From Pseudomonas sp. R5-89-07 (lineage in GTDB: Bacteria > Pseudomonadota > Gammaproteobacteria > Pseudomonadales > Pseudomonadaceae), in the NCBI RefSeq assembly GCF_003851685.1, contig NZ_CP027727.1:3162001-3226000 (forward strand): a stretch of 64,000 nt of DNA, written 5' to 3'. Below, in pieces: positions 1 to 64,000 of this stretch. The notes beneath the pieces are model-generated. The model saw nothing but the letters and a program-made list of their open reading frames with translations, searched no databases and was not told where the DNA came from. A program made the translations under genes and the position numbers. Each line of letters opens with the position of its first letter. Within the stretch, counting starts at the first letter, position 1.

Positions 1-520
1 TCAGTGAACCGGCTGGAATTACCACCAGACCATCACCATCGCCGCGCAACCAATCATCAGGTTGTACCCGCACGCCACCCAGCGTCACGGGCGCCTGGAT
101 CGCTTCGACACGCACCCTATCCTTGCCGGTGCGCATCCAGTTACCTCGGGAGAAGATCGGATAGTTGAGCTCCAACGCACGATCAACGTCGCGGCAGATG
201 CCATCAATCACGGTACCGGCCAAGCATTTGCGGGCGGCGGTAGAAGTCAGCAAATCACCCCAAACGGTGGTGTCCTGCCGCGACTGGTTGTCGATCACCA
301 CCACCTGGCCGGCTTCAAGGTCATCGATGTAATCACCGACCGAGCCGCCGTCCCGGCCAATAGGGCCGTAGCGCAGGGTCCAGGCTTTACCCGTGAGCTG
401 GAACGTGCGGTCCAGTGGCATGATGTCGGTGCACTGGCAAACGATGTTCAGGCGGTCCATCGCATCGCTGAGGTCGGTACAACTCAGGGCGTTAAGGCGG
501 GTAAGAATAGAGGTTTGCAT
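1..520 (-). CDS. RraA-family aldolase/decarboxylase, 3' end outside window
   Basis: Open reading frame entering from position 520 and still open at base 1, so the C-terminus is missing (173 codons visible). It starts with ATG (518-520) after a good Shine-Dalgarno AAGGAAGG. The protein begins MQTSILTRLNAL and carries RraA/MenG-fold hallmarks: a central AGQVVVIDN strand, then DGICRD (substrate- and metal-binding Arg/Asp), a P-V-LGG-V segment, and GDGDGLVVIP near the end. Characterised members of this family are class II pyruvate aldolases (4-hydroxy-4-methyl-2-oxoglutarate aldolase) and/or oxaloacetate decarboxylases; others (RraA itself) inhibit RNase E. The gene lies 27 bases downstream of a 2-hydroxyacid dehydrogenase and probably shares its mRNA, which favours a metabolic role on 2-oxo acids. 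Exact substrate unknown. Confidence 0.85.
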   Translation of the reverse strand, partial: MQTSILTRLNALSCTDLSDAMDRLNIVCQCTDIMPLDRTFQLTGKAWTLRYGPIGRDGGSVGDYIDDLEAGQVVVIDNQSRQDTTVWGDLLTSTAARKCLAGTVIDGICRDVDRALELNYPIFSRGNWMRTGKDRVRVEAIQAPVTLGGVRVQPDDWLRGDGDGLVVIPAGSL

Positions 521-547
521 GATGTGGCCTTCCTTGTGTCCTATAGG

Positions 548-1603
548 TTAACCCGCGATTGCGGCGGCACTGAATGCGTGGATCTTGTCGATGATCTGGC
601 GTGACGCCGTCCTGATTGCCGTGGTGGTATTGCCGGCAATGTGCGGCGTCAGTTGCGCGTTGGGTATAGGGGCCAACGGCGAGTCGAAGCGGTCTTTTTC
701 CAGGGCAAAGGTATCGATGGCGACCGCCTTGATATGCCTGGGAAACCGGCTCATGAAGGCTGCCAGCTGGTGCTCGTCGACGATCCCGCCGCGAGCAGTA
801 TTGATGAGGATTGAACCTTGGCGCATCTGCCGGAACTCGTCCGTGCCGAACAAGCCTCGGGTCGACGTGGTGAGCGGTACGTGGATCGAAACGATGTCAG
901 CCTCGGCCAGTAGCTGCTCAAGGCTTGCCCGTCGTTCAAGCTCAAGACTGCGCGCCACTGCTTCGGTAAAACGTTCGGACCCGGTGGCGATCACCTTGAT
1001 GCCCAACGCCGAAGCCTTGCGCGCTACCTGACGGGCAATACTGCCGGTGCCCACCAGCCCAAGCGTCAGTTCGGCGTATTCGGGGGTGGGTGCCAGCGTG
1101 CCTTTTGCCCAATGCCCCCTGTGCGTTTCGGCGTTGTAGTAGTCCAGGTCGCGGGATAGAAACAACGCCTGGGCCACGACGTATTCGGCAACGGCAGCCG
1201 CGTTGGAGCCCGGCGTGTTGAGTACCGCCACGCCACGCTGCTCGCACTCGAGCCGATCAATATGATTGACTCCCGTGCCGGCCTGGGCGATGGCACGCAG
1301 TGGCGTGGTCAACGCGGGAGAGGTGGCGGCGCGGATCAGGCTGGCGCCAAGGGGGATGTTCAGGCGCGTCTTGAACACGCTGTACCCCCCGGCCCGAGTC
1401 ACGGCGGCGATAAAGGCAGGCTCGTCATGGCAGTTGATTTCGGCATATCGAATGCGCGTGGTGTAGTGCTGCCGGATGCGGTCCTTGTCCGCGAAATAAT
1501 GCAGGTTGAGGGTGACGTCCAGGCCCAGTTCAAGAAAGCGATCGACTTCCTCAAACAGCAACGGCGGGCCGGGGGCATCCAGTATCAGGATGGGAAATGC
1601 CAT
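548..1603 (-). CDS. D-isomer-specific 2-hydroxyacid dehydrogenase family protein
   Basis: 351 residues. NAD(P)-dependent oxidoreductase interconverting 2-hydroxy and 2-oxo acids. The Rossmann nucleotide-binding motif LGLVGTGSIARQVA lies in the middle of the protein, the catalytic Arg sits in INTARGGIVDE, and the catalytic His in LTPHIAGNT near the C-terminus. The region between them (AIDTFALEKDRFD) is not the usual DVFxxEP, so the acid-base Glu is displaced and substrate range cannot be guessed. The ATG at 1603 has an AGAGGA ribosome site. It lies between the PEPC-like gene and the RraA-family gene, all on the minus strand, and probably forms one unit with them. Confidence 0.85.
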   Translation of the reverse strand: MAFPILILDAPGPPLLFEEVDRFLELGLDVTLNLHYFADKDRIRQHYTTRIRYAEINCHDEPAFIAAVTRAGGYSVFKTRLNIPLGASLIRAATSPALTTPLRAIAQAGTGVNHIDRLECEQRGVAVLNTPGSNAAAVAEYVVAQALFLSRDLDYYNAETHRGHWAKGTLAPTPEYAELTLGLVGTGSIARQVARKASALGIKVIATGSERFTEAVARSLELERRASLEQLLAEADIVSIHVPLTTSTRGLFGTDEFRQMRQGSILINTARGGIVDEHQLAAFMSRFPRHIKAVAIDTFALEKDRFDSPLAPIPNAQLTPHIAGNTTTAIRTASRQIIDKIHAFSAAAIAG

Positions 1604-1635
1604 ACAGTTGGTCCTCTTGGAGGGTAGCGCTTGCC

Positions 1636-1659
1636 GATACCCAGGTTTCCCTGGGTATC
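1636..1659. other. 9-bp stem-loop between PEPC-like gene and dehydrogenase
   Basis: Perfect inverted repeat GATACCCAG / CTGGGTATC with a 6-base loop, just downstream of the PEPC-like stop codon and upstream of the dehydrogenase start. There is no T-run on either side, so it is more likely an mRNA-processing or stabilising hairpin, or a weak attenuator, than a full terminator. Confidence 0.4.
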
Positions 1660-1667
1660 GCGGTTAA

Positions 1668-4358
1668 TCACCAGGTGAAATGGTGGGCGCTTGTGGGATC
1701 GACCAGACCCACATCGGTGCTCACGGCCGCAAGGAACCCGCTGTAGAAATCATTCAGCGACGAAGACTGGATGAACTCGGGATTGCTTTTGGCGTAGATC
1801 AGAAACAACCGATAGATTCTCAGGTTCTTTTCCTTGCGGTAGACCTCTGCCTTGAGGCTGGGCCACAGGTTGAGCAAGCTGCCTTCCTTGATTCTCCATG
1901 GGTCCGCCGGTTCGGTGCCGGTACTGGCTTTGTACACAAAGCGTTTACCTTCAATCACTTCCAGGTGCAGGCTGGCCAGCAGTTGCTCGGCCGTACCGAC
2001 AGTTTCGGTCTGCAAGGCTTCAGCCAGCGACAGGATGTGAGCCTTTTCCGGGATGCTACCGGTCAAGGTCAGCCAGGCGCATTTGAGATCTGTCCGCGCA
2101 ATGGCGTAGGCCATGCCTTTGACGTAGGTGTGAAAGCTCTCGTCCTCGTTGAAGGCCTTCGACAGGTGCGCTGCCGGCTCTTGCGCGAACTGCCCGACGC
2201 CGATCAGTTCGCTGTGCAACCCACCGGCCAGCAAGGCGCGGGTCCAGGGAATCGCCCGAATCGCATCGGGTCGCGATTCGAAAACCTTGATGTTGAAGAT
2301 ACGAGAAGGCGGTCGGGTCCCCTTGGCGGTGGCCCTGACTACATCGAATCGCGCCAGATCCCGCAGTAGCGACGGCAGCGCCGGGTGCTCGAAGAACGTC
2401 GCCTGGTAGCGTCGCACCACCTGCGCCCAGCGTTGAATCCTGCCAGCAATGACATCTTCGCCAGGCTGCGGCTGGGGCTCGGCGTGCATACGGTACAACT
2501 GGCTGAGGAAGCTGACGGACTGGTTGCGGGTCAACAGATGAGCACGCATCTCTGCGCAACCGGCCAGCATGAACCGGGTTTCCGGGCCCTCCAATGCGCC
2601 GAACTCCTGCAAGGTTTCGGCGATCACGCCGTTACACCGTGCGTGTTCTGCGCCCATGATGACGTGGACGACCACCTCGATACCGTAGCGGGCCGCGATC
2701 AGCTTATGCTGGTTGGCAATCGCCATGTTTAGTTTGTGCATGGCCTTGCCGCCTTGCTTGCCAGTGTCGCTGGGGCCAAATGTGATGTACTGACGGTTGC
2801 CCCGCGTTGCCAGATGCGCCCGGTACAACGGGTTTTCGTACAGCTCATGCACCGTGGCAAGCGTGCGCTCGGCACCTGCCAAGTCTTCGGGTTGCAGGGC
2901 GATGTCGATACCGTCTCGTACCTGGGCCGCCCTCATCAAAAACAGCACCTCCAGCGCACTGAGAGCCGAGGTGTACTCGGCGATCCCGTGGATTTTCATC
3001 CGATCGCGATAATGGTCGATCATTTCAAACCGCTCGAGCGCGTTGCGCGCATCGTGCATGCGGATATAGCTCGGGTCCTGCTCCATCAGCGCGATGTAAT
3101 CCTGGCCGGCGTATTGCTTGGCTTTCTTGGTGTAAATCGAGGTAGTGCGTTGCAGATACCCTTGCCACAGCACAGCGGGGGTCTGGGCTTCCCCGTCCTC
3201 CAGCGCGACCTCAAGCGCGGCCTGCCGCGCACGCTCATCCAGTTGGTGATAGTGCTGGCCCTGGCCCAACCCGATGGTTTCCAGCCATTGGCTGGAAAGA
3301 ATCTCATCGACCACGCTGCTGAACATCTCGGCGTTTTCACGAAACTCGATTTCCAGGTAGTGAAAGCCAAACGCATGCACCCGCAGCAGCAGACGGTCGA
3401 TGGCGGCCGGTTGGGTAAAACGGATACTGCCCAGGGCGTCAATCAGTTCGGCGGGATGCTCGAAGTGCCCGGGCTGATCCTTGCCCAGGCGTGCACGAAT
3501 CTCTTCCAGGCGATGCCGTGCGCCGCCGTCTTTGATCAGGCTGTCGATATCTGCGATGTAGCGATTGCGCAGCGCAGTTTCCAGCGCCACGACCAGGGTT
3601 TCAGTGTGCTGATTGGTGTCATAGGGGCGACCATCCTTGTCGCCGTATAACCAGGTGAACAACGTCAGCCATTTGTCCTGTGGCGCCAGGCCCAAGGCAT
3701 GATGCGCGTCGGGCAACGCGTCATACATACTGTCGGCGTAAAAAATCTGCGACTCGATATCGGTGCCATTACTGCCCGACCATACGGCGTCGTATAGCTC
3801 AAGCAGGATCTGCGCAGTGACTTGAGGCTTTTTGAGGCCGCGGTCTTCGACGTGCTGTGCCAATTTCTGCAAGACCAGCACGACGGAATGCTTGAGCTGA
3901 TCGGTCTCTTTGCACAGCAGCCCCAGGCTGATATTTACCCCCGACGGCGCAGCAATCAACTGAGGGTCAAGCGTAATCAACTGACGGGGCAGGCTGGCCT
4001 GCGAGGCAATCTGGGTCGCTACACTCCTGACCGACAATTCGAACAGCAGCTGTTTGATCAGCAACAATTTCCAGAACGCCTCGACGTCTTTACTGGAGCG
4101 GGATTCGAAGAACGCCTTGCCCAAGGCAGCCGCCAATTTCGAATCAGCCTTGTCCAGATACGACAGCGTATCGATTTCAGCCAAGATCCTCAGACAGGCG
4201 CGAGTGTGCGGGGTTTGGGAGGCATCGTCATCCGTGTTTGCCTTTAGCGCCTGCTCCAATGCTCGCCATAGAACGTCATGCAGTAACGCGGGGTTGGTAT
4301 GGCCGATTGAGGGGCGAGTCGATGCATTTTCCAGTATGGAGTTGATCACATGATTCAT
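1668..4358 (-). CDS. Divergent phosphoenolpyruvate carboxylase-like protein
   Basis: 896 residues from ATG 4358, which has a GAGG site 9-10 bases upstream; a TTG at 4430 would add 24 residues. Length and several blocks fit bacterial PEP carboxylase: TWLYGDKDGRPYDTN (canonical GGDRDGNP), FHYLEIEFRENAE (canonical LDIRQxS region), FGPSDTGKQGG (canonical GYSDSxKDGG) and RAIPWTRALL (canonical RAIPWxFAWTQ). However, the catalytic TAHPTE motif is not recognisable, the glycine loop FHGRGGxxGRGG is replaced by HVIMGAEHARCNG, and the conserved C-terminal NTG is absent (the protein ends HHFTW). It is therefore a PEPC-fold paralogue that probably does not run the normal PEP-to-oxaloacetate reaction. Next to 2-oxo/2-hydroxy acid enzymes, so a related carboxylation or lyase reaction is the natural guess. 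Confidence 0.75.
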   Translation of the reverse strand: MNHVINSILENASTRPSIGHTNPALLHDVLWRALEQALKANTDDDASQTPHTRACLRILAEIDTLSYLDKADSKLAAALGKAFFESRSSKDVEAFWKLLLIKQLLFELSVRSVATQIASQASLPRQLITLDPQLIAAPSGVNISLGLLCKETDQLKHSVVLVLQKLAQHVEDRGLKKPQVTAQILLELYDAVWSGSNGTDIESQIFYADSMYDALPDAHHALGLAPQDKWLTLFTWLYGDKDGRPYDTNQHTETLVVALETALRNRYIADIDSLIKDGGARHRLEEIRARLGKDQPGHFEHPAELIDALGSIRFTQPAAIDRLLLRVHAFGFHYLEIEFRENAEMFSSVVDEILSSQWLETIGLGQGQHYHQLDERARQAALEVALEDGEAQTPAVLWQGYLQRTTSIYTKKAKQYAGQDYIALMEQDPSYIRMHDARNALERFEMIDHYRDRMKIHGIAEYTSALSALEVLFLMRAAQVRDGIDIALQPEDLAGAERTLATVHELYENPLYRAHLATRGNRQYITFGPSDTGKQGGKAMHKLNMAIANQHKLIAARYGIEVVVHVIMGAEHARCNGVIAETLQEFGALEGPETRFMLAGCAEMRAHLLTRNQSVSFLSQLYRMHAEPQPQPGEDVIAGRIQRWAQVVRRYQATFFEHPALPSLLRDLARFDVVRATAKGTRPPSRIFNIKVFESRPDAIRAIPWTRALLAGGLHSELIGVGQFAQEPAAHLSKAFNEDESFHTYVKGMAYAIARTDLKCAWLTLTGSIPEKAHILSLAEALQTETVGTAEQLLASLHLEVIEGKRFVYKASTGTEPADPWRIKEGSLLNLWPSLKAEVYRKEKNLRIYRLFLIYAKSNPEFIQSSSLNDFYSGFLAAVSTDVGLVDPTSAHHFTW

Positions 4359-4904
4359 GGGTTCAAGCCTCGATAATTGTGCAAATCCCTTGTTTGCAAT
4401 GCGTCGAACAGACACACGCAAAATCATCAATGTCCCAGGCTTAACCCACTGCGTCGCAACGAACGGTATTCACCTGTTCGCCGACAGAAAGCCCCCTTGT
4501 CGGTACCGAATAACGGCAAAAAATTGAAACAATTTGTTACATCCATTAGCAATAAAGCATGTCCGCTATTTCTCGACAAAAGACCGTTTTGGAATATTCA
4601 GCTGAAAAGAAATGATAGGAAGCTAATAAAAATCACAACGCTGAGTTGCTATTCCTCACCTTTGTTTTCTCTAACGTGCTGATTATTCAAAGTTAAATTT
4701 GATGGATCAAAGTCCGATTGCGCCAGGGAGAATATCGAGTGGGAATCGCCTGCGAACGCAACCTAAATAATTCTTCATAAGCACAATTTCAGGAGGAGCA
4801 AAGCAGGCTCATTGCTACCCAATTTATTGCCCAGTATGACGATCAGAACCCTGGCCCGTTCGAACCGACATGGCGTTCGCAACTAAAACCGTTGATACAC
4901 GCAC
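4359..4904. other. AT-rich intergenic region, upstream of PEPC-like gene
   Basis: About 545 bases, clearly lower in GC between 4500 and 4790 than the flanking genes. It should hold the promoter of the PEPC-like gene. An isolated GGAGGAG at 4792-4798 has no ATG, GTG or TTG at proper spacing. No gene or clear operator was recognised. Confidence 0.5.
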
Positions 4905-4928
4905 AAAAAAGGCGCTCCGCAGAGCGCC
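4905..4928 (-). terminator. Rho-independent terminator of ibpA
   Basis: On the minus strand, the stem GGCGCTC-TGCG-GAGCGCC (4911-4928) is followed by six T residues (4905-4910), directly downstream of the Hsp20 stop codon. Confidence 0.9.
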
Positions 4929-4946
4929 TTCTTACCGCCGATTACC

Positions 4947-5405
4947 TCACTGCAAACTCACCTGACGCAGCTCAGGCTTGGCCTCGCCACCAATCGTGAT
5001 GCGTTTGGGTTTGGCCTCTTCAGGCACCTCACGCAGCAGGTCGATGCTCAGCAACCCGTTGGTCAGCGATGCGCCGCGTACTTCGATGTGGTCCGCCAGG
5101 CGGAACGACAGCCGGAAAGCACGCTGGGCAATGCCCTGGTGCAGGTAAGCGACCTTCTCGTCGGTTTCGCGTTTTCCGCCGGAAACCGTCAGAACGCCCC
5201 TTTCGACCTGGATATCCAGATCCTCCTCGGTCAGGCCAGCCACGGCGATGACAATGCGGTACGCGTCGTCACCGTGCTTTTCCACGTTGTGAGGTGGATA
5301 GGAGTTCGGAGCCTCGCTGCGCAGCGCCGACTCGAACAGGTCATTGAAGCGGTCAAAGCCCACCGATTGACGGAACAGTGGGGCCAACGAAAGGGTAGTA
5401 GCCAT
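4947..5405 (-). CDS. ibpA: Small heat-shock protein, Hsp20/IbpA family
   Basis: 152 residues. ATP-independent holdase chaperone that binds unfolding proteins in the cytoplasm and hands them to DnaK/ClpB. The N-terminal segment FRQSVGFDRFNDLFESAL is typical of proteobacterial IbpA, followed by an alpha-crystallin domain (roughly residues 38-130) containing PPHNVEKHGDDAYRI, ERGVLTVSGGK and GLLSIDL, and a C-terminal PKRITI (the I-x-I anchoring motif). Upstream lies a close match to a sigma-32 promoter, a 60-base leader and the Shine-Dalgarno CAGGAG. Single transcription unit with its own terminator. Confidence 0.95.
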   Translation of the reverse strand: MATTLSLAPLFRQSVGFDRFNDLFESALRSEAPNSYPPHNVEKHGDDAYRIVIAVAGLTEEDLDIQVERGVLTVSGGKRETDEKVAYLHQGIAQRAFRLSFRLADHIEVRGASLTNGLLSIDLLREVPEEAKPKRITIGGEAKPELRQVSLQ

Positions 5406-5467
5406 TTTAAAATCTCCTGAGTTTCTCCAAGTGATTTAGTCCGCGACCCGCTTTCGGCATCGCGTGA
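5406..5467 (-). promoter_or_regulatory. Possible ROSE-type RNA thermometer in ibpA leader
   Basis: Approximately 60-base 5' leader between the sigma-32 promoter and the ibpA start. The 3' part can fold as GGAG-AAA-CUC next to the CAGGAG ribosome site, giving a weak hairpin with mismatches, and a second GC-rich hairpin (GCGATGCC...GGGTCGC) precedes it. Pseudomonas ibpA leaders are known ROSE-class thermometers. The fold here is an inference by eye and the usual UYGCU anti-SD motif was not found. Confidence 0.4.
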
Positions 5468-5473
5468 TCAAAA

Positions 5474-5501
5474 ATTTATGGACGCGCGGAAAGATTTCAA
5501 G
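5474..5501 (-). promoter_or_regulatory. Sigma-32 (RpoH) promoter of ibpA
   Basis: The -35 CTTGAAA (complement of 5495-5501) is a perfect consensus. A 13-base spacer follows, then CCATAAAT (complement of 5474-5481), resembling the sigma-32 -10 CCCCATNT. Transcription would start around 5467. Confidence 0.8.
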
Positions 5502-5635
5502 AGACCCGCAAAAAAATTTATCGTCGTGAAAACGCCGGTACGAGAACCGAAACACCCCGTGTGTGCTCTAATCCAGTGCCAGGCGTGCGTTAACCCCCTT
5601 AAACGCCTGTGCGCAGCCCCCTAGAGGTACACAAA

Positions 5636-6061
5636 ATGAAAATGACACTCCCGGCCCTGGCATTGGGCGTCCTGATTTCCCAGTCGGCGCTGGCTGCCGG
5701 CGATGGCACCTCCGCGCTGGGTGGCGGGCTGGGTGGCGCACTGGGCAATGTGGTCGGCCAGCAGCTTGGTGGCTCGACCGGTGCGGCCATCGGCGCCGGC
5801 GTAGGTGGTGCAGCCGGTGGTGCGGTGGGCGCGCAGAAAGGCAATCGAACCGAAGCGGCGCTGGGCGGCGGGGTTGGCGCTGCGGGTGGTTCAGTGATCG
5901 GTAATCACCTGGGTGGCAGCACCGGTTCGACCATCGGCGCAGGCCTGGGTGGCGCAGCTGGCGGCGCGCTGGGCAACAATCTGGCGGATGACGAAAGCGG
6001 CCACCGTTCCGACGGCAAGCACAAAGGCAACAAGCATAAACACAAGAACAAGCACCACTGA
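5636..6061 (+). CDS. Secreted glycine-zipper protein with His/Lys-rich tail
   Basis: 141 residues from ATG 5636 (RBS TAGAGG). A signal peptide of about 22 residues (MKMTLPALALGVLISQSALAA) is followed by repeated glycine zippers such as GGGLGGALGNVVGQQLGG and GAGVGGAAGGAVGAQ, in two near-duplicate blocks (around residues 27-70 and 75-115). It ends in a strongly basic tail, KGNKHKHKNKHH. Glycine-zipper proteins of this type insert into or span membranes; the His-rich tail could bind divalent metals. Function unknown. Stands alone between ibpA and treS. Confidence 0.8.
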   Translation: MKMTLPALALGVLISQSALAAGDGTSALGGGLGGALGNVVGQQLGGSTGAAIGAGVGGAAGGAVGAQKGNRTEAALGGGVGAAGGSVIGNHLGGSTGSTIGAGLGGAAGGALGNNLADDESGHRSDGKHKGNKHKHKNKHH

Positions 6062-6090
6062 TTACCTGCCCCTTAGTTGACTGCAACGCG

Positions 6091-6124
6091 CCGGGATGAA
6101 CGACGTAGAGCGCCGTTCATCCCG
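6091..6124. terminator. Perfect 12-bp hairpin between convergent genes
   Basis: CCGGGATGAACG (6091-6102) and CGTTCATCCCGG (6113-6124) are perfect inverted repeats with a 10-base loop, placed between the ends of the glycine-zipper gene (+) and treS (-). Probably a bidirectional terminator, although no T-run follows. Confidence 0.5.
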
Positions 6125-6135
6125 GCCTGCCAGCC

Positions 6136-8199
6136 TTACATCGGTGTACTGCTCACCACCCGCAACGCCAGCCCCTCGTAGGCATCCAGCGTAATCGTAA
6201 ACGTCCCCTCCTCTGTCAGATCCCCTTCCACACGCTCATTGATGATATCCACCACCGGCCCCGGTGCAATGTTGGGCAGGTGCAGGGATTCGGTGATCGG
6301 CGTGGCGCCGAAATTCAGCGCGGTAATCTGCGTTCCCTTGCCGGCCGGCAACTCATGCACCATGACCAGCAGCCCTGGATGCTCGACGTCCGGGATCAGA
6401 ATCTGACGACTGGCGGCGATGTCGTAGGCGCGGCGCACGCCGAGGATCTTTTGCAGTTGCGAGGCGAATGAGTCCGGGTCCTGCAATTGGCTGTTCAAGC
6501 TGCCATACAGGCTTCTGGAACGCGGCATCTGCCCGGCCGACAGTTCGGCGTCGGGGTTGAGGTCGACCAGGTCGTAGGCGCCACGATGAATCCAGCGCGT
6601 GTCGCCATCGCCCATCAAATGCGCTACTTCGTCGGCCGCCAACGGCAGCGCGCCCACCAGGTCCCAACCGGACAGTGCAAACACCCCAGGCTGCATGGCG
6701 TTGTACATCACCAGCAGCAAGTGGATCTGGCGGATCTGCTGGATGTCGGCCGCAGTGATCGCCTCCAGGTCGCGAATGCCCAGGGCTGCGGTGATGATGC
6801 TGGCGGTAGTGCAGGACACGCCGTTGGTGACGAATTTCAGGTTGTACGGCGCGTGTTCGCCAGTCAGGCGTTCGTACATCTGCTCGCGGATGTGCTCGCG
6901 CAGGATGTTGCCGGGGAAGGTCTGGCCCTGGAACATAAAGCTGTCATGGGCGTGCAGCGTCCAGAAATGCACCAACTCCAGGGTCAGTTCGTCGTGGTTT
7001 TGCAGGGCGTGGATCAGCGAGCCAGGGTCGATGCCCAGGCTGTGCATCTGGCGCAACATCAGGCGCAGGAATTCGGCGTCGCCCATCAATAACGCGTGCT
7101 GGTAGGCCGGCCGGGTGATGAAGTCGTAGGACAGGTCGGCGCCGCCGTGGGACATGGAGGCAATGTCGTCGACGGTGAGGTTGAGCTCCTGGAAACTGAA
7201 ACCGCCCGCCTTGCGAATCGCCCCGCCCAGCAACTGGTTGCCGGTGATCGACAGCGGATGGCTTTCCGACCAGGCGCTGCCGTCGAGCTTGCGCTCCACC
7301 CCGAGGAAGCCGTTGGCGTCCAGGCGCAGGATCTTCGCGCCCATCACATCAATGGCATGCAGCGCGTCACCGATGATCATCTGCTGGGCGGCAAACGACG
7401 GATCGAGCCAGTTCAGCGACGGCTGGCCTTCCTTGAAGTAATGCAGGTACACCCAGCGTCGTGGTTTGCCATCGACACCCACGACGACAGGCGTGGCGCT
7501 CCAGTCGGTTTCCTTCACGCCAGGTTCGAAGAAAATCACCCGCTGCAACTGGCCGACGATGTAATGCTTGTCGCGCAGCGCATCCACCTGCTGCGGGGTG
7601 AGATTCTGCGCGTCACGCCCCTCGGCGACCTCCGGCAATAGCGGCCAGTCTTCTTCGCGGATTTCCACCATGTGGTACAGGCCCGGGTAGTCTTCATAGG
7701 CCATTTCGGCCAGACGAAAGTCCGCGCCCTTGCCGGTGTGCGAGGGAATTACGTCGTCGATGATTACCGCATTGTGCGCGGCGGCCATGCGCGTCAGCGC
7801 CTGCAGCTGCGCCTCGGTGCCCAGTTGCGGGTCGATGTCGAAGCTGATGCGGTCGAAGTTGCCGTCGATGGTCGGCGTATAGTCAGTGCCGGACAGACCG
7901 CCGGACTTCTTCAACGGCCCGTTGTGAATGCCCTGGATGCCGATCTTCGACAACGCATGCCACAACGCCTCGTCCCCCAGCGCTTCCAGCACGGTGCCGT
8001 CTTCGCGGGTGACGATCGAGGCCGGGTAGGCGGTGAACCATACCGAAGACAAGGCAGACGCATCACGCGGCCGGGTTTGCGCGAAGGGCTGCTGCCACAT
8101 CCGCCCCTGCCCCGAATAGAGCTTGGCCCGCTGGCGCGCCGCGTGCAGCATGGAGCGCTGCACCAGCCAATTCACATGATCGTTGTCCGCCGCCGTCAT
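6136..8199 (-). CDS. treS: Trehalose synthase, Pseudomonas stutzeri type (GH13)
   Basis: 687 residues. Intramolecular transglucosylase converting maltose to trehalose. The sequence closely resembles the P. stutzeri trehalose synthase as I remember it (start [18 protein letters not shown], end ALRVVSS). The alpha-amylase barrel residues are visible: [11 protein letters not shown] (region I His), [12 protein letters not shown] (nucleophile Asp), FQELNL (acid Glu) and [11 protein letters not shown] (transition-state Asp). A C-terminal beta domain follows (roughly residues 590-687). It is a distinct subfamily from the TreS-maltokinase fusion proteins. It stands apart from the treZ/treY operon at 44-51 kb, giving this strain two routes to trehalose. 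A REPIN sits directly upstream. Confidence 0.92.
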
Positions 8200-8287
8200 A
8201 AGCCTGATACCTGTGGTCGTGAGAGGTTACTCGTAAGCATAGGAGCGGCGAGCGAAGCGATTCGTTGCATTGGGATGCAGATTCCAC

Positions 8288-8376
8288 TGTGGGAGGGGGC
8301 TTGCTCCCGATGGGAGTGGGTCAGTGATACATAGACTGACTGACACGCCGCTATCGGGGGCAAGCCCCCTCCCACA
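8288..8376. repeat. REPIN (inverted REP pair)
   Basis: TGTGGGAGGGGGCTTGCTCC (from 8288) and its inverted partner ending CCCCCTCCCACA (8376) flank about 40 bases. This is the P. fluorescens REP doublet architecture. It lies between the start of treS and the end of the PAS-AraC gene. Confidence 0.85.
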
Positions 8377-8387
8377 TTGGATAGCAG

Positions 8388-9251
8388 CTATATCAAGCCT
8401 TGCGTTGCCTGACGGTACTGCCTGGGCGTGAACCCCGTCGACGCCTTGAACTGGCGGGTAAACGCGCTATGGTCGGTGTACCCGCACTGCAACGCCACCT
8501 CGGTAATCGGCAGTTCGGTGTGCAGCAATCGATGGGCATGCTCCAGCCGCACCTTCTGAATCATTTGCCGGGGCGTGAGGTGGAACACGCGTTTGCAGTA
8601 GCGCTCCAGCTGCGCCACGGAGATGCCGGCGATGCGCGTCAGCTCACCGAGGGTGACGCGCCGGTTGAAGTGCGTGCGGATGTGCTCGTCCACCGCCGCC
8701 AGGCGTTGGTAGGCGGGGTGGGCTTCGCTGGCCGATTGCAGGTCGACCGAAATGCCGGCCAGGCCGATGATGGTGCCACTGTCGTTATACAGCGGCCATT
8801 TGTGGGTGAGGCACCAGCCCGGTTCGCGGCTGCCGTAAAGGTGCAGTTCAAGCTGGTCTTCCAGCACCAGCCCCTCCTGCAGCACCCGTCGGTCCTGCTC
8901 GGTATAGCCCGGCCCCAGTTGCGCGGGGAACACTTCGGCGCTGGTCTTGCCCAGCAGCGGTTGCAGTTGCCGCAGGCCGCAGCGCTGCACCAGGGTGCGG
9001 TTGGCGAGCACGTAGCGGGCGTCGATGTCCTTGATGAAAATCGCAGCGTTGGGGATCACGTCCAACAATGGCAACAGCTGCGCCGCGCCGGTCAGCAACT
9101 GCTCGATGCTGTGGGGACGACCGCCCTGGAAGAGACTCGCAAACACCTGCTGCACCATGACCTTCTTCGCTCGTTTCAGACCCTGACGCCGAGCAGATTG
9201 CCCCATGCCCGCGACGCTGTCGAGCGCTGGCGATTGTGCTGAATTCGTCAC
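8388..9251 (-). CDS. PAS-AraC transcriptional regulator of the hydroxyproline cluster
   Basis: 287 residues. The N-terminal half has a PAS-type fold (about residues 60-175, LDVIPNAAIFIKDIDARYVLANRTLVQRC is the typical entry; ends GLAGISVDL). The C-terminal 110 residues are a double helix-turn-helix AraC/XylS domain (LGELTRIAGISVAQLERYCKRVF and ITEVALQCGYTDHSAFTRQFK). It is transcribed divergently from the permease-epimerase-deaminase genes with about 95 bases between starts. By position and family it is the likely counterpart of LhpR, the AraC-type activator of hydroxyproline genes in P. aeruginosa, though assignment of the ligand to the PAS domain is inference. Confidence 0.8.
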   Translation of the reverse strand: MTNSAQSPALDSVAGMGQSARRQGLKRAKKVMVQQVFASLFQGGRPHSIEQLLTGAAQLLPLLDVIPNAAIFIKDIDARYVLANRTLVQRCGLRQLQPLLGKTSAEVFPAQLGPGYTEQDRRVLQEGLVLEDQLELHLYGSREPGWCLTHKWPLYNDSGTIIGLAGISVDLQSASEAHPAYQRLAAVDEHIRTHFNRRVTLGELTRIAGISVAQLERYCKRVFHLTPRQMIQKVRLEHAHRLLHTELPITEVALQCGYTDHSAFTRQFKASTGFTPRQYRQATQGLI

Positions 9252-9345
9252 TCATGCCACCGCAAAACATCAATCGCCGCCCGCCCATCGGGTTCACGAT
9301 AGCGCCACTGCATGCCTATCCAATAACTCACAAGAAGGCGCCGCT

Positions 9346-10971
9346 ATGTCAGGCCAAGGCAAGTTCAAGAAACAGCTGTCACTGATGGACCTCACCTTTA
9401 TCGGGCTGGGGGCCATCTTCGGTTCGGGTTGGTTGTTCGCCGCCAGCCATGTCTCTGCAATCGCCGGTCCCGCCGGGATTATTTCCTGGCTGATCGGCGG
9501 GTTCGCGGTGCTGTTGCTGGGCATTGTCTACTGCGAACTCGGCGCCGCCCTGCCCCGCGCCGGTGGCGTGGTGCGTTACCCGGTGTATTCCCACGGCCCG
9601 CTGCTGGGCTACCTGATGGGCTTTATCACGCTGATCGCGTTTTCAAGCCTGGTGGCGATTGAAGTGGTCGCCTCGCGCCAATACGCCGCGGCGTGGTTTC
9701 CGGAGCTGACCAAGGTAGGCTCCAGCGACCCGACCACCCTGGGCTGGCTGGTGCAGTTCGCCTTATTGTGCCTGTTCTTCATCCTCAACTACCGCAGCGT
9801 GAAGACCTTCGCCATCGCCAACAACCTGGTGAGCGTGTTCAAGTTCATCGTGCCGTTGCTGGTGATCGGCGTGCTGTTCACCTTCTTCAAACCGGCGAAT
9901 TTCCAGCTGCAGGGCTTTGCGCCGTTCGGGCTGTCGGGCATCGAGATGGCGGTGTCGGCCGGCGGGGTGATCTTCGCCTACCTGGGCCTGACGCCGATCA
10001 TTTCGGTGGCCAGTGAAGTGAAGAACCCGCAACGCACGATACCGATTGCTTTGATCCTCTCGGTGCTGCTGTCGACGGCCATCTACGTGCTGTTGCAAAC
10101 CGCATTCCTGGGCGGCGTGCCTACGGAGATGCTCGCCAATGGTTGGGCCGGGATCAGCAAGGAACTGGCGCTGCCCTATCGCGATATCGCCCTGGCACTC
10201 GGCGTGGGCTGGCTGGCCTACCTGGTGGTGGCCGATGCGGTGATCTCCCCCAGCGGCTGCGGCAATATCTACATGAATGCCACCCCGCGCGTGGTGTATG
10301 GCTGGGCGCAGACTGGCACCTTCTTCAAGATTTTCACCCACATCGACGAGAAGTCCGGCATCCCGCGCCCGGCGTTGTGGCTGACCTTTGGCCTGTCGGT
10401 GTTCTGGACCCTGCCCTTCCCGTCCTGGGAAGCGCTGATCAACGTGGTTTCCGCCGCGCTGATCCTGAGTTACGCCGTGGCCCCGGTCACCGTCGCCGCG
10501 CTGCGCCGCAATGCACCGCAGCTGGCGCGCCCGTTCCGGGTCAAGGGCATGGCGGTACTCGGCCCGCTGTCGTTCATCATCGCCGCATTGATTGTGTACT
10601 GGTCCGGCTGGAGCACGGTGTCCTGGTTGCTCGGCCTGCAAATCCTGATGTTCGTGGTGTACCTGTTGTGCGCACGCTGGGTGCCCACCGCCCACCTGAA
10701 TCTCAAGCAACAAGTGCGTTCGTCGGCCTGGCTGATCGGCTTTTATGCGGTGACTATCCTGCTCTCCAAGCTCGGCAGTTTCGGCGGCATCGGCCTCATC
10801 AGCCACCCGTTCGACACTATCGTCGTGGCGGTCTGCGCCCTGGGCATTTACTACTGGGGCGCCGCCACCGGCGTACCGGCCCACCTGGTGCGCCTGGAAA
10901 GCGAAGACGATGAAAGCGAAGCCGTCAGCGATGACCACTACAGCACCCCGCTCTCTGCGGCCACTCACTGA
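9346..10971 (+). CDS. APC-family permease, probable hydroxyproline uptake
   Basis: 541 residues from ATG 9346 (upstream GAAGG); an in-frame upstream extension is not likely because it would overlap the divergent regulator. About 12 hydrophobic segments. The N-terminal [16 protein letters not shown] is the APC-superfamily substrate/sodium site signature, and [18 protein letters not shown] follows transmembrane segment 6. The C-terminal tail is acidic ([13 protein letters not shown]). First gene of the catabolic operon, 11 bases before the epimerase, so it most likely imports trans-4-hydroxy-L-proline or a related imino acid. Confidence 0.85.
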
Positions 10972-10982
10972 AGGAGCCTTGC

Positions 10983-11909
10983 ATGAAACGCCTGCACGTA
11001 ATCGACTCCCACACCGGCGGCGAACCCACGCGCCTGATCATGAACGGCTTCCCCACGCTGGCGGGCGCGACGATCGCCGATCAGCTCGAGGACCTGCGCA
11101 ACCACCACGATCAATGGCGGCGCGCCTGCCTGCTGGAACCGCGTGGCAACGATGTACTGGTGGGTGCGCTGTACTGCGCGCCGGTCAGCCCCGGCGCGAC
11201 CTGCGGTGTGATTTTCTTCAACAACGCCGGCTACCTCGGCATGTGCGGCCACGGCACCATCGGCCTGGTCGCCTCGTTGCATTACCTGGGGCTTATCGAG
11301 CCCGGCGTGCACACCCTCGACACACCGGTAGGCCCGGTGGCGGCCACCCTGCACGACGACGGCGCGGTGACCCTGCGCAATGTCCCGGCCTATCGCTATC
11401 GCCGGCAAGTCAGCGTGGACGTGCCCGGCCATGGCCGGGTGGCGGGTGATATCGCCTGGGGCGGCAACTGGTTCTTCCTGGTGTCCGAGCACGGCCAGGC
11501 GTTGCAGATGAGCAATGTGGACGCCCTCACCGATTACACCTGGGCCATGCTCAAGGCCCTTGAGGCCCAGGGTATCCATGGCGCAGACGGCGCGCTGATC
11601 GACCACATCGAACTGTTCGCCGATGACGCCGATGCCGACAGCCGCAACTTCGTGATGTGCCCCGGCAAGGCCTATGACCGCTCGCCCTGCGGCACCGGCA
11701 CCAGTGCCAAGCTTGCCTGCCTGGCCGCCGACGGCACACTCAGCCCCGGTGAGCCGTGGGTACAGGCCAGCATCACCGGCAGCCAATTCCAGGCCCGCTA
11801 TGAATGGGACGGCGAACGCGTGCGCCCCTTCATCACCGGCCGCGCCCACATGACCGCCGACAGCACCTTGCTGATCGACGAGCAGGACCCTTTTGCCTGG
11901 GGCATCTGA
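10983..11909 (+). CDS. lhpA: 4-hydroxyproline 2-epimerase
   Basis: 308 residues, proline racemase superfamily. Interconverts trans-4-hydroxy-L-proline and cis-4-hydroxy-D-proline without cofactor. Both catalytic cysteines are present: Cys88 in [12 protein letters not shown] and Cys236 in [13 protein letters not shown], the two-Cys arrangement of true epimerases (dehydratases have Thr in the second position). Strong AAGGAG ribosome site. Second gene of the cluster. Confidence 0.93.
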
Positions 11910-11946
11910 GCCCCTTCTCATACTCAAGTACCAAGGAGTCAGCACC

Positions 11947-12894
11947 ATGAGCGACAACATTTTCACCGGCTGCATGCCCGCCCTGATGACGCCGTGCACC
12001 CCGGCGCGCAAACCGGACTTCGATGGCCTGGTGGCCAAGGGTCGCGAGCTGATCGATATCGGCATGAGCGCGGTGGTCTACTGCGGCTCCATGGGCGACT
12101 GGCCGCTGCTCACCGAAGCAGAACGCCAGGAAGGCGTGGCGCGCCTGGTGGCTGCGGGTGTGCCAACCATCGTCGGCACCGGGGCGGTCAACAGCCGTGA
12201 GGCCGTGGCCCACGCCGCGCATGCCGCCAAGGTCGGCGCGCAAGGCTTGATGGTGATTCCGCGCGTGCTGTCCCGCGGCGCCTCCGCCACCGCACAGAAG
12301 GCCCACTTCGCGGCGATCCTCAACGCGGCGCCCAACCTGCCGGCGGTGATCTACAACAGCCCGTACTACGGTTTCGCCACCCGCGCCGATCTGTTCTTCG
12401 AACTGCGCCGCGAGCACCCGAACCTGATCGGCTTCAAGGAATTCGGCGGCGGCGCCGACCTGCGCTATGCGGCAGAAAACATCACCTCCCAGGACGATGA
12501 CGTGACCCTGATGGTCGGTGTCGACACCCAAGTGGTGCACGGCTTCGTCAATTGCAACGCCACCGGCGCCATCACCGGCATCGGCAATGCGCTGCCACGG
12601 GAAGTGCTGCAACTGGTGGCCTTGAGCAAAAAAGCCGCCAGTGGCGACGCCAAGGCCCGTCGCCAGGCGCGCGAGCTGGAAGCGGCGCTGGCGGTGCTGT
12701 CGTCCTTCGATGAAGGCTGCGACCTGGTGCTGTATTACAAGCACCTGATGGTACTCAATGGCGACCAGGGCTATGCGCTGCATTTTAACGAAACCGACGT
12801 ACTCAGCGACGCTCAGCGCCGCTATGCCGAGCAGCAGTACGCGCTGTTCCGCCAGTGGTACGCCAATTGGTCGGCCGAGCAGAACGTCGACTGA
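11947..12894 (+). CDS. lhpC: 1-pyrroline-4-hydroxy-2-carboxylate deaminase (DapA/NAL superfamily)
   Basis: 315 residues from ATG 11947 (AAGGAG site). A class I Schiff-base lyase fold: the conserved YNSPYYG carries the catalytic Tyr, and Lys164 in GFKEFGG is the Schiff-base lysine. In the hydroxyproline pathway this enzyme deaminates and dehydrates pyrroline-4-hydroxy-2-carboxylate to 2-oxoglutarate semialdehyde. Its place between the epimerase and the semialdehyde dehydrogenase supports this rather than dihydrodipicolinate synthase. Confidence 0.9.
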   Translation: MSDNIFTGCMPALMTPCTPARKPDFDGLVAKGRELIDIGMSAVVYCGSMGDWPLLTEAERQEGVARLVAAGVPTIVGTGAVNSREAVAHAAHAAKVGAQGLMVIPRVLSRGASATAQKAHFAAILNAAPNLPAVIYNSPYYGFATRADLFFELRREHPNLIGFKEFGGGADLRYAAENITSQDDDVTLMVGVDTQVVHGFVNCNATGAITGIGNALPREVLQLVALSKKAASGDAKARRQARELEAALAVLSSFDEGCDLVLYYKHLMVLNGDQGYALHFNETDVLSDAQRRYAEQQYALFRQWYANWSAEQNVD

Positions 12895-12898
12895 TCGC

Positions 12899-12993
12899 TG
12901 TGGCAAGGGCGCTTGCTCCCGCTGGTTGTGTAGCGGCCGCAGGCTTTATCGGGGGCGCTGCGCACCCCAGCGCAAGCAAGCTTGCTCGCCACA
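12899..12993. repeat. REPIN inside the hydroxyproline cluster
   Basis: TGTGGCAAGGGCGCTTGCTC at the left and an inverted, partly degenerate partner GCTTGCTCGCCACA ending 12993. It occupies most of the gap between the deaminase and the dehydrogenase, so the latter may be transcribed less or need its own promoter. Confidence 0.85.
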
Positions 12994-13032
12994 AATGGGC
13001 TACTTACTCGCTGTGTTTTACAGGATGACTCC

Positions 13033-14604
13033 ATGACTCTGACAGGCAACATGCTGATCGGTCAGCAATCCCTTTGCGGCACTCGCGAGGCGATCCGGGC
13101 CATCAACCCGGCCACCAACACGCCACTGGAACCCGCCTATGCCGGCGGCGACAGCCAGCAGGTCGCGCAAGCCTGCGCACTGGCGTGGGCCGCGTTCGAC
13201 ACTTACCGTGAAACCTCCCTGGCCGCCCGCGCCACGTTTCTGGAGGCCATCGCAGACAACATCGAAGCCCTCGGTGATGCGCTGATCGAACGCGCCGTCG
13301 CCGAAACCGGTCTGCCCAGTGCGCGTATCCAGGGCGAACGCGGCCGCACCTGCGGGCAGTTGCGCAGCTTTGCCCGCACGGTGCGCCTGGGCGAATGGCT
13401 GGATGTACGGGTCGACACCGCCCAACCCCAGCGCCAGCCCCTGCCCCGTGCCGACCTGCGCCAACGCCACATTGCCTTGGGCCCGGTGGCGGTGTTCGGC
13501 GCCAGCAACTTTCCCCTGGCCTTCTCCGTGGCGGGCGGCGATACCGCCTCGGCGCTTGCCGCCGGTTGCCCGGTGATCGTCAAGGCCCACCCGGCCCACC
13601 CCGGTACCAGTGAGCTGGTGGGCCGCGCCATTGCCCAGGCGGTGCAACACTGCGGCTTGCCGGATGGTGTGTTTTCGCTGCTGTACGACGCCGGCCATGA
13701 AGTGGGTATCGCGCTGGTGAACGACCCGCGTATCAAGGCAGTCGGCTTTACCGGTTCGCGCAGCGGCGGTGTGGCGCTGTGTCGGGCGGCCCAGGCGCGC
13801 CCCGAACCGATTCCGGTGTACGCGGAAATGAGTTCGATCAACCCCGTTTACCTGTTCCCGGCCGCGCTACAAGCACGGGGCGATGCATTGGCTGAAGGTT
13901 TTGTCGCCTCACTGACCCAGGGCGCCGGCCAATTCTGCACCAACCCCGGCCTGGTGATCGCCGTGCAAGGCCCCGCCCTGGATCGTTTCATCAGCACCGC
14001 CAGCGCCGCGCTCCAGCGCTGCCCAGCCCAGACCATGCTCACTCCCGGCATCTTCAATGCCTACGAACGCGGCGCAAGCAGCTTGGCCAACCATGCGCGA
14101 ATCATCGCAAAAGGCCTACCGGCAACCGGACCGAACCAGGGCCAGCCTCATCTGTTCGTGACCTCGGCCGAGACCTTCCTGAGCAATTCACAGGTGCAAG
14201 CCGAAGTCTTCGGCGCGGCCTCGCTGGTGGTGCAATGCAGCGATGCTGATCAAATGCGCCAGGTATCTGAACACCTGGAAGGCCAACTCACCGCCACCCT
14301 GCACCTGGATGAAGCTGACCTGCCACAGGCCCAGGCGTTGTTGCCGGTGCTGGAGCGCAAGGCCGGGCGCCTGCTGGTCAACGGCTGGCCGACCGGCGTG
14401 GAGGTGTGTGATGCCATGGTGCATGGCGGGCCGTTCCCGGCCACCTCGGACGCGCGCAGCACCTCGGTGGGGACAGCGGCGATCCTGCGCTTCCTGCGCC
14501 CGGTGTGCTACCAGGACTTCCCGGACGCGTTGCTGCCCACCGCCGTGCAGCACGCCAATCCCTTGCGGTTGCGCCGCTTGCTCGACGGCAGCAGAGAGGC
14601 ATAG
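13033..14604 (+). CDS. lhpG: 2-oxoglutarate semialdehyde dehydrogenase (aldehyde dehydrogenase family)
   Basis: 523 residues from ATG 13033 (AGGA, 7 bases upstream). NAD(P)-dependent oxidation of 2-oxoglutarate semialdehyde to 2-oxoglutarate, the last step of hydroxyproline breakdown. The catalytic Cys302 lies in [10 protein letters not shown], the general-base Glu265 in [11 protein letters not shown], and the nucleotide site in [20 protein letters not shown]. Members with this long spacing and CTNPG belong to the KGSADH type found in hydroxyproline, glucarate and arabinose pathways; context decides for hydroxyproline. Confidence 0.88.
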
Positions 14605-14607
14605 ACG

Positions 14608-15855
14608 ATGGCCAAGCCCCCTTCAGCGGATATCGTCGTGGTCGGTGCCGGCATCATCGGCGTTGCGTGCGCCGTGCAACTGGCCCGGCAAGGTCGGCAG
14701 GTGCGGGTGATCGACGCGCAGGCGCCCGGCATGGGCGCCTCCTATGGCAACGCCGGGCACCTGGCGACCGAACAGGTGTTTCCCATCGCCGACCTGTCGA
14801 TTCTCAAACGCCTGCCGGCCATGCTCCTGGACCCTATGGGCCCGCTGCGCCTGGACTGGACCTACCTGCCCCGCGCCCTGCCCTGGTTCATGCGCCTCTT
14901 GCTGAACCTGCGGCCGGCGCGCTACCAGCGCACCGTCGCCGGCATTCGCGCCCTGAACGAAGCCAGCCTCGGCGCGTGGCAGCGGCTGTTGCAGTCCATC
15001 GGGCAGCCCCAACTGTTGCGCGAGGACGGCTCGCTGCTGGTGTTCGAGCGTGCCGAATCCCGCGCCGCCCTGGATGCCTTGCAGCAACGCATGACGCAGC
15101 AAGGCGTGCCGGTCGCGTTCTGGTCCGCTCAAGCGGTGCACTGCGCGGCGCCGCAGTTGAGCGAGGCGATACAAGGCGGTTTGTTCTTCCCCGCTACCGG
15201 GCACTTTCTTGACCCCTACACCGTGGTGGGCGAGTTGGTTGCAGCGGCCAAGGCCCTGGGCGTGGAATTCCAGCAACAGCGCGTCCTTGATGCACATGTG
15301 GACGGCAACGGCGTGTCATTGACGACCGATCAAGGCACCGTAACCGCACGCCAGGTCCTGATCGCCTGCGGCGCCCACTCCGCCGCCCTGACCGCCGCAC
15401 TCACCGGCAAGCGCGTGCCGCTGGACACCGAACGCGGCTATCACCTAATGCTGCCCCACGAACACCAGCGCCTGCCCTTCGCCGTCACCTCGCTGGAACG
15501 CAAATTCATCATGACCCCCATGACCGACGGCCTGCGCCTGGCGGGCACCGTCGAATTCGCCGGCCTCAAGCGCCCGGCGAATACGCAACGGGCGTGGCAG
15601 TTGCATCGGTTAAGCAATGGGTTGTTCCGTCAGCCGCTGAACGCTGACGACGCCACGCCGTGGATGGGTTTCCGGCCGTCGCTGCCCGACTCGTTGCCGA
15701 TCATTGATCAGGTATGCGACGGCAAGGTGTTGCTTGCGTTTGGTCATCAGCATTTGGGGTTGACCCAGGCGGCGGTAACGGCGGAAAAAGTTGCTCGTCT
15801 GGCGAGCGGTGAGGCGGTAGCTGGGTTGGAGGCGTATCGGTTGGGGCGGTTCTGA
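14608..15855 (+). CDS. FAD-dependent D-hydroxyproline dehydrogenase (DadA-like)
   Basis: 415 residues. DAO-family flavoprotein: the FAD-binding motif VVVGAGIIGVACAVQLARQG is at residues 11-30, GASYGNAGHLA is the second flavin contact, and WMGFRPSLPDSLPIID plus FGHQHLGLT close the FAD site. It would oxidise cis-4-hydroxy-D-proline to pyrroline-4-hydroxy-2-carboxylate and pass electrons to the respiratory chain. It is the single-subunit type known from P. putida; the three-gene heteromeric form of P. aeruginosa is not here. It starts 3 bases after the aldehyde dehydrogenase. Confidence 0.87.
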   Translation: MAKPPSADIVVVGAGIIGVACAVQLARQGRQVRVIDAQAPGMGASYGNAGHLATEQVFPIADLSILKRLPAMLLDPMGPLRLDWTYLPRALPWFMRLLLNLRPARYQRTVAGIRALNEASLGAWQRLLQSIGQPQLLREDGSLLVFERAESRAALDALQQRMTQQGVPVAFWSAQAVHCAAPQLSEAIQGGLFFPATGHFLDPYTVVGELVAAAKALGVEFQQQRVLDAHVDGNGVSLTTDQGTVTARQVLIACGAHSAALTAALTGKRVPLDTERGYHLMLPHEHQRLPFAVTSLERKFIMTPMTDGLRLAGTVEFAGLKRPANTQRAWQLHRLSNGLFRQPLNADDATPWMGFRPSLPDSLPIIDQVCDGKVLLAFGHQHLGLTQAAVTAEKVARLASGEAVAGLEAYRLGRF

Positions 15856-15896
15856 TAAAGCTGGATCGCTGCCAACAGAGCCTTCCAACACCGAGG

Positions 15897-16922
15897 CTAC
15901 TTGACCAACCGCTTCTCCTTGGAGGGACGATATCCGAAATACGCGCTGTAACATTTGCTGAAATGACTCGGCGACACGAACCCGCAGGCCACCAGTACAT
16001 CCACCTGGGACAGCTCGGTGTGCTGCAACAGGCGCCGCGCTTCCGTCACGCGCAATTCCATGTAATAGCGTTGTGGCGTGGTGCCCAGTTGTTCCTTGAA
16101 CAAGCGCTCCAACTGGCGGCGTGAACGGCCGGCGTAGACGGCGAGCTGGTCAAGTTCCAGGGGTTCTTCGAGATTGGCGTCCATCAACTTGACCACTTCG
16201 CGCAGCGGTGCGCTGACGCAGACGTTTTCGGTCGGCTTGATCCGCCGGTAGCGCGACTCTTCGAAGGCCAGGATATCTTCAATACCTTCGACCAATGCCT
16301 TGCCGTGCAGGCTCTTGATCCAGTCCAGGGCCATGTGGAAGGCGCCCGAGGGGCTGGAAGCGGTCAGGCGGTCGCGGTCGATCACATAGGGCTCGCTGGT
16401 CACCTGGGCGGCCTTGGACACTTCCGCCAGCGCCGGACGATGTTCCGGGTGGATGGCGCAGCGGTAGGCCTGCAATAAGCCGGCGCGGCCAAGGAACCAT
16501 GCGCCGTTCCACAGGCCGGCAAGGCCGATGCCCTGTTCGGCGGCGGCACGCAGAATGTGGATGAAGTCTTCACTGGCCTTGAGTTCGGTGCGAAATCCGC
16601 CACAGATCACCAGCAGGTCCAGGTCCGGCAGCACGGCCAGTTCAAGGCGCGCATCCGGGCGGATGACCAGCCCAAGGTCGCTGATCACCTCACGCTCGTC
16701 CCAACCGAACGTGCGCGTCGCGAACAGCTCGGGGCGCAGCAGATTGGCGGTGACCAGGGTGTCGAGGGTTTGGGTGAATGCCGGCAGGGAGAAGTGTTCG
16801 AGCAGCAGGAAGCCGATGCGGGTGGCCGCGGCCGACTGCGTGAGATCGTCGTTGAGGTAGCGTAGGTTCTTGCCTTTCATGCCACCGCTGAACTGGCGTC
16901 TTTCCATCGAGGGTTGGCCCAC
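15897..16922 (-). CDS. GlxA-type AraC regulator (DJ-1/PfpI domain + HTH)
   Basis: 341 residues from GTG 16922; internal ATGs at 16907 and 16880 are alternative starts and none has a strong ribosome site. The N-terminal half is a class I glutamine amidotransferase-like (DJ-1/PfpI) ligand domain (TRIGFLLLEHFSLPAF, LVICGG, LAGLWNGAWFLGRAGL). The usual nucleophile Cys is replaced by Asn-Gly in the elbow, as usual for regulators. The C-terminus is a double HTH (LELDQLAVYAGRSRRQLERLFKE, VDVLVACGFVSPSHFSKCYS). Related Pseudomonas proteins (GbdR, CdhR, SouR) control catabolism of quaternary amines and small nitrogen compounds. Converges on the hydroxyproline operon. Confidence 0.82.
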   Translation of the reverse strand: MGQPSMERRQFSGGMKGKNLRYLNDDLTQSAAATRIGFLLLEHFSLPAFTQTLDTLVTANLLRPELFATRTFGWDEREVISDLGLVIRPDARLELAVLPDLDLLVICGGFRTELKASEDFIHILRAAAEQGIGLAGLWNGAWFLGRAGLLQAYRCAIHPEHRPALAEVSKAAQVTSEPYVIDRDRLTASSPSGAFHMALDWIKSLHGKALVEGIEDILAFEESRYRRIKPTENVCVSAPLREVVKLMDANLEEPLELDQLAVYAGRSRRQLERLFKEQLGTTPQRYYMELRVTEARRLLQHTELSQVDVLVACGFVSPSHFSKCYSAYFGYRPSKEKRLVK

Positions 16923-17151
16923 TCTTATTGTTGATGCAATGGGCGCTATCTTAGGGGCAAACGCGGTAGCTGTCTCAATCCCTGCGGCTGATCTTTAAAA
17001 ACCTGTACGGCCTGGAAACCCGCGGTGTAGCGCCTGCCGCGCAATCTGATACGGTTTTTTCCGCATCATCTGCGTCTGTACCGAAAACCGCCGGAAGCGG
17101 ACAATGGCGCCATCCCGACATTTCTGTCGTCCCCTTCCCTTCGGAGGCCTT

Positions 17152-17235
17152 ATGACCAAGATGGCTATTTTCCTGTTCGGTTTTCTGGTGTTGACCATCG
17201 GCATCGGTTTGCTGGCGACCATCTCGCCAGTCTGA
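17152..17235 (+). CDS. 27-residue single-membrane-span small protein
   Basis: ATG 17152 preceded by GGAGG with 5 bases spacing; reads MTKMAIFLFGFLVLTIGIGL then a short ISPV end and TGA at 17233-17235. After MTK it is one hydrophobic helix. The strong ribosome site and coherent transmembrane content support a real small membrane protein of unknown role. Just downstream of it, the LysE-family gene ends on the opposite strand. Confidence 0.55.
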   Translation: MTKMAIFLFGFLVLTIGIGLLATISPV

Positions 17236-17243
17236 TGGGGCTG

Positions 17244-17852
17244 TTACCCCACAACGAGCATCGGATACAACGACAGCACCAACAAACCCGCCATTGTCCA
17301 ATTGAACGCCCTCAACCAGCGCGGCTCGCGCAATACGCTACGCAAGCCGCTGCCGCAGCCAACCCACACGCACACACTCGGCAAGTTGACCACGGCAAAC
17401 ACCAACGCAATCACCAGCACATTGGTCACATAACCCTCGGCTGGCGTATAGGTGGTGATCGCACCCAGCGCCATGATCCACGCCTTGGGATTGACCCACT
17501 GGAACGCCGCCGCGCCGAGAAAAGTCATCGGCTTACCCTGCTCGTCATTGCTGTCGGCCATGCCGCCGGCGTTGGCAATCTTCCAGGCCAGGTACAGCAG
17601 ATAAGCAGCACCGACATAGCGCAACGCCGTGTACGCCCATGGGAAAAGCTTGAATACTTCGCCCAGGCCCAACCCCACGCAAATCACCAGCACCATGAAA
17701 CCGATGCTGATACCCAGGGCATGGGGCATCGAACGACGAAAACCGAAGTTCACCCCAGACGCCAGCAACATGGTGTTATTGGGCCCCGGCGTGATCGAAG
17801 AGACGAAGGCGAACAGCACAAAGGCTGACAGAAGGCTGGTGGACATGAACAT
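17244..17852 (-). CDS. LysE/RhtB-family amino acid exporter
   Basis: 202 residues, six hydrophobic segments. The N-terminal family signature FVSSITPGPNNTMLLASGVNFGFRR, split after helix 1, is clear, as is FQWVNPKAWIMALGA in the middle. Exports amino acids or homoserine lactone-like compounds across the inner membrane; substrate not predictable. The double ATG (17852, 17846) makes the exact start uncertain. Confidence 0.88.
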   Translation of the reverse strand: MFMSTSLLSAFVLFAFVSSITPGPNNTMLLASGVNFGFRRSMPHALGISIGFMVLVICVGLGLGEVFKLFPWAYTALRYVGAAYLLYLAWKIANAGGMADSNDEQGKPMTFLGAAAFQWVNPKAWIMALGAITTYTPAEGYVTNVLVIALVFAVVNLPSVCVWVGCGSGLRSVLREPRWLRAFNWTMAGLLVLSLYPMLVVG

Positions 17853-17869
17853 GGCGCGGCATCCAAGCG

Positions 17870-18060
17870 GGGTTGATGTACCTGCGACAGTAGAGGGTTA
17901 CGCAGTGAATCGCCCCGTACAGCTGAAGGTGGATCGAGGAATACACTTTATGCCTAACGCCACTTGCGTATTTCACAAGGCTTTCACAGACAAGCGTCTA
18001 GGGTTATCCCAGCTCCTACATGAACATCCCTTTAGCCCGCTCCCCCATCGCGGGCTTTTC
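17870..18060 (+). ncRNA. Candidate small RNA or leader ending in an orphan terminator
   Basis: No plausible plus-strand gene lies upstream of the strong terminator at 18034-18060, since the LysE gene there is on the other strand. Either a small RNA ends here or the terminator is an attenuator in the leader of the 81-residue gene starting at 18101. No known family was recognised and the 5' end is a guess. Confidence 0.3.
18034..18060 (+). terminator. Rho-independent terminator, plus strand
   Basis: Stem AGCCCGC (18034-18040) / GCGGGCT (18050-18056) with a 9-base loop, followed by TTTCTTT. Confidence 0.75.
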
Positions 18061-18100
18061 TTTGCCTATGAATCAATCGTGTTAGGAGGTAGATGCGTTG

Positions 18101-18346
18101 ATGGACGATCTGGACGGCCCCAGAACTGCGCAGCAGGAACTGTTCTATGACCTTGAAGATGCCAGCGCTGTCATCGGTTGGTCGGTGGTTGAACTGACGG
18201 CCATGGCAGCCGCCGGCAGCGCGCAAGATCAAGCGGCGCTGCTGATGAAGGTATGCGCACTTTTAGGCGCCCAACAGAAACGTCTTGAAGGCTATGCACG
18301 TGAAGTCAAGGAGCAGCGAATCAGCCGGCCAGAGCTGGCGGGCTGA
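18101..18346 (+). CDS. Small hypothetical protein, 81 residues
   Basis: GGAGG at 18085-18089 serves either TTG 18098 (spacing 8) or ATG 18101 (spacing 11). Reads MDDLDGPRTAQQELFYDLED; it is alpha-helical, with a small hydrophobic stretch and a charged end (LEGYAREVKEQRIS). It resembles the short DUF3077-like regulators common in Pseudomonas in size and pattern, but I do not recognise it with certainty. Confidence 0.6.
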   Translation: MDDLDGPRTAQQELFYDLEDASAVIGWSVVELTAMAAAGSAQDQAALLMKVCALLGAQQKRLEGYAREVKEQRISRPELAG

Positions 18347-18380
18347 GGCCAGCCGCCAGGCTGGCGCAGATGATGGGCAG

Positions 18381-18548
18381 TCAGCGGCTTTGCGCTGAGT
18401 GCTGCTTATCGAGAGGATGTTGTTTTTTTACACGCTTGCGCATTCTGAGTTCGTATTGGTGGTGAAAAAACCAGGCTACCAAGAGTACGCCTGTCACAGC
18501 AAAAACCAGGGTTAACAGCTCTAATGCAGTACCTTCGTGCGAAAACAT
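18381..18548 (-). CDS. 55-residue single-span membrane protein
   Basis: ATG 18548, with GAGGA upstream. Reads MFSHEGTALELLTLVFAVTG, continues as a hydrophobic span to about residue 28 (LLVAWFF), then HHQYELRMRKRVKKQH with strong positive charge, giving an N-out, C-in topology. Ends TGA at 18381-18383. Unknown function. Confidence 0.6.
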   Translation of the reverse strand: MFSHEGTALELLTLVFAVTGVLLVAWFFHHQYELRMRKRVKKQHPLDKQHSAQSR

Positions 18549-18820
18549 TTTTCGTTCCTCATCCTGAAGTCGTGTGACTGGAAAACAGCCTCACCGAAAT
18601 TGTCTGTAACAATTCATACATTTTCAGGGTAGACCGCTAAACCCCCGATGACAACCCTAACCGCCCTACAACCCTTGATCTAGACACGTCACTCGTCGAA
18701 AAAACCTCACTCTGAATTCGCGCCCCCCTGTGGCGAGGGAGCTTGCTCCCGCTGGACTGCGTAGCAGTCCCCTCTTCAGTCCCGCCCGATCACGCCCCAC
18801 CCCTACCCACCATGAATTCC
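18549..18820. other. Intergenic region with one REP
   Basis: About 270 bases between two minus-strand small genes. Apart from the single REP at 18729-18755 and the terminator at its right end, nothing recognisable; it should contain the promoter of the 55-residue protein. Confidence 0.4.
18729..18755. repeat. Single REP element
   Basis: TGTGGCGAGGGAGCTTGCTC followed by CCGCTGG, the same core as the doublet at 42221-42315, but without an inverted partner nearby. Confidence 0.8.
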
Positions 18821-18846
18821 AAAAAAAACCCGACGCAAGGCCGGGT
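18821..18846 (-). terminator. Rho-independent terminator
   Basis: On the minus strand, AACCCG...CGGGTT is followed by eight T residues (18821-18828), 20 bases after the stop of the small acidic gene. Confidence 0.85.
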
Positions 18847-18866
18847 TCAGAAGCTTGAGTCCATCA

Positions 18867-19064
18867 CTAGTTATCCGGATGCTCACTCGCCACCGAATCG
18901 GCCGCGTCCACATCCGACATATCCTCCTCCAGAGGCGCCTCGTCGTCCGGCGGCAGCGGAATGCCATCTTCGTCGAGCTTCGGATCGTGCCCGGTTTCGT
19001 TGTCCGGGCTGCGCGTCACTGCCTGCTGGGAAATGTTGCCCGGGGCATTTTCGTTGATATGCAT
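18867..19064 (-). CDS. Small acidic protein, 65 residues
   Basis: ATG 19064 with a GGAGA site. Begins MHINENAPGNISQQAVT and has a very acidic, proline-containing C-terminal half (LDEDGIPLPPDDEAPLEEDM). It is probably disordered. It starts 14 bases after the mug stop codon and shares its terminator, so it is likely co-transcribed with mug. Unknown function. Confidence 0.7.
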   Translation of the reverse strand: MHINENAPGNISQQAVTRSPDNETGHDPKLDEDGIPLPPDDEAPLEEDMSDVDAADSVASEHPDN

Positions 19065-19078
19065 GCTGGCTCTCCGTT

Positions 19079-19666
19079 CTAACGCTCGGGATATCCGCGC
19101 TTGATATTCAGAGGCGGCGCGGCGGTTAGAGTGCCGGGGGTTAGACGAATGGTGGTCGGGCCGATCGCGACCTCTTTGAGCTGTCGGTAGGCAACCACCA
19201 GTTGCTCCAGGCTGAACGCCAGGTTTCGCCCACTGGGATTGGGCAAGATCCACACGGCGGCATTGCCGAAAGTTCTGGCTTGAGGCCCCCACGCCACGTT
19301 GCGCTGCCCGGACAGGGCCGAGTAGGCCGCCTTGCCGAGGAACGCCACGTAGCGCGGAGCATAACGCGCGATCTTCTGTTCGAAAGCCGCTGCCGCTGCG
19401 TCGAACTCCTGCCTGGACAACTGATCGGCGCGAGCCGTCGGTCGCTCCACCACGGCGGTCAACCCGCACTGGTACTCAAGAATCGTCCGATCACATTGCG
19501 CAGGCACCTGGGCGGGCGTAAACCCGGCCAGATGCAGCGTGCGCCAGAAGCGATTGCCTCGGCCCGCAAAGTGATGCCCCTGGGCGGCAGCGGTCATGCC
19601 GGGGTTGATTCCGCAAAACACCACTGCCAGCTGCTCGGCCAATAGGTCTTCAAGCCCCTCACTCAC
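19079..19666 (-). CDS. mug: Mismatch-specific uracil/thymine-DNA glycosylase Mug
   Basis: 195 residues from GTG 19666. Removes uracil, ethenocytosine or thymine opposite guanine. The family motif GINPG (residues 19-23, with the catalytic Asn) and the C-terminal LPNPSGRN intercalation loop are intact; GRGNRFWRTLHLAGF is also typical. Followed by a co-oriented small acidic gene. Confidence 0.88.
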   Translation of the reverse strand: MSEGLEDLLAEQLAVVFCGINPGMTAAAQGHHFAGRGNRFWRTLHLAGFTPAQVPAQCDRTILEYQCGLTAVVERPTARADQLSRQEFDAAAAAFEQKIARYAPRYVAFLGKAAYSALSGQRNVAWGPQARTFGNAAVWILPNPSGRNLAFSLEQLVVAYRQLKEVAIGPTTIRLTPGTLTAAPPLNIKRGYPER

Positions 19667-19712
19667 GGCAGATCACCCTTGTTACGGAACTGTCCCCAGA
19701 AGACTGTCGAGT

Positions 19713-20834
19713 CTACAACGCAAACGTAGCCCCACGCGTATTCACAAACAGCGAGTAGATCGAATGACTACTGGCCATGAACAGCCGATTCCCTTCGCGT
19801 CCCCCGAAGCACAGGTTCGGGCAGCGCTCCGGTAGTGAAATGTGCCCGATGGCCTTGCCCTGCGGATTGAAAACGCGCACGCCGTCGAGTTTTTCCAGGT
19901 CAGCCTTGGGATCACCATTGCCGCCCCAGCCGCACCACAGGTTGCCGGCTTCGTCGCATTTGATGCCGTCGATTGCGGCATAGTCCAGCCCCTCGATGTG
20001 CTTGCGCCGCTCGCCCAAAGTGCCATCGTCCTTCACGGCAATCGCCCAGATCAGGCGATTGGGCTTGGCGCGGCCTTCGACGACGTACAGGTTTTTTTCA
20101 TCGGGCGAAAAGCACAGGCCGTTGGGACCGTTGAGGTCTTCGATTACCCGAGTGACTGCTTTGCTCTCACCGTCGATGCGGTACACCGCATGGGGTTGGG
20201 TCGGGGTGACTGTGTGGCCCTCGTAGTTGTTGCTGGTCTGGAATGGCGGGTCGGTGAACCAGATCGATCCGTCACTTTTACACACGATGTCGTTGGGCGA
20301 ATTGAAGCGCTTGCCCTCGAAGCTGTCGGCCAGCACGGTGATCGCGCCGTTGTATTCGGTGCGCGTGATACGGCGCCCTTCGCTTGTGGTAGTGGAACCT
20401 TCGCACACGATCAGGCGCCCTTGACGATCCCGGCACATGCCATTGGAGAAGTTCGAATGCTCGCGGTACACGGTGAACGTGTCGCTGATCTCGTCCCAAC
20501 GCATGATGCGATTATTGGGAATATCGCTGACCAGCAAATAGCGACCATCCCCCACCCACACCGGCCCTTCCGCCCAGCGCATACCCGTGGCGAGCTTTTC
20601 AACACTGGCGTTGAACACACGTAGCTCGAGAAAGCTGTCGTCGAGGATGTGAACCAGTGGATCAGGGTAGCGCTGGCTCAAGGGTTCAGCGGCCTCGGAG
20701 ATCCGGGCCAGTGCGGTGCTGCCGACGGTGGCGAGCGTGGCGGAAACAGCGAGGGATTTTTTCAGGAAGCTGCGGCGGGTGTTGCCCTTCGCTTGGGCGA
20801 GGGTTTCAGGCGTGGCGGACAGGGTCGAGTCCAT
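19713..20834 (-). CDS. Tat-exported SMP-30/gluconolactonase-like protein
   Basis: 373 residues. The N-terminus carries a twin-arginine signal ([20 protein letters not shown], cleavage around residue 48), so the protein is exported folded to the periplasm. The mature part is a six-bladed beta-propeller of the SMP-30 family, with metal-ligand regions [30 protein letters not shown] and [13 protein letters not shown]. Likely hydrolyses an aldonolactone to the acid. No neighbouring sugar genes. Confidence 0.85.
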
Positions 20835-20883
20835 GGAGTGGTCTCCGTCGTTTTATTGTTGTTGGAGACTTAGTAATACCTTG

Positions 20884-20906
20884 TGGTAGGACATCGTACA
20901 AGTGAT
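20884..20906 (-). promoter_or_regulatory. Possible operator upstream of gluconolactonase gene
   Basis: An interrupted palindrome CTTGT-N13-ACAAG about 60 bases upstream of the start. Its TTGT/ACAA ends resemble sites of FadR-subfamily GntR repressors that control sugar-acid genes. Weak evidence only. Confidence 0.2.
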
Positions 20907-20979
20907 TACTGGAATGCAACGGCCAGTGCCCCGCGCATGCACGGTAACAAAATCATCTACATAGCAATCCCGCCGCCCT

Positions 20980-21876
20980 TCAGAGATGAATAAACTTGAT
21001 GACGGCGTCAGCGAACAGTTCCGGCTGATCCAGCATGATGAAGTGAAAACTATCGTCAATTCGCCTGAAGCTGATGTCCGGTGTCGAGACAAAGGCATCA
21101 CGGAACATTGCATCTATGTGGGACGCCTCTATGCCATAAAGCGGGTCGTAGGCATAGACGACCTGGACAGGCACTTTTATGCGTCCAAGCTCAGGCCGCA
21201 GGTCCGTGACCATCAGCTCATACATGGCATCGGCCAAAGTCTTTCGGTCAGAGTTCATCCCCGCAGCGACCAAATCTGGCCTAACCGCTTCAGTTTTGGC
21301 GAGACGGGCGATAGAGGCATGCTGCATGGCTTCTACCTGCTCAGGCGTTGCCGCCAACATAGCATCGCGCATCGCGGACGCATGCGGCGTCGCCGTTTCA
21401 CCGGTCGCTGTGGTGTCAAACAGCAAGGTATAAAAGGGCAACGCATCGACAATCATCAAGCGCCCTACTTGATCAGGATGGCGAGCACCCAGCATCAGTG
21501 CCACTTCACCCCCCAGCGAATGGCCGATGATGAACGGCGCCTTGATGCCCTGGCTGCGGATGTATTCGGCGATGGCCTCGACCGTCGGTGCAACTACTCG
21601 ACCGTCTGGATTGCTTACAGCAGGCGATCCGGCAAAACCCGCGACCTGTACGAGATGCAGACGATGGTTCTGCCGTAATCTGGCGGCCAAATCAGCCCAG
21701 ACTTCGTAGGACGAGGCAAATCCTGGGATCAGGATGATGTCCGTTCCCGCTCCTTCTACCAGAACCGAGATACCATCCTGACCGACCGTGACTGGCAGAG
21801 GCGCAGCCTGGGCTGGCGATGCAGACAACAGCGCCAGCGTGGTGCCAATCCCGGCAAGCATCATTCCTGTACGCAT
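20980..21876 (-). CDS. Secreted alpha/beta hydrolase
   Basis: 298 residues from ATG 21876 (AAGGG 8-10 bases upstream). Signal peptide MRTGMMLAGIGTTLALLSAS, cut after AQA. Alpha/beta-hydrolase fold: IILIPGF (oxyanion region), nucleophile elbow GHSLGGE, and a late Asp and His (DSFHFIMLDQP). Esterase or peptidase-like activity on a small molecule; substrate unknown. Overlaps the end of an upstream 34-codon frame by 16 bases. Confidence 0.82.
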   Translation of the reverse strand: MRTGMMLAGIGTTLALLSASPAQAAPLPVTVGQDGISVLVEGAGTDIILIPGFASSYEVWADLAARLRQNHRLHLVQVAGFAGSPAVSNPDGRVVAPTVEAIAEYIRSQGIKAPFIIGHSLGGEVALMLGARHPDQVGRLMIVDALPFYTLLFDTTATGETATPHASAMRDAMLAATPEQVEAMQHASIARLAKTEAVRPDLVAAGMNSDRKTLADAMYELMVTDLRPELGRIKVPVQVVYAYDPLYGIEASHIDAMFRDAFVSTPDISFRRIDDSFHFIMLDQPELFADAVIKFIHL

Positions 21877-21965
21877 GGCGCTACCCTTTTCCGGCAAATC
21901 GAAATGACATTTACGATATAGAGAACGCCAATTGCAACGATGGGTAGGCCGTTTAACGGGGTCAT
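21861..21965 (-). CDS. 34-residue small membrane protein overlapping the hydrolase start
   Basis: ATG 21965 with AAAGGAG six bases upstream; reads MTPLNGLPIVAIGVLYIVNV then ISICRKRVAPCVQE, stop TGA at 21861-21863. One hydrophobic span followed by positive charges. Its stop lies inside the hydrolase gene, so the two could be translationally coupled. May instead be a leader peptide. Confidence 0.4.
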   Translation of the reverse strand: MTPLNGLPIVAIGVLYIVNVISICRKRVAPCVQE

Positions 21966-22126
21966 AGCCACTCCTTTGACCGAAAAGTTATTGCCACTAT
22001 CTATGGCGCGAAAAGCGTTAGGAAACTACCGCACTTTAAGGAGTTTTTTGTGTTCGCTTTGGGCCGAGGCCTTTTCCAGAAGGCCCCCCCCAAAGTGTCG
22101 AGCAAGCTCGCCCGAATGAGTGGGCC

Positions 22127-22912
22127 TCAGATATGGATCGTACCGCGCAGGTAAAGCGCCCCGTGGCCGCTGATAATGACTCGGCCGCTGTCCAGGACCT
22201 CGCAGTACAACTGGCCCTTGCGCGCCCCTCCTTGCTCGGCACTCAGACTGCGCTTGCCTAAGCGCTTGGCCCAGTATGGCGCTAGTGAGGTGTGGGCCGA
22301 GCCGGTGACCGGGTCTTCATTCACCCCAACCCGAGGCCCGAACCAGCGAGAGACAAAGTCGAAGTTTCGACTCGGCGCGGTTACCGCGACACCGCGCACG
22401 TCGAATGCAGACAAGGCTACGAAGTCGGGATTGAGGCTTGCAATGATGGTTTCATCCTCGACCACCACTAGGTAATCGTCTGTTCGATAAAGCGCATCGG
22501 CCTGTTTCAGGCCCAAGGCTTGCAACAGGCCTGGCGGGACAGCTACGGCCTCAGGCTGTTTGGCCGGGAAGTCCATGGCCAGGCGCCCGCCTTCGCGGCG
22601 CACTCGCAGCTCACCGCTGCGGGTGGAAAAGCGCAGCGTATCGCGGCTTTCCCCAAGCTGCTCAAATAGCACCCAGGCTGCAGCCAGGGTGGCGTGGCCG
22701 CAAAGGTCGACCTCCACCGTGGGGGTGAACCAGCGCAACTCGAACACCTCACCATTGCGCACCAAATACGCAGTCTCGGACAAGTTGTTCTCTGCTGCGA
22801 TCTGTTGCAGCGTTGCATCAGGCAGCCAGGCCTCCAGCGGACAAACCGCCGCCGGGTTACCTCCGAAAGTCTCAGAGGAAAAAGCGTCCACCTGGAAGAT
22901 ATCGAGTTCCAT
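22127..22912 (-). CDS. PhzF-family isomerase/epimerase
   Basis: 261 residues. The diaminopimelate-epimerase fold of PhzF proteins is shown by FQVDAFSSETFGGNPAAVC at the N-terminus, the catalytic Glu in NNLSETAYL, CGHATLAAAW, and EDPVTGSAHTSL. Most members are uncharacterised isomerases; phenazine genes are absent here. Starts 5 bases after the regulator's stop codon, in one operon with it. Confidence 0.88.
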   Translation of the reverse strand: MELDIFQVDAFSSETFGGNPAAVCPLEAWLPDATLQQIAAENNLSETAYLVRNGEVFELRWFTPTVEVDLCGHATLAAAWVLFEQLGESRDTLRFSTRSGELRVRREGGRLAMDFPAKQPEAVAVPPGLLQALGLKQADALYRTDDYLVVVEDETIIASLNPDFVALSAFDVRGVAVTAPSRNFDFVSRWFGPRVGVNEDPVTGSAHTSLAPYWAKRLGKRSLSAEQGGARKGQLYCEVLDSGRVIISGHGALYLRGTIHI

Positions 22913-22917
22913 TCTGG

Positions 22918-23619
22918 TTATTCCTGCCTGCTTGCGTTTTCTGTAGCCCGGATCTGCTCCAGGTAGTTGTAGATGGTGTATCGGGTAACGCCAAGCGCGG
23001 CAGCGGCTTTTTCGATCCCGCCTTTGACAATGAATATCCCGCGATCTTGCATCTGCCGCACAGCTTCAAGCTTCTGAGGTTTTTTCATCCGTACGGCACC
23101 GCCGGGGCAAGCGACCTGGATGATCTCCACCATCATCTGCTCCATATCTCTGGGCTCATCGCCACGTGACTCGGGAGCGCCTTGCAGGCCCAAAAGCCCT
23201 CCGAGCAAGGCGTGGGCAGCAGCAATACCGCTCAAGTCGGCATTGATACAAAGACAGGCAAAAGGTTGCCCGCTGCTGTCGCGATACACCACCGTGGAAC
23301 TGCGGAGCGGGCGGCCGTCGGGTGCAAATGTAGGGTAATTCTGTACCAACACAGGATCGGTGCCAGAGTGATCCTCCATCGCGCGCCTGACGGCGATAAA
23401 CCCCTCGTCCTGGCGCGGGCCGCCCAACAATGAACCGCCCTCCCTTCTTCCAGTAACATGACCATTGACGATAGCGAGAATGGATCGCTCCGGATTGGTC
23501 AGGTCATGCAACACAATTTCCGTATGAAGCCCTACCGCACTACTGAGCATTTTGAGGGTGCTATAAAGCACATCAAGAATCAGCTGTCGCTCGGCTGGTG
23601 ATGCTTCAGAAACCTTCAT
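22918..23619 (-). CDS. YheO/DauR-type regulator (PAS-like + HTH)
   Basis: 233 residues from ATG 23619 (GAAGG site; a TTG at 23679 would add 20). The N-terminal YheO-like PAS domain (LHDLTNPERSILAIVNGHV) and the C-terminal DauR-type helix-turn-helix (KGGIEKAAAALGVTRYTIYN) are clear. DauR in P. aeruginosa represses D-arginine use; other members sense amino acids. Probably controls the PhzF gene it is fused to in one operon. Confidence 0.85.
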   Translation of the reverse strand: MKVSEASPAERQLILDVLYSTLKMLSSAVGLHTEIVLHDLTNPERSILAIVNGHVTGRREGGSLLGGPRQDEGFIAVRRAMEDHSGTDPVLVQNYPTFAPDGRPLRSSTVVYRDSSGQPFACLCINADLSGIAAAHALLGGLLGLQGAPESRGDEPRDMEQMMVEIIQVACPGGAVRMKKPQKLEAVRQMQDRGIFIVKGGIEKAAAALGVTRYTIYNYLEQIRATENASRQE

Positions 23620-23763
23620 TGGTGCCTTCAAGTGATCATCGACGATTGCGAAAATATCAACAGTTCGTTGATGTATCAATTTTTTGTTTAATTTATTGGG
23701 TTTGGAATGGGCTCAGGGGATTTCCTGATAGGCAGTTTTGAGTCGGATGTTCCTTTGTGCGAC

Positions 23764-23812
23764 AGGCAGAAATCGGCCAAAAGCAGCCGTTTGGAATAGA
23801 CTGCTTCCGACC
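23764..23812. repeat. Dispersed palindromic repeat, copy 1
   Basis: AGGCAG...ATCGGCCAAAAGCAGCC followed by GACTGCTTCCGACC, an imperfect palindrome related to the copies at 24263, 24874 and 25441. It lies just beyond the 3' end of the CPCC gene. Confidence 0.6.
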
Positions 23813-23842
23813 AATTTGGACTTAGTACGCCAATTTGCGCTG

Positions 23843-24196
23843 CTAGGTCCGCAGCCAATAGTAGAGGTCGTACTTCGACTTCATGTGTTGAGGATGCTGG
23901 TTGTCGGAGTCGGGATCTGGAATGGCGACTCGGCGAGTCCAGAGTGGGAACCACTCACCATCCCGCATATCGCTATCGCTAACCATTCGCACATTCTTCA
24001 ACATGGTTCGTTCGCAGGCACCGAATTGGACGAAATTGACCTGCGCCTCGATCAAGCTACATCTATTCGGTCCATCCACCTGGTGAGGGTAATAGAGTTG
24101 GAACACGTCATCCTCCCAGAAGCAAATTGGGCAAATGTCGTATGACCCTGGGTGTTCCTCGAAGACTGCATATCCGCAGCATGGGCAGGTAAACAT
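23843..24196 (-). CDS. CPCC-family cysteine-rich protein
   Basis: 117 residues. Zinc-ribbon-like N-terminus MFTCPCCGYAVFEE and YDICPICFWEDD, then a QVDGPNRCSLIEAQVNF segment, all typical of the cysteine-rich CPCC family. Members are often found as orphan or toxin-associated (immunity-like) genes. First of three such small genes in a low-GC patch; no toxin is adjacent. Confidence 0.78.
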   Translation of the reverse strand: MFTCPCCGYAVFEEHPGSYDICPICFWEDDVFQLYYPHQVDGPNRCSLIEAQVNFVQFGACERTMLKNVRMVSDSDMRDGEWFPLWTRRVAIPDPDSDNQHPQHMKSKYDLYYWLRT

Positions 24197-24262
24197 CAGT
24201 TTTCACTTATGGGTGGCGGTCTATTCTTGGTGGATTTTAGCCACATGCTGAACGGTTGCAAT

Positions 24263-24320
24263 GGGTCGGTGGCTGCCCTTAATGACAGGCCGCAACCGGC
24301 CAAAAGCGGTCAATCACCCG
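24263..24320. repeat. Dispersed palindromic repeat, copy 2
   Basis: GGCTGCCCTTAATGACAGGC followed by CGCAACCGGCCAAAAGCGGTC; same core (CGGCCAAAAGC) as copy 1. Between the CPCC gene start and the next gene. Confidence 0.6.
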
Positions 24321-24395
24321 ATGAAGCTTGCCGTGCCCCCCTTCAATGTCGTATGTAATCCCACGCACACTCAGTGCATAAAATGGTTCGCAGGA

Positions 24396-24851
24396 ATGGA
24401 CACCAGTTCCCTCGCATTTCAACAGTTGTTTCGTTCGGGAAGCTCCTCAAATGGCTGCACCGTGGCCGAACGATTCTCCATCGATTTTCTGATTAACGGA
24501 CGTTCGTTGCTCAATGCTCTCGTCTTAGCTGATGGTGGTCATTCGGATTTCATGGGCTGTTTCGTCAAGGGCTTCCCGGAGCCAAACAGCCTATCTAACT
24601 CTCGCCTACTTTTACGCGAACACGCTGAAACAGAAAGTGGTCGTATCCTCCTTTACATCTGCCCCGAGTGCGGCGACATAGGGTGTGGCGCCTACTCAGT
24701 ATATGTTCGCCAAAACGATGACTGTTTCACGTGGGATTCCTTTGCTTACGAGAACGGTTATGAAGAGCCTCAAATCATAGACGGTGTTGGCCCCTTCACA
24801 TTTGAGAAGCATGCATATGAGTCAGCTATCAACGATGCGGCGGCTGTCTAA
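24396..24851 (+). CDS. Hypothetical protein with CPEC/GCG zinc-like knuckle
   Basis: 151 residues if it starts at ATG 24396 (MDTSSLAFQQLFRSG); the only purine-rich site, CAGGA, is immediately adjacent, so the start is uncertain and a start further upstream would run into the repeat. The centre has LYICPECGDIGCGAYSVYV, a possible metal knuckle, followed by a conserved-looking aromatic stretch (FTWDSFAYENGYEEP). I do not recognise a named family; its size, composition and neighbours suggest an immunity-like protein. Confidence 0.6.
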   Translation: MDTSSLAFQQLFRSGSSSNGCTVAERFSIDFLINGRSLLNALVLADGGHSDFMGCFVKGFPEPNSLSNSRLLLREHAETESGRILLYICPECGDIGCGAYSVYVRQNDDCFTWDSFAYENGYEEPQIIDGVGPFTFEKHAYESAINDAAAV

Positions 24852-24873
24852 GAGGTAATTCAACAGCCCCATT

Positions 24874-24918
24874 GCAGACATTCGCAACGGGTACAATCGG
24901 CCAGAAGCGATCATTCAT
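24874..24918. repeat. Dispersed palindromic repeat, copy 3 (degenerate)
   Basis: AATCGGCCAGAAGCGATCATTC, a shortened version of the copies at 23764 and 24263, immediately upstream of the DUF6678-like gene. Confidence 0.45.
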
Positions 24919-24950
24919 TCTTGAACACCAAAAAATCGATAGGACTGAAT

Positions 24951-25385
24951 ATGAGCGAACCACCGAGGGCCGGCGCGGGCCATGATGATGCAGCACGGAA
25001 TAAAATCCATGCTGCCGTGGCTGCCAGAAACTTGGCAAGCGCATCGAACAATACCAAGTGGGATGAGCTGATCAATCATTTCCGCGAGCTCCAGGGATGG
25101 CGTCCGTCCTACCGATCCAAGTGCGTCACAGGATATGTCTCAGAGTGGGATGTCGAGTGGTTTTACCATTTACCGTTTCCATTTGCGTCCGTCGAATGGT
25201 TCGACATTGGCTTGTCGGAAGCGGTCCCCTCAAAAGGGCGGCTGCTTGCACGTACAACCATTGACCATACAGAAGAAATATCGAAGGTGGTTGCACAAAT
25301 TGGATTCGAGTTTGACGTGCGCGCCGATGTTCTGAGAATTTGGGGATACTTCCCAAAGTCGTATGAAGACTTTCCGCCTGTTTGA
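24951..25385 (+). CDS. DUF6678-like protein
   Basis: 144 residues from ATG 24951 (AGGA, 7 bases). Contains KWDELINHFRELQGWRPSYR and SEWDVEWFYHLPFPFASVEW, characteristic of a family of uncharacterised proteins (I assign DUF6678 from memory) often found among orphan immunity genes. No partner toxin in the window. Confidence 0.65.
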   Translation: MSEPPRAGAGHDDAARNKIHAAVAARNLASASNNTKWDELINHFRELQGWRPSYRSKCVTGYVSEWDVEWFYHLPFPFASVEWFDIGLSEAVPSKGRLLARTTIDHTEEISKVVAQIGFEFDVRADVLRIWGYFPKSYEDFPPV

Positions 25386-25440
25386 CAGGCTGAGATCTGC
25401 TGTCTCCCCAGTAATTACAATATCTGACCTGGGTGCTAGA

Positions 25441-25503
25441 AGGCAGCTTTGGGTCGAAAGCGGTCGAGTATGACTGACCGCTTATGGCCGTAAGCTGCCC
25501 TTC
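25441..25503. repeat. Dispersed palindromic repeat, copy 4 (long)
   Basis: AGGCAGCTTTGGGTCGAAAG at the left and inverted GACCGCTTATGGCCGTAAGC then TGCCCT at the right; it can fold into a long interrupted hairpin. Shares the AGGCAG and GAAAGCGGTC elements with copies 1 and 2. Confidence 0.6.
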
Positions 25504-25560
25504 ACCACGCAGCTCCCGATCAGCACCCCACTCACTTCGTGACGGCGATAGTCGCAATCG

Positions 25561-25638
25561 TTATTCCATCTCCAGCTCAGCAATACCTCTCAGCGGATAG
25601 ATCACTTCATGGGTGTCCAGATCGAATCTCGCATTCGA
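25561..25638 (-). pseudogene. Possible C-terminal gene remnant
   Basis: In one minus-strand frame, after a TGA, the sequence reads NARFDLDTHEVIYPLRGIAE then LEME and TAA at 25561. It looks like the natural end of a protein but has no start codon or upstream coding sequence. Family not recognised. Confidence 0.25.
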
Positions 25639-25720
25639 TCAGGCTGCTTTTGTCTAGATGGAACCACCCTCTATGGATCGTCAGGTTTTGTTGCGCGAGC
25701 AATGACCAAATCCCACCCAA

Positions 25721-25753
25721 TAAAAAACCCCGTAGACGTTAATCTACGGGGTT
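25721..25753 (-). terminator. Terminator of tRNA-Cys
   Basis: 11-bp stem AACCCCGTAGA / TCTACGGGGTT (25726-25753) followed on the minus strand by a T-run, 9 bases downstream of the tRNA. Confidence 0.85.
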
Positions 25754-25761
25754 TTCAAGAG

Positions 25762-25835
25762 TGGAGGCCGAGGTCGGAATCGAACCGGCGTAGGCGGATT
25801 TGCAATCCGCTGCATAACCATTTTGCTACTCGGCC
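25762..25835 (-). tRNA. tRNA-Cys (anticodon GCA)
   Basis: 74 bases with encoded CCA. Acceptor GGCCGAG pairs with CTCGGCC, discriminator T; anticodon arm GCGGATTGCAAATCCGC gives GCA; T-arm contains GGTTCGATTCC. Followed by a strong terminator. A common target for island integration; the gene-cassette patch lies on its 3' side. Confidence 0.96.
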
Positions 25836-25991
25836 TCAAACGATCAGTGCCGGTATTACCTGCACTCACCGCATACAAACTCGAGTGGGCTCTGTGAAGC
25901 GCGCCTCTACTCTAACTCATTGAATACATTGAAGTTTTTAATGCTTCATTGCGTTCGATGGGCGCCATTATGTACTCATTTGCCTATGCCT

Positions 25992-26039
25992 GCAACCCCT
26001 TGATTTCAAAAATATTTCGCATTGGCATCAAGGGGTTGC
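25992..26039. repeat. Perfect 12-bp inverted repeat downstream of pvdQ
   Basis: GCAACCCCTTGA (25992-26003) and TCAAGGGGTTGC (26028-26039), separated by 24 bases. Could form a hairpin at the 3' end of pvdQ mRNA, but lacks a T-run. Confidence 0.6.
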
Positions 26040-26048
26040 GGCCCTGCC

Positions 26049-28334
26049 CTACTCCTGTACGCGTCGCTGCTGGTACTGCGGATCGGCCTGGATCTGGGCT
26101 TCGGTGAATGGCAGTGGGCGCAGCTTTTTCTCGGAGAAGGCTTGGGTCTGGTCCTTGGCGTGGTTGGACTGAGGGTTGCTGGACTCGGAGAACGCCAATA
26201 CGCCTACTGCCTGGGGGCCTTTGTCGTCGAAGGTGACGATTTGCAGGTAGCTGGTGCCGCTGATGACTTCGCGTTTGCCGTCGGCGCGGGGCACGGTTTG
26301 CATGGCGTTGTAGATGCCCAGTTCTTGCGGGCCGCCGTGGATGGGGGTATGCCCGGAGAGCTGGATGTCGCCCCAGCGGTTGAGGCCGAGTTTGTCGACC
26401 GCGCTGCTCGAGGCGAGCATCGCTTCGCGCAGGGCTTTGGCCACGGGCGCGCGGTCGATGGCCAGGCCGCTGGGGGTGGTCAGCGGGTGGGCCGGGTCGA
26501 AGGCGACGCGCCAGGCATCGGGGATTTGCTGCAGGTGTTCCACCAGGTTGATGAAGTGCACCAGGCCCAGGCCGCTGTCGAGGTTGGCGCGTTGGTCCCA
26601 GCTTTTCAGGCTGGTGCACAGTGGCTGGAGCGTAGCGGCATCGTTGCCCAGGTGCTTGGCGCAGAACTGCAGCAGGTCCGGCATGACTTGCCCCGCGAGG
26701 TACACCTCGTTGTCCATGACCATGGCTTGCAGGGCGTTGACGGTGATCGGCGGTTGCTCCAGGGCTTGCAGGCGTTGCAGGGCGAATCGGGCCCGGGGGC
26801 CGAGGCCGATGTTGTCCTGGCTGATTACCGGGGAGAAGCCGGCGAGTGGCGCCTTGGGGTTGACCATCCAGGCGGAGTCGTTGGAGTGCTGCACATAGTC
26901 GGTGCGCTGCAGTTGCGGCAGTTGGGCGGCCGGGAAGATCCCCGCTTGCGCGGCACGAGGGTCAACATCCCAGGCGCACGCGCTGCGGCTGCCGTCGAGC
27001 ATGATCATTTGCAGGCCGGCCCGTGGGTCGCTGCATTGCGCGAGTTTGGCAGCACTGACGTTGGGCACCACCGACAGGTTCATGTACAGGCTCTGGCCCT
27101 GGTCATCGGCGGCCAGGGTGTTGACCCACGGGATGCCTTGCAGGGTGTGCACCGAGGTTTGCAGTTCGTTGAGGCTGCCGGCGCGGTTCATGGCGTACCA
27201 CTGTTGCAGCACGCGGTCGTTGCCGAGGTTGGCGTCGCGCAGGCTGAATGCGTATTGCTTGTCCCAGTCCAGCTTGCCGGGCCACTGCACCACGGGGCCG
27301 AACTGCGAGCTGTAGACGGTGCGGGTGAAGTCCTTGAGGCTGCCGTCGGCTTGTTTGGCCTGTACCGTCAGCGTGGTTTTATCCAGGGGCAAGGACTTGC
27401 CGTCGAGCAGGTAGCGGGTGGAATCCTTGGGGTCGAGCGTCAGGCGATACAGGGTGAAATGCTTGGAGGTGTCTACCGTGTGCGTCCACGCCACATGCTG
27501 GTTGAAGCCGATATTCACCACCGGCAACCCTGGCAGCGCCGCGCCCATCACATCCAGCTGGCCGGGGATGGTCAGGTGCATCTCGTAAAAGCGCATGCCG
27601 CCTACCCACGGGAAATGCGGGTTGGCCAGCAACATGCCGCGCCCGTTGAAGGAGCGATCCTTACCCACCGCGACGGCGTTGCTGCCACGGTCAAGGGCGA
27701 AGCGCTGTTGATTGGCGGCGGCGAATTCGAATGCCTTGGCGCCGGGCTGCACGGCGGTGGTGGCCTGGGGAGGCGTGGCGCCTACCAGTGCTTCGGCGAA
27801 TTGACCGACGCCACCTTCTACCAGCAGCCTGCGGGTCAGCTTGACCAGGTCTTCTCTCACCAGCGGACGCACCCACGCCGCCTGGCACTGCGCCGGTGCG
27901 CCCTGCTCTTTCAGATAGCGGTTGTAGCCGGCCACATAGCCTTCGATACGCTGGCGGATCTGCGGCGTTTGCGCGTTCCAGAACGCCTCGACCGCATCCG
28001 GTGTGTTCAGCCAGGTAAAGAACACATCACTGGTAAGGTTGTTGCGCTCCTCCAGGGTGGCCTGCTCGGGGCCGAAGAACCGGGCGCGCTGGCCATTCAC
28101 CGTGACCACTTCATTGGCCAGCAGGCACAGGTTGTCCTGGGCATACGCATAACCGATGCCGAAACCCAGGCCGCGCTCATCGGCAGCGCGGATATGCGGC
28201 ACGCCGTAGGTGGTACGCCGGATCTCTGCCGACGCCTGCGCCGGCGCCACCTGCTCGCGCGCCGACGCCGCCAGGCTCACTCCCAGCAACAGCCCTGCCA
28301 CGCATACCCTGGACAACCCGTTGAAAATAATCAC
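26049..28334 (-). CDS. pvdQ: Acylase PvdQ (Ntn-hydrolase, penicillin amidase family)
   Basis: 761 residues from GTG 28334 (GGAG site); an upstream TTG is less likely. Signal peptide MIIFNGLSRVCVAGLLLGVS, cut after ASA. The alpha chain follows, with the autocatalytic cleavage and N-terminal nucleophile Ser218 in DRGSNAVAVGKDRS. Further PvdQ-like blocks: MLLANPHFPW, LPGLPVVNIGFNQHVAWTHT and NSNDSAWMVNP. In the periplasm PvdQ removes the fatty acyl chain from the pyoverdine precursor and can also hydrolyse long-chain acyl-homoserine lactones. Similarity to the P. aeruginosa enzyme is high along the length. A PvdS-type box lies upstream, and the divergent neighbour is a Fur-like gene as in P. aeruginosa. 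The other pyoverdine genes are not in the window. Confidence 0.93.
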   Translation of the reverse strand: MIIFNGLSRVCVAGLLLGVSLAASAREQVAPAQASAEIRRTTYGVPHIRAADERGLGFGIGYAYAQDNLCLLANEVVTVNGQRARFFGPEQATLEERNNLTSDVFFTWLNTPDAVEAFWNAQTPQIRQRIEGYVAGYNRYLKEQGAPAQCQAAWVRPLVREDLVKLTRRLLVEGGVGQFAEALVGATPPQATTAVQPGAKAFEFAAANQQRFALDRGSNAVAVGKDRSFNGRGMLLANPHFPWVGGMRFYEMHLTIPGQLDVMGAALPGLPVVNIGFNQHVAWTHTVDTSKHFTLYRLTLDPKDSTRYLLDGKSLPLDKTTLTVQAKQADGSLKDFTRTVYSSQFGPVVQWPGKLDWDKQYAFSLRDANLGNDRVLQQWYAMNRAGSLNELQTSVHTLQGIPWVNTLAADDQGQSLYMNLSVVPNVSAAKLAQCSDPRAGLQMIMLDGSRSACAWDVDPRAAQAGIFPAAQLPQLQRTDYVQHSNDSAWMVNPKAPLAGFSPVISQDNIGLGPRARFALQRLQALEQPPITVNALQAMVMDNEVYLAGQVMPDLLQFCAKHLGNDAATLQPLCTSLKSWDQRANLDSGLGLVHFINLVEHLQQIPDAWRVAFDPAHPLTTPSGLAIDRAPVAKALREAMLASSSAVDKLGLNRWGDIQLSGHTPIHGGPQELGIYNAMQTVPRADGKREVISGTSYLQIVTFDDKGPQAVGVLAFSESSNPQSNHAKDQTQAFSEKKLRPLPFTEAQIQADPQYQQRRVQE

Positions 28335-28391
28335 GCCGACTCCACAGTCAAATTGAACACCCTCGGTAGGGACAACTTCCCCACCGTAAGG

Positions 28392-28415
28392 ACGCAACCC
28401 AGCGGAAATAATTTA
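28392..28415 (-). promoter_or_regulatory. PvdS iron-starvation box of pvdQ
   Basis: On the minus strand, TAAAT (complement of 28411-28415), exactly 16 bases, then CGT (complement of 28392-28394), matching the PvdS consensus TAAAT-N16-CGT, 58 bases upstream of the GTG start. Confidence 0.8.
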
Positions 28416-28571
28416 GCGGCGTGGCGCGTTTGGTCCGGGCGACGGCAGTGTGACAAACCCGATACCGACAAAATTTCTACATCGTGCCCTTCATGATTTT
28501 GCCCGTTCGTTCGTCTTATTGAATAAGAGCACCATCATTTTCCTGATCAGGCTCTGATAAGGAGTTTCTGC

Positions 28572-28940
28572 ATGTACAACCCGCAAGTGCCCATGGATGG
28601 ACATTCACCGAGCGCCGAAGCCAGTTTCGCCAATCGCCCCCAAGGGCCCGAACAACAGGGCAACCAGCGCATTCGCCACCTGCTCAAGTGTTTCGGCCTG
28701 CGCACCAGCCTGATCCGGCTGAAGGTCATCGACGCCCTGCTTACCGCGGCCGGCAACCAGCGCACCCTTGGCGTGCGCGGCGTGCACAGCCATCTGCTGG
28801 AACTGGGCATCCCGTTGTCGTTCCTCAGTGTGCGCGAGGTGCTAAAGCGCCTGTGCAGCGAGGGCGTGATCACCCTCAATGCCGACAAGAGCTACAGCCT
28901 CCATGAAGAGGCTGCCAAAGTGCTCGAAGGACGCGGCTGA
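28572..28940 (+). CDS. Fur-like winged-helix regulator (PA2384-type)
   Basis: 122 residues, ATG 28572 with AAGGAG. The core RTSLIRLKVIDALLTA...GVRGVHSHLLELGIPLS...VREVLKRLCSEGVI is a Fur-type winged helix, but the metal-binding C-terminal domain of Fur is missing. The gene beside pvdQ in P. aeruginosa (PA2384) is of this type and affects iron-regulated expression. Divergent from pvdQ. Confidence 0.78.
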   Translation: MYNPQVPMDGHSPSAEASFANRPQGPEQQGNQRIRHLLKCFGLRTSLIRLKVIDALLTAAGNQRTLGVRGVHSHLLELGIPLSFLSVREVLKRLCSEGVITLNADKSYSLHEEAAKVLEGRG

Positions 28941-28952
28941 ATCAGGCGCTCA

Positions 28953-29147
28953 TCAGAAGTTCGGCTTGACCTTGCGACGCATGATGCCGTTGATCACCAC
29001 CACCACCACGGCAATTGCAATGGCCAGGTATTGGAAGGTCTTTTCGCTGATCGCGCCGATGTTCTGCAGGTAGGACAAGCCAAACATCGAGGCCAGGACG
29101 GCCAGGGCAATCAGAATCGAGTATTTCAAACGTTGCTTTTGGGTCAT
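28953..29147 (-). CDS. Small two-span membrane protein
   Basis: 64 residues from ATG 29147 (MTQKQRLKYSILIALAVLAS). Two hydrophobic helices (about residues 10-28 and 38-55), ending in basic RRKVKPNF. Weak ribosome site. Unknown function; convergent with the Fur-like gene. Confidence 0.6.
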   Translation of the reverse strand: MTQKQRLKYSILIALAVLASMFGLSYLQNIGAISEKTFQYLAIAIAVVVVVINGIMRRKVKPNF

Positions 29148-29320
29148 GACGAGTTCTCGAACCGGTAGGAATGTATCCACTGTGTATCGCCGCGCATGCC
29201 AAGCTCATACCCGAAAACGGGGATGGACCGGGGGCGGCAGGGTCTCATGTTACAGGCGATGAAAAGCTTTGGCTCGTTCCGCGCCTGATTGACCTTGTGA
29301 ACACCTTGAGGATTGCCCAA

Positions 29321-29455
29321 ATGCTGCGTCGAATCACCCTGCTGATTCCCTTGCTGATCATGCTGACCATGAGCGGCTGCTTCTTCTTCCCTCGCGGTGG
29401 TGGCGGCTGGCATGACCATCGCTATGAAGGCGGCCCAGGCTACGAGCACCGCTGA
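29321..29455 (+). CDS. Small lipoprotein, 44 residues
   Basis: ATG 29321 with GAGG. Signal MLRRITLLIPLLIMLTMSGC with lipobox MSGC (Cys20 would be lipidated), then FFFPRGGGGWHDHRYEGGPG, a short Gly/His-rich tail ending YEHR. Similar tiny lipoproteins are common in Pseudomonas. Function unknown. Confidence 0.7.
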   Translation: MLRRITLLIPLLIMLTMSGCFFFPRGGGGWHDHRYEGGPGYEHR

Positions 29456-29462
29456 AGGCAGG

Positions 29463-29489
29463 GGCGCCTCGCTGCCAGCGAGACGCCCA
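29463..29489. terminator. Hairpin between convergent genes
   Basis: GGGCGCCTCGCT / AGCGAGACGCCC stem (one mismatch) with a 3-base loop, between the lipoprotein and ABC permease genes. No clear T-run. Confidence 0.45.
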
Positions 29490-29503
29490 CCCTGCAGAAA
29501 CGC

Positions 29504-30274
29504 TTACCCCCCATGCACCCAGCGCTGATGCAGCCACCGCGCCAGGGCATCCAGCGCAAACCCCAGCAGCCCGATCAGCAGCACCATCGCCATCAGTTCC
29601 GAATACGCCAGCCGGTCGCGGGTATCGAGGATGTAATACCCCAGCCCCGCACTCACCCCCAGCATCTCGCACGGCACCAGCACGATCCACAGAATGCCGA
29701 TGGCCAGGCGCACGCCGGTCAACACATGCCCCACCACGCCAGGAATGATCACCCGGCGCAACGTCTCCCAGCGCGTAGCACTCAAGCTCTTGCTCAATTG
29801 CAGCCAGCGCGGGTCGAGCTGACGCACGCCAGCCGCGGTGTTGAGCATGATCGGCCACACCGCGGCGAATGCCAGCAGGAAATAGATCGGCTGGTCCCCT
29901 ACGCCCATCAGCATCACCACGATCGGCATCCAGGACAGCGGCGAGATCATGCGCAAGAACTGGAAGGCCGGCGTGGTCGCCGCCTCCAGGTTGCGCGAAC
30001 TGCCCACCAGCAGGCCCAGCGGCACGCCCACCAGCAAGGCCAGGAACAGCCCGACGAAGATGCGCTTGAGGCTGACCGCGATGTGCACATACAACTCACC
30101 GCGCCCGAGCAATTCCCACAGGCTGCTGAAGGTGGCTGCCAGGGAAAAGCGCGCCGACAGGCCGTCCGCCTCGCCAAACAGTTTCACTCCCAGCCACCAG
30201 AGCGCCAGCAACCCTGCCAGGCCACCCAACCCGAGCAACCAGCCCGGCCACGCCACAGTTTTACCGCTGCTCAA
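29504..30274 (-). CDS. ABC transporter permease, NitT/TauT (SsuC-like) type
   Basis: 256 residues from TTG 30274, which overlaps the TGA of the binding-protein gene and has a GAGGAG site 8 bases upstream. Six transmembrane segments of the BPD_transp_1 type; the coupling loop is AAGVRQLDPRWLQLSKSLSATR. It forms the importer with the ATPase and binding protein upstream; last gene of the operon. Confidence 0.88.
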   Translation of the reverse strand: MSSGKTVAWPGWLLGLGGLAGLLALWWLGVKLFGEADGLSARFSLAATFSSLWELLGRGELYVHIAVSLKRIFVGLFLALLVGVPLGLLVGSSRNLEAATTPAFQFLRMISPLSWMPIVVMLMGVGDQPIYFLLAFAAVWPIMLNTAAGVRQLDPRWLQLSKSLSATRWETLRRVIIPGVVGHVLTGVRLAIGILWIVLVPCEMLGVSAGLGYYILDTRDRLAYSELMAMVLLIGLLGFALDALARWLHQRWVHGG

Positions 30275-31470
30275 ACGCCGATCTCCTCATGCCGCGCATA
30301 ACCCTCAGGCAGGCCGAAGGTCTGCATGCCGCCGACGGCCTCGATGGCGTTGCGCACAAAGCGATCGTCCACCAGGTCCTTGGCGACGAACGCCGGGTCG
30401 AGGTCGGCGAGAAAGCGCTTGTCGCCTTCGATCAAGGTGTCCTTGAGGCGGCGGACCAGTTCTTCGGTGTAGCTGGGGAATGGGTAAGGCTGGAAGTCGA
30501 TGCGGTGCTCGTCCCAGTTGGCGTGCTGGATCGCGCCATCGGCCAGGTACCCGGCGCGGTCGGCGGCGGCAGGCGCGAGCACCTTGCTCAACACCGGCTC
30601 GGCATGCGGCGTGTAGCGGTTCGGGCCGTCCTTGGACAGCAGCTTCACCGCCTCTTCACGATGGTCGCGGGTCCACACCTGGGCCTTGACGATGGCATTC
30701 ACCACTTTCTGCGACCACTCCGGGCGATTGGTCAGGTCATGCTCATGCATGAACACCACGCAGCATGCGTGGTTGCGCCACACATCGCCGGTAAAGCGCT
30801 GCACCCGGCCCACCTTGAGGTTTTCCGCCAGGGCGTTGAACGGCTCGGCGACGATATAGCCGTCGATGCGCTTGCTGGCCAGTGCCGGTGGCATGTCCGA
30901 AGGCGGCAGCACGATCAGGTTGACTTCATTGACGCCAATCGCGCTGCCCGCCGCTCGCGCAACCGGCGTGAGGCCGTTATCGCGGAACAACTGCTGCACC
31001 ACCACGTTATGAATCGAATACCAGAACGGAATCGCCACCGACTTGCCGCCCAACTGCTTGACGTCGGTGATCCCCGGCGCCACGGTCAGCCCCGAACCGC
31101 CGACGTGGTTCCATGCCACCACCTTGGCCGGCACCTTGCTGCCATAGCGCGCCCACACGGTCATGGGCGACAACAGGTGAATCACGTTGACCTGGCCGGA
31201 GATGAAGGCTTCGATCACCTGGGCCCAACTGCGCAACAACACTGGGCGCTCGGCCTTGATGCCCTCGGCTTCGAACAGCCCATTGTTGTGCGCCACCAAC
31301 AGCGGCGTGGCGTCGGTGATCGGCAGGTAGCCGATACGCACCGGTGCGTCGGGCTCGCTGGCCGCCCGCGCCTGCAGGCTGCTCAACAACGGCAAGGCGC
31401 CGGCGGCGCTGAGCACCGCCGAGAGTTTGAGAAAGTCACGGCGCGAGTGGGTCAGGTCATCCAGGCACAT
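30271..31470 (-). CDS. ABC substrate-binding protein, SsuA/TauA/NrtA-like, Tat signal
   Basis: 399 residues from ATG 31470 (GGAG). The twin-arginine signal HSRRDFLKLSAVLSAAGALP is at residues 8-27, so it is exported folded. The mature part VRIGYLPITDATPLLVAHNN, then LRSWAQVIEAFISGQVNVIHLLSP, is typical of periplasmic proteins for sulfonates, nitrate or similar. Overlaps the ATPase gene by 14 bases. Substrate unknown. Confidence 0.88.
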   Translation of the reverse strand: MCLDDLTHSRRDFLKLSAVLSAAGALPLLSSLQARAASEPDAPVRIGYLPITDATPLLVAHNNGLFEAEGIKAERPVLLRSWAQVIEAFISGQVNVIHLLSPMTVWARYGSKVPAKVVAWNHVGGSGLTVAPGITDVKQLGGKSVAIPFWYSIHNVVVQQLFRDNGLTPVARAAGSAIGVNEVNLIVLPPSDMPPALASKRIDGYIVAEPFNALAENLKVGRVQRFTGDVWRNHACCVVFMHEHDLTNRPEWSQKVVNAIVKAQVWTRDHREEAVKLLSKDGPNRYTPHAEPVLSKVLAPAAADRAGYLADGAIQHANWDEHRIDFQPYPFPSYTEELVRRLKDTLIEGDKRFLADLDPAFVAKDLVDDRFVRNAIEAVGGMQTFGLPEGYARHEEIGV

Positions 31471-32260
31471 GGCTAGGCTCCAGCGGGTCAAGGGGGTTGG
31501 GTTGAGGGCGGCTCGCCTGCCGTAAGGTTTTGAGAATCTCGATGCGCAGCGCGCCAATGGCTTCGACCTGTTCCTCACGCGGTTGCGGCAGGTCGATATG
31601 CCACTCACCCAACGTGCGCGCCGGGCGGTTACCCAGCAGCAGGATGCGGTCAGACAGCAGCAGCGCTTCGTCGATGTCATGGGTGATCAACACCGCTGCC
31701 GAGCCCTGCTCGCGGTTGACCTTGAGCAAAAGGTGCTGCATATCGGCGCGGGTCACTTCGTCCAGGGCGCCGAACGGCTCGTCCAGCAGCAGCACCTGCG
31801 GCTGGCGTGCCAGGCAGCGGGCCAACGCGGTGCGCTGGGCCATGCCGCCGGACAACTGCGCGGGAAACTGGTGACGGGCATGTTCCAGGCCCACAGCGGC
31901 AATCGCATGGTCGACGCGCTGGCGGCGTTCTTCGCTGCCAAGGTGCGGTTGCCGGGCGAAATCCAGGCCGAAGGCGACGTTCTTCTCCAGGTTCAGCCAG
32001 GGCAGCAGGCTCGGATCCTGAAACGCCACCGCCACCCGCGGGTGCGGGCCACTCAACGGCTCACCGAGCACGCTGACAAAACCGCCCTGGGGCGCCTGCA
32101 AACCGGCCAACACGCGCAACAGACTGGATTTGCCCACACCACTGGGGCCGAGGATCGACACCACTTCGCCGGGCTGCAACTGCAGGTCGAAGCCTTGCAA
32201 TACCGGGCCGCTGGCATACCCCAGGCACACGCCCTGGGCCGTCAATACCGTCGGGTTCAT
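31457..32260 (-). CDS. ABC transporter ATP-binding protein, SsuB/TauB-like
   Basis: 267 residues. Walker A GPSGVGKSS, Q-loop VAFQDPSLLPWLN, signature LSGGMAQRTALARCLA, Walker B VLLLDEPFGALDE and H-loop ITHDIDEAL are all intact. Its start overlaps the stop of the monooxygenase-like gene by 4 bases (ATGA), so translation is coupled. Confidence 0.9.
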   Translation of the reverse strand: MNPTVLTAQGVCLGYASGPVLQGFDLQLQPGEVVSILGPSGVGKSSLLRVLAGLQAPQGGFVSVLGEPLSGPHPRVAVAFQDPSLLPWLNLEKNVAFGLDFARQPHLGSEERRQRVDHAIAAVGLEHARHQFPAQLSGGMAQRTALARCLARQPQVLLLDEPFGALDEVTRADMQHLLLKVNREQGSAAVLITHDIDEALLLSDRILLLGNRPARTLGEWHIDLPQPREEQVEAIGALRIEILKTLRQASRPQPNPLDPLEPSHVPG

Positions 32261-33318
32261 AGGTTGGCCTGGCGTTGCAGCTCGGTTCGCAGTTGCACCA
32301 GGCTGGGCGTGACGATGGGCACGAACGCCGATTCGCGCCAGCGCCTGGCAAAGCCGCTGCCGTGGGCGGTGAGGTAAGCCTTGCCGCCGCTGGCCTGCAA
32401 TTCCAGTTGCACCGCGCTGGCGGCGGTTTCGGCCAGGGCGATGCGCAGCTTGAACAACGGTACCGGCTCGAAGGCGAACCGCCCGGCCAGCAGGCCATTC
32501 TTGAGTTCGTTGACCAAGTGATCCAGGGTCACGCGCAGCGCTTCGAGTTCTTCACGCAACACGGTGCGCGATGCGCCCAGATGATGGGCCACCTCCGCCA
32601 GGGAGCGACGGGCCAGGCCAATCGACATACCGCACTGCAAGCCCAGGAATGCCGGGCGTACAGCCGGCAGGAACTGCCGCGCGTCCTCGTGCAGCAGCCA
32701 GTCGCGGCTCAACTCCACGCCTTCCAGGCCGAGGGCGGCGGTATTGCTCGATTGCAGCCCGAGCAATTCCAGGTCACGGGAGCGCTGCAAGCCAGCCACT
32801 GAATCCGGAATGGCCAGGATAAACGGCGCACCGCCGCCGGCGTGCTCGATGGCCGCAGCGGCGACGAAGCCGCTCTTGCGCAGGTTGGTCACCCAGTGCA
32901 GTCGACCGTTGAGGGTCCAGCCGTGATCGGTGGGTTCGGCGCTGATCTGCAGCGTCTCGATGCCAGACAAAAACTTCATCGCATTCGACAGCCCGGTGGC
33001 GCCGGCCAGCCTGCCGCTGATCAAGTCCGGCAGCAGTTGCTCGCGCAGCCGCGCATTGGGGCTTTGCAGCAGGTATTCGATAAAGGAACGCTGCCCCCAG
33101 CACACGAACGCCGCCGCCAGGGAATGGCTGGCGATATGGGCGATGGCGTCTACGGCACCGGTCACGTCGCCGCCCAGGCCGCCGAGGGCCTTGGGCACGC
33201 CGATTCGCAATATATTGGCTTCTGCCAGCCGTGGCAGCACTTCCTGTGGATCGCAACTGCCCACGTCCAGGGCCTGCGCTTGAACATCGAGCCAACGGCT
33301 CAAGATTGGGTCAAGCAT
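32257..33318 (-). CDS. Acyl-CoA dehydrogenase-fold flavoprotein, SfnB/monooxygenase-like
   Basis: 353 residues (AAGGAG site). Acyl-CoA dehydrogenase-like fold with GVPKALGGLGGD at residues 40-51, GATGLSNAMKFLSG and LNGRLHWVTNLRKSGF in the flavin and beta-barrel region. Family members of this length linked to SsuABC-type importers include flavin-dependent desulfurisation enzymes (SfnB, DszC-like). No acyl-CoA pathway genes are near, so a monooxygenase acting on the imported compound is more likely than fatty-acid oxidation. Confidence 0.78.
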   Translation of the reverse strand: MLDPILSRWLDVQAQALDVGSCDPQEVLPRLAEANILRIGVPKALGGLGGDVTGAVDAIAHIASHSLAAAFVCWGQRSFIEYLLQSPNARLREQLLPDLISGRLAGATGLSNAMKFLSGIETLQISAEPTDHGWTLNGRLHWVTNLRKSGFVAAAAIEHAGGGAPFILAIPDSVAGLQRSRDLELLGLQSSNTAALGLEGVELSRDWLLHEDARQFLPAVRPAFLGLQCGMSIGLARRSLAEVAHHLGASRTVLREELEALRVTLDHLVNELKNGLLAGRFAFEPVPLFKLRIALAETAASAVQLELQASGGKAYLTAHGSGFARRWRESAFVPIVTPSLVQLRTELQRQANL

Positions 33319-33357
33319 GTATGTTTCTCCTTGTTCCTACAGTGGACCCGCGCCAAC

Positions 33358-33918
33358 TCAGCTTGCCGGTTGTTCCCAACGGTACTGCGCCAGTTCAGGG
33401 TTCAACGGCGTACGTGCAAACACATTGGCAAAGTTGCACAGCGTGGCCAGGCTGACCCCCAGGATAACCTCCAGCGCCTGCCCGTCGGTGTAGCCGGCGG
33501 TGCGGAACGCGTCATAGCCCACATCGCTGACATCGCCACGGGTGGCGATCACTTCACGGGTAAACGCGGCGAGTGTCTCATAGCGCGCATCGGGCAACTC
33601 ACCGCGCTGGCGCAGCGCCGCGATGACCTCTTCGGGCAGCTTGGCTTTGTTACGTGCCACAGCGGTGTGCCCGGCCACGCAAAAATCGCAACCGTGGTGG
33701 GTGGCGGCAATCAGTTGCACCACTTCACGATCAGCCAGGCTCAAGGTCGACTTGGCATTCAGGCCGGACACGGTGATATAGGTTTCCAGCGCCGCCGGGG
33801 CATTGGCCAGTACGGCAAGCAGGTTGGGAATGAACCCCGAGGTTTTCAGCGCGTTTTCCAGGAAGGGCTTGGCCGCTTCCGGCGCGGTTTCAGGGGTGAG
33901 CAGCGGTACACGGGACAT
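33358..33918 (-). CDS. AhpD/carboxymuconolactone decarboxylase-family protein
   Basis: 186 residues (GAGGAG site). The CxxC active site GCDFCVAGHTAVAR is in the middle (Cys-x-x-Cys plus a His four residues later), as in AhpD-like peroxidase-associated proteins. First gene of the ABC/flavoprotein operon, divergent from the AraC regulator. May deal with oxidative by-products or thiol exchange during substrate use. Confidence 0.85.
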   Translation of the reverse strand: MSRVPLLTPETAPEAAKPFLENALKTSGFIPNLLAVLANAPAALETYITVSGLNAKSTLSLADREVVQLIAATHHGCDFCVAGHTAVARNKAKLPEEVIAALRQRGELPDARYETLAAFTREVIATRGDVSDVGYDAFRTAGYTDGQALEVILGVSLATLCNFANVFARTPLNPELAQYRWEQPAS

Positions 33919-34020
33919 GGAGTGGTCTCCTCATGGGTGAATGACTCCAGTCTGTTGGTTATAAAAAAACCGCTCAATAGGCTAAAGTAGCGATTACTTG
34001 CTCTAGAGTCTTTTCGTTAG

Positions 34021-34923
34021 ATGAATTCGTCCAGCGCACTCGTCGATTGGTTATTAGACAGCCTCGAACTGAACACCAGCCTGTTTCACGTCGGCCGTTA
34101 CTGCGGCGACTGGCACGCGAGCACCCACGGGCTGGCGAGGGCGAGTTTTCATCTGATCGTACAAGGCCAATGCTGGCTGCATATCGACGGCCAATCAGCG
34201 CAGTACCTGAACAATGGCGATGCGGTGTTCCTGCTGCGCGACCTGCCCTATCGGCTTTCCGGTGCAGACACCGCAGCGGGCGCACAGGAATGCCCGCGCC
34301 GCCCGATGCTGGCGCTCGATAGCAACGCTACGGACGGAGTGGGCCTGGTCTGCGGCTTCTTTGATTTCCAGTCCGGGCTGTCGGCGATGATTGTCGACAG
34401 CCTGCCCGCCTGGATCATCCTGCGCGCCGGTGACCCGTCGTTGACCGCTGCGCGCAATCTGTTCGAACTGATTCTGCAGGAGTGCGAGCGCCTGCCCGCG
34501 CCCTCTTCGGCCTTGCTCGAACGTCTGTGCCATCTGCTGTTTCTGTATGTGCTGCGCCAACAAGTGCTTGATAACACCGAACTGGGCGGCCTGGCGGCAC
34601 TCGGTCGACAGCCGGCATTTTCCAATTTATTGGAACAACTGATCGCACGTCCGGCAGAGAATTGGACACTGCAAAGCATGGCCGCCTGCACCGGGTTGTC
34701 ACGCTCGGCGTTTTTCAAGCGGTTCAACGAACTGTGCGGGCAGTCACCGGGCCAGGTGCTATTGATGATGCGCATGCGCCACGCCTGCCAGTTGTTCAAG
34801 ACGGACCAGACCGTGGCGGATGTATCGCTGGCGGTGGGCTATCAATCAGTGGCGGCGTTTACCCGCGCCTTTCATAAAGTCACCGGGCAGCAACCGGGCG
34901 CTTACCGCCGCGCGCAAAGCTAG
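34021..34923 (+). CDS. AraC-family regulator with cupin-type sensor
   Basis: 300 residues. The N-terminal cupin-like domain (FHLIVQGQCWLHIDGQSAQY, then LNNGDAVFLLRDLPYRLSG) is followed by a C-terminal double HTH (WTLQSMAACTGLSRSAFFKRFNELCG and VADVSLAVGYQSVAAFTRAFHK). Divergent from the AhpD-ABC operon, about 100 bases between starts; presumably its regulator. Confidence 0.86.
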   Translation: MNSSSALVDWLLDSLELNTSLFHVGRYCGDWHASTHGLARASFHLIVQGQCWLHIDGQSAQYLNNGDAVFLLRDLPYRLSGADTAAGAQECPRRPMLALDSNATDGVGLVCGFFDFQSGLSAMIVDSLPAWIILRAGDPSLTAARNLFELILQECERLPAPSSALLERLCHLLFLYVLRQQVLDNTELGGLAALGRQPAFSNLLEQLIARPAENWTLQSMAACTGLSRSAFFKRFNELCGQSPGQVLLMMRMRHACQLFKTDQTVADVSLAVGYQSVAAFTRAFHKVTGQQPGAYRRAQS

Positions 34924-35831
34924 CGGCGCAAGCCGTTGCCCGGCTCGGCGCACAGCTTCACCAGCCAATCGACAAACACCCGGACCCGCTGGGACAGCTG
35001 GCGATGCGGCGGGTACAGCGCGGTCAGCGCCATGTTCGGCACCGCCACCTGCGGCAACACTTCCACCAGCGTGCCCTCGGCCAGTTGCTTCATGGCGTGA
35101 TAATGCGGGGCCTGGATCAGCCCGTAGCCGGCTTCACAGGCCGCGAAATACCCGTCGGAACTGTTCACGGCGACCACTTTCGTCAAGTTCAGCGTGCGCA
35201 GCTCGGTGCCAAGCTGGAATTCCAGGCCGAAGCGCTTGCCACTCGCGCTGGAGACATACTCAATCATCTGATGCCGGGCCAGGTCGTCCAGGCTGGCGGG
35301 CACGCCCATGCGCTGCAGGTAGGCGGGGCTGGCCAGCGTCAGCTGGTGCATCATCGCCAGCGGTCGCGCCACCAGCGAGTCGTCCAACGCCAGGCCACCG
35401 CGCAGTACGCAATCGACCCCTTCACGAATCAGGTCCACCGGGCGGTCGTTGAGGCCGATGTCCAGCTCGATCTGCGGGTAGAGCGCGGTGAACGTCGGCA
35501 GCGCCGGGATCACGATCAAACGGCCGATGCCCGACGGCATATCAATGCTCAGGGTGCCGCGCGGGTTTTGCCGGCGCGAGGAAAACACCGCCTCGGTTTC
35601 TTCAAGGTCCGCCAGCAACTGCACGCAACGCTGGTAGTACGCCGCGCCGTCCAGGGTCGGGCTGACCTGGCGCGTGGTGCGCTGCAGCAATTGCACGCCC
35701 AGGTGGGCCTCCAGTTGCTTGATCAGGATCGTCACCGAAGCGCGCGGCAGTTGAAGGCTGTCTGCCGCCTTGGCAAAACCGCCGAGTTCTACGATTCGGG
35801 TGAAGACGCGCATGGCATTGAAACGGTCCAC
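34920..35831 (-). CDS. LysR-family transcriptional regulator
   Basis: 303 residues from GTG 35831 (GGGGTG site; ATG at 35813 possible). N-terminal HTH (GGFAKAADSLQLPRASVTIL, then KQLEAHLGVQLLQRTTR) with a LysR substrate-binding domain following. Divergent from the aldo/keto reductase gene, which it likely controls. Overlaps the 3' end of the AraC gene by four bases. Confidence 0.9.
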   Translation of the reverse strand: MDRFNAMRVFTRIVELGGFAKAADSLQLPRASVTILIKQLEAHLGVQLLQRTTRQVSPTLDGAAYYQRCVQLLADLEETEAVFSSRRQNPRGTLSIDMPSGIGRLIVIPALPTFTALYPQIELDIGLNDRPVDLIREGVDCVLRGGLALDDSLVARPLAMMHQLTLASPAYLQRMGVPASLDDLARHQMIEYVSSASGKRFGLEFQLGTELRTLNLTKVVAVNSSDGYFAACEAGYGLIQAPHYHAMKQLAEGTLVEVLPQVAVPNMALTALYPPHRQLSQRVRVFVDWLVKLCAEPGNGLRR

Positions 35832-35941
35832 GGTTCACCCCGGAGATTGTTTAGATTTTACAAATAGTGATAGTGCTTTTAGCCGGTTTATCCAGGTTTT
35901 GTCGAGCGCGACAATGCACGCCTCAACCAAGGAGCACCACC

Positions 35942-36937
35942 ATGCACACTCGCCAACTCGGTAAAAACGGCCCCCACGTCTCCGCCATCGGCCTCGGCTG
36001 CATGGGCATGAGCGACTTCTATACGCCGGGCCTCGACTCCACGGAGGCCATCGCCACCCTGCACCGCGCCCTGGAGCTCGGCGTCAACTTTCTCGATACC
36101 GCCGACATGTACGGCCCCCACACCAATGAACAACTGATCGGCAAGGCCATCGCCGGCAAGCGCGACCAGGTGTTCCTGGCCAGCAAATTCGGCATCCTGC
36201 GCGACCCGGCAAACCCCGCGCTGCGTGGCGTATGTGGGCGCCCGGAGTACGTGCGCGCCTCCATCGACGGCACGCTGCAACGCCTGGGCATTGAAACCCT
36301 GGACCTGTATTACCAGCACCGCATCGATCCCGAGGTGGCCATCGAAGAAACGGTTGGCGCCATGGCCGAGCTGGTGAAACAGGGCAAGGTGCGCTACCTG
36401 GGCCTGAGCGAAGCGTCGGCCGCCACGTTGGAGCGCGCGCACAAGGTTCACCCCATCAGCGCCCTGCAAAGCGAATATTCGCTGTGGAGTCGCGATCAGG
36501 AAGACAACGGCTGCCTCGCCACCTGCCAGCGCCTGGGCATCGCCTTCGTTCCGTACAGCCCGTTGGGTCGGGGGTTCCTCACCGGGGCACTGAAAAGCCC
36601 GGAGGATTTCGATGCCGAGGACTACCGGCGTTTCAACCCGCGCTTTCAGGGCGAGAATTTTGCGAAAAACCTGCAACTGGTCGCACAGGTGCAAGCGCTG
36701 GCAGCCGATAAAGGCGTAACGGCCGGCCAACTGGCGCTGGCCTGGGTATTGGCGCAAGGCGACTACATCGTGCCGATCCCCGGCACCAAGCAGCGTAAAT
36801 ACCTGGAAGAAAACGTGGCGGCCGTGTCGATCAGCCTCAGCCCGACCGAGCTGGGGGCGCTGACAGCGATCTTCCCGGCCCACGCAACCGCCGGCCTGCG
36901 CTACCCCGAGGAAGTGATGGCCATGCTGGAAATCTGA
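35942..36937 (+). CDS. Aldo/keto reductase
   Basis: 331 residues from ATG 35942 (AAGGAG site). NADPH-dependent (beta/alpha)8 barrel: catalytic tetrad Asp and Tyr in [11 protein letters not shown], Lys in LASKFG, His in YYQHRID. C-terminal cofactor site [19 protein letters not shown] ([12 protein letters not shown]). General carbonyl reduction; LysR/AKR pairs of this type are common in Pseudomonas. Confidence 0.9.
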
Positions 36938-36986
36938 CCACGCGGCGCCGTTCGACGGCGCCCGCACTTTCTTGCACGCACGTACC

Positions 36987-37013
36987 TAAAGCTGGCTGCT
37001 TCCAAGCCGATAG
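36987..37013 (+). promoter_or_regulatory. FliA (sigma-28) promoter of chemoreceptor gene
   Basis: TAAA (36987-36990), 15 bases, then GCCGATAG (37006-37013); consensus TAAA-N15-GCCGATAA. 57 bases upstream of the chemoreceptor start. Confidence 0.8.
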
Positions 37014-37069
37014 CCCTACGAAGCTCTAAAAAAGCCGCGTCGACAATAACGCTTCGTAAGGACGGCCCC

Positions 37070-39064
37070 ATGCCCCCACTGCGCTCCATCCAAGCCCGCT
37101 ATACCCTGTTTCTGGTGCTGTTCGTCCTGGTGTTATTGGTGTTGACCGTCGTGGGCATCGGCCAGTTGGTCGCGCCCAAGCTGCAATACACCGAAGAGCA
37201 GGTGGTGCTTAACCGCGTCGGCGAGGTAGCCGAACAGATCCAGGGCGAACTGAACAAGGTTCAGGCCCAGCAACGCACCATCACCCAAACCATTCCATTG
37301 CTCGACAGTGACGCCATCGACAAGGTGCTGCCCGGCCTGGTCGACCAGTACGGCGAGCTCAAAGTGTTCGGCGGCGGTATCTGGCCGCTGCCCAATCAGC
37401 GCACCCCTGGGCGCAACAAGCACAGCACGTTCTGGCACCGCGATGCCTCGGGCAAGCTGGCGGTCAACACCTTCTGGAACAGTGACCCGGCGCCCAACTA
37501 TTACGACCAGAGCTGGTACAAGGGCGGCCTCGCCTCGCCCCGTGGCCAATGCGCCTGGGCCGCCGCCTACAAGGACGATGCCAGCCAGGAGCCGCGCACC
37601 AACTGCGCCATGGCGATCCAGCGTGACGGCGCCGCCTATGGCGTGGCGACCATCGACGTGACCCTGGGCTTCTTCAATGACCTGGTGGCCAGCAAGGAAA
37701 AAGACATCGGCGGGCAAATGCTGATCGTCGAAGGCGACGGCAAGATCATCAGCAACAGCTCGCGCATCAGCGGCCCGATCGTGCTGAAGAACATCAGCGA
37801 ACTGACTGGCACCTCGGCCTTCGCCGCCCAGATCAGCAAGGCCCTCGCCCATCGCGACCAGGGCTTGCAACGTGCTGAGTTCGACAACCAGGGCGTGGCC
37901 AGTACCTTCTACATGCGCCCGATCGAAGGCACCCCGTGGTTCCTGGCGACTGCCCTGCCCACTTCGCTGATCACCGCCCAGCGCAATGACGTACTCGGCA
38001 GCCTGGCGCTGCTGCAAATCCCGATGGTGATCCTGCTGGTGCTGCTGGCGGCCTATGCCATTCGCCAACTGGTCCAGCGCATGAAAGCGCTGAAGGGCAA
38101 TATCGACGCGCTGTCTGCCGGCGACGCCGACCTCACACGACGCATCACCATCCGCGCCGAAGACGAACTGGGCGCCATCGGCCACTCGGTGAACCGCTTT
38201 ATCGTCTACCTGCAAAACATGATCGGTGAGGTGACCCAGGCCACCGGTGCCATGTCCTCGGGCCTGGCGCAACTGCAGCAAACCTCGGCGCACACCAACC
38301 AGATCCTGTTGCGCCACGCCTCGGAAACGGACCAGACGGTGACCGCCATCACCGAAATGAGCTCCACCGCCGACACCGTCGCGCAAAACGCCGCGGAAAC
38401 GGCGGCGTTCACCCAGCGCGCCAACGAACACGCCGACCGCTCCCGCGTGGTGGTGGGCGAAGCGTCCGCCAGTGTCAGCGCCTTGATCGGTGAAGTCGCC
38501 AGCGCGACCCACACCGTGGAGAATATGCGCCAGGACGCCGCGCGTATCACTGAAACCCTCGGCGTGATCGGCGCCATCGCCGGCCAGACCAACCTGTTGG
38601 CACTCAACGCCGCGATTGAAGCGGCACGGGCCGGCGAACAAGGCCGCGGTTTTGCCGTGGTGGCCGATGAAGTCCGCGCATTGGCCGCGCGCACTCAGGC
38701 CAGCACCTCGCAGATCAACGAAATGCTGGCGCGCCTGACCACCGGTGTGGGCTCATCGGTCGCCGCCATGGAAAACACCCAGGCCAGCTGCCAGTCGGCG
38801 GCCGATGCCACGGAGCGGGTCAACACCGGGCTCGATGAGATGGCAGGCTCGGTCAGCCACATCAACAACCTGAGCACCCAGATCGCGACGGCCGCCGAGC
38901 AGCAGAGCGCGGTGACCGAAGAGATCAACCGCAGCATGGTGCAGATCCGACAGATGGTTGAAGAGTTGGTAGAAAGCGGTCATGTCACGCAAACCAATAC
39001 CCAAAGCCTGCTGGACGCCAATGGCCGGGTGATTGCCTTGATGGGGCGCTTCAAAGTGCGTTGA
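37070..39064 (+). CDS. Methyl-accepting chemotaxis protein, dCache-type sensor
   Basis: 664 residues. Transmembrane segment 1 at about 12-32 ([19 protein letters not shown]), a large periplasmic sensing region to about residue 315 with Cache-like blocks ([54 protein letters not shown]), second transmembrane segment about 318-340, HAMP ([20 protein letters not shown]), and signalling domain with hairpin [20 protein letters not shown]. No C-terminal CheR-binding pentapeptide. The WYKGG/dCache pattern suggests direct binding of an amino acid, amine or organic acid. Confidence 0.9.
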
Positions 39065-39077
39065 TCCACGCCTGAAT

Positions 39078-39100
39078 ACTCCCGTGCAAAGCGCGGGAGT
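39078..39100. terminator. Hairpin after chemoreceptor gene
   Basis: ACTCCCG / CGGGAGT stem with a 9-base loop, 14 bases after the chemoreceptor stop; followed by mixed bases, so a weak terminator. Confidence 0.45.
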
Positions 39101-39152
39101 CGGACTATTCTCACAACTCCTAGTGTAAAACCCGCCACACAGGAGGTGTGTC

Positions 39153-39605
39153 ATGCACGCTGAGCAATCGGTCCGCTTGGAGCGAATCAGTCAGGAACGC
39201 TTCATCCAGGCCTCGGTCGAGACCGTCTACGACTACGTGACCCAGCCCGACCGCTGGCACGAATGGCACCCCACCTCCTTAAGCGCCGATACCGGCACCT
39301 GCGGCTCAGTGCCGGTCGGCACGCGGTTCACCGAAATCATCGACCTGCTGGGCATACGTGTCCCGCTGAGTTACCGCGTGCAAATCGCCCGTTGCCCGCA
39401 CGAGTTCAAGACCGTATTCACCTCACTGGCGGTCGACGGCTCATTGCACTATTTCCTGCAAGCACAACAAGGCGGCACACTGTTCAAGCGTGTCCTGACC
39501 TATGAGACCGAACTGCAACTGGTGACCTTGCATGAACGCATGCTCGAACTCTCGCGCATTGCGCTGGACCAGCTCAAGCATCGCTTGGAGCACCTGCGGG
39601 ATTGA
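39153..39605 (+). CDS. SRPBCC (START-like) family protein
   Basis: 150 residues with a strong AGGAGG site. QASVETVYDYVTQPDRWHEW is the entry of the polyketide-cyclase/START-like ligand fold. Likely binds a hydrophobic small molecule; no specific function can be given. Confidence 0.8.
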   Translation: MHAEQSVRLERISQERFIQASVETVYDYVTQPDRWHEWHPTSLSADTGTCGSVPVGTRFTEIIDLLGIRVPLSYRVQIARCPHEFKTVFTSLAVDGSLHYFLQAQQGGTLFKRVLTYETELQLVTLHERMLELSRIALDQLKHRLEHLRD

Positions 39606-39733
39606 TCCCTCTCTCGCTTAACTGACCCGCTTCAGGGAAAATGCCCGCCTCCTGCCGTGCGTTCAGTGACACCGACCATGAAAAACCCTCTGCAACGAAC
39701 CCGTCCGATTCATCGGCATCTGAAACCGTGCTG

Positions 39734-40171
39734 ATGGGTTACCTGGGGCTGTTCGCCGCCGCCTTTGGCGCGGCGACATTACTGCCCTTGCAGTCGGAAG
39801 CCGTGCTGGTCGGGCTGCTGCTCAGCGGGCATTACAGCCTGTGGCTGCTGTTGGGCATCGCCACTCTGGGCAATGTGCTGGGTTCGGTGGTCAATTGGCT
39901 GCTGGGCCGCTCGGTGGAGCACTTCAAGGCGCGGCGCTGGTTTCCCGTCAGCCCCCGGCAGCTGGACAAGGCCCGCCGCCACTACACGCGCTGGGGCCAT
40001 TGGACGCTGTTGCTCAGTTGGCTGCCGATCATCGGCGACCCATTGACTCTGGTAGCCGGCGTGATGCGCGAACCGCTATGGCGCTTCCTGCTGCTGGTCA
40101 CCCTGGCCAAGGCGCTGCGCTACGGCGTGCTGGCCGCCGTGACCCTGCACTGGGTGTTAATCCCCCGTTAA
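39734..40171 (+). CDS. YqaA-family (DedA-related) inner-membrane protein
   Basis: 145 residues from ATG 39734; a GTG two codons earlier (39728) is also possible and neither has a clear ribosome site. Four hydrophobic segments; TLLPLQSEAVLVGLLLSG, GNVLGSVVNWLLGR and WLPIIGDPLTLVAGVMR are typical of the SNARE-associated/VTT domain. Possibly a lipid or ion carrier like DedA proteins. Confidence 0.8.
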   Translation: MGYLGLFAAAFGAATLLPLQSEAVLVGLLLSGHYSLWLLLGIATLGNVLGSVVNWLLGRSVEHFKARRWFPVSPRQLDKARRHYTRWGHWTLLLSWLPIIGDPLTLVAGVMREPLWRFLLLVTLAKALRYGVLAAVTLHWVLIPR

Positions 40172-40211
40172 TCTCCCTTCAACAGCATCCGGGGCATTAT
40201 TTCCGGAGCTT

Positions 40212-41219
40212 ATGTCTATGCCTTCCATCCGACATCTATGCGTCGCCGGCCTGCTCACAGCCAGCGCCGCGCCAGTGTTCGCCGCCACCTACGGCCCTGA
40301 ACTCGAGGGCTTCGAGTACCCCTACCCGGTCGAGCGTTTCAACTTCGAGTCCCAGGGCAAGCGCCTGCAGATGGGCTATATGGACGTGCCGGCCAAAGGC
40401 AAGGCCAACGGGCGCAGCGTGGTGCTGATGCACGGCAAGAACTTTTGCGGCGCCACCTGGGAAAGCTCGATCAAAGCCTTGAGCGACGCGGGTTACCGAG
40501 TGATCGCCCCGGACCAGATCGGTTTTTGCACCTCCAGCAAGCCCGAGCATTACCAGTACAGCTTTCAGCAACTGGCCCTCAATACCCACCAGTTGCTGGA
40601 AAAACTCGGTATTCAAAAAGCCACCCTGCTCGGCCACTCCACCGGCGGCATGCTCGCCACGCGCTATGCCTTGATGTACCCCGGCCAAACCGAACAGCTT
40701 GGGCTGGTGAACCCCATCGGCCTGGAAGACTGGAAAGCCCTGGGCGTGCCTCACCAGAGCGTTGACCAGTGGTATCAACGCGAGCTGAAAATGAGCGCTG
40801 ACGGCGTGCGCAAGTATGAACGCGACACCTATTACGCAGGGCGCTGGAAGCCCGAGTACGAACGATGGGTAGACATGCTGGTCGGCCTCAACCAGGGCCC
40901 GGGGCATACCCTGGTGGCCTGGAACTCGGCGTTGATTTACGACATGATCTTCACCCAGCCGGTGTACTACGAGTTCAAGAACCTGCAAGCCCCCACCCTG
41001 CTGCTGATCGGCACCAGCGACAACACCGCCATCGGCAAAGACCTGGCGCCCGCGGACGTGAAGGCCAGGATCGGCAACTACCAGGTGCTGGGCAAGCAAG
41101 TAGCCAAGCTGATTCCCCATGCGACCCTGGTGGAGTTCGACGGCCTGGGCCATGCGCCGCAGATGGAAGAACCGGCCCGTTTCCACGCTGCGCTGTTGCA
41201 GGGTTTGAATGCCCTTTAA
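40212..41219 (+). CDS. Secreted alpha/beta hydrolase
   Basis: 335 residues. Signal peptide MSMPSIRHLCVAGLLTASAA, cut after VFA. Oxyanion region VLMHGKNFCGATW, nucleophile elbow LLGHSTGGMLA, catalytic Asp in IGTSDNT and His in GLGHAPQMEEP. Periplasmic esterase/peptidase-like enzyme of unknown substrate. Twenty bases before a 2-hydroxyacid dehydrogenase gene, so possibly co-transcribed. Confidence 0.86.
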   Translation: MSMPSIRHLCVAGLLTASAAPVFAATYGPELEGFEYPYPVERFNFESQGKRLQMGYMDVPAKGKANGRSVVLMHGKNFCGATWESSIKALSDAGYRVIAPDQIGFCTSSKPEHYQYSFQQLALNTHQLLEKLGIQKATLLGHSTGGMLATRYALMYPGQTEQLGLVNPIGLEDWKALGVPHQSVDQWYQRELKMSADGVRKYERDTYYAGRWKPEYERWVDMLVGLNQGPGHTLVAWNSALIYDMIFTQPVYYEFKNLQAPTLLLIGTSDNTAIGKDLAPADVKARIGNYQVLGKQVAKLIPHATLVEFDGLGHAPQMEEPARFHAALLQGLNAL

Positions 41220-41239
41220 CCTTTTCGAGGCACGCGTGA

Positions 41240-42193
41240 ATGTCGCGACAGATCGCAGTCATTGATGATTGGCAGCAAGTGGCCAGCAGTGTGGTGGATT
41301 GGTCGATGCTTCAGCCTCTGGGCCAGGTGCATTTTCTGCACGACTACCCAGCCGATATCGCCACGATGGTCGAGCGTTTGCAGGAGTTCGACGTTATTTG
41401 CGTAATGCGCGAGCGCTCCGTCTTCGACCAGGCGTTATTGCAGGGGCTGCCCAGGCTCAAATTGCTGGTGACCGGTGGCATGCGCAACGCCGCCATCGAC
41501 ATCCCTGCCGCCAAGGCGCTGGGAATCCAAGTCTGCGGCACCGACAGCTATAAGCAGGCCGCGCCGGAGCTGACCTGGGCGCTGATCATGGCTACCACAC
41601 GCAACCTGCTGGCCGAGGCCAACTCCTTGCGGGCGGGCGGCTGGCAAGTCGGCCTGGGCGGCGACCTGTATGGCAAGACCCTGGGCATCCTGGGGCTCGG
41701 CAGCATCGGCCAGAAAGTCGCGCAGTTCGGCCAGGTATTCGGCATGCGTGTGATTGCCTGGAGCGAAAACCTCACGTCAGAGCGGGCCGCCGAGTCAGGG
41801 GTGACTTGGGTCAGCAAGCGCGAGCTGTTCGAACAGGCTGACATTCTTAGCGTCCACCTGGTACTCAGCGAGCGCAGCCGCGGCCTGGTTGACGCGCAGG
41901 CGCTGGCCTGGATGAAACCCAGCGCGCATCTAGTGAACACGGCACGCGGGCCGATCGTGGATGAACAGGCACTGGTGGACGCATTGAGCAATGGGCGACT
42001 GGCCGGCGCGGCGCTGGACGTATATAGCCAGGAGCCACTACCGCTCGACCACCCTTTCCGCTCGCTGCCCAACGTCCTGGCCACGCCCCATGTCGGTTAT
42101 GTGAGCGAGCAGAACTACCGACAGTTCTACGGGCAAATGATCGAAGACATCCAGGCCTGGGCGAACGGCGCGCCCATTCGAGTGCTCGGCTAA
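41240..42193 (+). CDS. D-2-hydroxyacid dehydrogenase family protein
   Basis: 317 residues (GAGG site). Rossmann motif ILGLGSIGQKVAQFGQ, catalytic Arg in VNTARGPIVDEQ, Glu in ALDVYSQEPLP and His in ATPHVGYVSE all present, so the enzyme should be active on a 2-hydroxy/2-oxo acid with NAD(P). Substrate not evident. Distinct from the enzyme at 548-1603. Confidence 0.88.
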   Translation: MSRQIAVIDDWQQVASSVVDWSMLQPLGQVHFLHDYPADIATMVERLQEFDVICVMRERSVFDQALLQGLPRLKLLVTGGMRNAAIDIPAAKALGIQVCGTDSYKQAAPELTWALIMATTRNLLAEANSLRAGGWQVGLGGDLYGKTLGILGLGSIGQKVAQFGQVFGMRVIAWSENLTSERAAESGVTWVSKRELFEQADILSVHLVLSERSRGLVDAQALAWMKPSAHLVNTARGPIVDEQALVDALSNGRLAGAALDVYSQEPLPLDHPFRSLPNVLATPHVGYVSEQNYRQFYGQMIEDIQAWANGAPIRVLG

Positions 42194-42220
42194 CGCACCC
42201 TTTCAGTGCGCACGCACCTC

Positions 42221-42315
42221 TGTGGCGAGGGAGCTTGCTCCCGCTGGAGTTGCGCAGCGCTCCCAAACTCTTAGGGTCGCTGCGCGCCCCAGCGGGAGCA
42301 AGCTCCCTCGCCACA
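42221..42315. repeat. REPIN (inverted REP pair)
   Basis: TGTGGCGAGGGAGCTTGCTC (42221-42240) and its near-perfect inverted copy ending CTCCCTCGCCACA (42315). Separates the dehydrogenase from the glycogen/trehalose operon. Confidence 0.9.
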
Positions 42316-42661
42316 GGTTTCGCCGGCTTAACCTTATAAGTTTTTTGTCCTACAATTTTTCCCGCTAAACCCTGCAGGCGCTGGAATCTGTCCTAGACTC
42401 ATGACCGATGGGTCCGTTCCAAAACAAAAACCCCGCAAAAAATCGAAACTTTCGAACTCTGCCACAGGTCCAGTTTTAGGTAAGGCGAACATATCCGGTT
42501 CAGGCCGCATGCCCGCCCATCCAAACTTTTTCAGCTAACCGTGCAACTGGCATACGCCTTGCCAGTTTGTATTGCGCTTGTGCGCCTGGCCGCAGGATGC
42601 GGTCACTCGGAGCCAATGGCAGCGGGCCATTAGCCGACCAACGAAACAAGGGGAGTGCATT
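42316..42661 (+). other. Regulatory region upstream of glgA
   Basis: About 345 bases without a gene. AT-rich tracts at 42340-42365 and 42420-42455 and one match to a sigma-54 promoter at 42548-42562. The ribosome site AAGGGGAG precedes glgA. Nothing else recognised. Confidence 0.4.
42548..42562 (+). promoter_or_regulatory. Candidate sigma-54 promoter upstream of glgA
   Basis: TGGCAT-ACGCC-TTGC: GG and GC are separated by 10 bases and both elements agree with TGGCAY-N5-TTGC. About 100 bases from the glgA start. The match could be chance; no enhancer-binding protein gene is near. Confidence 0.35.
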
Positions 42662-44218
42662 ATGATCAGTGCCGCAGTAGTAACTCAGGGAGAGCGTTTT
42701 AGTCAGCAGGCAGGGGGGCCGACGTCATTGGCCGACCTGCCCAACACTGTGCGGCCGATCGTGAGTAAGAACCCGAATCGAAAGAAAGTGCTGTTTGTCA
42801 CCTCCGAGTTTGCCGACCTGGTGAAGACCGGCGGCCTGGGCGACGTTTCCGCTGCCCTGCCCCGCGCCATGGCCCACCTGCACGACGTGCGGGTGCTGAT
42901 TCCCGGCTACCCGCAGGTGATGGAGAGCGACAACCCGATCCATATTGTCGGTGAGCTGGGCGGCCACGCGGCGCTGCCACCGTGCAAGATCGGGCGCATG
43001 GACCTCAAGGACGGCCTGGTCATTTATGTACTGATCTGCCCTGAGCTGTACGAACGCGAAGGCACACCCTACGGCGCCAACAACGGCCGCGACTGGCCGG
43101 ACAATCACATCCGCTTCGCCCGCCTGGGCCTGGCCGCCGCCGACATTGCCGCCAACCTGGCACAGATCCACTGGTGCCCGGACCTGGTGCACGCCCACGA
43201 CTGGCCGGCTGGCCTGGCCCCGGCGTATATGCACTGGCGTGGTTCACGCACCCCTACCCTGTTCACCATTCATAACCTCGCCTACCAAGGCGTGGTCAGC
43301 CTGGGCTGCACGCCCGAACTGGGCATTCCGCCCCATGCCCTGCAACAGGAAGGCATGGAGTTCTACGGCAAGATGTCGTTCCTCAAGGCCGGCATGGCCT
43401 ATTCCAGCCACATCACCACGGTCAGCGCCACTTACGCCGCGGAAATCACCACCCCGGAATTCGGTTGCGGCCTCGATGGCTTCCTCGCCAGCAAGACCCA
43501 GCAGGGCCTGCTCAGCGGGATTCCCAACGGCATCGACGAAAGCTGGGAAACCTCGACTGACACCCACCTGACCCACAACTTCAATATCGGTGACTGGGAA
43601 GGCAAGGCCATCAATGCTGCCCATGTGCGCGAGCTGTTCGGCCTGCACGACTCCACCGGCCCGTTGTTTGCCGTGGTGTCGCGCCTGGTCTACCAGAAAG
43701 GCCTGGACCTCACCGAAGCCGTCGCCAGCTTTATTGTCGAAAACGGCGGCCAAATTGCCATCATCGGCCGTGGCGAGCCGGAAGAAGAACAAGCCATGCG
43801 CGAACTGGCGCTGCGCTTCCCCGGCCAGGTCGGCGTGCGCATTGGCTTCAACGAAACCGACGCGCGCCGCATGTTCGCCGGCAGCGACTTCCTGCTAATG
43901 CCATCGCGCTATGAGCCGTGCGGCCTGAGCCAGATGTATGCGCAGCGTTTCGGCTCGTTGCCGGTGGCGCGCAATACCGGCGGCCTGGCCGACACCATTG
44001 AAGATGGCGTCACCGGCTTTCTGTTCAACGAATCCACGGTCGACAGCTACAAGGCAGCCCTGGAACGTGCGTTCAAGGTGTTTTCCTACCCAGGCCTGCT
44101 CAATGCCATGCGCAGCCGCGCCATGACCCAACCCTTCAACTGGTCCCAGGCGGTGGAACCCTACGCCGAGCTGTATGAACAACTGGTGGCTAAAGCACTG
44201 GGGAAATCGACCAAATAA
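42662..44218 (+). CDS. glgA: Glycogen synthase (ADP-glucose type)
   Basis: 518 residues from ATG 42662 (GGGGAG site). GT5 glycosyltransferase adding glucose from ADP-glucose to glycogen. The ADP-glucose contact KTGGLGDV is at residues 55-62, displaced by an N-terminal extension of about 40 residues compared with enterobacterial GlgA. The C-terminal donor site SRYEPCGLSQMYAQRFG and NTGGLADT are intact. First gene of the glgA-treZ-malQ-treY operon. Confidence 0.94.
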   Translation: MISAAVVTQGERFSQQAGGPTSLADLPNTVRPIVSKNPNRKKVLFVTSEFADLVKTGGLGDVSAALPRAMAHLHDVRVLIPGYPQVMESDNPIHIVGELGGHAALPPCKIGRMDLKDGLVIYVLICPELYEREGTPYGANNGRDWPDNHIRFARLGLAAADIAANLAQIHWCPDLVHAHDWPAGLAPAYMHWRGSRTPTLFTIHNLAYQGVVSLGCTPELGIPPHALQQEGMEFYGKMSFLKAGMAYSSHITTVSATYAAEITTPEFGCGLDGFLASKTQQGLLSGIPNGIDESWETSTDTHLTHNFNIGDWEGKAINAAHVRELFGLHDSTGPLFAVVSRLVYQKGLDLTEAVASFIVENGGQIAIIGRGEPEEEQAMRELALRFPGQVGVRIGFNETDARRMFAGSDFLLMPSRYEPCGLSQMYAQRFGSLPVARNTGGLADTIEDGVTGFLFNESTVDSYKAALERAFKVFSYPGLLNAMRSRAMTQPFNWSQAVEPYAELYEQLVAKALGKSTK

Positions 44219-44238
44219 TCAAAGAGAGGTCTTCATAG

Positions 44239-45984
44239 ATGCCGTTACGGACTCTGGAAACCTGGCCCCACGGTGCACTGATGCTGGACGCGCAACACAC
44301 GCGTTTCGCCTTGTGGGCGCCAGACGCGTTTTATGTCAGCGTTGAATTGCAGGATGGCAAATCCATCGCCATGCTGCCCCAGGCAGACGGCTGGTTCGAA
44401 GTCGAAATAGCCTGCCCTGCCGGAACGCTTTACCGCTTCAATATCGACGGGGAACGGGATGTTCCCGACCCCGCGTCCAGGGCCCAGGCCCAGGACGTCC
44501 ATGGTTGGAGCCGGGTCGTCGACCCGCTCGCGTACGAGTGGCGGCACAGCCAATGGCAAGGCCGCCCGTGGCACGAAGCGGTGATCTACGAATTGCACGT
44601 CGGCGCGATGGGCGGTTACGCCGAAGTCGAGAAACACCTGCCGCGCCTGGCCGAGCTGGGCGTGACCGCCATCGAACTGATGCCCCTGGCGCAGTTCCCC
44701 GGTGAACGCAACTGGGGTTACGACGGGGTACTGCCCTACGCACCGCACTCTGTCTACGGCTCCCCCGAACAGCTCAAGCACCTGATCGACTGCGCCCATG
44801 GCCACGGCCTGGCGGTGGTCCTCGATGTGGTCTACAACCACTTCGGCCCCGACGGCAATTACCTGGGCCAGTATGCCAAAGGCTTCTTTCAGGAAGACGT
44901 GCACACGCCGTGGGGCGCAGGCATTGATTTCGAACGCCGTGAAGTGCGGGATTTCTTCCTCGATAACGCCCTCATGTGGCTGCTCGAATACCGCTTCGAC
45001 GGCCTGCGCCTGGATGCGGTACACGCCATCGACAATCCCGGTTTTCTGCAGGAACTGGCGCAACGGGTGCGCCAGCAGGTCGATACCGGCCGCCACGTGT
45101 GGCTGGTGCTGGAAAACGAGCTGAACCAGGCCAGCCTGCTCAAGCATGATTTCGACGCGCAATGGAACGACGACTTCCATAACGTACTGCACGTGCTGCT
45201 CACCGGCGAAACCGATGCCTATTACAGCGACTTTGCCGAGCAGCCCACCGACAGGCTGGCCCGCTGCCTGGCTGAAGGTTTTATCTACCAGGGCCACACC
45301 ACCCGCCACGGCCATGCACGCGGTGAACCCAGCGCCGAGCTGCCTCCGACCGCCTTCGTGGCGTTCCTGCAGAACCACGACCAGATCGGCAACCGCGCCC
45401 TGGGCGAACGCCTGCACCAGCTGTGCCCGCCCGAGGCGCTGAAGGCGGCGACTGCCCTGTTGCTGCTGTCGCCGATGATTCCGCTGATGTTCATGGGTGA
45501 TGAAGTCAACGCCGCAGAGCCGTTCCTGTTCTTCACTGACCATCACGGTGAGCTGGCCGAGGCCGTACGTGAAGGCCGACGCAACGAGTTCGCCGATTTC
45601 GCCGCGTTTCACGATCCCGAGCAACGTGAACGCATTCCCGATCCGAATGCGGTGACGACACTCGAGCAGTCGAAGCCCTCCTTCGTCGAAAACGAGCACA
45701 CCCAGCTCTATCGCCACTTGCTGAGCCTGCGCCACCAGCATGTGGTGCCGCACCTGCCCGGCAGCGTGGCCCTGGGCGCACAAGTGCTGGGCGACGCTGC
45801 CGTCACTGCGCGCTGGCGCCTGGGCAATGGCCGCGTGTTGCAAATCGACCTGAACCTCGGCGCCGAGCCCGTCGACCAGCCCGCATCGCCCCACGTGATC
45901 TTTCAAACGCCTGCCGAGGTCGTGGCGCACTTGCCGCCCTTCAGTGCGCGCGTATCTTTATTCCCTGCCGGAGAACCGTCTTGA
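44239..45984 (+). CDS. treZ: Malto-oligosyltrehalose trehalohydrolase
   Basis: 581 residues (GAGAGG site). Releases trehalose from maltooligosyltrehalose. An N-terminal CBM48-like domain is followed by a GH13 barrel: VVYNHFGPDGN, FDGLRLDAVHAID (nucleophile Asp), LVLENE (acid Glu), FLQNHDQIGN (third Asp). Overlaps the malQ start by four bases; works as a pair with TreY encoded two genes downstream. Confidence 0.93.
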   Translation: MPLRTLETWPHGALMLDAQHTRFALWAPDAFYVSVELQDGKSIAMLPQADGWFEVEIACPAGTLYRFNIDGERDVPDPASRAQAQDVHGWSRVVDPLAYEWRHSQWQGRPWHEAVIYELHVGAMGGYAEVEKHLPRLAELGVTAIELMPLAQFPGERNWGYDGVLPYAPHSVYGSPEQLKHLIDCAHGHGLAVVLDVVYNHFGPDGNYLGQYAKGFFQEDVHTPWGAGIDFERREVRDFFLDNALMWLLEYRFDGLRLDAVHAIDNPGFLQELAQRVRQQVDTGRHVWLVLENELNQASLLKHDFDAQWNDDFHNVLHVLLTGETDAYYSDFAEQPTDRLARCLAEGFIYQGHTTRHGHARGEPSAELPPTAFVAFLQNHDQIGNRALGERLHQLCPPEALKAATALLLLSPMIPLMFMGDEVNAAEPFLFFTDHHGELAEAVREGRRNEFADFAAFHDPEQRERIPDPNAVTTLEQSKPSFVENEHTQLYRHLLSLRHQHVVPHLPGSVALGAQVLGDAAVTARWRLGNGRVLQIDLNLGAEPVDQPASPHVIFQTPAEVVAHLPPFSARVSLFPAGEPS

Positions 45985-48065
45985 GCGAAGCGAACCTGGA
46001 ACTACTCGCCAGCCGCGCGGGCCTGGCCGTCGATTGGATCGATGCCAACGGCCGCCCGCAACATGTGCAGCCCGACGCGCTGCGCGCCGTGCTCAAGGGG
46101 CTGGGACACCCGGCCGACACCGAAGACCAGATCGACGCCAGCCTGCGCGAACTGGAGCAGGCCGAGCAGGATAAACATCTGCCCCCGCTGCTGACGGTCG
46201 ACAGTGGTGAAGGCCTCGACCTGGCCCACTACTTCGCGGCAGACACGCCATGCCGCGTGCAGCTGGAAAACGGCGAAACCCTGGAGTTACGCCTTGACGG
46301 CAATGCCGTGCTGCCGGGCATTATCGCCCTCGGCTATCACCAGGCGCATATCGACGGTCAAACCTTCACCGTCGCCGTCGCTCCCGCCCGTTGCCACAGC
46401 GTGGCTGAAGCGGTCGACAGCAACCCCGCCCGCGCCTGGGGCCTCAGCGCCCAACTCTACTCACTGCGCCGCCTCGGCGACGGCGGCTTTGGCGACACCC
46501 TGGCGCTGGAACATTTGGCCCGCTCAGCCGCCGAGCGCGGCGCCGATGCCCTGGCGATCAGCCCGATGCACGCCATGTTCAGCGCCGACACCGAGCGCTA
46601 CAGCCCCTACTCGCCTTCCAGCCGGCTGTTTCTCAACAGCCTGTATGCCTCGCCGGGTTGCATCCTGGGCGAACGTGAAGTGCGCAATGCCATTGAGGCC
46701 GCGGGCCTGACCGATGAATTGCACGACTTGGAACAACTCATCCTGATCGACTGGCCCACCGCCGCCAAGGCCAAGCAACGCCTGCTGCGCGCGCTGTATG
46801 ACGACTTCCGCCATGGTCACCATCCCCAACATGCAGACTTCCAGAGCTTTCGCCAGGCCGGCGGAGAAGCCCTGGAAAACCACTGCCGTTTCGAAGCCGT
46901 GCAAGCCTTGCGCGCCGCCGCCGGCGAAGACCTCGACTGGCGTCAGTGGCCCGAAGCCTGGCGTACACCGCAGAGCCCGGCGTTGGCGCAGTTCGCCGAG
47001 GAGCACCGTGATGAGATCGGCTATTTCGCCTTCACCCAATGGCTGATCGCCCGCAGCCTGCAACGTGCGCAACAGGCGGCGCGGGGCAGTGGCATGGGCA
47101 TCGGCCTGATTGCCGACCTGGCGGTGGGCGCAGACGGCGGTGGCAGCCAGGCCTGGAGCCGCCAGGATGAACTGCTGGCCGACCTGACCGTCGGCGCGCC
47201 GCCGGACATCCTCAACCGTGCCGGCCAGGGTTGGGGTATCTCAGCCTTCTCCCCCGAAGGGCTCAAGCGCAACGGTTTCCGCGCCTTCATCGAAATGCTG
47301 CGGGCCAACTTCGCCCACGCCGGCGGCCTGCGCATCGACCATGTGATGGGCCTGCAACGCCTGTGGGTCATCCCGAATGGCGCATCACCGCGCGACGGCG
47401 CCTATCTGTATTTCCCGGTGGACGACATGCTGCGCCTGTTGGCGCTCGAATCCCATCGCCATCAGGCCATTGTGCTCGGTGAAGACTTGGGCACCGTGCC
47501 CGACGGCCTGCGGGAAAAACTCAGCAGCCGGGCGATTCTCGGCATGCGCGTGCTGCTGTTCGAACAAGACCACAACGGCCAGTTCCGGCCCATTCTCGAC
47601 TGGCCGGACAACGCCCTCGCCACCACCAGCACCCACGACTTGCCGACCCTCAACGGCTGGTGGCACAGCCGCGACATCGAATGGAACATCGAGTTGGGCC
47701 TGATCGATGCGCCCACCGTGGATCAATGGAGCGAGCACCGCCTGCGCGAACGCCAGGCGCTGCGCCAGGCCCTGAGCCAGGACCCGCAAAACTTCGTCGA
47801 TGAAATCCGCAACGACACCGACCACATGATCGACGCCAGCGTGCGCTACCTCGGCCACACCCGTGCGCCGCTGGTATTGCTGCCGCTGGAGGATGCCCTG
47901 GGCATGGAGGAACAACCCAACCTGCCCGGCACCACCGACACCCATCCCAATTGGCGCCGCCGCCTGCCCGGTGAAGCGTCCAGCCTGCTCGACAATGCCG
48001 GCGCCGCGCGCCGCCTCGAGCTGCTGGCGGTTGCGCGCAACCAAGCCTATGAGCGTGACCGATGA
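45981..48065 (+). CDS. malQ: 4-alpha-glucanotransferase (amylomaltase)
   Basis: 694 residues from TTG 45981, overlapping the treZ stop (TTGA) with GGAG upstream. GH77 enzyme that disproportionates maltodextrins. LRIDHVMGLQRLWVIP carries the nucleophile Asp, GEDLGTVP the acid Glu, and TTSTHDLPTLNGWW the third Asp. The N-terminal 130 residues form the usual beta domain of long proteobacterial MalQ. Provides chain-length adjustment between glycogen and the TreY/TreZ route. Confidence 0.93.
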   Translation: MSEANLELLASRAGLAVDWIDANGRPQHVQPDALRAVLKGLGHPADTEDQIDASLRELEQAEQDKHLPPLLTVDSGEGLDLAHYFAADTPCRVQLENGETLELRLDGNAVLPGIIALGYHQAHIDGQTFTVAVAPARCHSVAEAVDSNPARAWGLSAQLYSLRRLGDGGFGDTLALEHLARSAAERGADALAISPMHAMFSADTERYSPYSPSSRLFLNSLYASPGCILGEREVRNAIEAAGLTDELHDLEQLILIDWPTAAKAKQRLLRALYDDFRHGHHPQHADFQSFRQAGGEALENHCRFEAVQALRAAAGEDLDWRQWPEAWRTPQSPALAQFAEEHRDEIGYFAFTQWLIARSLQRAQQAARGSGMGIGLIADLAVGADGGGSQAWSRQDELLADLTVGAPPDILNRAGQGWGISAFSPEGLKRNGFRAFIEMLRANFAHAGGLRIDHVMGLQRLWVIPNGASPRDGAYLYFPVDDMLRLLALESHRHQAIVLGEDLGTVPDGLREKLSSRAILGMRVLLFEQDHNGQFRPILDWPDNALATTSTHDLPTLNGWWHSRDIEWNIELGLIDAPTVDQWSEHRLRERQALRQALSQDPQNFVDEIRNDTDHMIDASVRYLGHTRAPLVLLPLEDALGMEEQPNLPGTTDTHPNWRRRLPGEASSLLDNAGAARRLELLAVARNQAYERDR

Positions 48066-50812
48066 AAGCACTGCCCCTGCGCGCCACCCAGCGCCTGCAA
48101 TTTCATAAAGGTTTTACCCTCGATGATGCGGTGCCACTGGTGCCGTATTTCGCCCAGATGGGCATCAGCCACCTGTACGCCTCGCCCCTGCTCAAGGCCC
48201 GCGCTGGGTCAATGCATGGCTATGACGTGGTCGACCCTACCCGCGTCAACCCGGAACTGGGCGGCGAGGCGGCGTTGCGGCGCCTGGTTGCCGAGCTGCG
48301 CGCACACGACATGGGCCTGATCCTCGATATCGTCTCCAACCATATGGCCGTGGGCGGCGCCGATAACCCCTGGTGGCTGGACCTGCTGGAATGGGGCCGT
48401 TTGAGCCCCTACAGCGAATTCTTCGATATCCAGTGGCACTCACCCGACCCGCTGCTCAAGGGCCAACTTTTGATGCCGTTCCTCGGCAGCGACTACGGCG
48501 AGGCGTTGCAGAGCGGCAACCTGATCCTGAAGTTCGACGCGGCGCAAGGTGGGTTTTACGTCGAGCACTATGAGCATCGCTTCCCGATCTGCCCACGGGA
48601 TTACGCGTTGATCCTGGGCGGCGACGAGGCGCTCAAGCCCTTGGCTGATCGCTTCGCCATGCTCGCCTATCAGGACGACGCCTACGCCGAAGCCGCCCGG
48701 CTCAAACAGGCATTGGCCGAACAGGCCGGGGGCCTGCTGCCCGCTATCGAACGGCGCCTCGCCAGCTTCGACGGGCGCACGCCGGAGGGCTTCGAGCGCC
48801 TGCATGAGCTGCTGGAGCAACAAACTTACCGCCTGGCGAGTTGGCGCACGGCGGCGGACGACATCAACTGGCGCCGCTTCTTCGATGTGAATGAGCTGGG
48901 CGGTCTGCGCGTGGAACGTACGGCGGTGTTCGAGGCCACCCACGCCAAGACGTTCGAGCTGATCAGCGCCGGCTTGATCGACGGCCTGCGCATCGATCAT
49001 ATCGACGGCCTGGCCGACCCGCGCGGTTACTGCCGCAAGCTGCGCCGCCGGGTGGATGCGCTGTCGCCGCAACGGCATCTGCCAATCTTCGTGGAAAAGA
49101 TCCTTGGCGAAGGCGAAACCCTGCGCGACGACTGGCAAGTGGACGGCACCACCGGCTATGAGTTCATGAACCAACTGTCGCTGCTGCAGCACCATCCGGA
49201 CGGTTTCGCCCCACTGGCCGAATTGTGGTCACGCCACAGCGAACGGCCGTCGGCGTTCATGGACGAAGCCCGGCTGGCACGCCAGCAAATCCTCAACGGC
49301 TCCCTGGGCGGCGACTTCGAAAGCGTGGCCCAGGCGCTGTTGCAAGTGGCTCGCGACGATGTGATGACCCGTGACCTGACCCTGGGCGCAATTCGCCGGG
49401 CATTGCAGGAACTGATCGTGCACTTCCCGGTGTACCGCACTTATATCAGTGCCCGCGGGCGCAGCGCGGCGGACGACAAGGTGTTCCAGCAAGCCATGGA
49501 AGGAGCGCGTACCACGTTGAGCGAAGGCGACTGGCCGGTGCTCGATCACCTGGAAAAATGGCTGGGTGGGCAACCGTGGCGCAATCGCCCGTTGGGCCGC
49601 GCACGCAAGATGCTCAAGCATGCCTGCGTGCGCTTCCAGCAACTGACCTCGCCCGCTGCCGCCAAGGCGGTGGAAGACACCGCGTTCTACCGTTCGGCGG
49701 TGTTGTTGTCGCGCAACGATGTGGGCTTCAGCACCGAGCAGTTCAGTGCACCGCTGGCGGACTTTCACGCGGTCAACCAGCAGCGACTCGAGCACTTCCC
49801 GCACAATTTGCTGGCCACCGCCACCCACGACCATAAACGCGGTGAGGACACCCGCGCACGCCTGGCGGTGCTGAGCGAGTGCGCCCCCTGGTATGCCGAG
49901 CAGGTCGAACACTGGCGCAGCCTGGCCGCACCGCTGCGCGACACACCCGATAGCCCTTCGGCGGGCGACGAACTGATCCTCTATCAAGTGCTGCTCGGCA
50001 GCTGGCCTCTGGAGCCCAACCCCGACCTTGAGGCCTATCAGCAACGGCTGTGGCAGTGGCAACAGAAAGCCTTGCGCGAAGCCAAGCTGCAAAGTAGCTG
50101 GAGCGCGCCGAACGAGGCCTACGAGCACGGCGTTGAAACCTTTCTGCAAGGTGTATTGCTCAGTGAAGCCGGCGGCCCACTGCGCAGCGCCATTGCCAGC
50201 GCGGCCCAGGCCATCGCACCCGCTGGCGCCCTGAATGGGCTGGCGCAGACTTTGCTTCATCTGAGTGTGCCGGGTGTGCCGGACGTGTACCAGGGCGATG
50301 AGTTCTGGGACTTCAGCCTGGTGGACCCGGACAACCGCCGGCCGGTGGACTTCACTGCGCGGCAACGCGCATTGGATACCCCGGCGAACCCCGTCGAGCT
50401 GTTGTCCCACTGGCGCGACGGGCGGGTCAAACAGGCGCTGATCGCGCAGGTGCTGGCCTTGCGCAAGGCTCACCTCGGGTTGTTCATAGACGGCACTTAC
50501 ACGGCCTTGGAGGTGGTTGGCGAACGGGCCGAACACGTGGTCGCCTTCTGCCGCGAACACCAAGGTAAACGCCTGCTGGTGGTGGTACCGCGCTGGTCCC
50601 GACGTTTGCTCGAAAATGTGCTGCAACCGCTGATTCCTGCGCAGGTTTGGGGCGATACGCGGGTGAAATTACCGTTCGCCGCCCCGACGCAAAACTGGAA
50701 GGGACTTTTTCAAACAAGCGCAGTCACACCAGACAAGGAGCTGTTGGTCAGCACTGCCCTGGGGGATTTCCCGGTCAATGTCTTTATCAATGCCGATATC
50801 CAAGAAAGCTGA
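48062..50812 (+). CDS. treY: Maltooligosyltrehalose synthase
   Basis: 916 residues; ATG overlaps the malQ TGA (ATGA). GH13 enzyme that turns the reducing-end maltose unit of a maltodextrin into trehalose. LILDIVSNHMAVGG, DGLRIDHIDGLADP (nucleophile Asp), VEKILGEGE (acid Glu) and TATHDHKRGEDTRAR (third Asp) are all present, with the long insertion typical of TreY after the barrel start. Opening motif ATQRLQFHKGFTLDDAVPLV fits the family. Confidence 0.93.
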   Translation: MKALPLRATQRLQFHKGFTLDDAVPLVPYFAQMGISHLYASPLLKARAGSMHGYDVVDPTRVNPELGGEAALRRLVAELRAHDMGLILDIVSNHMAVGGADNPWWLDLLEWGRLSPYSEFFDIQWHSPDPLLKGQLLMPFLGSDYGEALQSGNLILKFDAAQGGFYVEHYEHRFPICPRDYALILGGDEALKPLADRFAMLAYQDDAYAEAARLKQALAEQAGGLLPAIERRLASFDGRTPEGFERLHELLEQQTYRLASWRTAADDINWRRFFDVNELGGLRVERTAVFEATHAKTFELISAGLIDGLRIDHIDGLADPRGYCRKLRRRVDALSPQRHLPIFVEKILGEGETLRDDWQVDGTTGYEFMNQLSLLQHHPDGFAPLAELWSRHSERPSAFMDEARLARQQILNGSLGGDFESVAQALLQVARDDVMTRDLTLGAIRRALQELIVHFPVYRTYISARGRSAADDKVFQQAMEGARTTLSEGDWPVLDHLEKWLGGQPWRNRPLGRARKMLKHACVRFQQLTSPAAAKAVEDTAFYRSAVLLSRNDVGFSTEQFSAPLADFHAVNQQRLEHFPHNLLATATHDHKRGEDTRARLAVLSECAPWYAEQVEHWRSLAAPLRDTPDSPSAGDELILYQVLLGSWPLEPNPDLEAYQQRLWQWQQKALREAKLQSSWSAPNEAYEHGVETFLQGVLLSEAGGPLRSAIASAAQAIAPAGALNGLAQTLLHLSVPGVPDVYQGDEFWDFSLVDPDNRRPVDFTARQRALDTPANPVELLSHWRDGRVKQALIAQVLALRKAHLGLFIDGTYTALEVVGERAEHVVAFCREHQGKRLLVVVPRWSRRLLENVLQPLIPAQVWGDTRVKLPFAAPTQNWKGLFQTSAVTPDKELLVSTALGDFPVNVFINADIQES

Positions 50813-50835
50813 ACATTTTCTCTGAGGAGTGTGTG

Positions 50836-51108
50836 ATGAGTAATGAAGACAAACGCATCCGCGAACTGGCGCATCAGATCTGGGAATCCGAAGGCAAGCC
50901 CCACGGTGAAGATGCACGGCACTGGGAGATGGCGCGCAAACTGGCCGAGGCCGAAGCGCTGACGCCAAGCAAGCCCAAGCCTGCCGCCAAACCCAAGACC
51001 GCGCCCAAGGCCGCGGCCAAGCCCAAACCTGCTGCGCCTGCGGCTGCCGCCAAGCCGGCGCCGAAGAAGCCAGCCGCGCCGAAGAAACCCAAACCAGCCG
51101 CTCATTGA
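50836..51108 (+). CDS. DUF2934 protein with Lys/Ala/Pro-rich tail
   Basis: 90 residues from ATG 50836 (GAGGAG site). The N-terminal 40 residues IRELAHQIWESEGKPHGED then ARHWEMARKLAEAE form the DUF2934 motif. The rest is low-complexity repeats of the type KPKPAAKPKTAPKAAAKPKP, very basic, resembling histone H1-like tails. Found within trehalose/glycogen operons in Pseudomonas. It may bind nucleic acid or an acidic polymer; function unknown. Followed by a terminator. Confidence 0.82.
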   Translation: MSNEDKRIRELAHQIWESEGKPHGEDARHWEMARKLAEAEALTPSKPKPAAKPKTAPKAAAKPKPAAPAAAAKPAPKKPAAPKKPKPAAH

Positions 51109-51115
51109 TCGCCGC

Positions 51116-51150
51116 GCCCCCTGACGGCATTGCCGTCAGGGGGCCTTTAT
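51116..51150 (+). terminator. Rho-independent terminator after DUF2934 gene
   Basis: CCCCCTGACGGC / GCCGTCAGGGGG with loop ATT, followed by TTTATCT. Ends the glgA-to-DUF2934 transcript before glgX. Confidence 0.88.
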
Positions 51151-51232
51151 CTATTATTAAAGTCATACGCTGAATAATTGTCAGTACGGCCGCGTTCGGC
51201 CCGAAAAAAAGAACCTTTGCAGGAGCAACACC

Positions 51233-53392
51233 ATGAGCAAACCCGAAAAAGCCTCAGCCACGCCGGACCACGAGCCGTCGCGGATTCGTGAAGGTTTGCC
51301 CTTCCCCCTTGGCGCCACCTGGGACGGCCTGGGCGTCAACTTCGCGCTGTTTTCCGCCAACGCCACCAAGGTCGAGCTGTGCCTGTTCGACGATGCGGGT
51401 GAAGTGGAACTGGAGCGCATCGAACTGCCCGAATACACCGATGAAATTTTCCACGGCTACCTGCCCGACGCCCACCCAGGGCTGATCTACGGCTACCGTG
51501 TGTATGGCCCCTATGACCCGGAAAACGGCCATCGTTTCAACCACAACAAACTGCTGATCGACCCCTATGCCAAGCAGCTGGTGGGCGAACTCAAATGGTC
51601 CGAAGCGCTGTTCGGCTACACCATCGGCCACCCCGACGACGACCTCAGCTTCGACGAACGCGACAGCGCCCCCTTCGTGCCCAAATGCAAGGTCATCGAC
51701 CCGGCGCACACCTGGGGCAATGACCAGCCGGTACGCGTGCCATGGGACCGTACGATCATCTACGAAACCCACCTGCGCGGCATCAGCATGCGCCACCCTT
51801 CAGTCGGCGAGTCGGTGCGCGGTACCTGCGCCGGGCTGATGGAGGATGACGTGCTCAAGCACATCCGTCAGTTGGGCATTTCCTCGGTCGAGCTGCTGCC
51901 GGTACACGCCTTCGTCAACGACCAGCATTTGCTGGAAAAAGGCATGACCAACTACTGGGGCTACAACAGCATCGCGTTTTTCGCGCCCGACCCGCGCTAC
52001 CTGGCCAGCGGCAAGATCGCCGAGTTCAAGGAGATGGTCGCGCACCTGCACGAGCAGAAGCTCGAAGTGATCCTCGACGTGGTCTACAACCACACCGCCG
52101 AAGGCAATGAGCGCGGCCCTACCCTGTCGATGCGCGGTATCGACAACGCCTCGTACTACCGGTTGATGCCCGATGAAAAACGTTTCTATATCAACGATTC
52201 CGGCACCGGTAACACCCTCGACCTGAGTCACCCGTGCGTGCTGCAGATGGTCACCGACTCCCTGCGCTACTGGGCCACCGAGATGCACGTCGACGGCTTC
52301 CGCTTCGACCTGGCAACCATTCTCGGACGCTACCGCGACGGCTTTGACGAACGTCACAGCTTCCTTGTGGCCTGCCGCCAGGACCCTATCCTGCGCCAGC
52401 TCAAATTGATCGCCGAACCTTGGGATTGCGGGCCAGGCGGCTACCAGGTGGGCAATTTCCCACCGGGCTGGGCGGAATGGAACGACCGTTTCCGCGACAC
52501 CGTGCGCGCCTTCTGGAAAGGCGATGACGGGCAGTTGGCGGACTTCGCCGGGCGCATGACGGCCTCGGGCGAGATGTTCAACCATCGTGGGCGCCGGCCT
52601 TACAGCTCGGTGAACTTCATCACCGCCCACGACGGCTTCACCCTGCACGACCTGGTGTCGTACAACGACAAGCACAACGAAGCCAACGACGAGAACAACC
52701 AGGACGGCAGCAATAACAACCTGTCGTGGAACCATGGCGTCGAAGGCCCCACCGACGATCCGGAAATCAACGCGCTGCGCCTGCGCCAGATGCGCAACTT
52801 CTTCGCCACCCTGCTGCTGGCCCAGGGCACGCCGATGATTGTGGCCGGCGATGAATTCGCCCGCACCCAGCACGGCAACAACAACGCCTACTGCCAGGAC
52901 AGCGAGATCGGCTGGGTCAACTGGGACCTGGACGATGACGGCAAGGCGCTGCTCAAGTTCGTCAAGCGCCTGATCAAGTTGCGCCTGGCGTACCCGATCC
53001 TGCGCCGTGGACGCTTCCTGGTGGGTGACTACAACGAAGACATCGGCGTGAAGGACGTCACCTGGCTCGCGCCGGATGGCAACGAGATGACCACTGAGCA
53101 GTGGGAAGACAGCCACGGTCGTTGCCTGGGCATGCTGATGGATGGCCGCGCCCAGGAGACCGGGATTCGGCGTGCCGGTGCCGACGCCACGCTGTTGCTG
53201 GTGGTCAATGCCCATCACGACATGGTCAATTTCCGCCTGCCACCGGTGCCCCAGGGCGAGTCCTGGAATTGCCTGCTCGACACCAATGACCCAGCGGTAC
53301 GTGGCCAGGAGCGCTTTGACTTCGAAGACGAGTACGCGGCAACCGGCCGCTCCCTGCTGCTGTTCGAGCTTCAGCACGACGAAGAGGTGTGA
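51233..53392 (+). CDS. glgX: Glycogen debranching enzyme
   Basis: 719 residues (CAGGAG site). Isoamylase-type GH13: N-terminal CBM48 (FPLGATWDGLGVNFALFSAN), HVDGFRFDLATILGR (nucleophile Asp), IAEPWDCGPGGYQVG (acid Glu) and TAHDGFTLHDLVSYNDKHNE (third Asp). Removes alpha-1,6 branches from phosphorylase-limited glycogen, supplying linear maltodextrins to MalQ and TreY. Followed after one base by the next gene, so it may drive the downstream cassette. Confidence 0.94.
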   Translation: MSKPEKASATPDHEPSRIREGLPFPLGATWDGLGVNFALFSANATKVELCLFDDAGEVELERIELPEYTDEIFHGYLPDAHPGLIYGYRVYGPYDPENGHRFNHNKLLIDPYAKQLVGELKWSEALFGYTIGHPDDDLSFDERDSAPFVPKCKVIDPAHTWGNDQPVRVPWDRTIIYETHLRGISMRHPSVGESVRGTCAGLMEDDVLKHIRQLGISSVELLPVHAFVNDQHLLEKGMTNYWGYNSIAFFAPDPRYLASGKIAEFKEMVAHLHEQKLEVILDVVYNHTAEGNERGPTLSMRGIDNASYYRLMPDEKRFYINDSGTGNTLDLSHPCVLQMVTDSLRYWATEMHVDGFRFDLATILGRYRDGFDERHSFLVACRQDPILRQLKLIAEPWDCGPGGYQVGNFPPGWAEWNDRFRDTVRAFWKGDDGQLADFAGRMTASGEMFNHRGRRPYSSVNFITAHDGFTLHDLVSYNDKHNEANDENNQDGSNNNLSWNHGVEGPTDDPEINALRLRQMRNFFATLLLAQGTPMIVAGDEFARTQHGNNNAYCQDSEIGWVNWDLDDDGKALLKFVKRLIKLRLAYPILRRGRFLVGDYNEDIGVKDVTWLAPDGNEMTTEQWEDSHGRCLGMLMDGRAQETGIRRAGADATLLLVVNAHHDMVNFRLPPVPQGESWNCLLDTNDPAVRGQERFDFEDEYAATGRSLLLFELQHDEEV

Positions 53393-53393
53393 A

Positions 53394-54392
53394 ATGGCGT
53401 TGCACGGATTCCTTTCGGGCTACCGGGGCTATGCGAACACGCAGGCCCTGGGTGATGCCTTGAAGGACCTTCAGGAAGAAGGCCTGGACCAGCTGCCGTT
53501 GCCCGGCAGCGGCCAGACGCTGGAGCGCTTCAGCGGCCTGGCACAAGTCGCCGGCCACGACCTGCGCTTGTGCAAGCTGTTTGAAGGCCACACCGATGCG
53601 CTGGCGATCATCGCTGAACTCGAGAGCCCATTGCCGCCGCTGGGCAGCACCTGGGGAACGTGGGCCGCCGAGCCGCCGAGCGCCAAGGTGCGGGTGCGGC
53701 GTGACGGCCAGCGCCTGATTGTCGACGGGCGTAAAGCCTGGTGCTCCGGTGCGTCGGTGGTGTCACACGGATTGTTGACCGCGTGGGACGAGGAAGACCG
53801 CCAGCAACTGGTCGCCGTGGCGATGGATCAGCCAGGGGTCCGGGTGACGGATGAAGGCTGGGATGCCGTGGGCATGGCTGCCACCGGCAGTGTGGAGATA
53901 GTGTTCGATCAGGCGCGCGGGCTGGCGGTGGGTGGGCCGGGTGATTACCTGGCCCGCCCGGGCTTCTGGCAAGGCGCAATCGGCATCGCCGCGTGCTGGT
54001 ACGGCGCGGCGCAGCGCCTGGCTGAAGTGCTGCGCGAACAGTGCAGCACGCGCCCGGAGCCGCACGCCATGGCGCACCTCGGTGCGGTGGACAGTACGTT
54101 GAACAGTGCGGCCTGCGTGCTACGCGCCAGTGCCGAGCAGGTAGACCGGGCGCCGACCGCCGATGCCCGACTACTGGCCCAACAGGTGCGTGCGTGCGTC
54201 GAGGAAACCGTGGAGCACGTGATCCATCATGTCGGGCGGGCGGTCGGTGCGGGGCCTTATTGCAAGGATCCGCACTTCGCCCAATTGATGGCGGATTTGC
54301 CGGTGTTTGTGCGCCAGAGCCATGCCGAACGCGACCTGGCGGCCCTGGGCGAACAGGTCGCCGACCAACCGTCAGGGAGGTGGCAGTTATGA
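53394..54392 (+). CDS. Acyl-CoA dehydrogenase-like flavoprotein
   Basis: 332 residues from ATG 53394, one base after glgX. Shorter than normal acyl-CoA dehydrogenases (about 380). A flavin/beta-barrel segment VRVRRDGQRLIVDGRKAWCS and VGMAATGSVEIVFD is visible, as is the C-terminal helical bundle, but I see no clear catalytic Glu. First gene of a coupled cassette with PIG-L, methyltransferase and GT2 genes, so it may act on a lipid or sugar-linked acyl group rather than in beta-oxidation. Confidence 0.72.
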   Translation: MALHGFLSGYRGYANTQALGDALKDLQEEGLDQLPLPGSGQTLERFSGLAQVAGHDLRLCKLFEGHTDALAIIAELESPLPPLGSTWGTWAAEPPSAKVRVRRDGQRLIVDGRKAWCSGASVVSHGLLTAWDEEDRQQLVAVAMDQPGVRVTDEGWDAVGMAATGSVEIVFDQARGLAVGGPGDYLARPGFWQGAIGIAACWYGAAQRLAEVLREQCSTRPEPHAMAHLGAVDSTLNSAACVLRASAEQVDRAPTADARLLAQQVRACVEETVEHVIHHVGRAVGAGPYCKDPHFAQLMADLPVFVRQSHAERDLAALGEQVADQPSGRWQL

Positions 54393-55147
54393 AACCCAAC
54401 CCGATAGTCGGCCAGGGTACGTCGCTGCATTACTGGCAGACATCGGCGCGCCTGGCTGAACTGCCGCATGTCAGCGTCGAGCAACTGGTGCCCGAGGGGT
54501 GCCGTGCGGTGATCATCGCCCCGCACCCGGACGATGAAGTGCTCGGCTGCGGCGGTTTGCTGCAAGGGCTTGCCGCACTGGGCCGTCCCATTCAACTGAT
54601 TTCGGTCACCGACGGCAGCGCCAGCCACCCAGGCTCCAAACGCTGGCCAGTGCAACGCCTGAGCGTGGTGCGCCCCCAGGAATCAGCCCAGGCCCTGCAC
54701 CGCCTGGGCTTGCCGCTGCACAGTTTGAAATGGCTGCGCGCCGGCTTTACCGACAGCAAGGTCGCCGAGCGCGAAGCCGAGCTGACCGCGTTCATCCAGC
54801 GCTACCTCAAGCCCAACGACGTGGTGTTCGCGACGTGGCGCGAAGACGGCCACTGCGACCATGAAGCCGTCGGCCGCGCCAGCGCCGAAGCGGCCCGCGC
54901 CGTGGGTGCACAGCTGTATGAACTGCCGGTATGGACCTGGCACTGGGCGACTGCCGAAGACGGCATGGTGCCTTGGGAGCGCGCGCGCAAGATCCCGCTG
55001 ACACCGGAAAAAGTCGCGCGCAAACGCCATGCTATCCACGCCTTTGCCAGCCAGTTGGAGGGCGACCCCCAGGTCGGCCTGCCCCCGGTGCTGGCGCCCT
55101 ATGTGGTGGAGCGTTTGCTGCAACCTTTTGAAGTGGTGTTCGTTTGA
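54389..55147 (+). CDS. PIG-L family deacetylase, active-site complete
   Basis: 252 residues; ATG 54389 overlaps the previous stop (ATGA) after GGGAGG. The zinc/catalytic motif IIAPHPDDEVLGCGG (His, Asp base, Asp ligand) and the later ligand DGHCDHEAVG are intact, as in MshB and other N-acetylglucosaminyl deacetylases. Likely removes an N-acyl group from a sugar-containing substrate. Paralogue of the gene at 56515. Confidence 0.88.
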   Translation: MKPNPIVGQGTSLHYWQTSARLAELPHVSVEQLVPEGCRAVIIAPHPDDEVLGCGGLLQGLAALGRPIQLISVTDGSASHPGSKRWPVQRLSVVRPQESAQALHRLGLPLHSLKWLRAGFTDSKVAEREAELTAFIQRYLKPNDVVFATWREDGHCDHEAVGRASAEAARAVGAQLYELPVWTWHWATAEDGMVPWERARKIPLTPEKVARKRHAIHAFASQLEGDPQVGLPPVLAPYVVERLLQPFEVVFV

Positions 55148-55743
55148 GTGTGACAACCCCGTATTTCGACCAGATGTTCACCGGCAACGACGATCCCTGG
55201 GCGTTTCGTCAACGTTGGTATGAACAGCGCAAACGCGCGTTGACCCTGGCAGTCCTGACCCGCGCCCGCTACACCTCGATTTTCGAACCCGGCTGTGCCA
55301 ATGGCGAGCTGAGCGCCGAATTGGCGGCGCGCGGTGATCGCTTGCTGTGCTGCGATACGGCGAGCGCTGCGGTGGCGCTGGCCAAGAAGCGGCTGGCGGG
55401 GTTTTCCAACGTTCAGGTAGAGCAACGCCGGTTGCCCGAACAATGGCCCTCGGGGCAATTCGAGCTGATTGTATTGAGTGAGCTGTGTTATTACCTGGAC
55501 GTCGCTGATCTTGAGCGCCTGATTGACCACTGCCTCGATGCCCTGGCGGATAACGGCCAACTGCTGGCCTGCCACTGGCGACCGCCGATTGAAGGTTGCC
55601 CGCAAACCGCCGAACAGGTGCATGCCCTGCTCCAGCAGCGACTGGGCCTGCACGTTGTAGCGCGTCACCATGAGGATGATTTCCTGCTCGACCTGTGGGG
55701 CCGCGATGGCGCCTCGGTCGCAAGCCTCGAGGGCCTGCGATGA
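55144..55743 (+). CDS. SAM-dependent methyltransferase (NodS-like)
   Basis: 199 residues from TTG 55144 overlapping the TGA of the PIG-L gene; GTG 55150 is an alternative. Opening YFDQMFTGNDDPWAFRQRWY resembles NodS-type N-methyltransferases. SAM-binding motif I IFEPGCANGELSAELA, motif II CCDTAS. May methylate the amine freed by the deacetylase. Confidence 0.83.
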   Translation: MSVTTPYFDQMFTGNDDPWAFRQRWYEQRKRALTLAVLTRARYTSIFEPGCANGELSAELAARGDRLLCCDTASAAVALAKKRLAGFSNVQVEQRRLPEQWPSGQFELIVLSELCYYLDVADLERLIDHCLDALADNGQLLACHWRPPIEGCPQTAEQVHALLQQRLGLHVVARHHEDDFLLDLWGRDGASVASLEGLR

Positions 55744-56399
55744 TCGGCATCCTGATTCCGGTGCATAACGAAGAGGCGTTATTGGGCGAATGCCTTGACG
55801 CGGCAATGGTCGCCGCCAGCCATCCGCAACTGCACGGCGAAGCGGTACAGATCCTGGTGGTGCTCGACAGCTGCAGCGATGGCAGTGCAGCGATTGCCGG
55901 TGCGCGAGGCGTGCACTGCCTGGCCGTGCAGGCGCGTAATGTCGGGCATGCCCGCGGCGCGGGTGCGCAGCACCTGTTGGACCTGGGCGCGCGTTGGATT
56001 GCCTGTACCGACGCTGACAGTCGCGTTGCTGCGGACTGGCTGGTGGCGCAACTGGCGCTGGGCTGCGACGCCGTGTGCGGCACCGTGACCGTGGACGCCT
56101 GGAGCGAAGGCTTCGACGCGGCGGCGCAGATTCGCTATCACCAGGCGTATGAAGCCCACGACGGGCATCGGCATATCCACGGGGCCAACCTGGGGGTAAG
56201 CGCCAGCGCCTATTTGCAAGCGGGTGGATTTGAACCGTTGACGTGCCATGAGGATGTGCAATTGGTGCGCAATCTGGAACGCTGCGGTGCCTCCATCGCC
56301 TGGAGCCATACCCCGCAAGTGATCACCAGCGCACGCCTGGATTGCCGCGCCCAGGGCGGCTTCGCTGACTACCTGAAGAGCCTGATGCAGGTTTCTTGA
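55740..56399 (+). CDS. Family 2 glycosyltransferase
   Basis: 219 residues; ATG 55740 overlaps the methyltransferase stop. IGILIPVHNEEALLGECLDA opens the GT-A fold; the metal-binding CTDADSRV (DxD-type) follows, then HIHGANLGVSASAYLQAGGF and CHEDVQLVRNLE. No membrane segment, so a soluble or peripheral glycosyltransferase. Acceptor unknown. Confidence 0.85.
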   Translation: MIGILIPVHNEEALLGECLDAAMVAASHPQLHGEAVQILVVLDSCSDGSAAIAGARGVHCLAVQARNVGHARGAGAQHLLDLGARWIACTDADSRVAADWLVAQLALGCDAVCGTVTVDAWSEGFDAAAQIRYHQAYEAHDGHRHIHGANLGVSASAYLQAGGFEPLTCHEDVQLVRNLERCGASIAWSHTPQVITSARLDCRAQGGFADYLKSLMQVS

Positions 56400-56514
56400 A
56401 AAAACGCCATGGCGCCATTTTTCCTTGTCTATGCTTATAACGCTTCGCACAAGTCTCCAGGATCGGAGGCTGAGGTGAAGACTAAAGCAACAACCGACAA
56501 GGACGTGACACCCC

Positions 56515-57276
56515 ATGAAACCTGCTTCCCTAAGCGAGGGCCGCCGCGGCTCCGCGCAAATCTGGAACAGCGCGCCCCAGTTGGCGCAAATCCCCGTTAT
56601 CAGCGTGTCCAGCCTGGTTGCGCCAGGCGCGCGAGTGGTGGTGATCGCCCCCCACCCGGGCGATGAAGTGCTCGCTTGCGGCGGCTTGTTGCAATTGCTC
56701 AGCACCCGCGCCCACCCGTTGAAATTGATTTCCATCACCGATGGCAGCGCCAGCCATCCTGGCTCCAAGGTCTGGTCGGCCAGCCGGTTGAGTGTGGTCC
56801 GCCCCCAGGAAAGCGCCGAGGCCCTGCGCCGCCTGGGTATGCCACTGCACAGCCTGAAATGGATTCGTGGCGGGTTTCGCGATAACGCCCTGGCCGCCGA
56901 TGAGCAACAGATCAGCCAGTTTATCGCCCGCTACCTGCAGCCGGGTGATGTGGTGTTTACCACCTGGCGCCATGACGGCAATGACGATCACGAAGCCGTC
57001 GGCCGGGCCAGCGCCAACGCGTGCGAGCAGGTGGGTGCGCAACTTTACGAACTGCCGATCTGGGCCTGGCACTGGCCCGCACGGGAAGGCGCGGTGATCC
57101 CCTGGCAGCGTGCGCGCAAGTTGCGCCTGGATACCTGGGGCATCGCCCACAAGCTGCATGCCGTGCACGCCTATGCCAGCCAGCTCACGGGCGACCCCGC
57201 CATCGGCTTGGCGCCGATACTCGCCCAGGTCTTGCTCGAACGCATGCGCGACCCCTACGAAATCGTATTCACCTAG
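56515..57276 (+). CDS. PIG-L family protein lacking the catalytic-base Asp
   Basis: 253 residues, closely similar to the PIG-L protein at 54389 over its whole length (shared SITDGSASHPGSK, SVVRPQES, LPLHSLKW-like and DDHEAVGRASA blocks). The active-site motif reads VIAPHPGDEVLACGG: the His and second Asp (zinc ligands) remain but the first Asp, the catalytic base in this family, is Gly. The other zinc ligand (DDHEAVG) is kept. Probably inactive as a deacetylase, or altered in chemistry, or a regulatory partner of the first. Confidence 0.87.
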   Translation: MKPASLSEGRRGSAQIWNSAPQLAQIPVISVSSLVAPGARVVVIAPHPGDEVLACGGLLQLLSTRAHPLKLISITDGSASHPGSKVWSASRLSVVRPQESAEALRRLGMPLHSLKWIRGGFRDNALAADEQQISQFIARYLQPGDVVFTTWRHDGNDDHEAVGRASANACEQVGAQLYELPIWAWHWPAREGAVIPWQRARKLRLDTWGIAHKLHAVHAYASQLTGDPAIGLAPILAQVLLERMRDPYEIVFT

Positions 57277-57372
57277 GCAAAGGTGGCAAAACGCTGGTAC
57301 GCGGCGTGTGAAAAATTCGTTAACTGATTAATCCCGTAGGCTTTTTCCCACAGGCTCAATCTGCCACACTGA

Positions 57373-57404
57373 TGCGAATAATTATCAACAGTTTTATTAT
57401 TCGC
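57373..57404 (+). promoter_or_regulatory. Fur-type operator of TonB receptor gene
   Basis: GCGAATAAT (57374-57382) and ATTATTCGC (57396-57404) form a perfect 9-bp inverted repeat. TGCGAATAATTATCA (57373-57387) matches the 7-1-7 Fur consensus TGATAATNATTATCA at 12 of 14 defined positions. Lies 30-60 bases upstream of the start. Confidence 0.6.
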
Positions 57405-57434
57405 CACGGATGGCCTTCCGGGAGAGCTACATTC

Positions 57435-59591
57435 ATGTCTGTGCCACACCATGGCGGCAAAGGGTTTTCACCGAGTCTGATCGCAATGGCTATCTGCCTG
57501 AGCACTTCCCACGCGGTCCTCGCCGCCGAGGCCGATGCGCCACCGAGCACCATTGAGCTTGGCGCCACCGAGGTGTCCGGCCAGCAGTTGGGCGAAACCA
57601 CCGAAGGCAGCGAGTCGTACACCACCGGCTCGATGAAAACCGCAACCAAACTGCCACTGACCCTGCGCGAAACCCCGCAGGCCGTCACCGTGATTACGCG
57701 TCAGCGCATGGATGACCAGGCGATGACCAGCATCAACGACGTGGTGAACGCCACGCCGGGATTGTTCCTCAATTATTCCAACGGCCCCGGTCGCCAGGGC
57801 TACACCGCGCGCGGTTTCAACGTCGACAATCTGATGTACGACGGCATTCCCAGTGGCTATAACGGCGTTAATGTCGGTTCGCAGCCGAACCTGGCGATGT
57901 TCGATCGGGTCGAGGTGGTGCGCGGTGCCACCGGCCTGGTCACCGGCGCCGGTAACCCCTCGGCGGCCATCAACCTGATCCGCAAGCGGCCCCTGGCCGA
58001 GCAGAAAGTCACCTTGACCGGCGCCGCCGGCAGTTGGGACGACTACCGTGGCGAGCTTGACGCCTCCAGCCCCCTCAATGACAGCGGCACCTGGCGTGGC
58101 CGCGTAGTGACCTCTTACCGCGACGCCAACAGCTTCATCGACAAGGTCGAGCAGGATCACGGCCTGTTCTATGCCGTGACCGAAGCCGACCTGGGCGAAG
58201 ACACCACGTTGACCCTCGGCTACTCCAACCAGAAAGACAAGACCAACTACTTCTGGGGCTCGTCGATGATCGGCCTGGACGGCCGTCACCTCGACCTGTC
58301 GCGCTCTTACAATCCCGGTACCGACTGGGAGAACAAGGACCAGGAGGTCAACACCGTCTTTGTCGAACTGCGCCAGCAGTTGGCCAATGACTGGAGCCTG
58401 CAGGTCAATGCCAACTACGCCGAGCAAGACGCGCTGTTCTCCGGTTCCTACAAGTCGCGCTGGACCAACAATACCCTGGCACGCACCGTATACCAGGCCG
58501 CCTTCGATCAGAACCAGGCCGGGGTCGACGCCTTTTTCAGTGGGCCTTTCCAGGCGTTCGGGCGCACCCATGAACTGGTCGTAGGCGCCAGCAAGCGCAT
58601 CGAGGACACCACCACCCACGACTACAGCCCTTACGATCTGAACTGGCCGATCACGGCCGGCAAACCGAACTTCACCCGCACCAATAACCAGCGCGACGTC
58701 ACCACCCAGGACGGCGTCTACGTCACCACCCGCCTGAGCCTGGCCGACCCGCTCAAGCTGATCCTGGGCGGGCGCCTGGACTGGTACGACTACGACAACC
58801 GCGATGGCGACGGCGACTACAAGGTCACCCGCAACCTCACCCGCTATGCGGGGCTGATCTACGACCTGGACGACCAGCACTCGGTGTACGCCAGCTACAG
58901 CGACATCTTCACCCCGCAAAGTGAGAAAAACACCTCCGCCACCCCGCTCAAGCCCATCGTCGGCAAGAATTATGAAGTCGGCATCAAGGGCGAATACCTG
59001 GGCGGCGCGCTGAATGCCAGTGTGGCGCTGTTCCGGGTCGACCAGGAAAACCGTGCGGTGCAGATCGTCGTGCCGGATTGCCCACAAGCCTCCTGCTACC
59101 AGGCTTCTGGCGAGATTCGCAGCCAGGGTATCGACTTCGAACTGCAGGGTGCGCTGACCGAGAATTGGCAGGTGGGCGGTGGCTACACCTACGCGCGCAC
59201 CCACACCATCAAGGACGACGCCAACCCGCAGAAGGTCAACAAGCAGTTCGACACCGACACCCCGGAACACCTGTTCAAGGTGACCACCCGCTACAACTTC
59301 CAGGGCCCGCTGGAAAAACTTCGCGTGGGCGGCAATGTGTCCTGGCAGAGCCGCATGTACAACGACATCCAACTGGCGGACGGCAGCACCTATCGGCTCA
59401 AGCAAGGCGGCTACGCCGTCACCGACCTGATGGCCGGCTACCGGGTCAACCAGCACCTGGACCTGCAGCTCAACGCCAACAATATCTTTGATCGTCACTA
59501 CTACCAGTCCATCTCCGAAGCCGTCACCTATGGCGGTGATTCCTACGGCGCCCCACGCAACATGATGTTGACGGCCAAGTACAGCTTCTGA
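57435..59591 (+). CDS. TonB-dependent siderophore receptor
   Basis: 718 residues from ATG 57435 (GGGAG site); an ATG at 57372 lies inside the Fur operator and is unlikely. Signal peptide ends near VLAAEADA. The plug domain (PLTLRETPQAVTVITRQRMD, DVVNATPGLFLNYSNGPGRQ) and NPSAAINLIRKRP are typical of FhuE/FoxA/ferripyoverdine-type receptors. The C-terminus ends in Phe (LTAKYSF), as for outer-membrane barrels. No STN signalling domain, so not a transducer. Siderophore unknown. Confidence 0.9.
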   Translation: MSVPHHGGKGFSPSLIAMAICLSTSHAVLAAEADAPPSTIELGATEVSGQQLGETTEGSESYTTGSMKTATKLPLTLRETPQAVTVITRQRMDDQAMTSINDVVNATPGLFLNYSNGPGRQGYTARGFNVDNLMYDGIPSGYNGVNVGSQPNLAMFDRVEVVRGATGLVTGAGNPSAAINLIRKRPLAEQKVTLTGAAGSWDDYRGELDASSPLNDSGTWRGRVVTSYRDANSFIDKVEQDHGLFYAVTEADLGEDTTLTLGYSNQKDKTNYFWGSSMIGLDGRHLDLSRSYNPGTDWENKDQEVNTVFVELRQQLANDWSLQVNANYAEQDALFSGSYKSRWTNNTLARTVYQAAFDQNQAGVDAFFSGPFQAFGRTHELVVGASKRIEDTTTHDYSPYDLNWPITAGKPNFTRTNNQRDVTTQDGVYVTTRLSLADPLKLILGGRLDWYDYDNRDGDGDYKVTRNLTRYAGLIYDLDDQHSVYASYSDIFTPQSEKNTSATPLKPIVGKNYEVGIKGEYLGGALNASVALFRVDQENRAVQIVVPDCPQASCYQASGEIRSQGIDFELQGALTENWQVGGGYTYARTHTIKDDANPQKVNKQFDTDTPEHLFKVTTRYNFQGPLEKLRVGGNVSWQSRMYNDIQLADGSTYRLKQGGYAVTDLMAGYRVNQHLDLQLNANNIFDRHYYQSISEAVTYGGDSYGAPRNMMLTAKYSF

Positions 59592-59601
59592 CCGCCACCG
59601 C

Positions 59602-59621
59602 GGCTGCCCGCTCGGGCAGCC
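59602..59621 (+). terminator. Hairpin after TonB receptor gene
   Basis: GGCTGCCC / GGGCAGCC stem with a 4-base loop, 10 bases after the stop; no T-run, so moderate support. Confidence 0.5.
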
Positions 59622-59627
59622 ATTGCT

Positions 59628-59654
59628 TAAAGTCCTCTTGCAATCTGCCGATAA
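59628..59654 (+). promoter_or_regulatory. FliA (sigma-28) promoter of chemoreceptor gene
   Basis: TAAA (59628-59631), 15 bases, GCCGATAA (59647-59654): a full match to the TAAA-N15-GCCGATAA consensus, 109 bases upstream of the gene. Confidence 0.85.
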
Positions 59655-59763
59655 CCGTTTGCCGGATCGATGCCGGCAAATCGCCACCTCCTTTGTACTA
59701 CCCGCGGCCCGCGTGGCACGCCGCATGCTTGGTTCCTGGCCAAACCACATGGAGTAAACGTGA

Positions 59764-61251
59764 ATGCCTACGCGCTTTCTGGAGCACTACCGCAAGGCCG
59801 ACCGCATCATGCTGGCGTTGATCTGGCTGATGTTCCTGTTCTCCCTCGGGCTGGCGTTCTGGCATGACACCTTTACCCAAGCGGTCATCGTCGGTGGCGG
59901 CAGCGGCGTGGTGCTGACTGCGCTGTACCGCGCCATGGGCGGCACCCGCGTGATGCGCTGCCTGCTGGGCGCCGGCCTGATGGTGATGGCCGCCTTGCAC
60001 ATCAACCAGGCCGAGGGTGTAATCGAATCGCACTTTGGTATTTTCGCGCTGCTGGCGGTGTTGACCTTCTACCGCGACTGGTTGCCGATCCTGGTGGCGG
60101 CGCTGACCATCGCCGTGCATCACCTGGTCTTCCATGCCTTGCAGCATCAAGGCGTGCCGGTATTTGTGATGGCCCATCACGGCGGCTGGACGATGATTTT
60201 CGTCCACGCGTTCTACGTGGTGATGGAAACGGTCGCCCTGCTCTACCTCGCCGTGCATAGCCAGGCCGAGGCGGTCGAAAGCCAGGAAATGCTCGAAAAA
60301 ATGCTCGTCGTCACCTCGCAATTCACGCAAGACACCGCCCAGGGTGAAGCCAAGGTGCGGGTGTCCCTCGCCAAGCGCTTCGACCACTTCCTGCAGCAGC
60401 TCACCCACCTGATCGACGGTGTCGCCCGCGACTCCCACGGCCTGGGGCAACTCGGCCAGGAACTGGCCACAGCCAGCGGCACCCTGGAACAAGGCGCACG
60501 GCATCAACTGGCGCAGATCAATGAAATGACCGGCTCGATGCAGCGCATGGAAGACGCCATGGGCCACATTACCGTGCACGTCGAACAGGCGGTGGAGCAC
60601 GCCGGCCAGGCCAGCCAGCAGATCGAGCGCGGTCAGCAAAGCGTGGGCCGCGCCCAGCATGAGATTACGCAACTGGCGTCACGCATTAATGGCACCGAAT
60701 CCACCGTACAATCGCTGGCTGTACAGGCGGAGCAAATCGGCTCGGTGCTGGAGGTGATCAGCAGCATCGCCAACCAGACCAACCTGCTTGCCCTCAATGC
60801 CGCCATCGAAGCCGCCCGCGCCGGCGAGCAAGGCCGTGGCTTTGCCGTGGTCGCCGACGAAGTGCGCAGCCTGGCCCAACGTACCGCCCTCTCCACCCAG
60901 GAAATCCGGACCATTATCGAAGGCCTGCAGCAAGGCAGCCGCCAAGCCGTCGAAGCCATGCACGACAGCCGCCAGGGCGTGGAGCGCTGCGTGGCAGACA
61001 GCCAAGTGGCCGTCGACATGCTGCGCGCCGTGGGCGAAGACATCGCACACATCGACCAACTCAATGGCCGCATCGTCACCACCACCCGCGAGCAGACCTC
61101 GGCGAACCTGGAAATCGTAGAGCGCCTGCAGTCGGTGCAACACATCGCGCAAAACACCGCCAACGACGTCGAAACCCTCGCCCGCAGCAGCGAACGCCTG
61201 CCCCCCATCGCCGTGCGCCTGGATGCGCTGGGGCGCAGGTTTCATCCGTGA
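59764..61251 (+). CDS. Chemoreceptor with membrane-embedded His-rich sensor
   Basis: 495 residues (GGAG site). Instead of a periplasmic domain it has about five to six hydrophobic segments in the first 180 residues, with conserved-looking [41 protein letters not shown] and HHGGW. The histidines could bind haem or metal, or the domain could sense energy state. There is no clear HAMP. The signalling hairpin [20 protein letters not shown] is intact. No CheR pentapeptide. Confidence 0.88.
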
Positions 61252-61327
61252 CGTGGGGTGGTGGGGACTGAGGGCGCTGGCGAGGCGGTGACAGGGTCGA
61301 CATATTCGTCGCCTGAACTACCGCTTT

Positions 61328-61360
61328 CGCAGCCTCGCTGGGGCTCGACAGCTCCCACAG
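61328..61360. repeat. REP-like repeat, copy A
   Basis: CGCAGCCTCGCTGGGGCTCG followed by ACAGCTCCCACAG. Inverted with respect to copy B at 61437. Confidence 0.8.
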
Positions 61361-61436
61361 GGGATGGGTGGCGTTGGGTGTGTCTCGGTTTGCAGAGCCA
61401 TCTCAGCAGGCGCAGTTCTCAATAACAACACCGCTC

Positions 61437-61470
61437 AAATGTGGGAGCTGTCGAGCCCCAGCGAGGCTGC
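61437..61470. repeat. REP-like repeat, copy B (inverted)
   Basis: GTGGGAGCTGTCGAGCCCCA followed by GCGAGGCTGC, the reverse complement of copy A, so A and B form a REPIN-like pair. Confidence 0.8.
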
Positions 61471-61518
61471 GATGGCGGCGGTACAGTCAACATCTTCGTT
61501 GCCTGACCCAACGCTTTC

Positions 61519-61550
61519 GCAGCCTCGCTAAAGCTCGACAGCTCCTACAG
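61519..61550. repeat. REP-like repeat, copy C
   Basis: CGCAGCCTCGCTAAAGCTCG then ACAGCTCCTACAG; same as copy A with three changes. A further truncated copy starts at 63987 at the window end. Confidence 0.8.
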
Positions 61551-61564
61551 GAGATTGGTGCAAT

Positions 61565-62440
61565 TCATGAGGCAGTCTTTGGCACTGACTCGCTTACAAA
61601 ATCCTGGTAAGTGCGCAACGGCCGGCCGATGATCGCTTCCAGTCGCTCCACGCTGCCTGGCGCTGCCTGCATGCCGAACGCCTGGATGCCTTCCATCATC
61701 AGGCGCATGTCGTAGGCCAGCCAGGCAGGACCGTACGCCGCCAGTTGGGTTTCAAACGCGGCAACGTCATCGCCACCATAGGCGATTTCGCGGCCCAGGG
61801 CCGAGCTCCAGAGTTTGGCCACGCCGGCTCCCGTCAACGCCTGCGGCCCTACCAGCTCCAGCGTCACGCGCTGCAGCGCAGTGGCGGCCTGGTCGCGTCG
61901 CAACAGCTCGGCCACGGCGATGTCGGCAATGTCCCGCGTGTCGATCATCGACACACCGGCCGAGCCGATGGGCATCGGGTACACCGCGTAGTCCTGGATC
62001 GTCTGCTGCACCATCAGGTCGTTTTGCATGAAGTACGCCGGGCGCAGAACGGTCGCGGGAATATCGAAGCTTTCGATCATGCGTTCAACGGTGTGCTTGC
62101 CGGTGAAGTGCGGCACCTGGGTGAACGTGTCGGCATGGATCACCGACAAGTAAACCACCCGCTCGATGCCCGCCTCCCGGGCGAGGTTCAGAGCGATGAT
62201 CGCTTGGGTGACCTCATCGGGCGTCACCGCATTCAGCAAAAACAGGGTACGTACCGACGCCAGAGCGGCGCGCATGGACGCTACATCGGTAAGGTCGCCG
62301 ACCACTTCGGTGACGCCTGCCGGAAAGTCCCGTTTACCCGCCTGGCGCACCAGGGCCTTGACCGCTGCGCCGCGCTGGGCGAGGCCTTGGGTGACGAGTG
62401 AACCGAGGGTGCCAGTGGCGCCGACTACTAGAATGCTCAT
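61565..62440 (-). CDS. NmrA-like NAD(P)-binding protein
   Basis: 291 residues (CAGGAG site). Atypical short-chain dehydrogenase: ILVVGATGTLGSLVTQGLAQ at the N-terminus binds NAD(P); RVVYLSVIHAD and PATVLRPAYFMQND are typical of NmrA/azoreductase-like (QOR2-type) proteins. Divergent from the LysR gene, which probably controls it. Confidence 0.87.
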   Translation of the reverse strand: MSILVVGATGTLGSLVTQGLAQRGAAVKALVRQAGKRDFPAGVTEVVGDLTDVASMRAALASVRTLFLLNAVTPDEVTQAIIALNLAREAGIERVVYLSVIHADTFTQVPHFTGKHTVERMIESFDIPATVLRPAYFMQNDLMVQQTIQDYAVYPMPIGSAGVSMIDTRDIADIAVAELLRRDQAATALQRVTLELVGPQALTGAGVAKLWSSALGREIAYGGDDVAAFETQLAAYGPAWLAYDMRLMMEGIQAFGMQAAPGSVERLEAIIGRPLRTYQDFVSESVPKTAS

Positions 62441-62554
62441 GAATAAAACTCCTGCGTGGGATCAATGGGTTTGGGTTGGAACCCACAGTAATTCGTTGCA
62501 TAACGAAAACGAAGGCCACAGAATCTAGACACCTCGTTTCAAAAATGGAACACC

Positions 62555-63430
62555 ATGAACCTCAACGCCCTGATCGATTTCATCCTCGTCGCCACCAACG
62601 AGAGCCTGGGCAGGGCCAGCCGCGCCAGCGGTGTGTCCAAGGCCACGCTGTCGCGCCGAATCGCCGACCTTGAAGAGCAACTGGGCGTACGGCTGATCGA
62701 ACGCAGTGCCCGTGGGCTCAAGCTCACCGAGGCAGGCGAGCTGCTGATGTCGCGCACCGAGGGCCCGCTGGGCGAGGTGACCGAAGCGCTGACCGCCGCA
62801 CGCGAAGGCCTATCGACTCCCCGCGGTCGCTTGCGCGTGGCCGCCCCGATTCTGTTCTCCCAGCTGGCCATGGGCGGGATTGGCGCACGCTTCTGCGCCG
62901 CCTACCCGGACGTGGTCATCGACGTGGTGGCCGAAGACCGCCTGGTGGACCTGGTGGACGAGCAATTCGACGTCGCCATTCGCATCAACCCCAGCCCGGA
63001 TAGCAATCTGGTCGGTCGATGCTTCGCCAAGGACCGCCTGGTGGTGGTAGCCGCGCCCGCCATACCCAAGCCGCAGCCGGGTGCAATCCGGCAGGTGGCG
63101 AGCATCGTAACGTCAGGGCTCATGCCCACCCATTGGCGGCTGGATGGCGGGCAGCTGGTGCTGGAACCGCTCCCCAGGCTGCAGTTCTCTTCGTTACTGA
63201 TGGTGCGCGATGCAGCGATCGCCGGTGGCGGCGCAGCGCTGATTCCGCAATCCATCGCGTGGGCGCCACTGGCCCGGGGCGAACTGGTCCAGTGGGGCAC
63301 GGTGTCCGAGATCGAGCCAGAGCTTTGGGTGTTGCACACCTCCCGGCGCCTGGCCGCGCCCAAGGTGCGCGCTTTTGTCGACTTCATCTGCGCGCAGTAC
63401 CCGGACATGTCGCTGGTACTGCGGGGTTGA
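62555..63430 (+). CDS. LysR-family transcriptional regulator
   Basis: 291 residues. HTH (ESLGRASRASGVSKATLSRR, then IADLEEQLGVRLIERSARG) and a C-terminal ligand domain ending VDFICAQYPDM. Divergent from the NmrA-like gene with about 115 bases between starts. Confidence 0.9.
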   Translation: MNLNALIDFILVATNESLGRASRASGVSKATLSRRIADLEEQLGVRLIERSARGLKLTEAGELLMSRTEGPLGEVTEALTAAREGLSTPRGRLRVAAPILFSQLAMGGIGARFCAAYPDVVIDVVAEDRLVDLVDEQFDVAIRINPSPDSNLVGRCFAKDRLVVVAAPAIPKPQPGAIRQVASIVTSGLMPTHWRLDGGQLVLEPLPRLQFSSLLMVRDAAIAGGGAALIPQSIAWAPLARGELVQWGTVSEIEPELWVLHTSRRLAAPKVRAFVDFICAQYPDMSLVLRG

Positions 63431-63631
63431 ACGGCAACCAACCCATGCTGCGCGCAACCGCCGCCGGATGCGCGACGCTGCGCCGTGACCATCCGCCAGC
63501 CGCAGCACCGTAACTCATCGCCTTTCGTCCGCGCGCAGCGAAACTCCTGAACCATCCTTCGGTCGATGCTTTCAAGAGGCCGTTAGTGCTTCAAATGTCT
63601 TGTGTGTGTAGTCAAAGCTGCGGAGACGGCC

Positions 63632-63871
63632 ATGAAAGAAGTCATCAACGATTTGCCCGGCCCTATTAAACGCCAGGCCTACAGAATCCTGCGCGAAATC
63701 GAACTGGCGGGGTCAATGATTCTGGCCGTCAAGGGCGGCGCCAAAGCCCAGGGGTTTGTGTTGGGAATAGACTGCTGTGACGGCCTCACGTCGGAGCGCT
63801 GCGAGGAGCTGGCGAGCCATTTTGACAGCGTGGTGGAACAACGGCTGCGGTCGCTGACATTGGGGCTGTAA
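63632..63871 (+). CDS. Small hypothetical protein, 79 residues
   Basis: ATG 63632 with GGAG. MKEVINDLPGPIKRQAYRIL, then LAGSMILAVKGGAKAQGFVL; mixed alpha/beta, soluble, two adjacent cysteines (IDCCDG). Not recognised. Confidence 0.55.
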   Translation: MKEVINDLPGPIKRQAYRILREIELAGSMILAVKGGAKAQGFVLGIDCCDGLTSERCEELASHFDSVVEQRLRSLTLGL

Positions 63872-63986
63872 CCCCAGCCATATGCTGGCTTTCAGTGCAA
63901 AGATTGGATCCACGGTATCCCATCACCGCCCGAGCTTTAAAAGCGGCGAACAAACTCCTACACTGCCGAGAATTTCCCTACAGCTG

Positions 63987-64000
63987 CGCAGCCTCGCTCT
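63987..64000. repeat. REP-like repeat, truncated by window end
   Basis: GCGCAGCCTCGCT begins the same sequence as copies A and C at 61.3-61.5 kb and continues outside the window. Confidence 0.5.

Follow-up and report, generated by a model that had tools for sequence, protein, structure and literature searches.

Genes of the unit and their surroundings

The window, a stretch of 64,000 nucleotides, corresponds to C1:3162001-3226000 in the Pseudomonas host genome, which consists of a single contig of 5,997,145 bases. At its edge three genes follow one another on the minus strand in the order PEPCL, dehydrogenase and RraA, with intergenic gaps of 64 and 27 bases (Table 1), and they are presumably co-transcribed. 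PEPCL denotes the protein related to phosphoenolpyruvate carboxylase (PEPC). Its mechanically called reading frame starts at a TTG 24 codons upstream of the ATG. The full-length RraA-family protein of 217 aa is encoded at L011:15867-16520 of the same genome.

Table 1. Features of the PEPCL unit in the window
Feature	Position	Strand	Remarks
PEPCL, PEPC-fold protein without catalytic His and R581	1668..4358	-	896 aa, ATG at 4358
D-2-hydroxyacid dehydrogenase	548..1603	-	351 aa; PF02826 and PF00389
RraA-family gene, 5' part	1..520	-	PF03737; gene continues past window edge
Conserved leader of the unit	4359..4820	-	blastn between loci in different surroundings

The initial annotation named the two downstream products a 2-hydroxyacid dehydrogenase and an RraA-family protein, and Pfam matches bear this out. 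The dehydrogenase scored 149.7 bits against the NAD-binding domain PF02826 (cut-off 25.1). It shares PF02826, PF00389 and the catalytic Arg, Glu and His with PGDH-like D-2-hydroxyacid dehydrogenases; these residues, which we take to be the catalytic set of that group, were located by eye in NTARGG, DTFALE and TPHIAG. The protein stayed under all listed NCBIfam equivalog cut-offs and forms a family of its own, which at about 45-50% identity reaches Trinickia, Burkholderia and Kitasatospora. The source name (S)-sulfolactate dehydrogenase is attached to some relatives, which are about 43% identical over 70% of the query. The RraA part in the window scored 119.7 bits against PF03737 (cut-off 24.5), a domain common to RraA-like aldolases (CHA/HMG aldolase 3noj, uncharacterised 3k4i), and the (I/V)DGxxRD stretch of the protein, presumably the RraA-family motif, aligns with 3k4i. 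The full protein scored below the cut-offs for CHA/HMG aldolases (NF006731, 73.0 vs 179; TIGR02798, 70.5 vs 304.5) as well as below the NCBIfam cut-off for the RNase E regulator.

Next to the unit an ordinary ROSE_3 RNA thermometer (window 5400-5466, minus strand; 57.1 bits, gathering cut-off 43) directly precedes a small heat-shock gene at 4947-5405. Behind the unit and on its strand the host genome carries TauE-, HMGL- and MR/MLE-family genes (L011:12060-14941), with a hairpin and about 0.9 kb in between; 8 other PEPCL genomes lack the HMGL gene. A phage-type integrase lies at L011:10589-11623. Five proteins searched against PADLOC-DB (known anti-phage defence) matched 0 families.

The order PEPCL, dehydrogenase, RraA in one direction was found at 16 of 16 Pseudomonas loci (the window's own, L004-L010, L063-L065 and L067-L071), possibly including strain duplicates (L005 and L070 look alike, perhaps also L008 and L064). 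A scattered gene order is thereby excluded within Pseudomonas. PEPCL is unbroken at 14 of these loci. In L007 its frame breaks near residue 314, while in L010 only residues 1-182 and 770-896 are matched and RraA is split in two pieces. Large internal deletions in PEPCL were seen in L010 and in L052/L058 (genome G526); as the frame of the dehydrogenase in L010 is uninterrupted, decay of the unit can start with PEPCL, its first gene. All three genes are under purifying selection: dN/dS over 10 pairs from five genomes was 0.06-0.13 for PEPCL, 0.06-0.10 for RraA and 0.09-0.22 for the dehydrogenase, values that are rough since some dS exceed 1.

Shared flanks divide the 16 loci into seven kinds of surroundings. 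Five loci (own, L004, L007, L068, L071) have a common upstream flank on the hsp20 side and differing downstream flanks, three (L005, L009, L070) adjoin tmRNA and an integrase, four (L008, L063-L065) have a common downstream flank, and L006, L010, L067 and L069 each stand in unique surroundings. The DNA common to different surroundings comprises the leader, all three genes and, beyond these, some 50 bases. The shared leader measures 239-466 bases by blastn; that of L006 gave no blastn match and was recovered by multiple alignment only. An identical hairpin follows RraA on the 3' side in 9 of 13 unit ends examined. Inspection by eye revealed other inverted repeats behind RraA in L006 and L067 and none in L005 and L009. 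Most likely the unit is a self-contained cassette that moves horizontally. Beside the unit of P. salomonii an opposite-strand gene run starting with an M24-family peptidase (L009:13279-18213) looks like another small metabolic cluster.

Fold and active site of PEPCL

PEPCL scored 73.9 bits against PF00311 (PEPcase; gathering cut-off 22.4), which was the only family found in the Pfam scan at E 0.001; the archaeal-type PEPC model gave no match. Against the ppc equivalog of NCBIfam it reached 66.1 bits, far short of the cut-off of 815, and it forms a separate long branch relative to canonical PEPC. In the predicted model the PEPC fold extends over most of the chain (742-744 residues in structural comparison) at 16-17% identity in the best matches, with pLDDT below 50 at 240-246 and 674-693, adjoining active-site motifs. 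The likeness is to bacterial/plant-type PEPC (EC 4.1.1.31; E. coli Ppc 1jqn, maize, Arabidopsis) and much weaker to archaeal-type PEPC (3odm). Each of the 9 genomes with PEPCL that were searched, G526 among them, encodes a full housekeeping ppc, and the host has a normal ppc elsewhere, in line with the initial view that PEPCL is distinct from the normal anaplerotic enzyme. These observations support PEPCL as a distant relative of PEPC and not the housekeeping enzyme.

We compared 23 PEPCL rows with 25 canonical PEPC rows, using E. coli numbering checked against K-12 Ppc. The canonical rows were selected for HPT, so that H138 is found in 25/25 of them by construction; five loci were dropped from this set, three holding HPT and two being partial frames. 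All motifs previously read from the 896-residue protein (GDKDG, RAIPW, PSDTGKQGG and MGAEHARCNG) were found. The kept residues (E. coli=PEPCL) are W248=W236, R396=R340, E506=E491, D543=D531, K546=K534, R587=R574, R699=R682, R703=R686 and R713=R701. The metal ligands E491 and D531 occur in 23/23 PEPCL rows, E506=E491 being given by L-INS-i and gapless HMMER alignments while HHalign places a gap there. PEPCL therefore shares with bacterial/plant-type PEPC the fold and the metal ligands, and also R396, K546, R587, R699 and R713, whereas H138, H579, R581 and M538 are replaced.

The TAHPTE region, which had been called unrecognisable, can be aligned and reads LLCKETD. As originally suspected, the catalytic His is absent, and it is not merely shifted: its position is Lys150 in the window protein and Gln in the Bradyrhizobium-type proteins (Q in 15/23, K in 8/23 rows). 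The reported replacement of the glycine loop holds in part. R581, invariant in 25 canonical rows, is gone (I 15, M 6, V 1, T 1), but the R587 position is kept as Arg574 in 23/23 PEPCL relatives. The H579 position is I in 14/23 and V in 9/23, although the canonical rows are not uniform here either (H 21/25, D 4/25). The M538 position is T in 23/23.

Of 70 canonical columns conserved to at least 95%, PEPCL keeps 29 and switches 12 to another fixed residue, while 19 are relaxed and 10 unaligned. Newly fixed residues are Cys149, Glu151, Thr526, Glu571, His572 and Asn576. Invariant residues occupy 76/101 positions in the motif windows, which were picked after the alignment had been viewed, versus 96/795 elsewhere. 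Two subtypes can be distinguished: one with CKET and EHARCNG (8/23 rows; Pseudomonas and the Pantoea-type P0006 and P0007), the other with CQET and GYEHARSNG (15/23 rows; Bradyrhizobium-type).

According to a review (PMC10176493), the metal of PEPC is bound by a Glu and an Asp, carboxyphosphate is deprotonated by a conserved His in a flexible loop, and CO2 occupies a hydrophobic pocket. With the metal site kept but important elements for bicarbonate and CO2 handling missing, PEPCL probably catalyses a reaction other than that of PEPC. M538 presumably lines the CO2 pocket, and we take K546, R587 and R699 to be near bicarbonate as well; as these three are kept, the division into a PEP side that is retained and a CO2 side that is lost is not clean.

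Distribution and gene neighbours

At least 22 PEPCL protein clusters exist; two protein searches yielded the identical set, each scoring only about 8,000 candidates, so that there may be more. Named loci encoding close relatives belong to Pseudomonas in 7/7 cases. In the Pseudomonas sample 14/298 genomes matched at E 0.001, of which 9 carry PEPCL (8 full length, G526 broken); the other 5 matches are weak and resemble housekeeping ppc. The class sample gave matches in 61/369 genomes, the best after the own genome reaching 50 bits. At E 1e-60 we detected 3/398 genomes in the phylum sample, all of the same genus, and 3/265 in the Bradyrhizobium sample. The assignment of these genomes to Bradyrhizobium is suggested by family proteins of that name and by a 16S piece that we take to be of this genus. 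Among 72,556 plasmid records 2 carry PEPCL, both from Pantoea ananatis, and IMG/VR contributed 3 loci. The PEPCL unit is rare and mobile among bacteria.

On both Pantoea ananatis plasmids PEPCL is accompanied by an MFS protein closest to DHA2/EmrB efflux pumps, a BKACE-family protein and a dehydrogenase 36% identical to that of the window. About 8 kb from the unit, the OC5a plasmid has a gene group (L044:1-3851) that may be a further biosynthetic cluster; it encodes a SidA/IucD/PvdA-type monooxygenase, a cupin, a class I tRNA ligase-like protein and an FAD oxidoreductase. In 3/3 Bradyrhizobium genomes PEPCL lies with an FAD monooxygenase and a class II DAHP synthase; the L076 copies were the ones used for family searches, those of L075 and L077 being recognised by position and sequence. 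The L076 monooxygenase scored 303 bits to 2rgj/3c96, which we take to be PhzS; the DAHP synthase reached 702.6 bits with TIGR01358, above the cut-off of 614.7, and 619 bits with 5uxm. DAHP synthase uses PEP in making a C-C bond and can serve as a model of the type of reaction proposed below for PEPCL. It belongs to another family, and no homology between the two was found in any search here.

The dehydrogenase also occurs by itself. It was detected in 8/149 sampled Pseudomonas genomes, and in four of these (G416, G463, G467, G469) neither PEPCL nor RraA lies within the 18 kb read. Two Streptomyces plasmid stretches likewise contain the dehydrogenase, with PEPCL and RraA absent, and on two Pantoea agglomerans plasmids a gene table, which is incomplete, lists a 36% relative but not these partners. 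The dehydrogenase subfamily (L092-L095, L088-L091) therefore probably also serves an independent function. The initial suggestion that the three genes form one pathway is in keeping with the order preserved in Pseudomonas but not with the other partners found outside this genus, and the dehydrogenases of other Pseudomonas and Streptomyces lacking PEPCL speak against one fixed three-step pathway.

Possible reactions of PEPCL

The neighbours of PEPCL are enzymes of oxo- and hydroxy-acids, C-C lyases (RraA, BKACE) or DAHP synthase, with an efflux-type pump in one lineage. Because of these neighbours and of the kept and replaced residues we favour a PEP-enolate C-C step in a small biosynthetic cassette. 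Our tentative first choice, held with somewhat less than even confidence, is that PEPCL is a metal-dependent, non-carboxylating enzyme on a PEPC scaffold, joining a PEP enolate with a partner other than CO2 within a horizontally moving metabolic cassette. Retention of the metal and most PEP-side residues, together with replacement of the CO2-freeing His, R581 and the pocket residue, in part by newly fixed polar residues, fits a PEP-type enolate with another partner. The ligand of the kept Mg/Mn site would be PEP or a similar enol phosphate or 2-oxo acid; PEPCL would handle a pyruvate-type enolate and either join it to a polar partner, a carbonyl or carboxylate compound, or release it from one. 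The adjoining dehydrogenase would reduce or supply a 2-oxo acid and RraA would make or break a C-C bond beside the oxo-acid, perhaps for a small organic acid or an antimetabolite. The fold relation, the lost and newly fixed residues, the order kept in Pseudomonas, the varied chromosomal surroundings, the purifying selection and the separate ppc are results of the computations, whereas catalysis, co-transcription, substrate, direction and the biosynthetic role of the unit are put forward as inferences. The lineage-dependent partners and the dehydrogenases found without PEPCL count against this enzymatic interpretation, as do the incomplete separation of PEP and CO2 sides, the variation of H579 among canonical rows, the HHalign gap at E506 and the low-pLDDT stretches beside active-site motifs.

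The main rival, which appears rather unlikely, is a partial PEPC reaction, either decarboxylation of a 3-carboxy-2-oxo acid via a metal-bound enolate or hydrolysis of PEP or a like enol phosphate, yielding the 2-oxo acid and phosphate. It would agree with the kept metal ligands and R396/R713 combined with loss of the His of the CO2 step; E. coli PEPC retains PEP hydrolysis in the presence of bicarbonate when H138 or R587 is altered, and NCBIfam names include oxaloacetate decarboxylases among the RraA relatives. However, Cys149, Glu151, Thr526, Glu571, His572 and Asn576 suggest, beyond mere loss, a site that accepts an additional ligand, and a plain PEP phosphatase would waste PEP. Less likely are the two remaining alternatives. 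PEPCL could still be a PEP carboxylase, a differently regulated second copy with Lys150 or His572 in place of His138, as its fold, metal site, several kept arginines and the source name phosphoenolpyruvate carboxylase on 10/22 clusters might suggest; the Lys (8/23) or Gln (15/23) at the His138 position, the loss of R581, the low ppc equivalog score and the normal ppc in 9/9 genomes make this improbable. A non-catalytic regulator or scaffold, compatible with the lost His and with the housekeeping PEPC in 9/9, seems if anything slightly more improbable, as both metal ligands persist in 23/23 rows and conservation peaks in the active-site motifs.

Extending the proposed C-C step, PEPCL might found a class of PEP-dependent C-C synthases (aldol/Claisen) whose CO2 site is rebuilt for a polar co-substrate. 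This scheme, which we regard as doubtful as a whole, would include two or more specificities, one marked by Lys150/Cys575 in units with the dehydrogenase and one by Gln150/Tyr570/Ser575 in Bradyrhizobium-type units with DAHP synthase. PEPCL would then drive small, mobile biosynthetic cassettes of bacteria associated with plants and soil.

PEPC is a central carbon-fixing enzyme and is usually taken to perform one reaction. If our interpretation is true, a natural lineage that has the metal site but has exchanged carboxylation residues and fixed new ones would demonstrate that the PEPC scaffold is adaptable to other chemistry and would offer a starting point for engineering PEP-driven C-C bonds; the database names of the clusters labelled as carboxylase would then need correcting. 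Both the residues of PEPCL and its neighbouring genes are well enough defined to be taken straight into enzyme assays.
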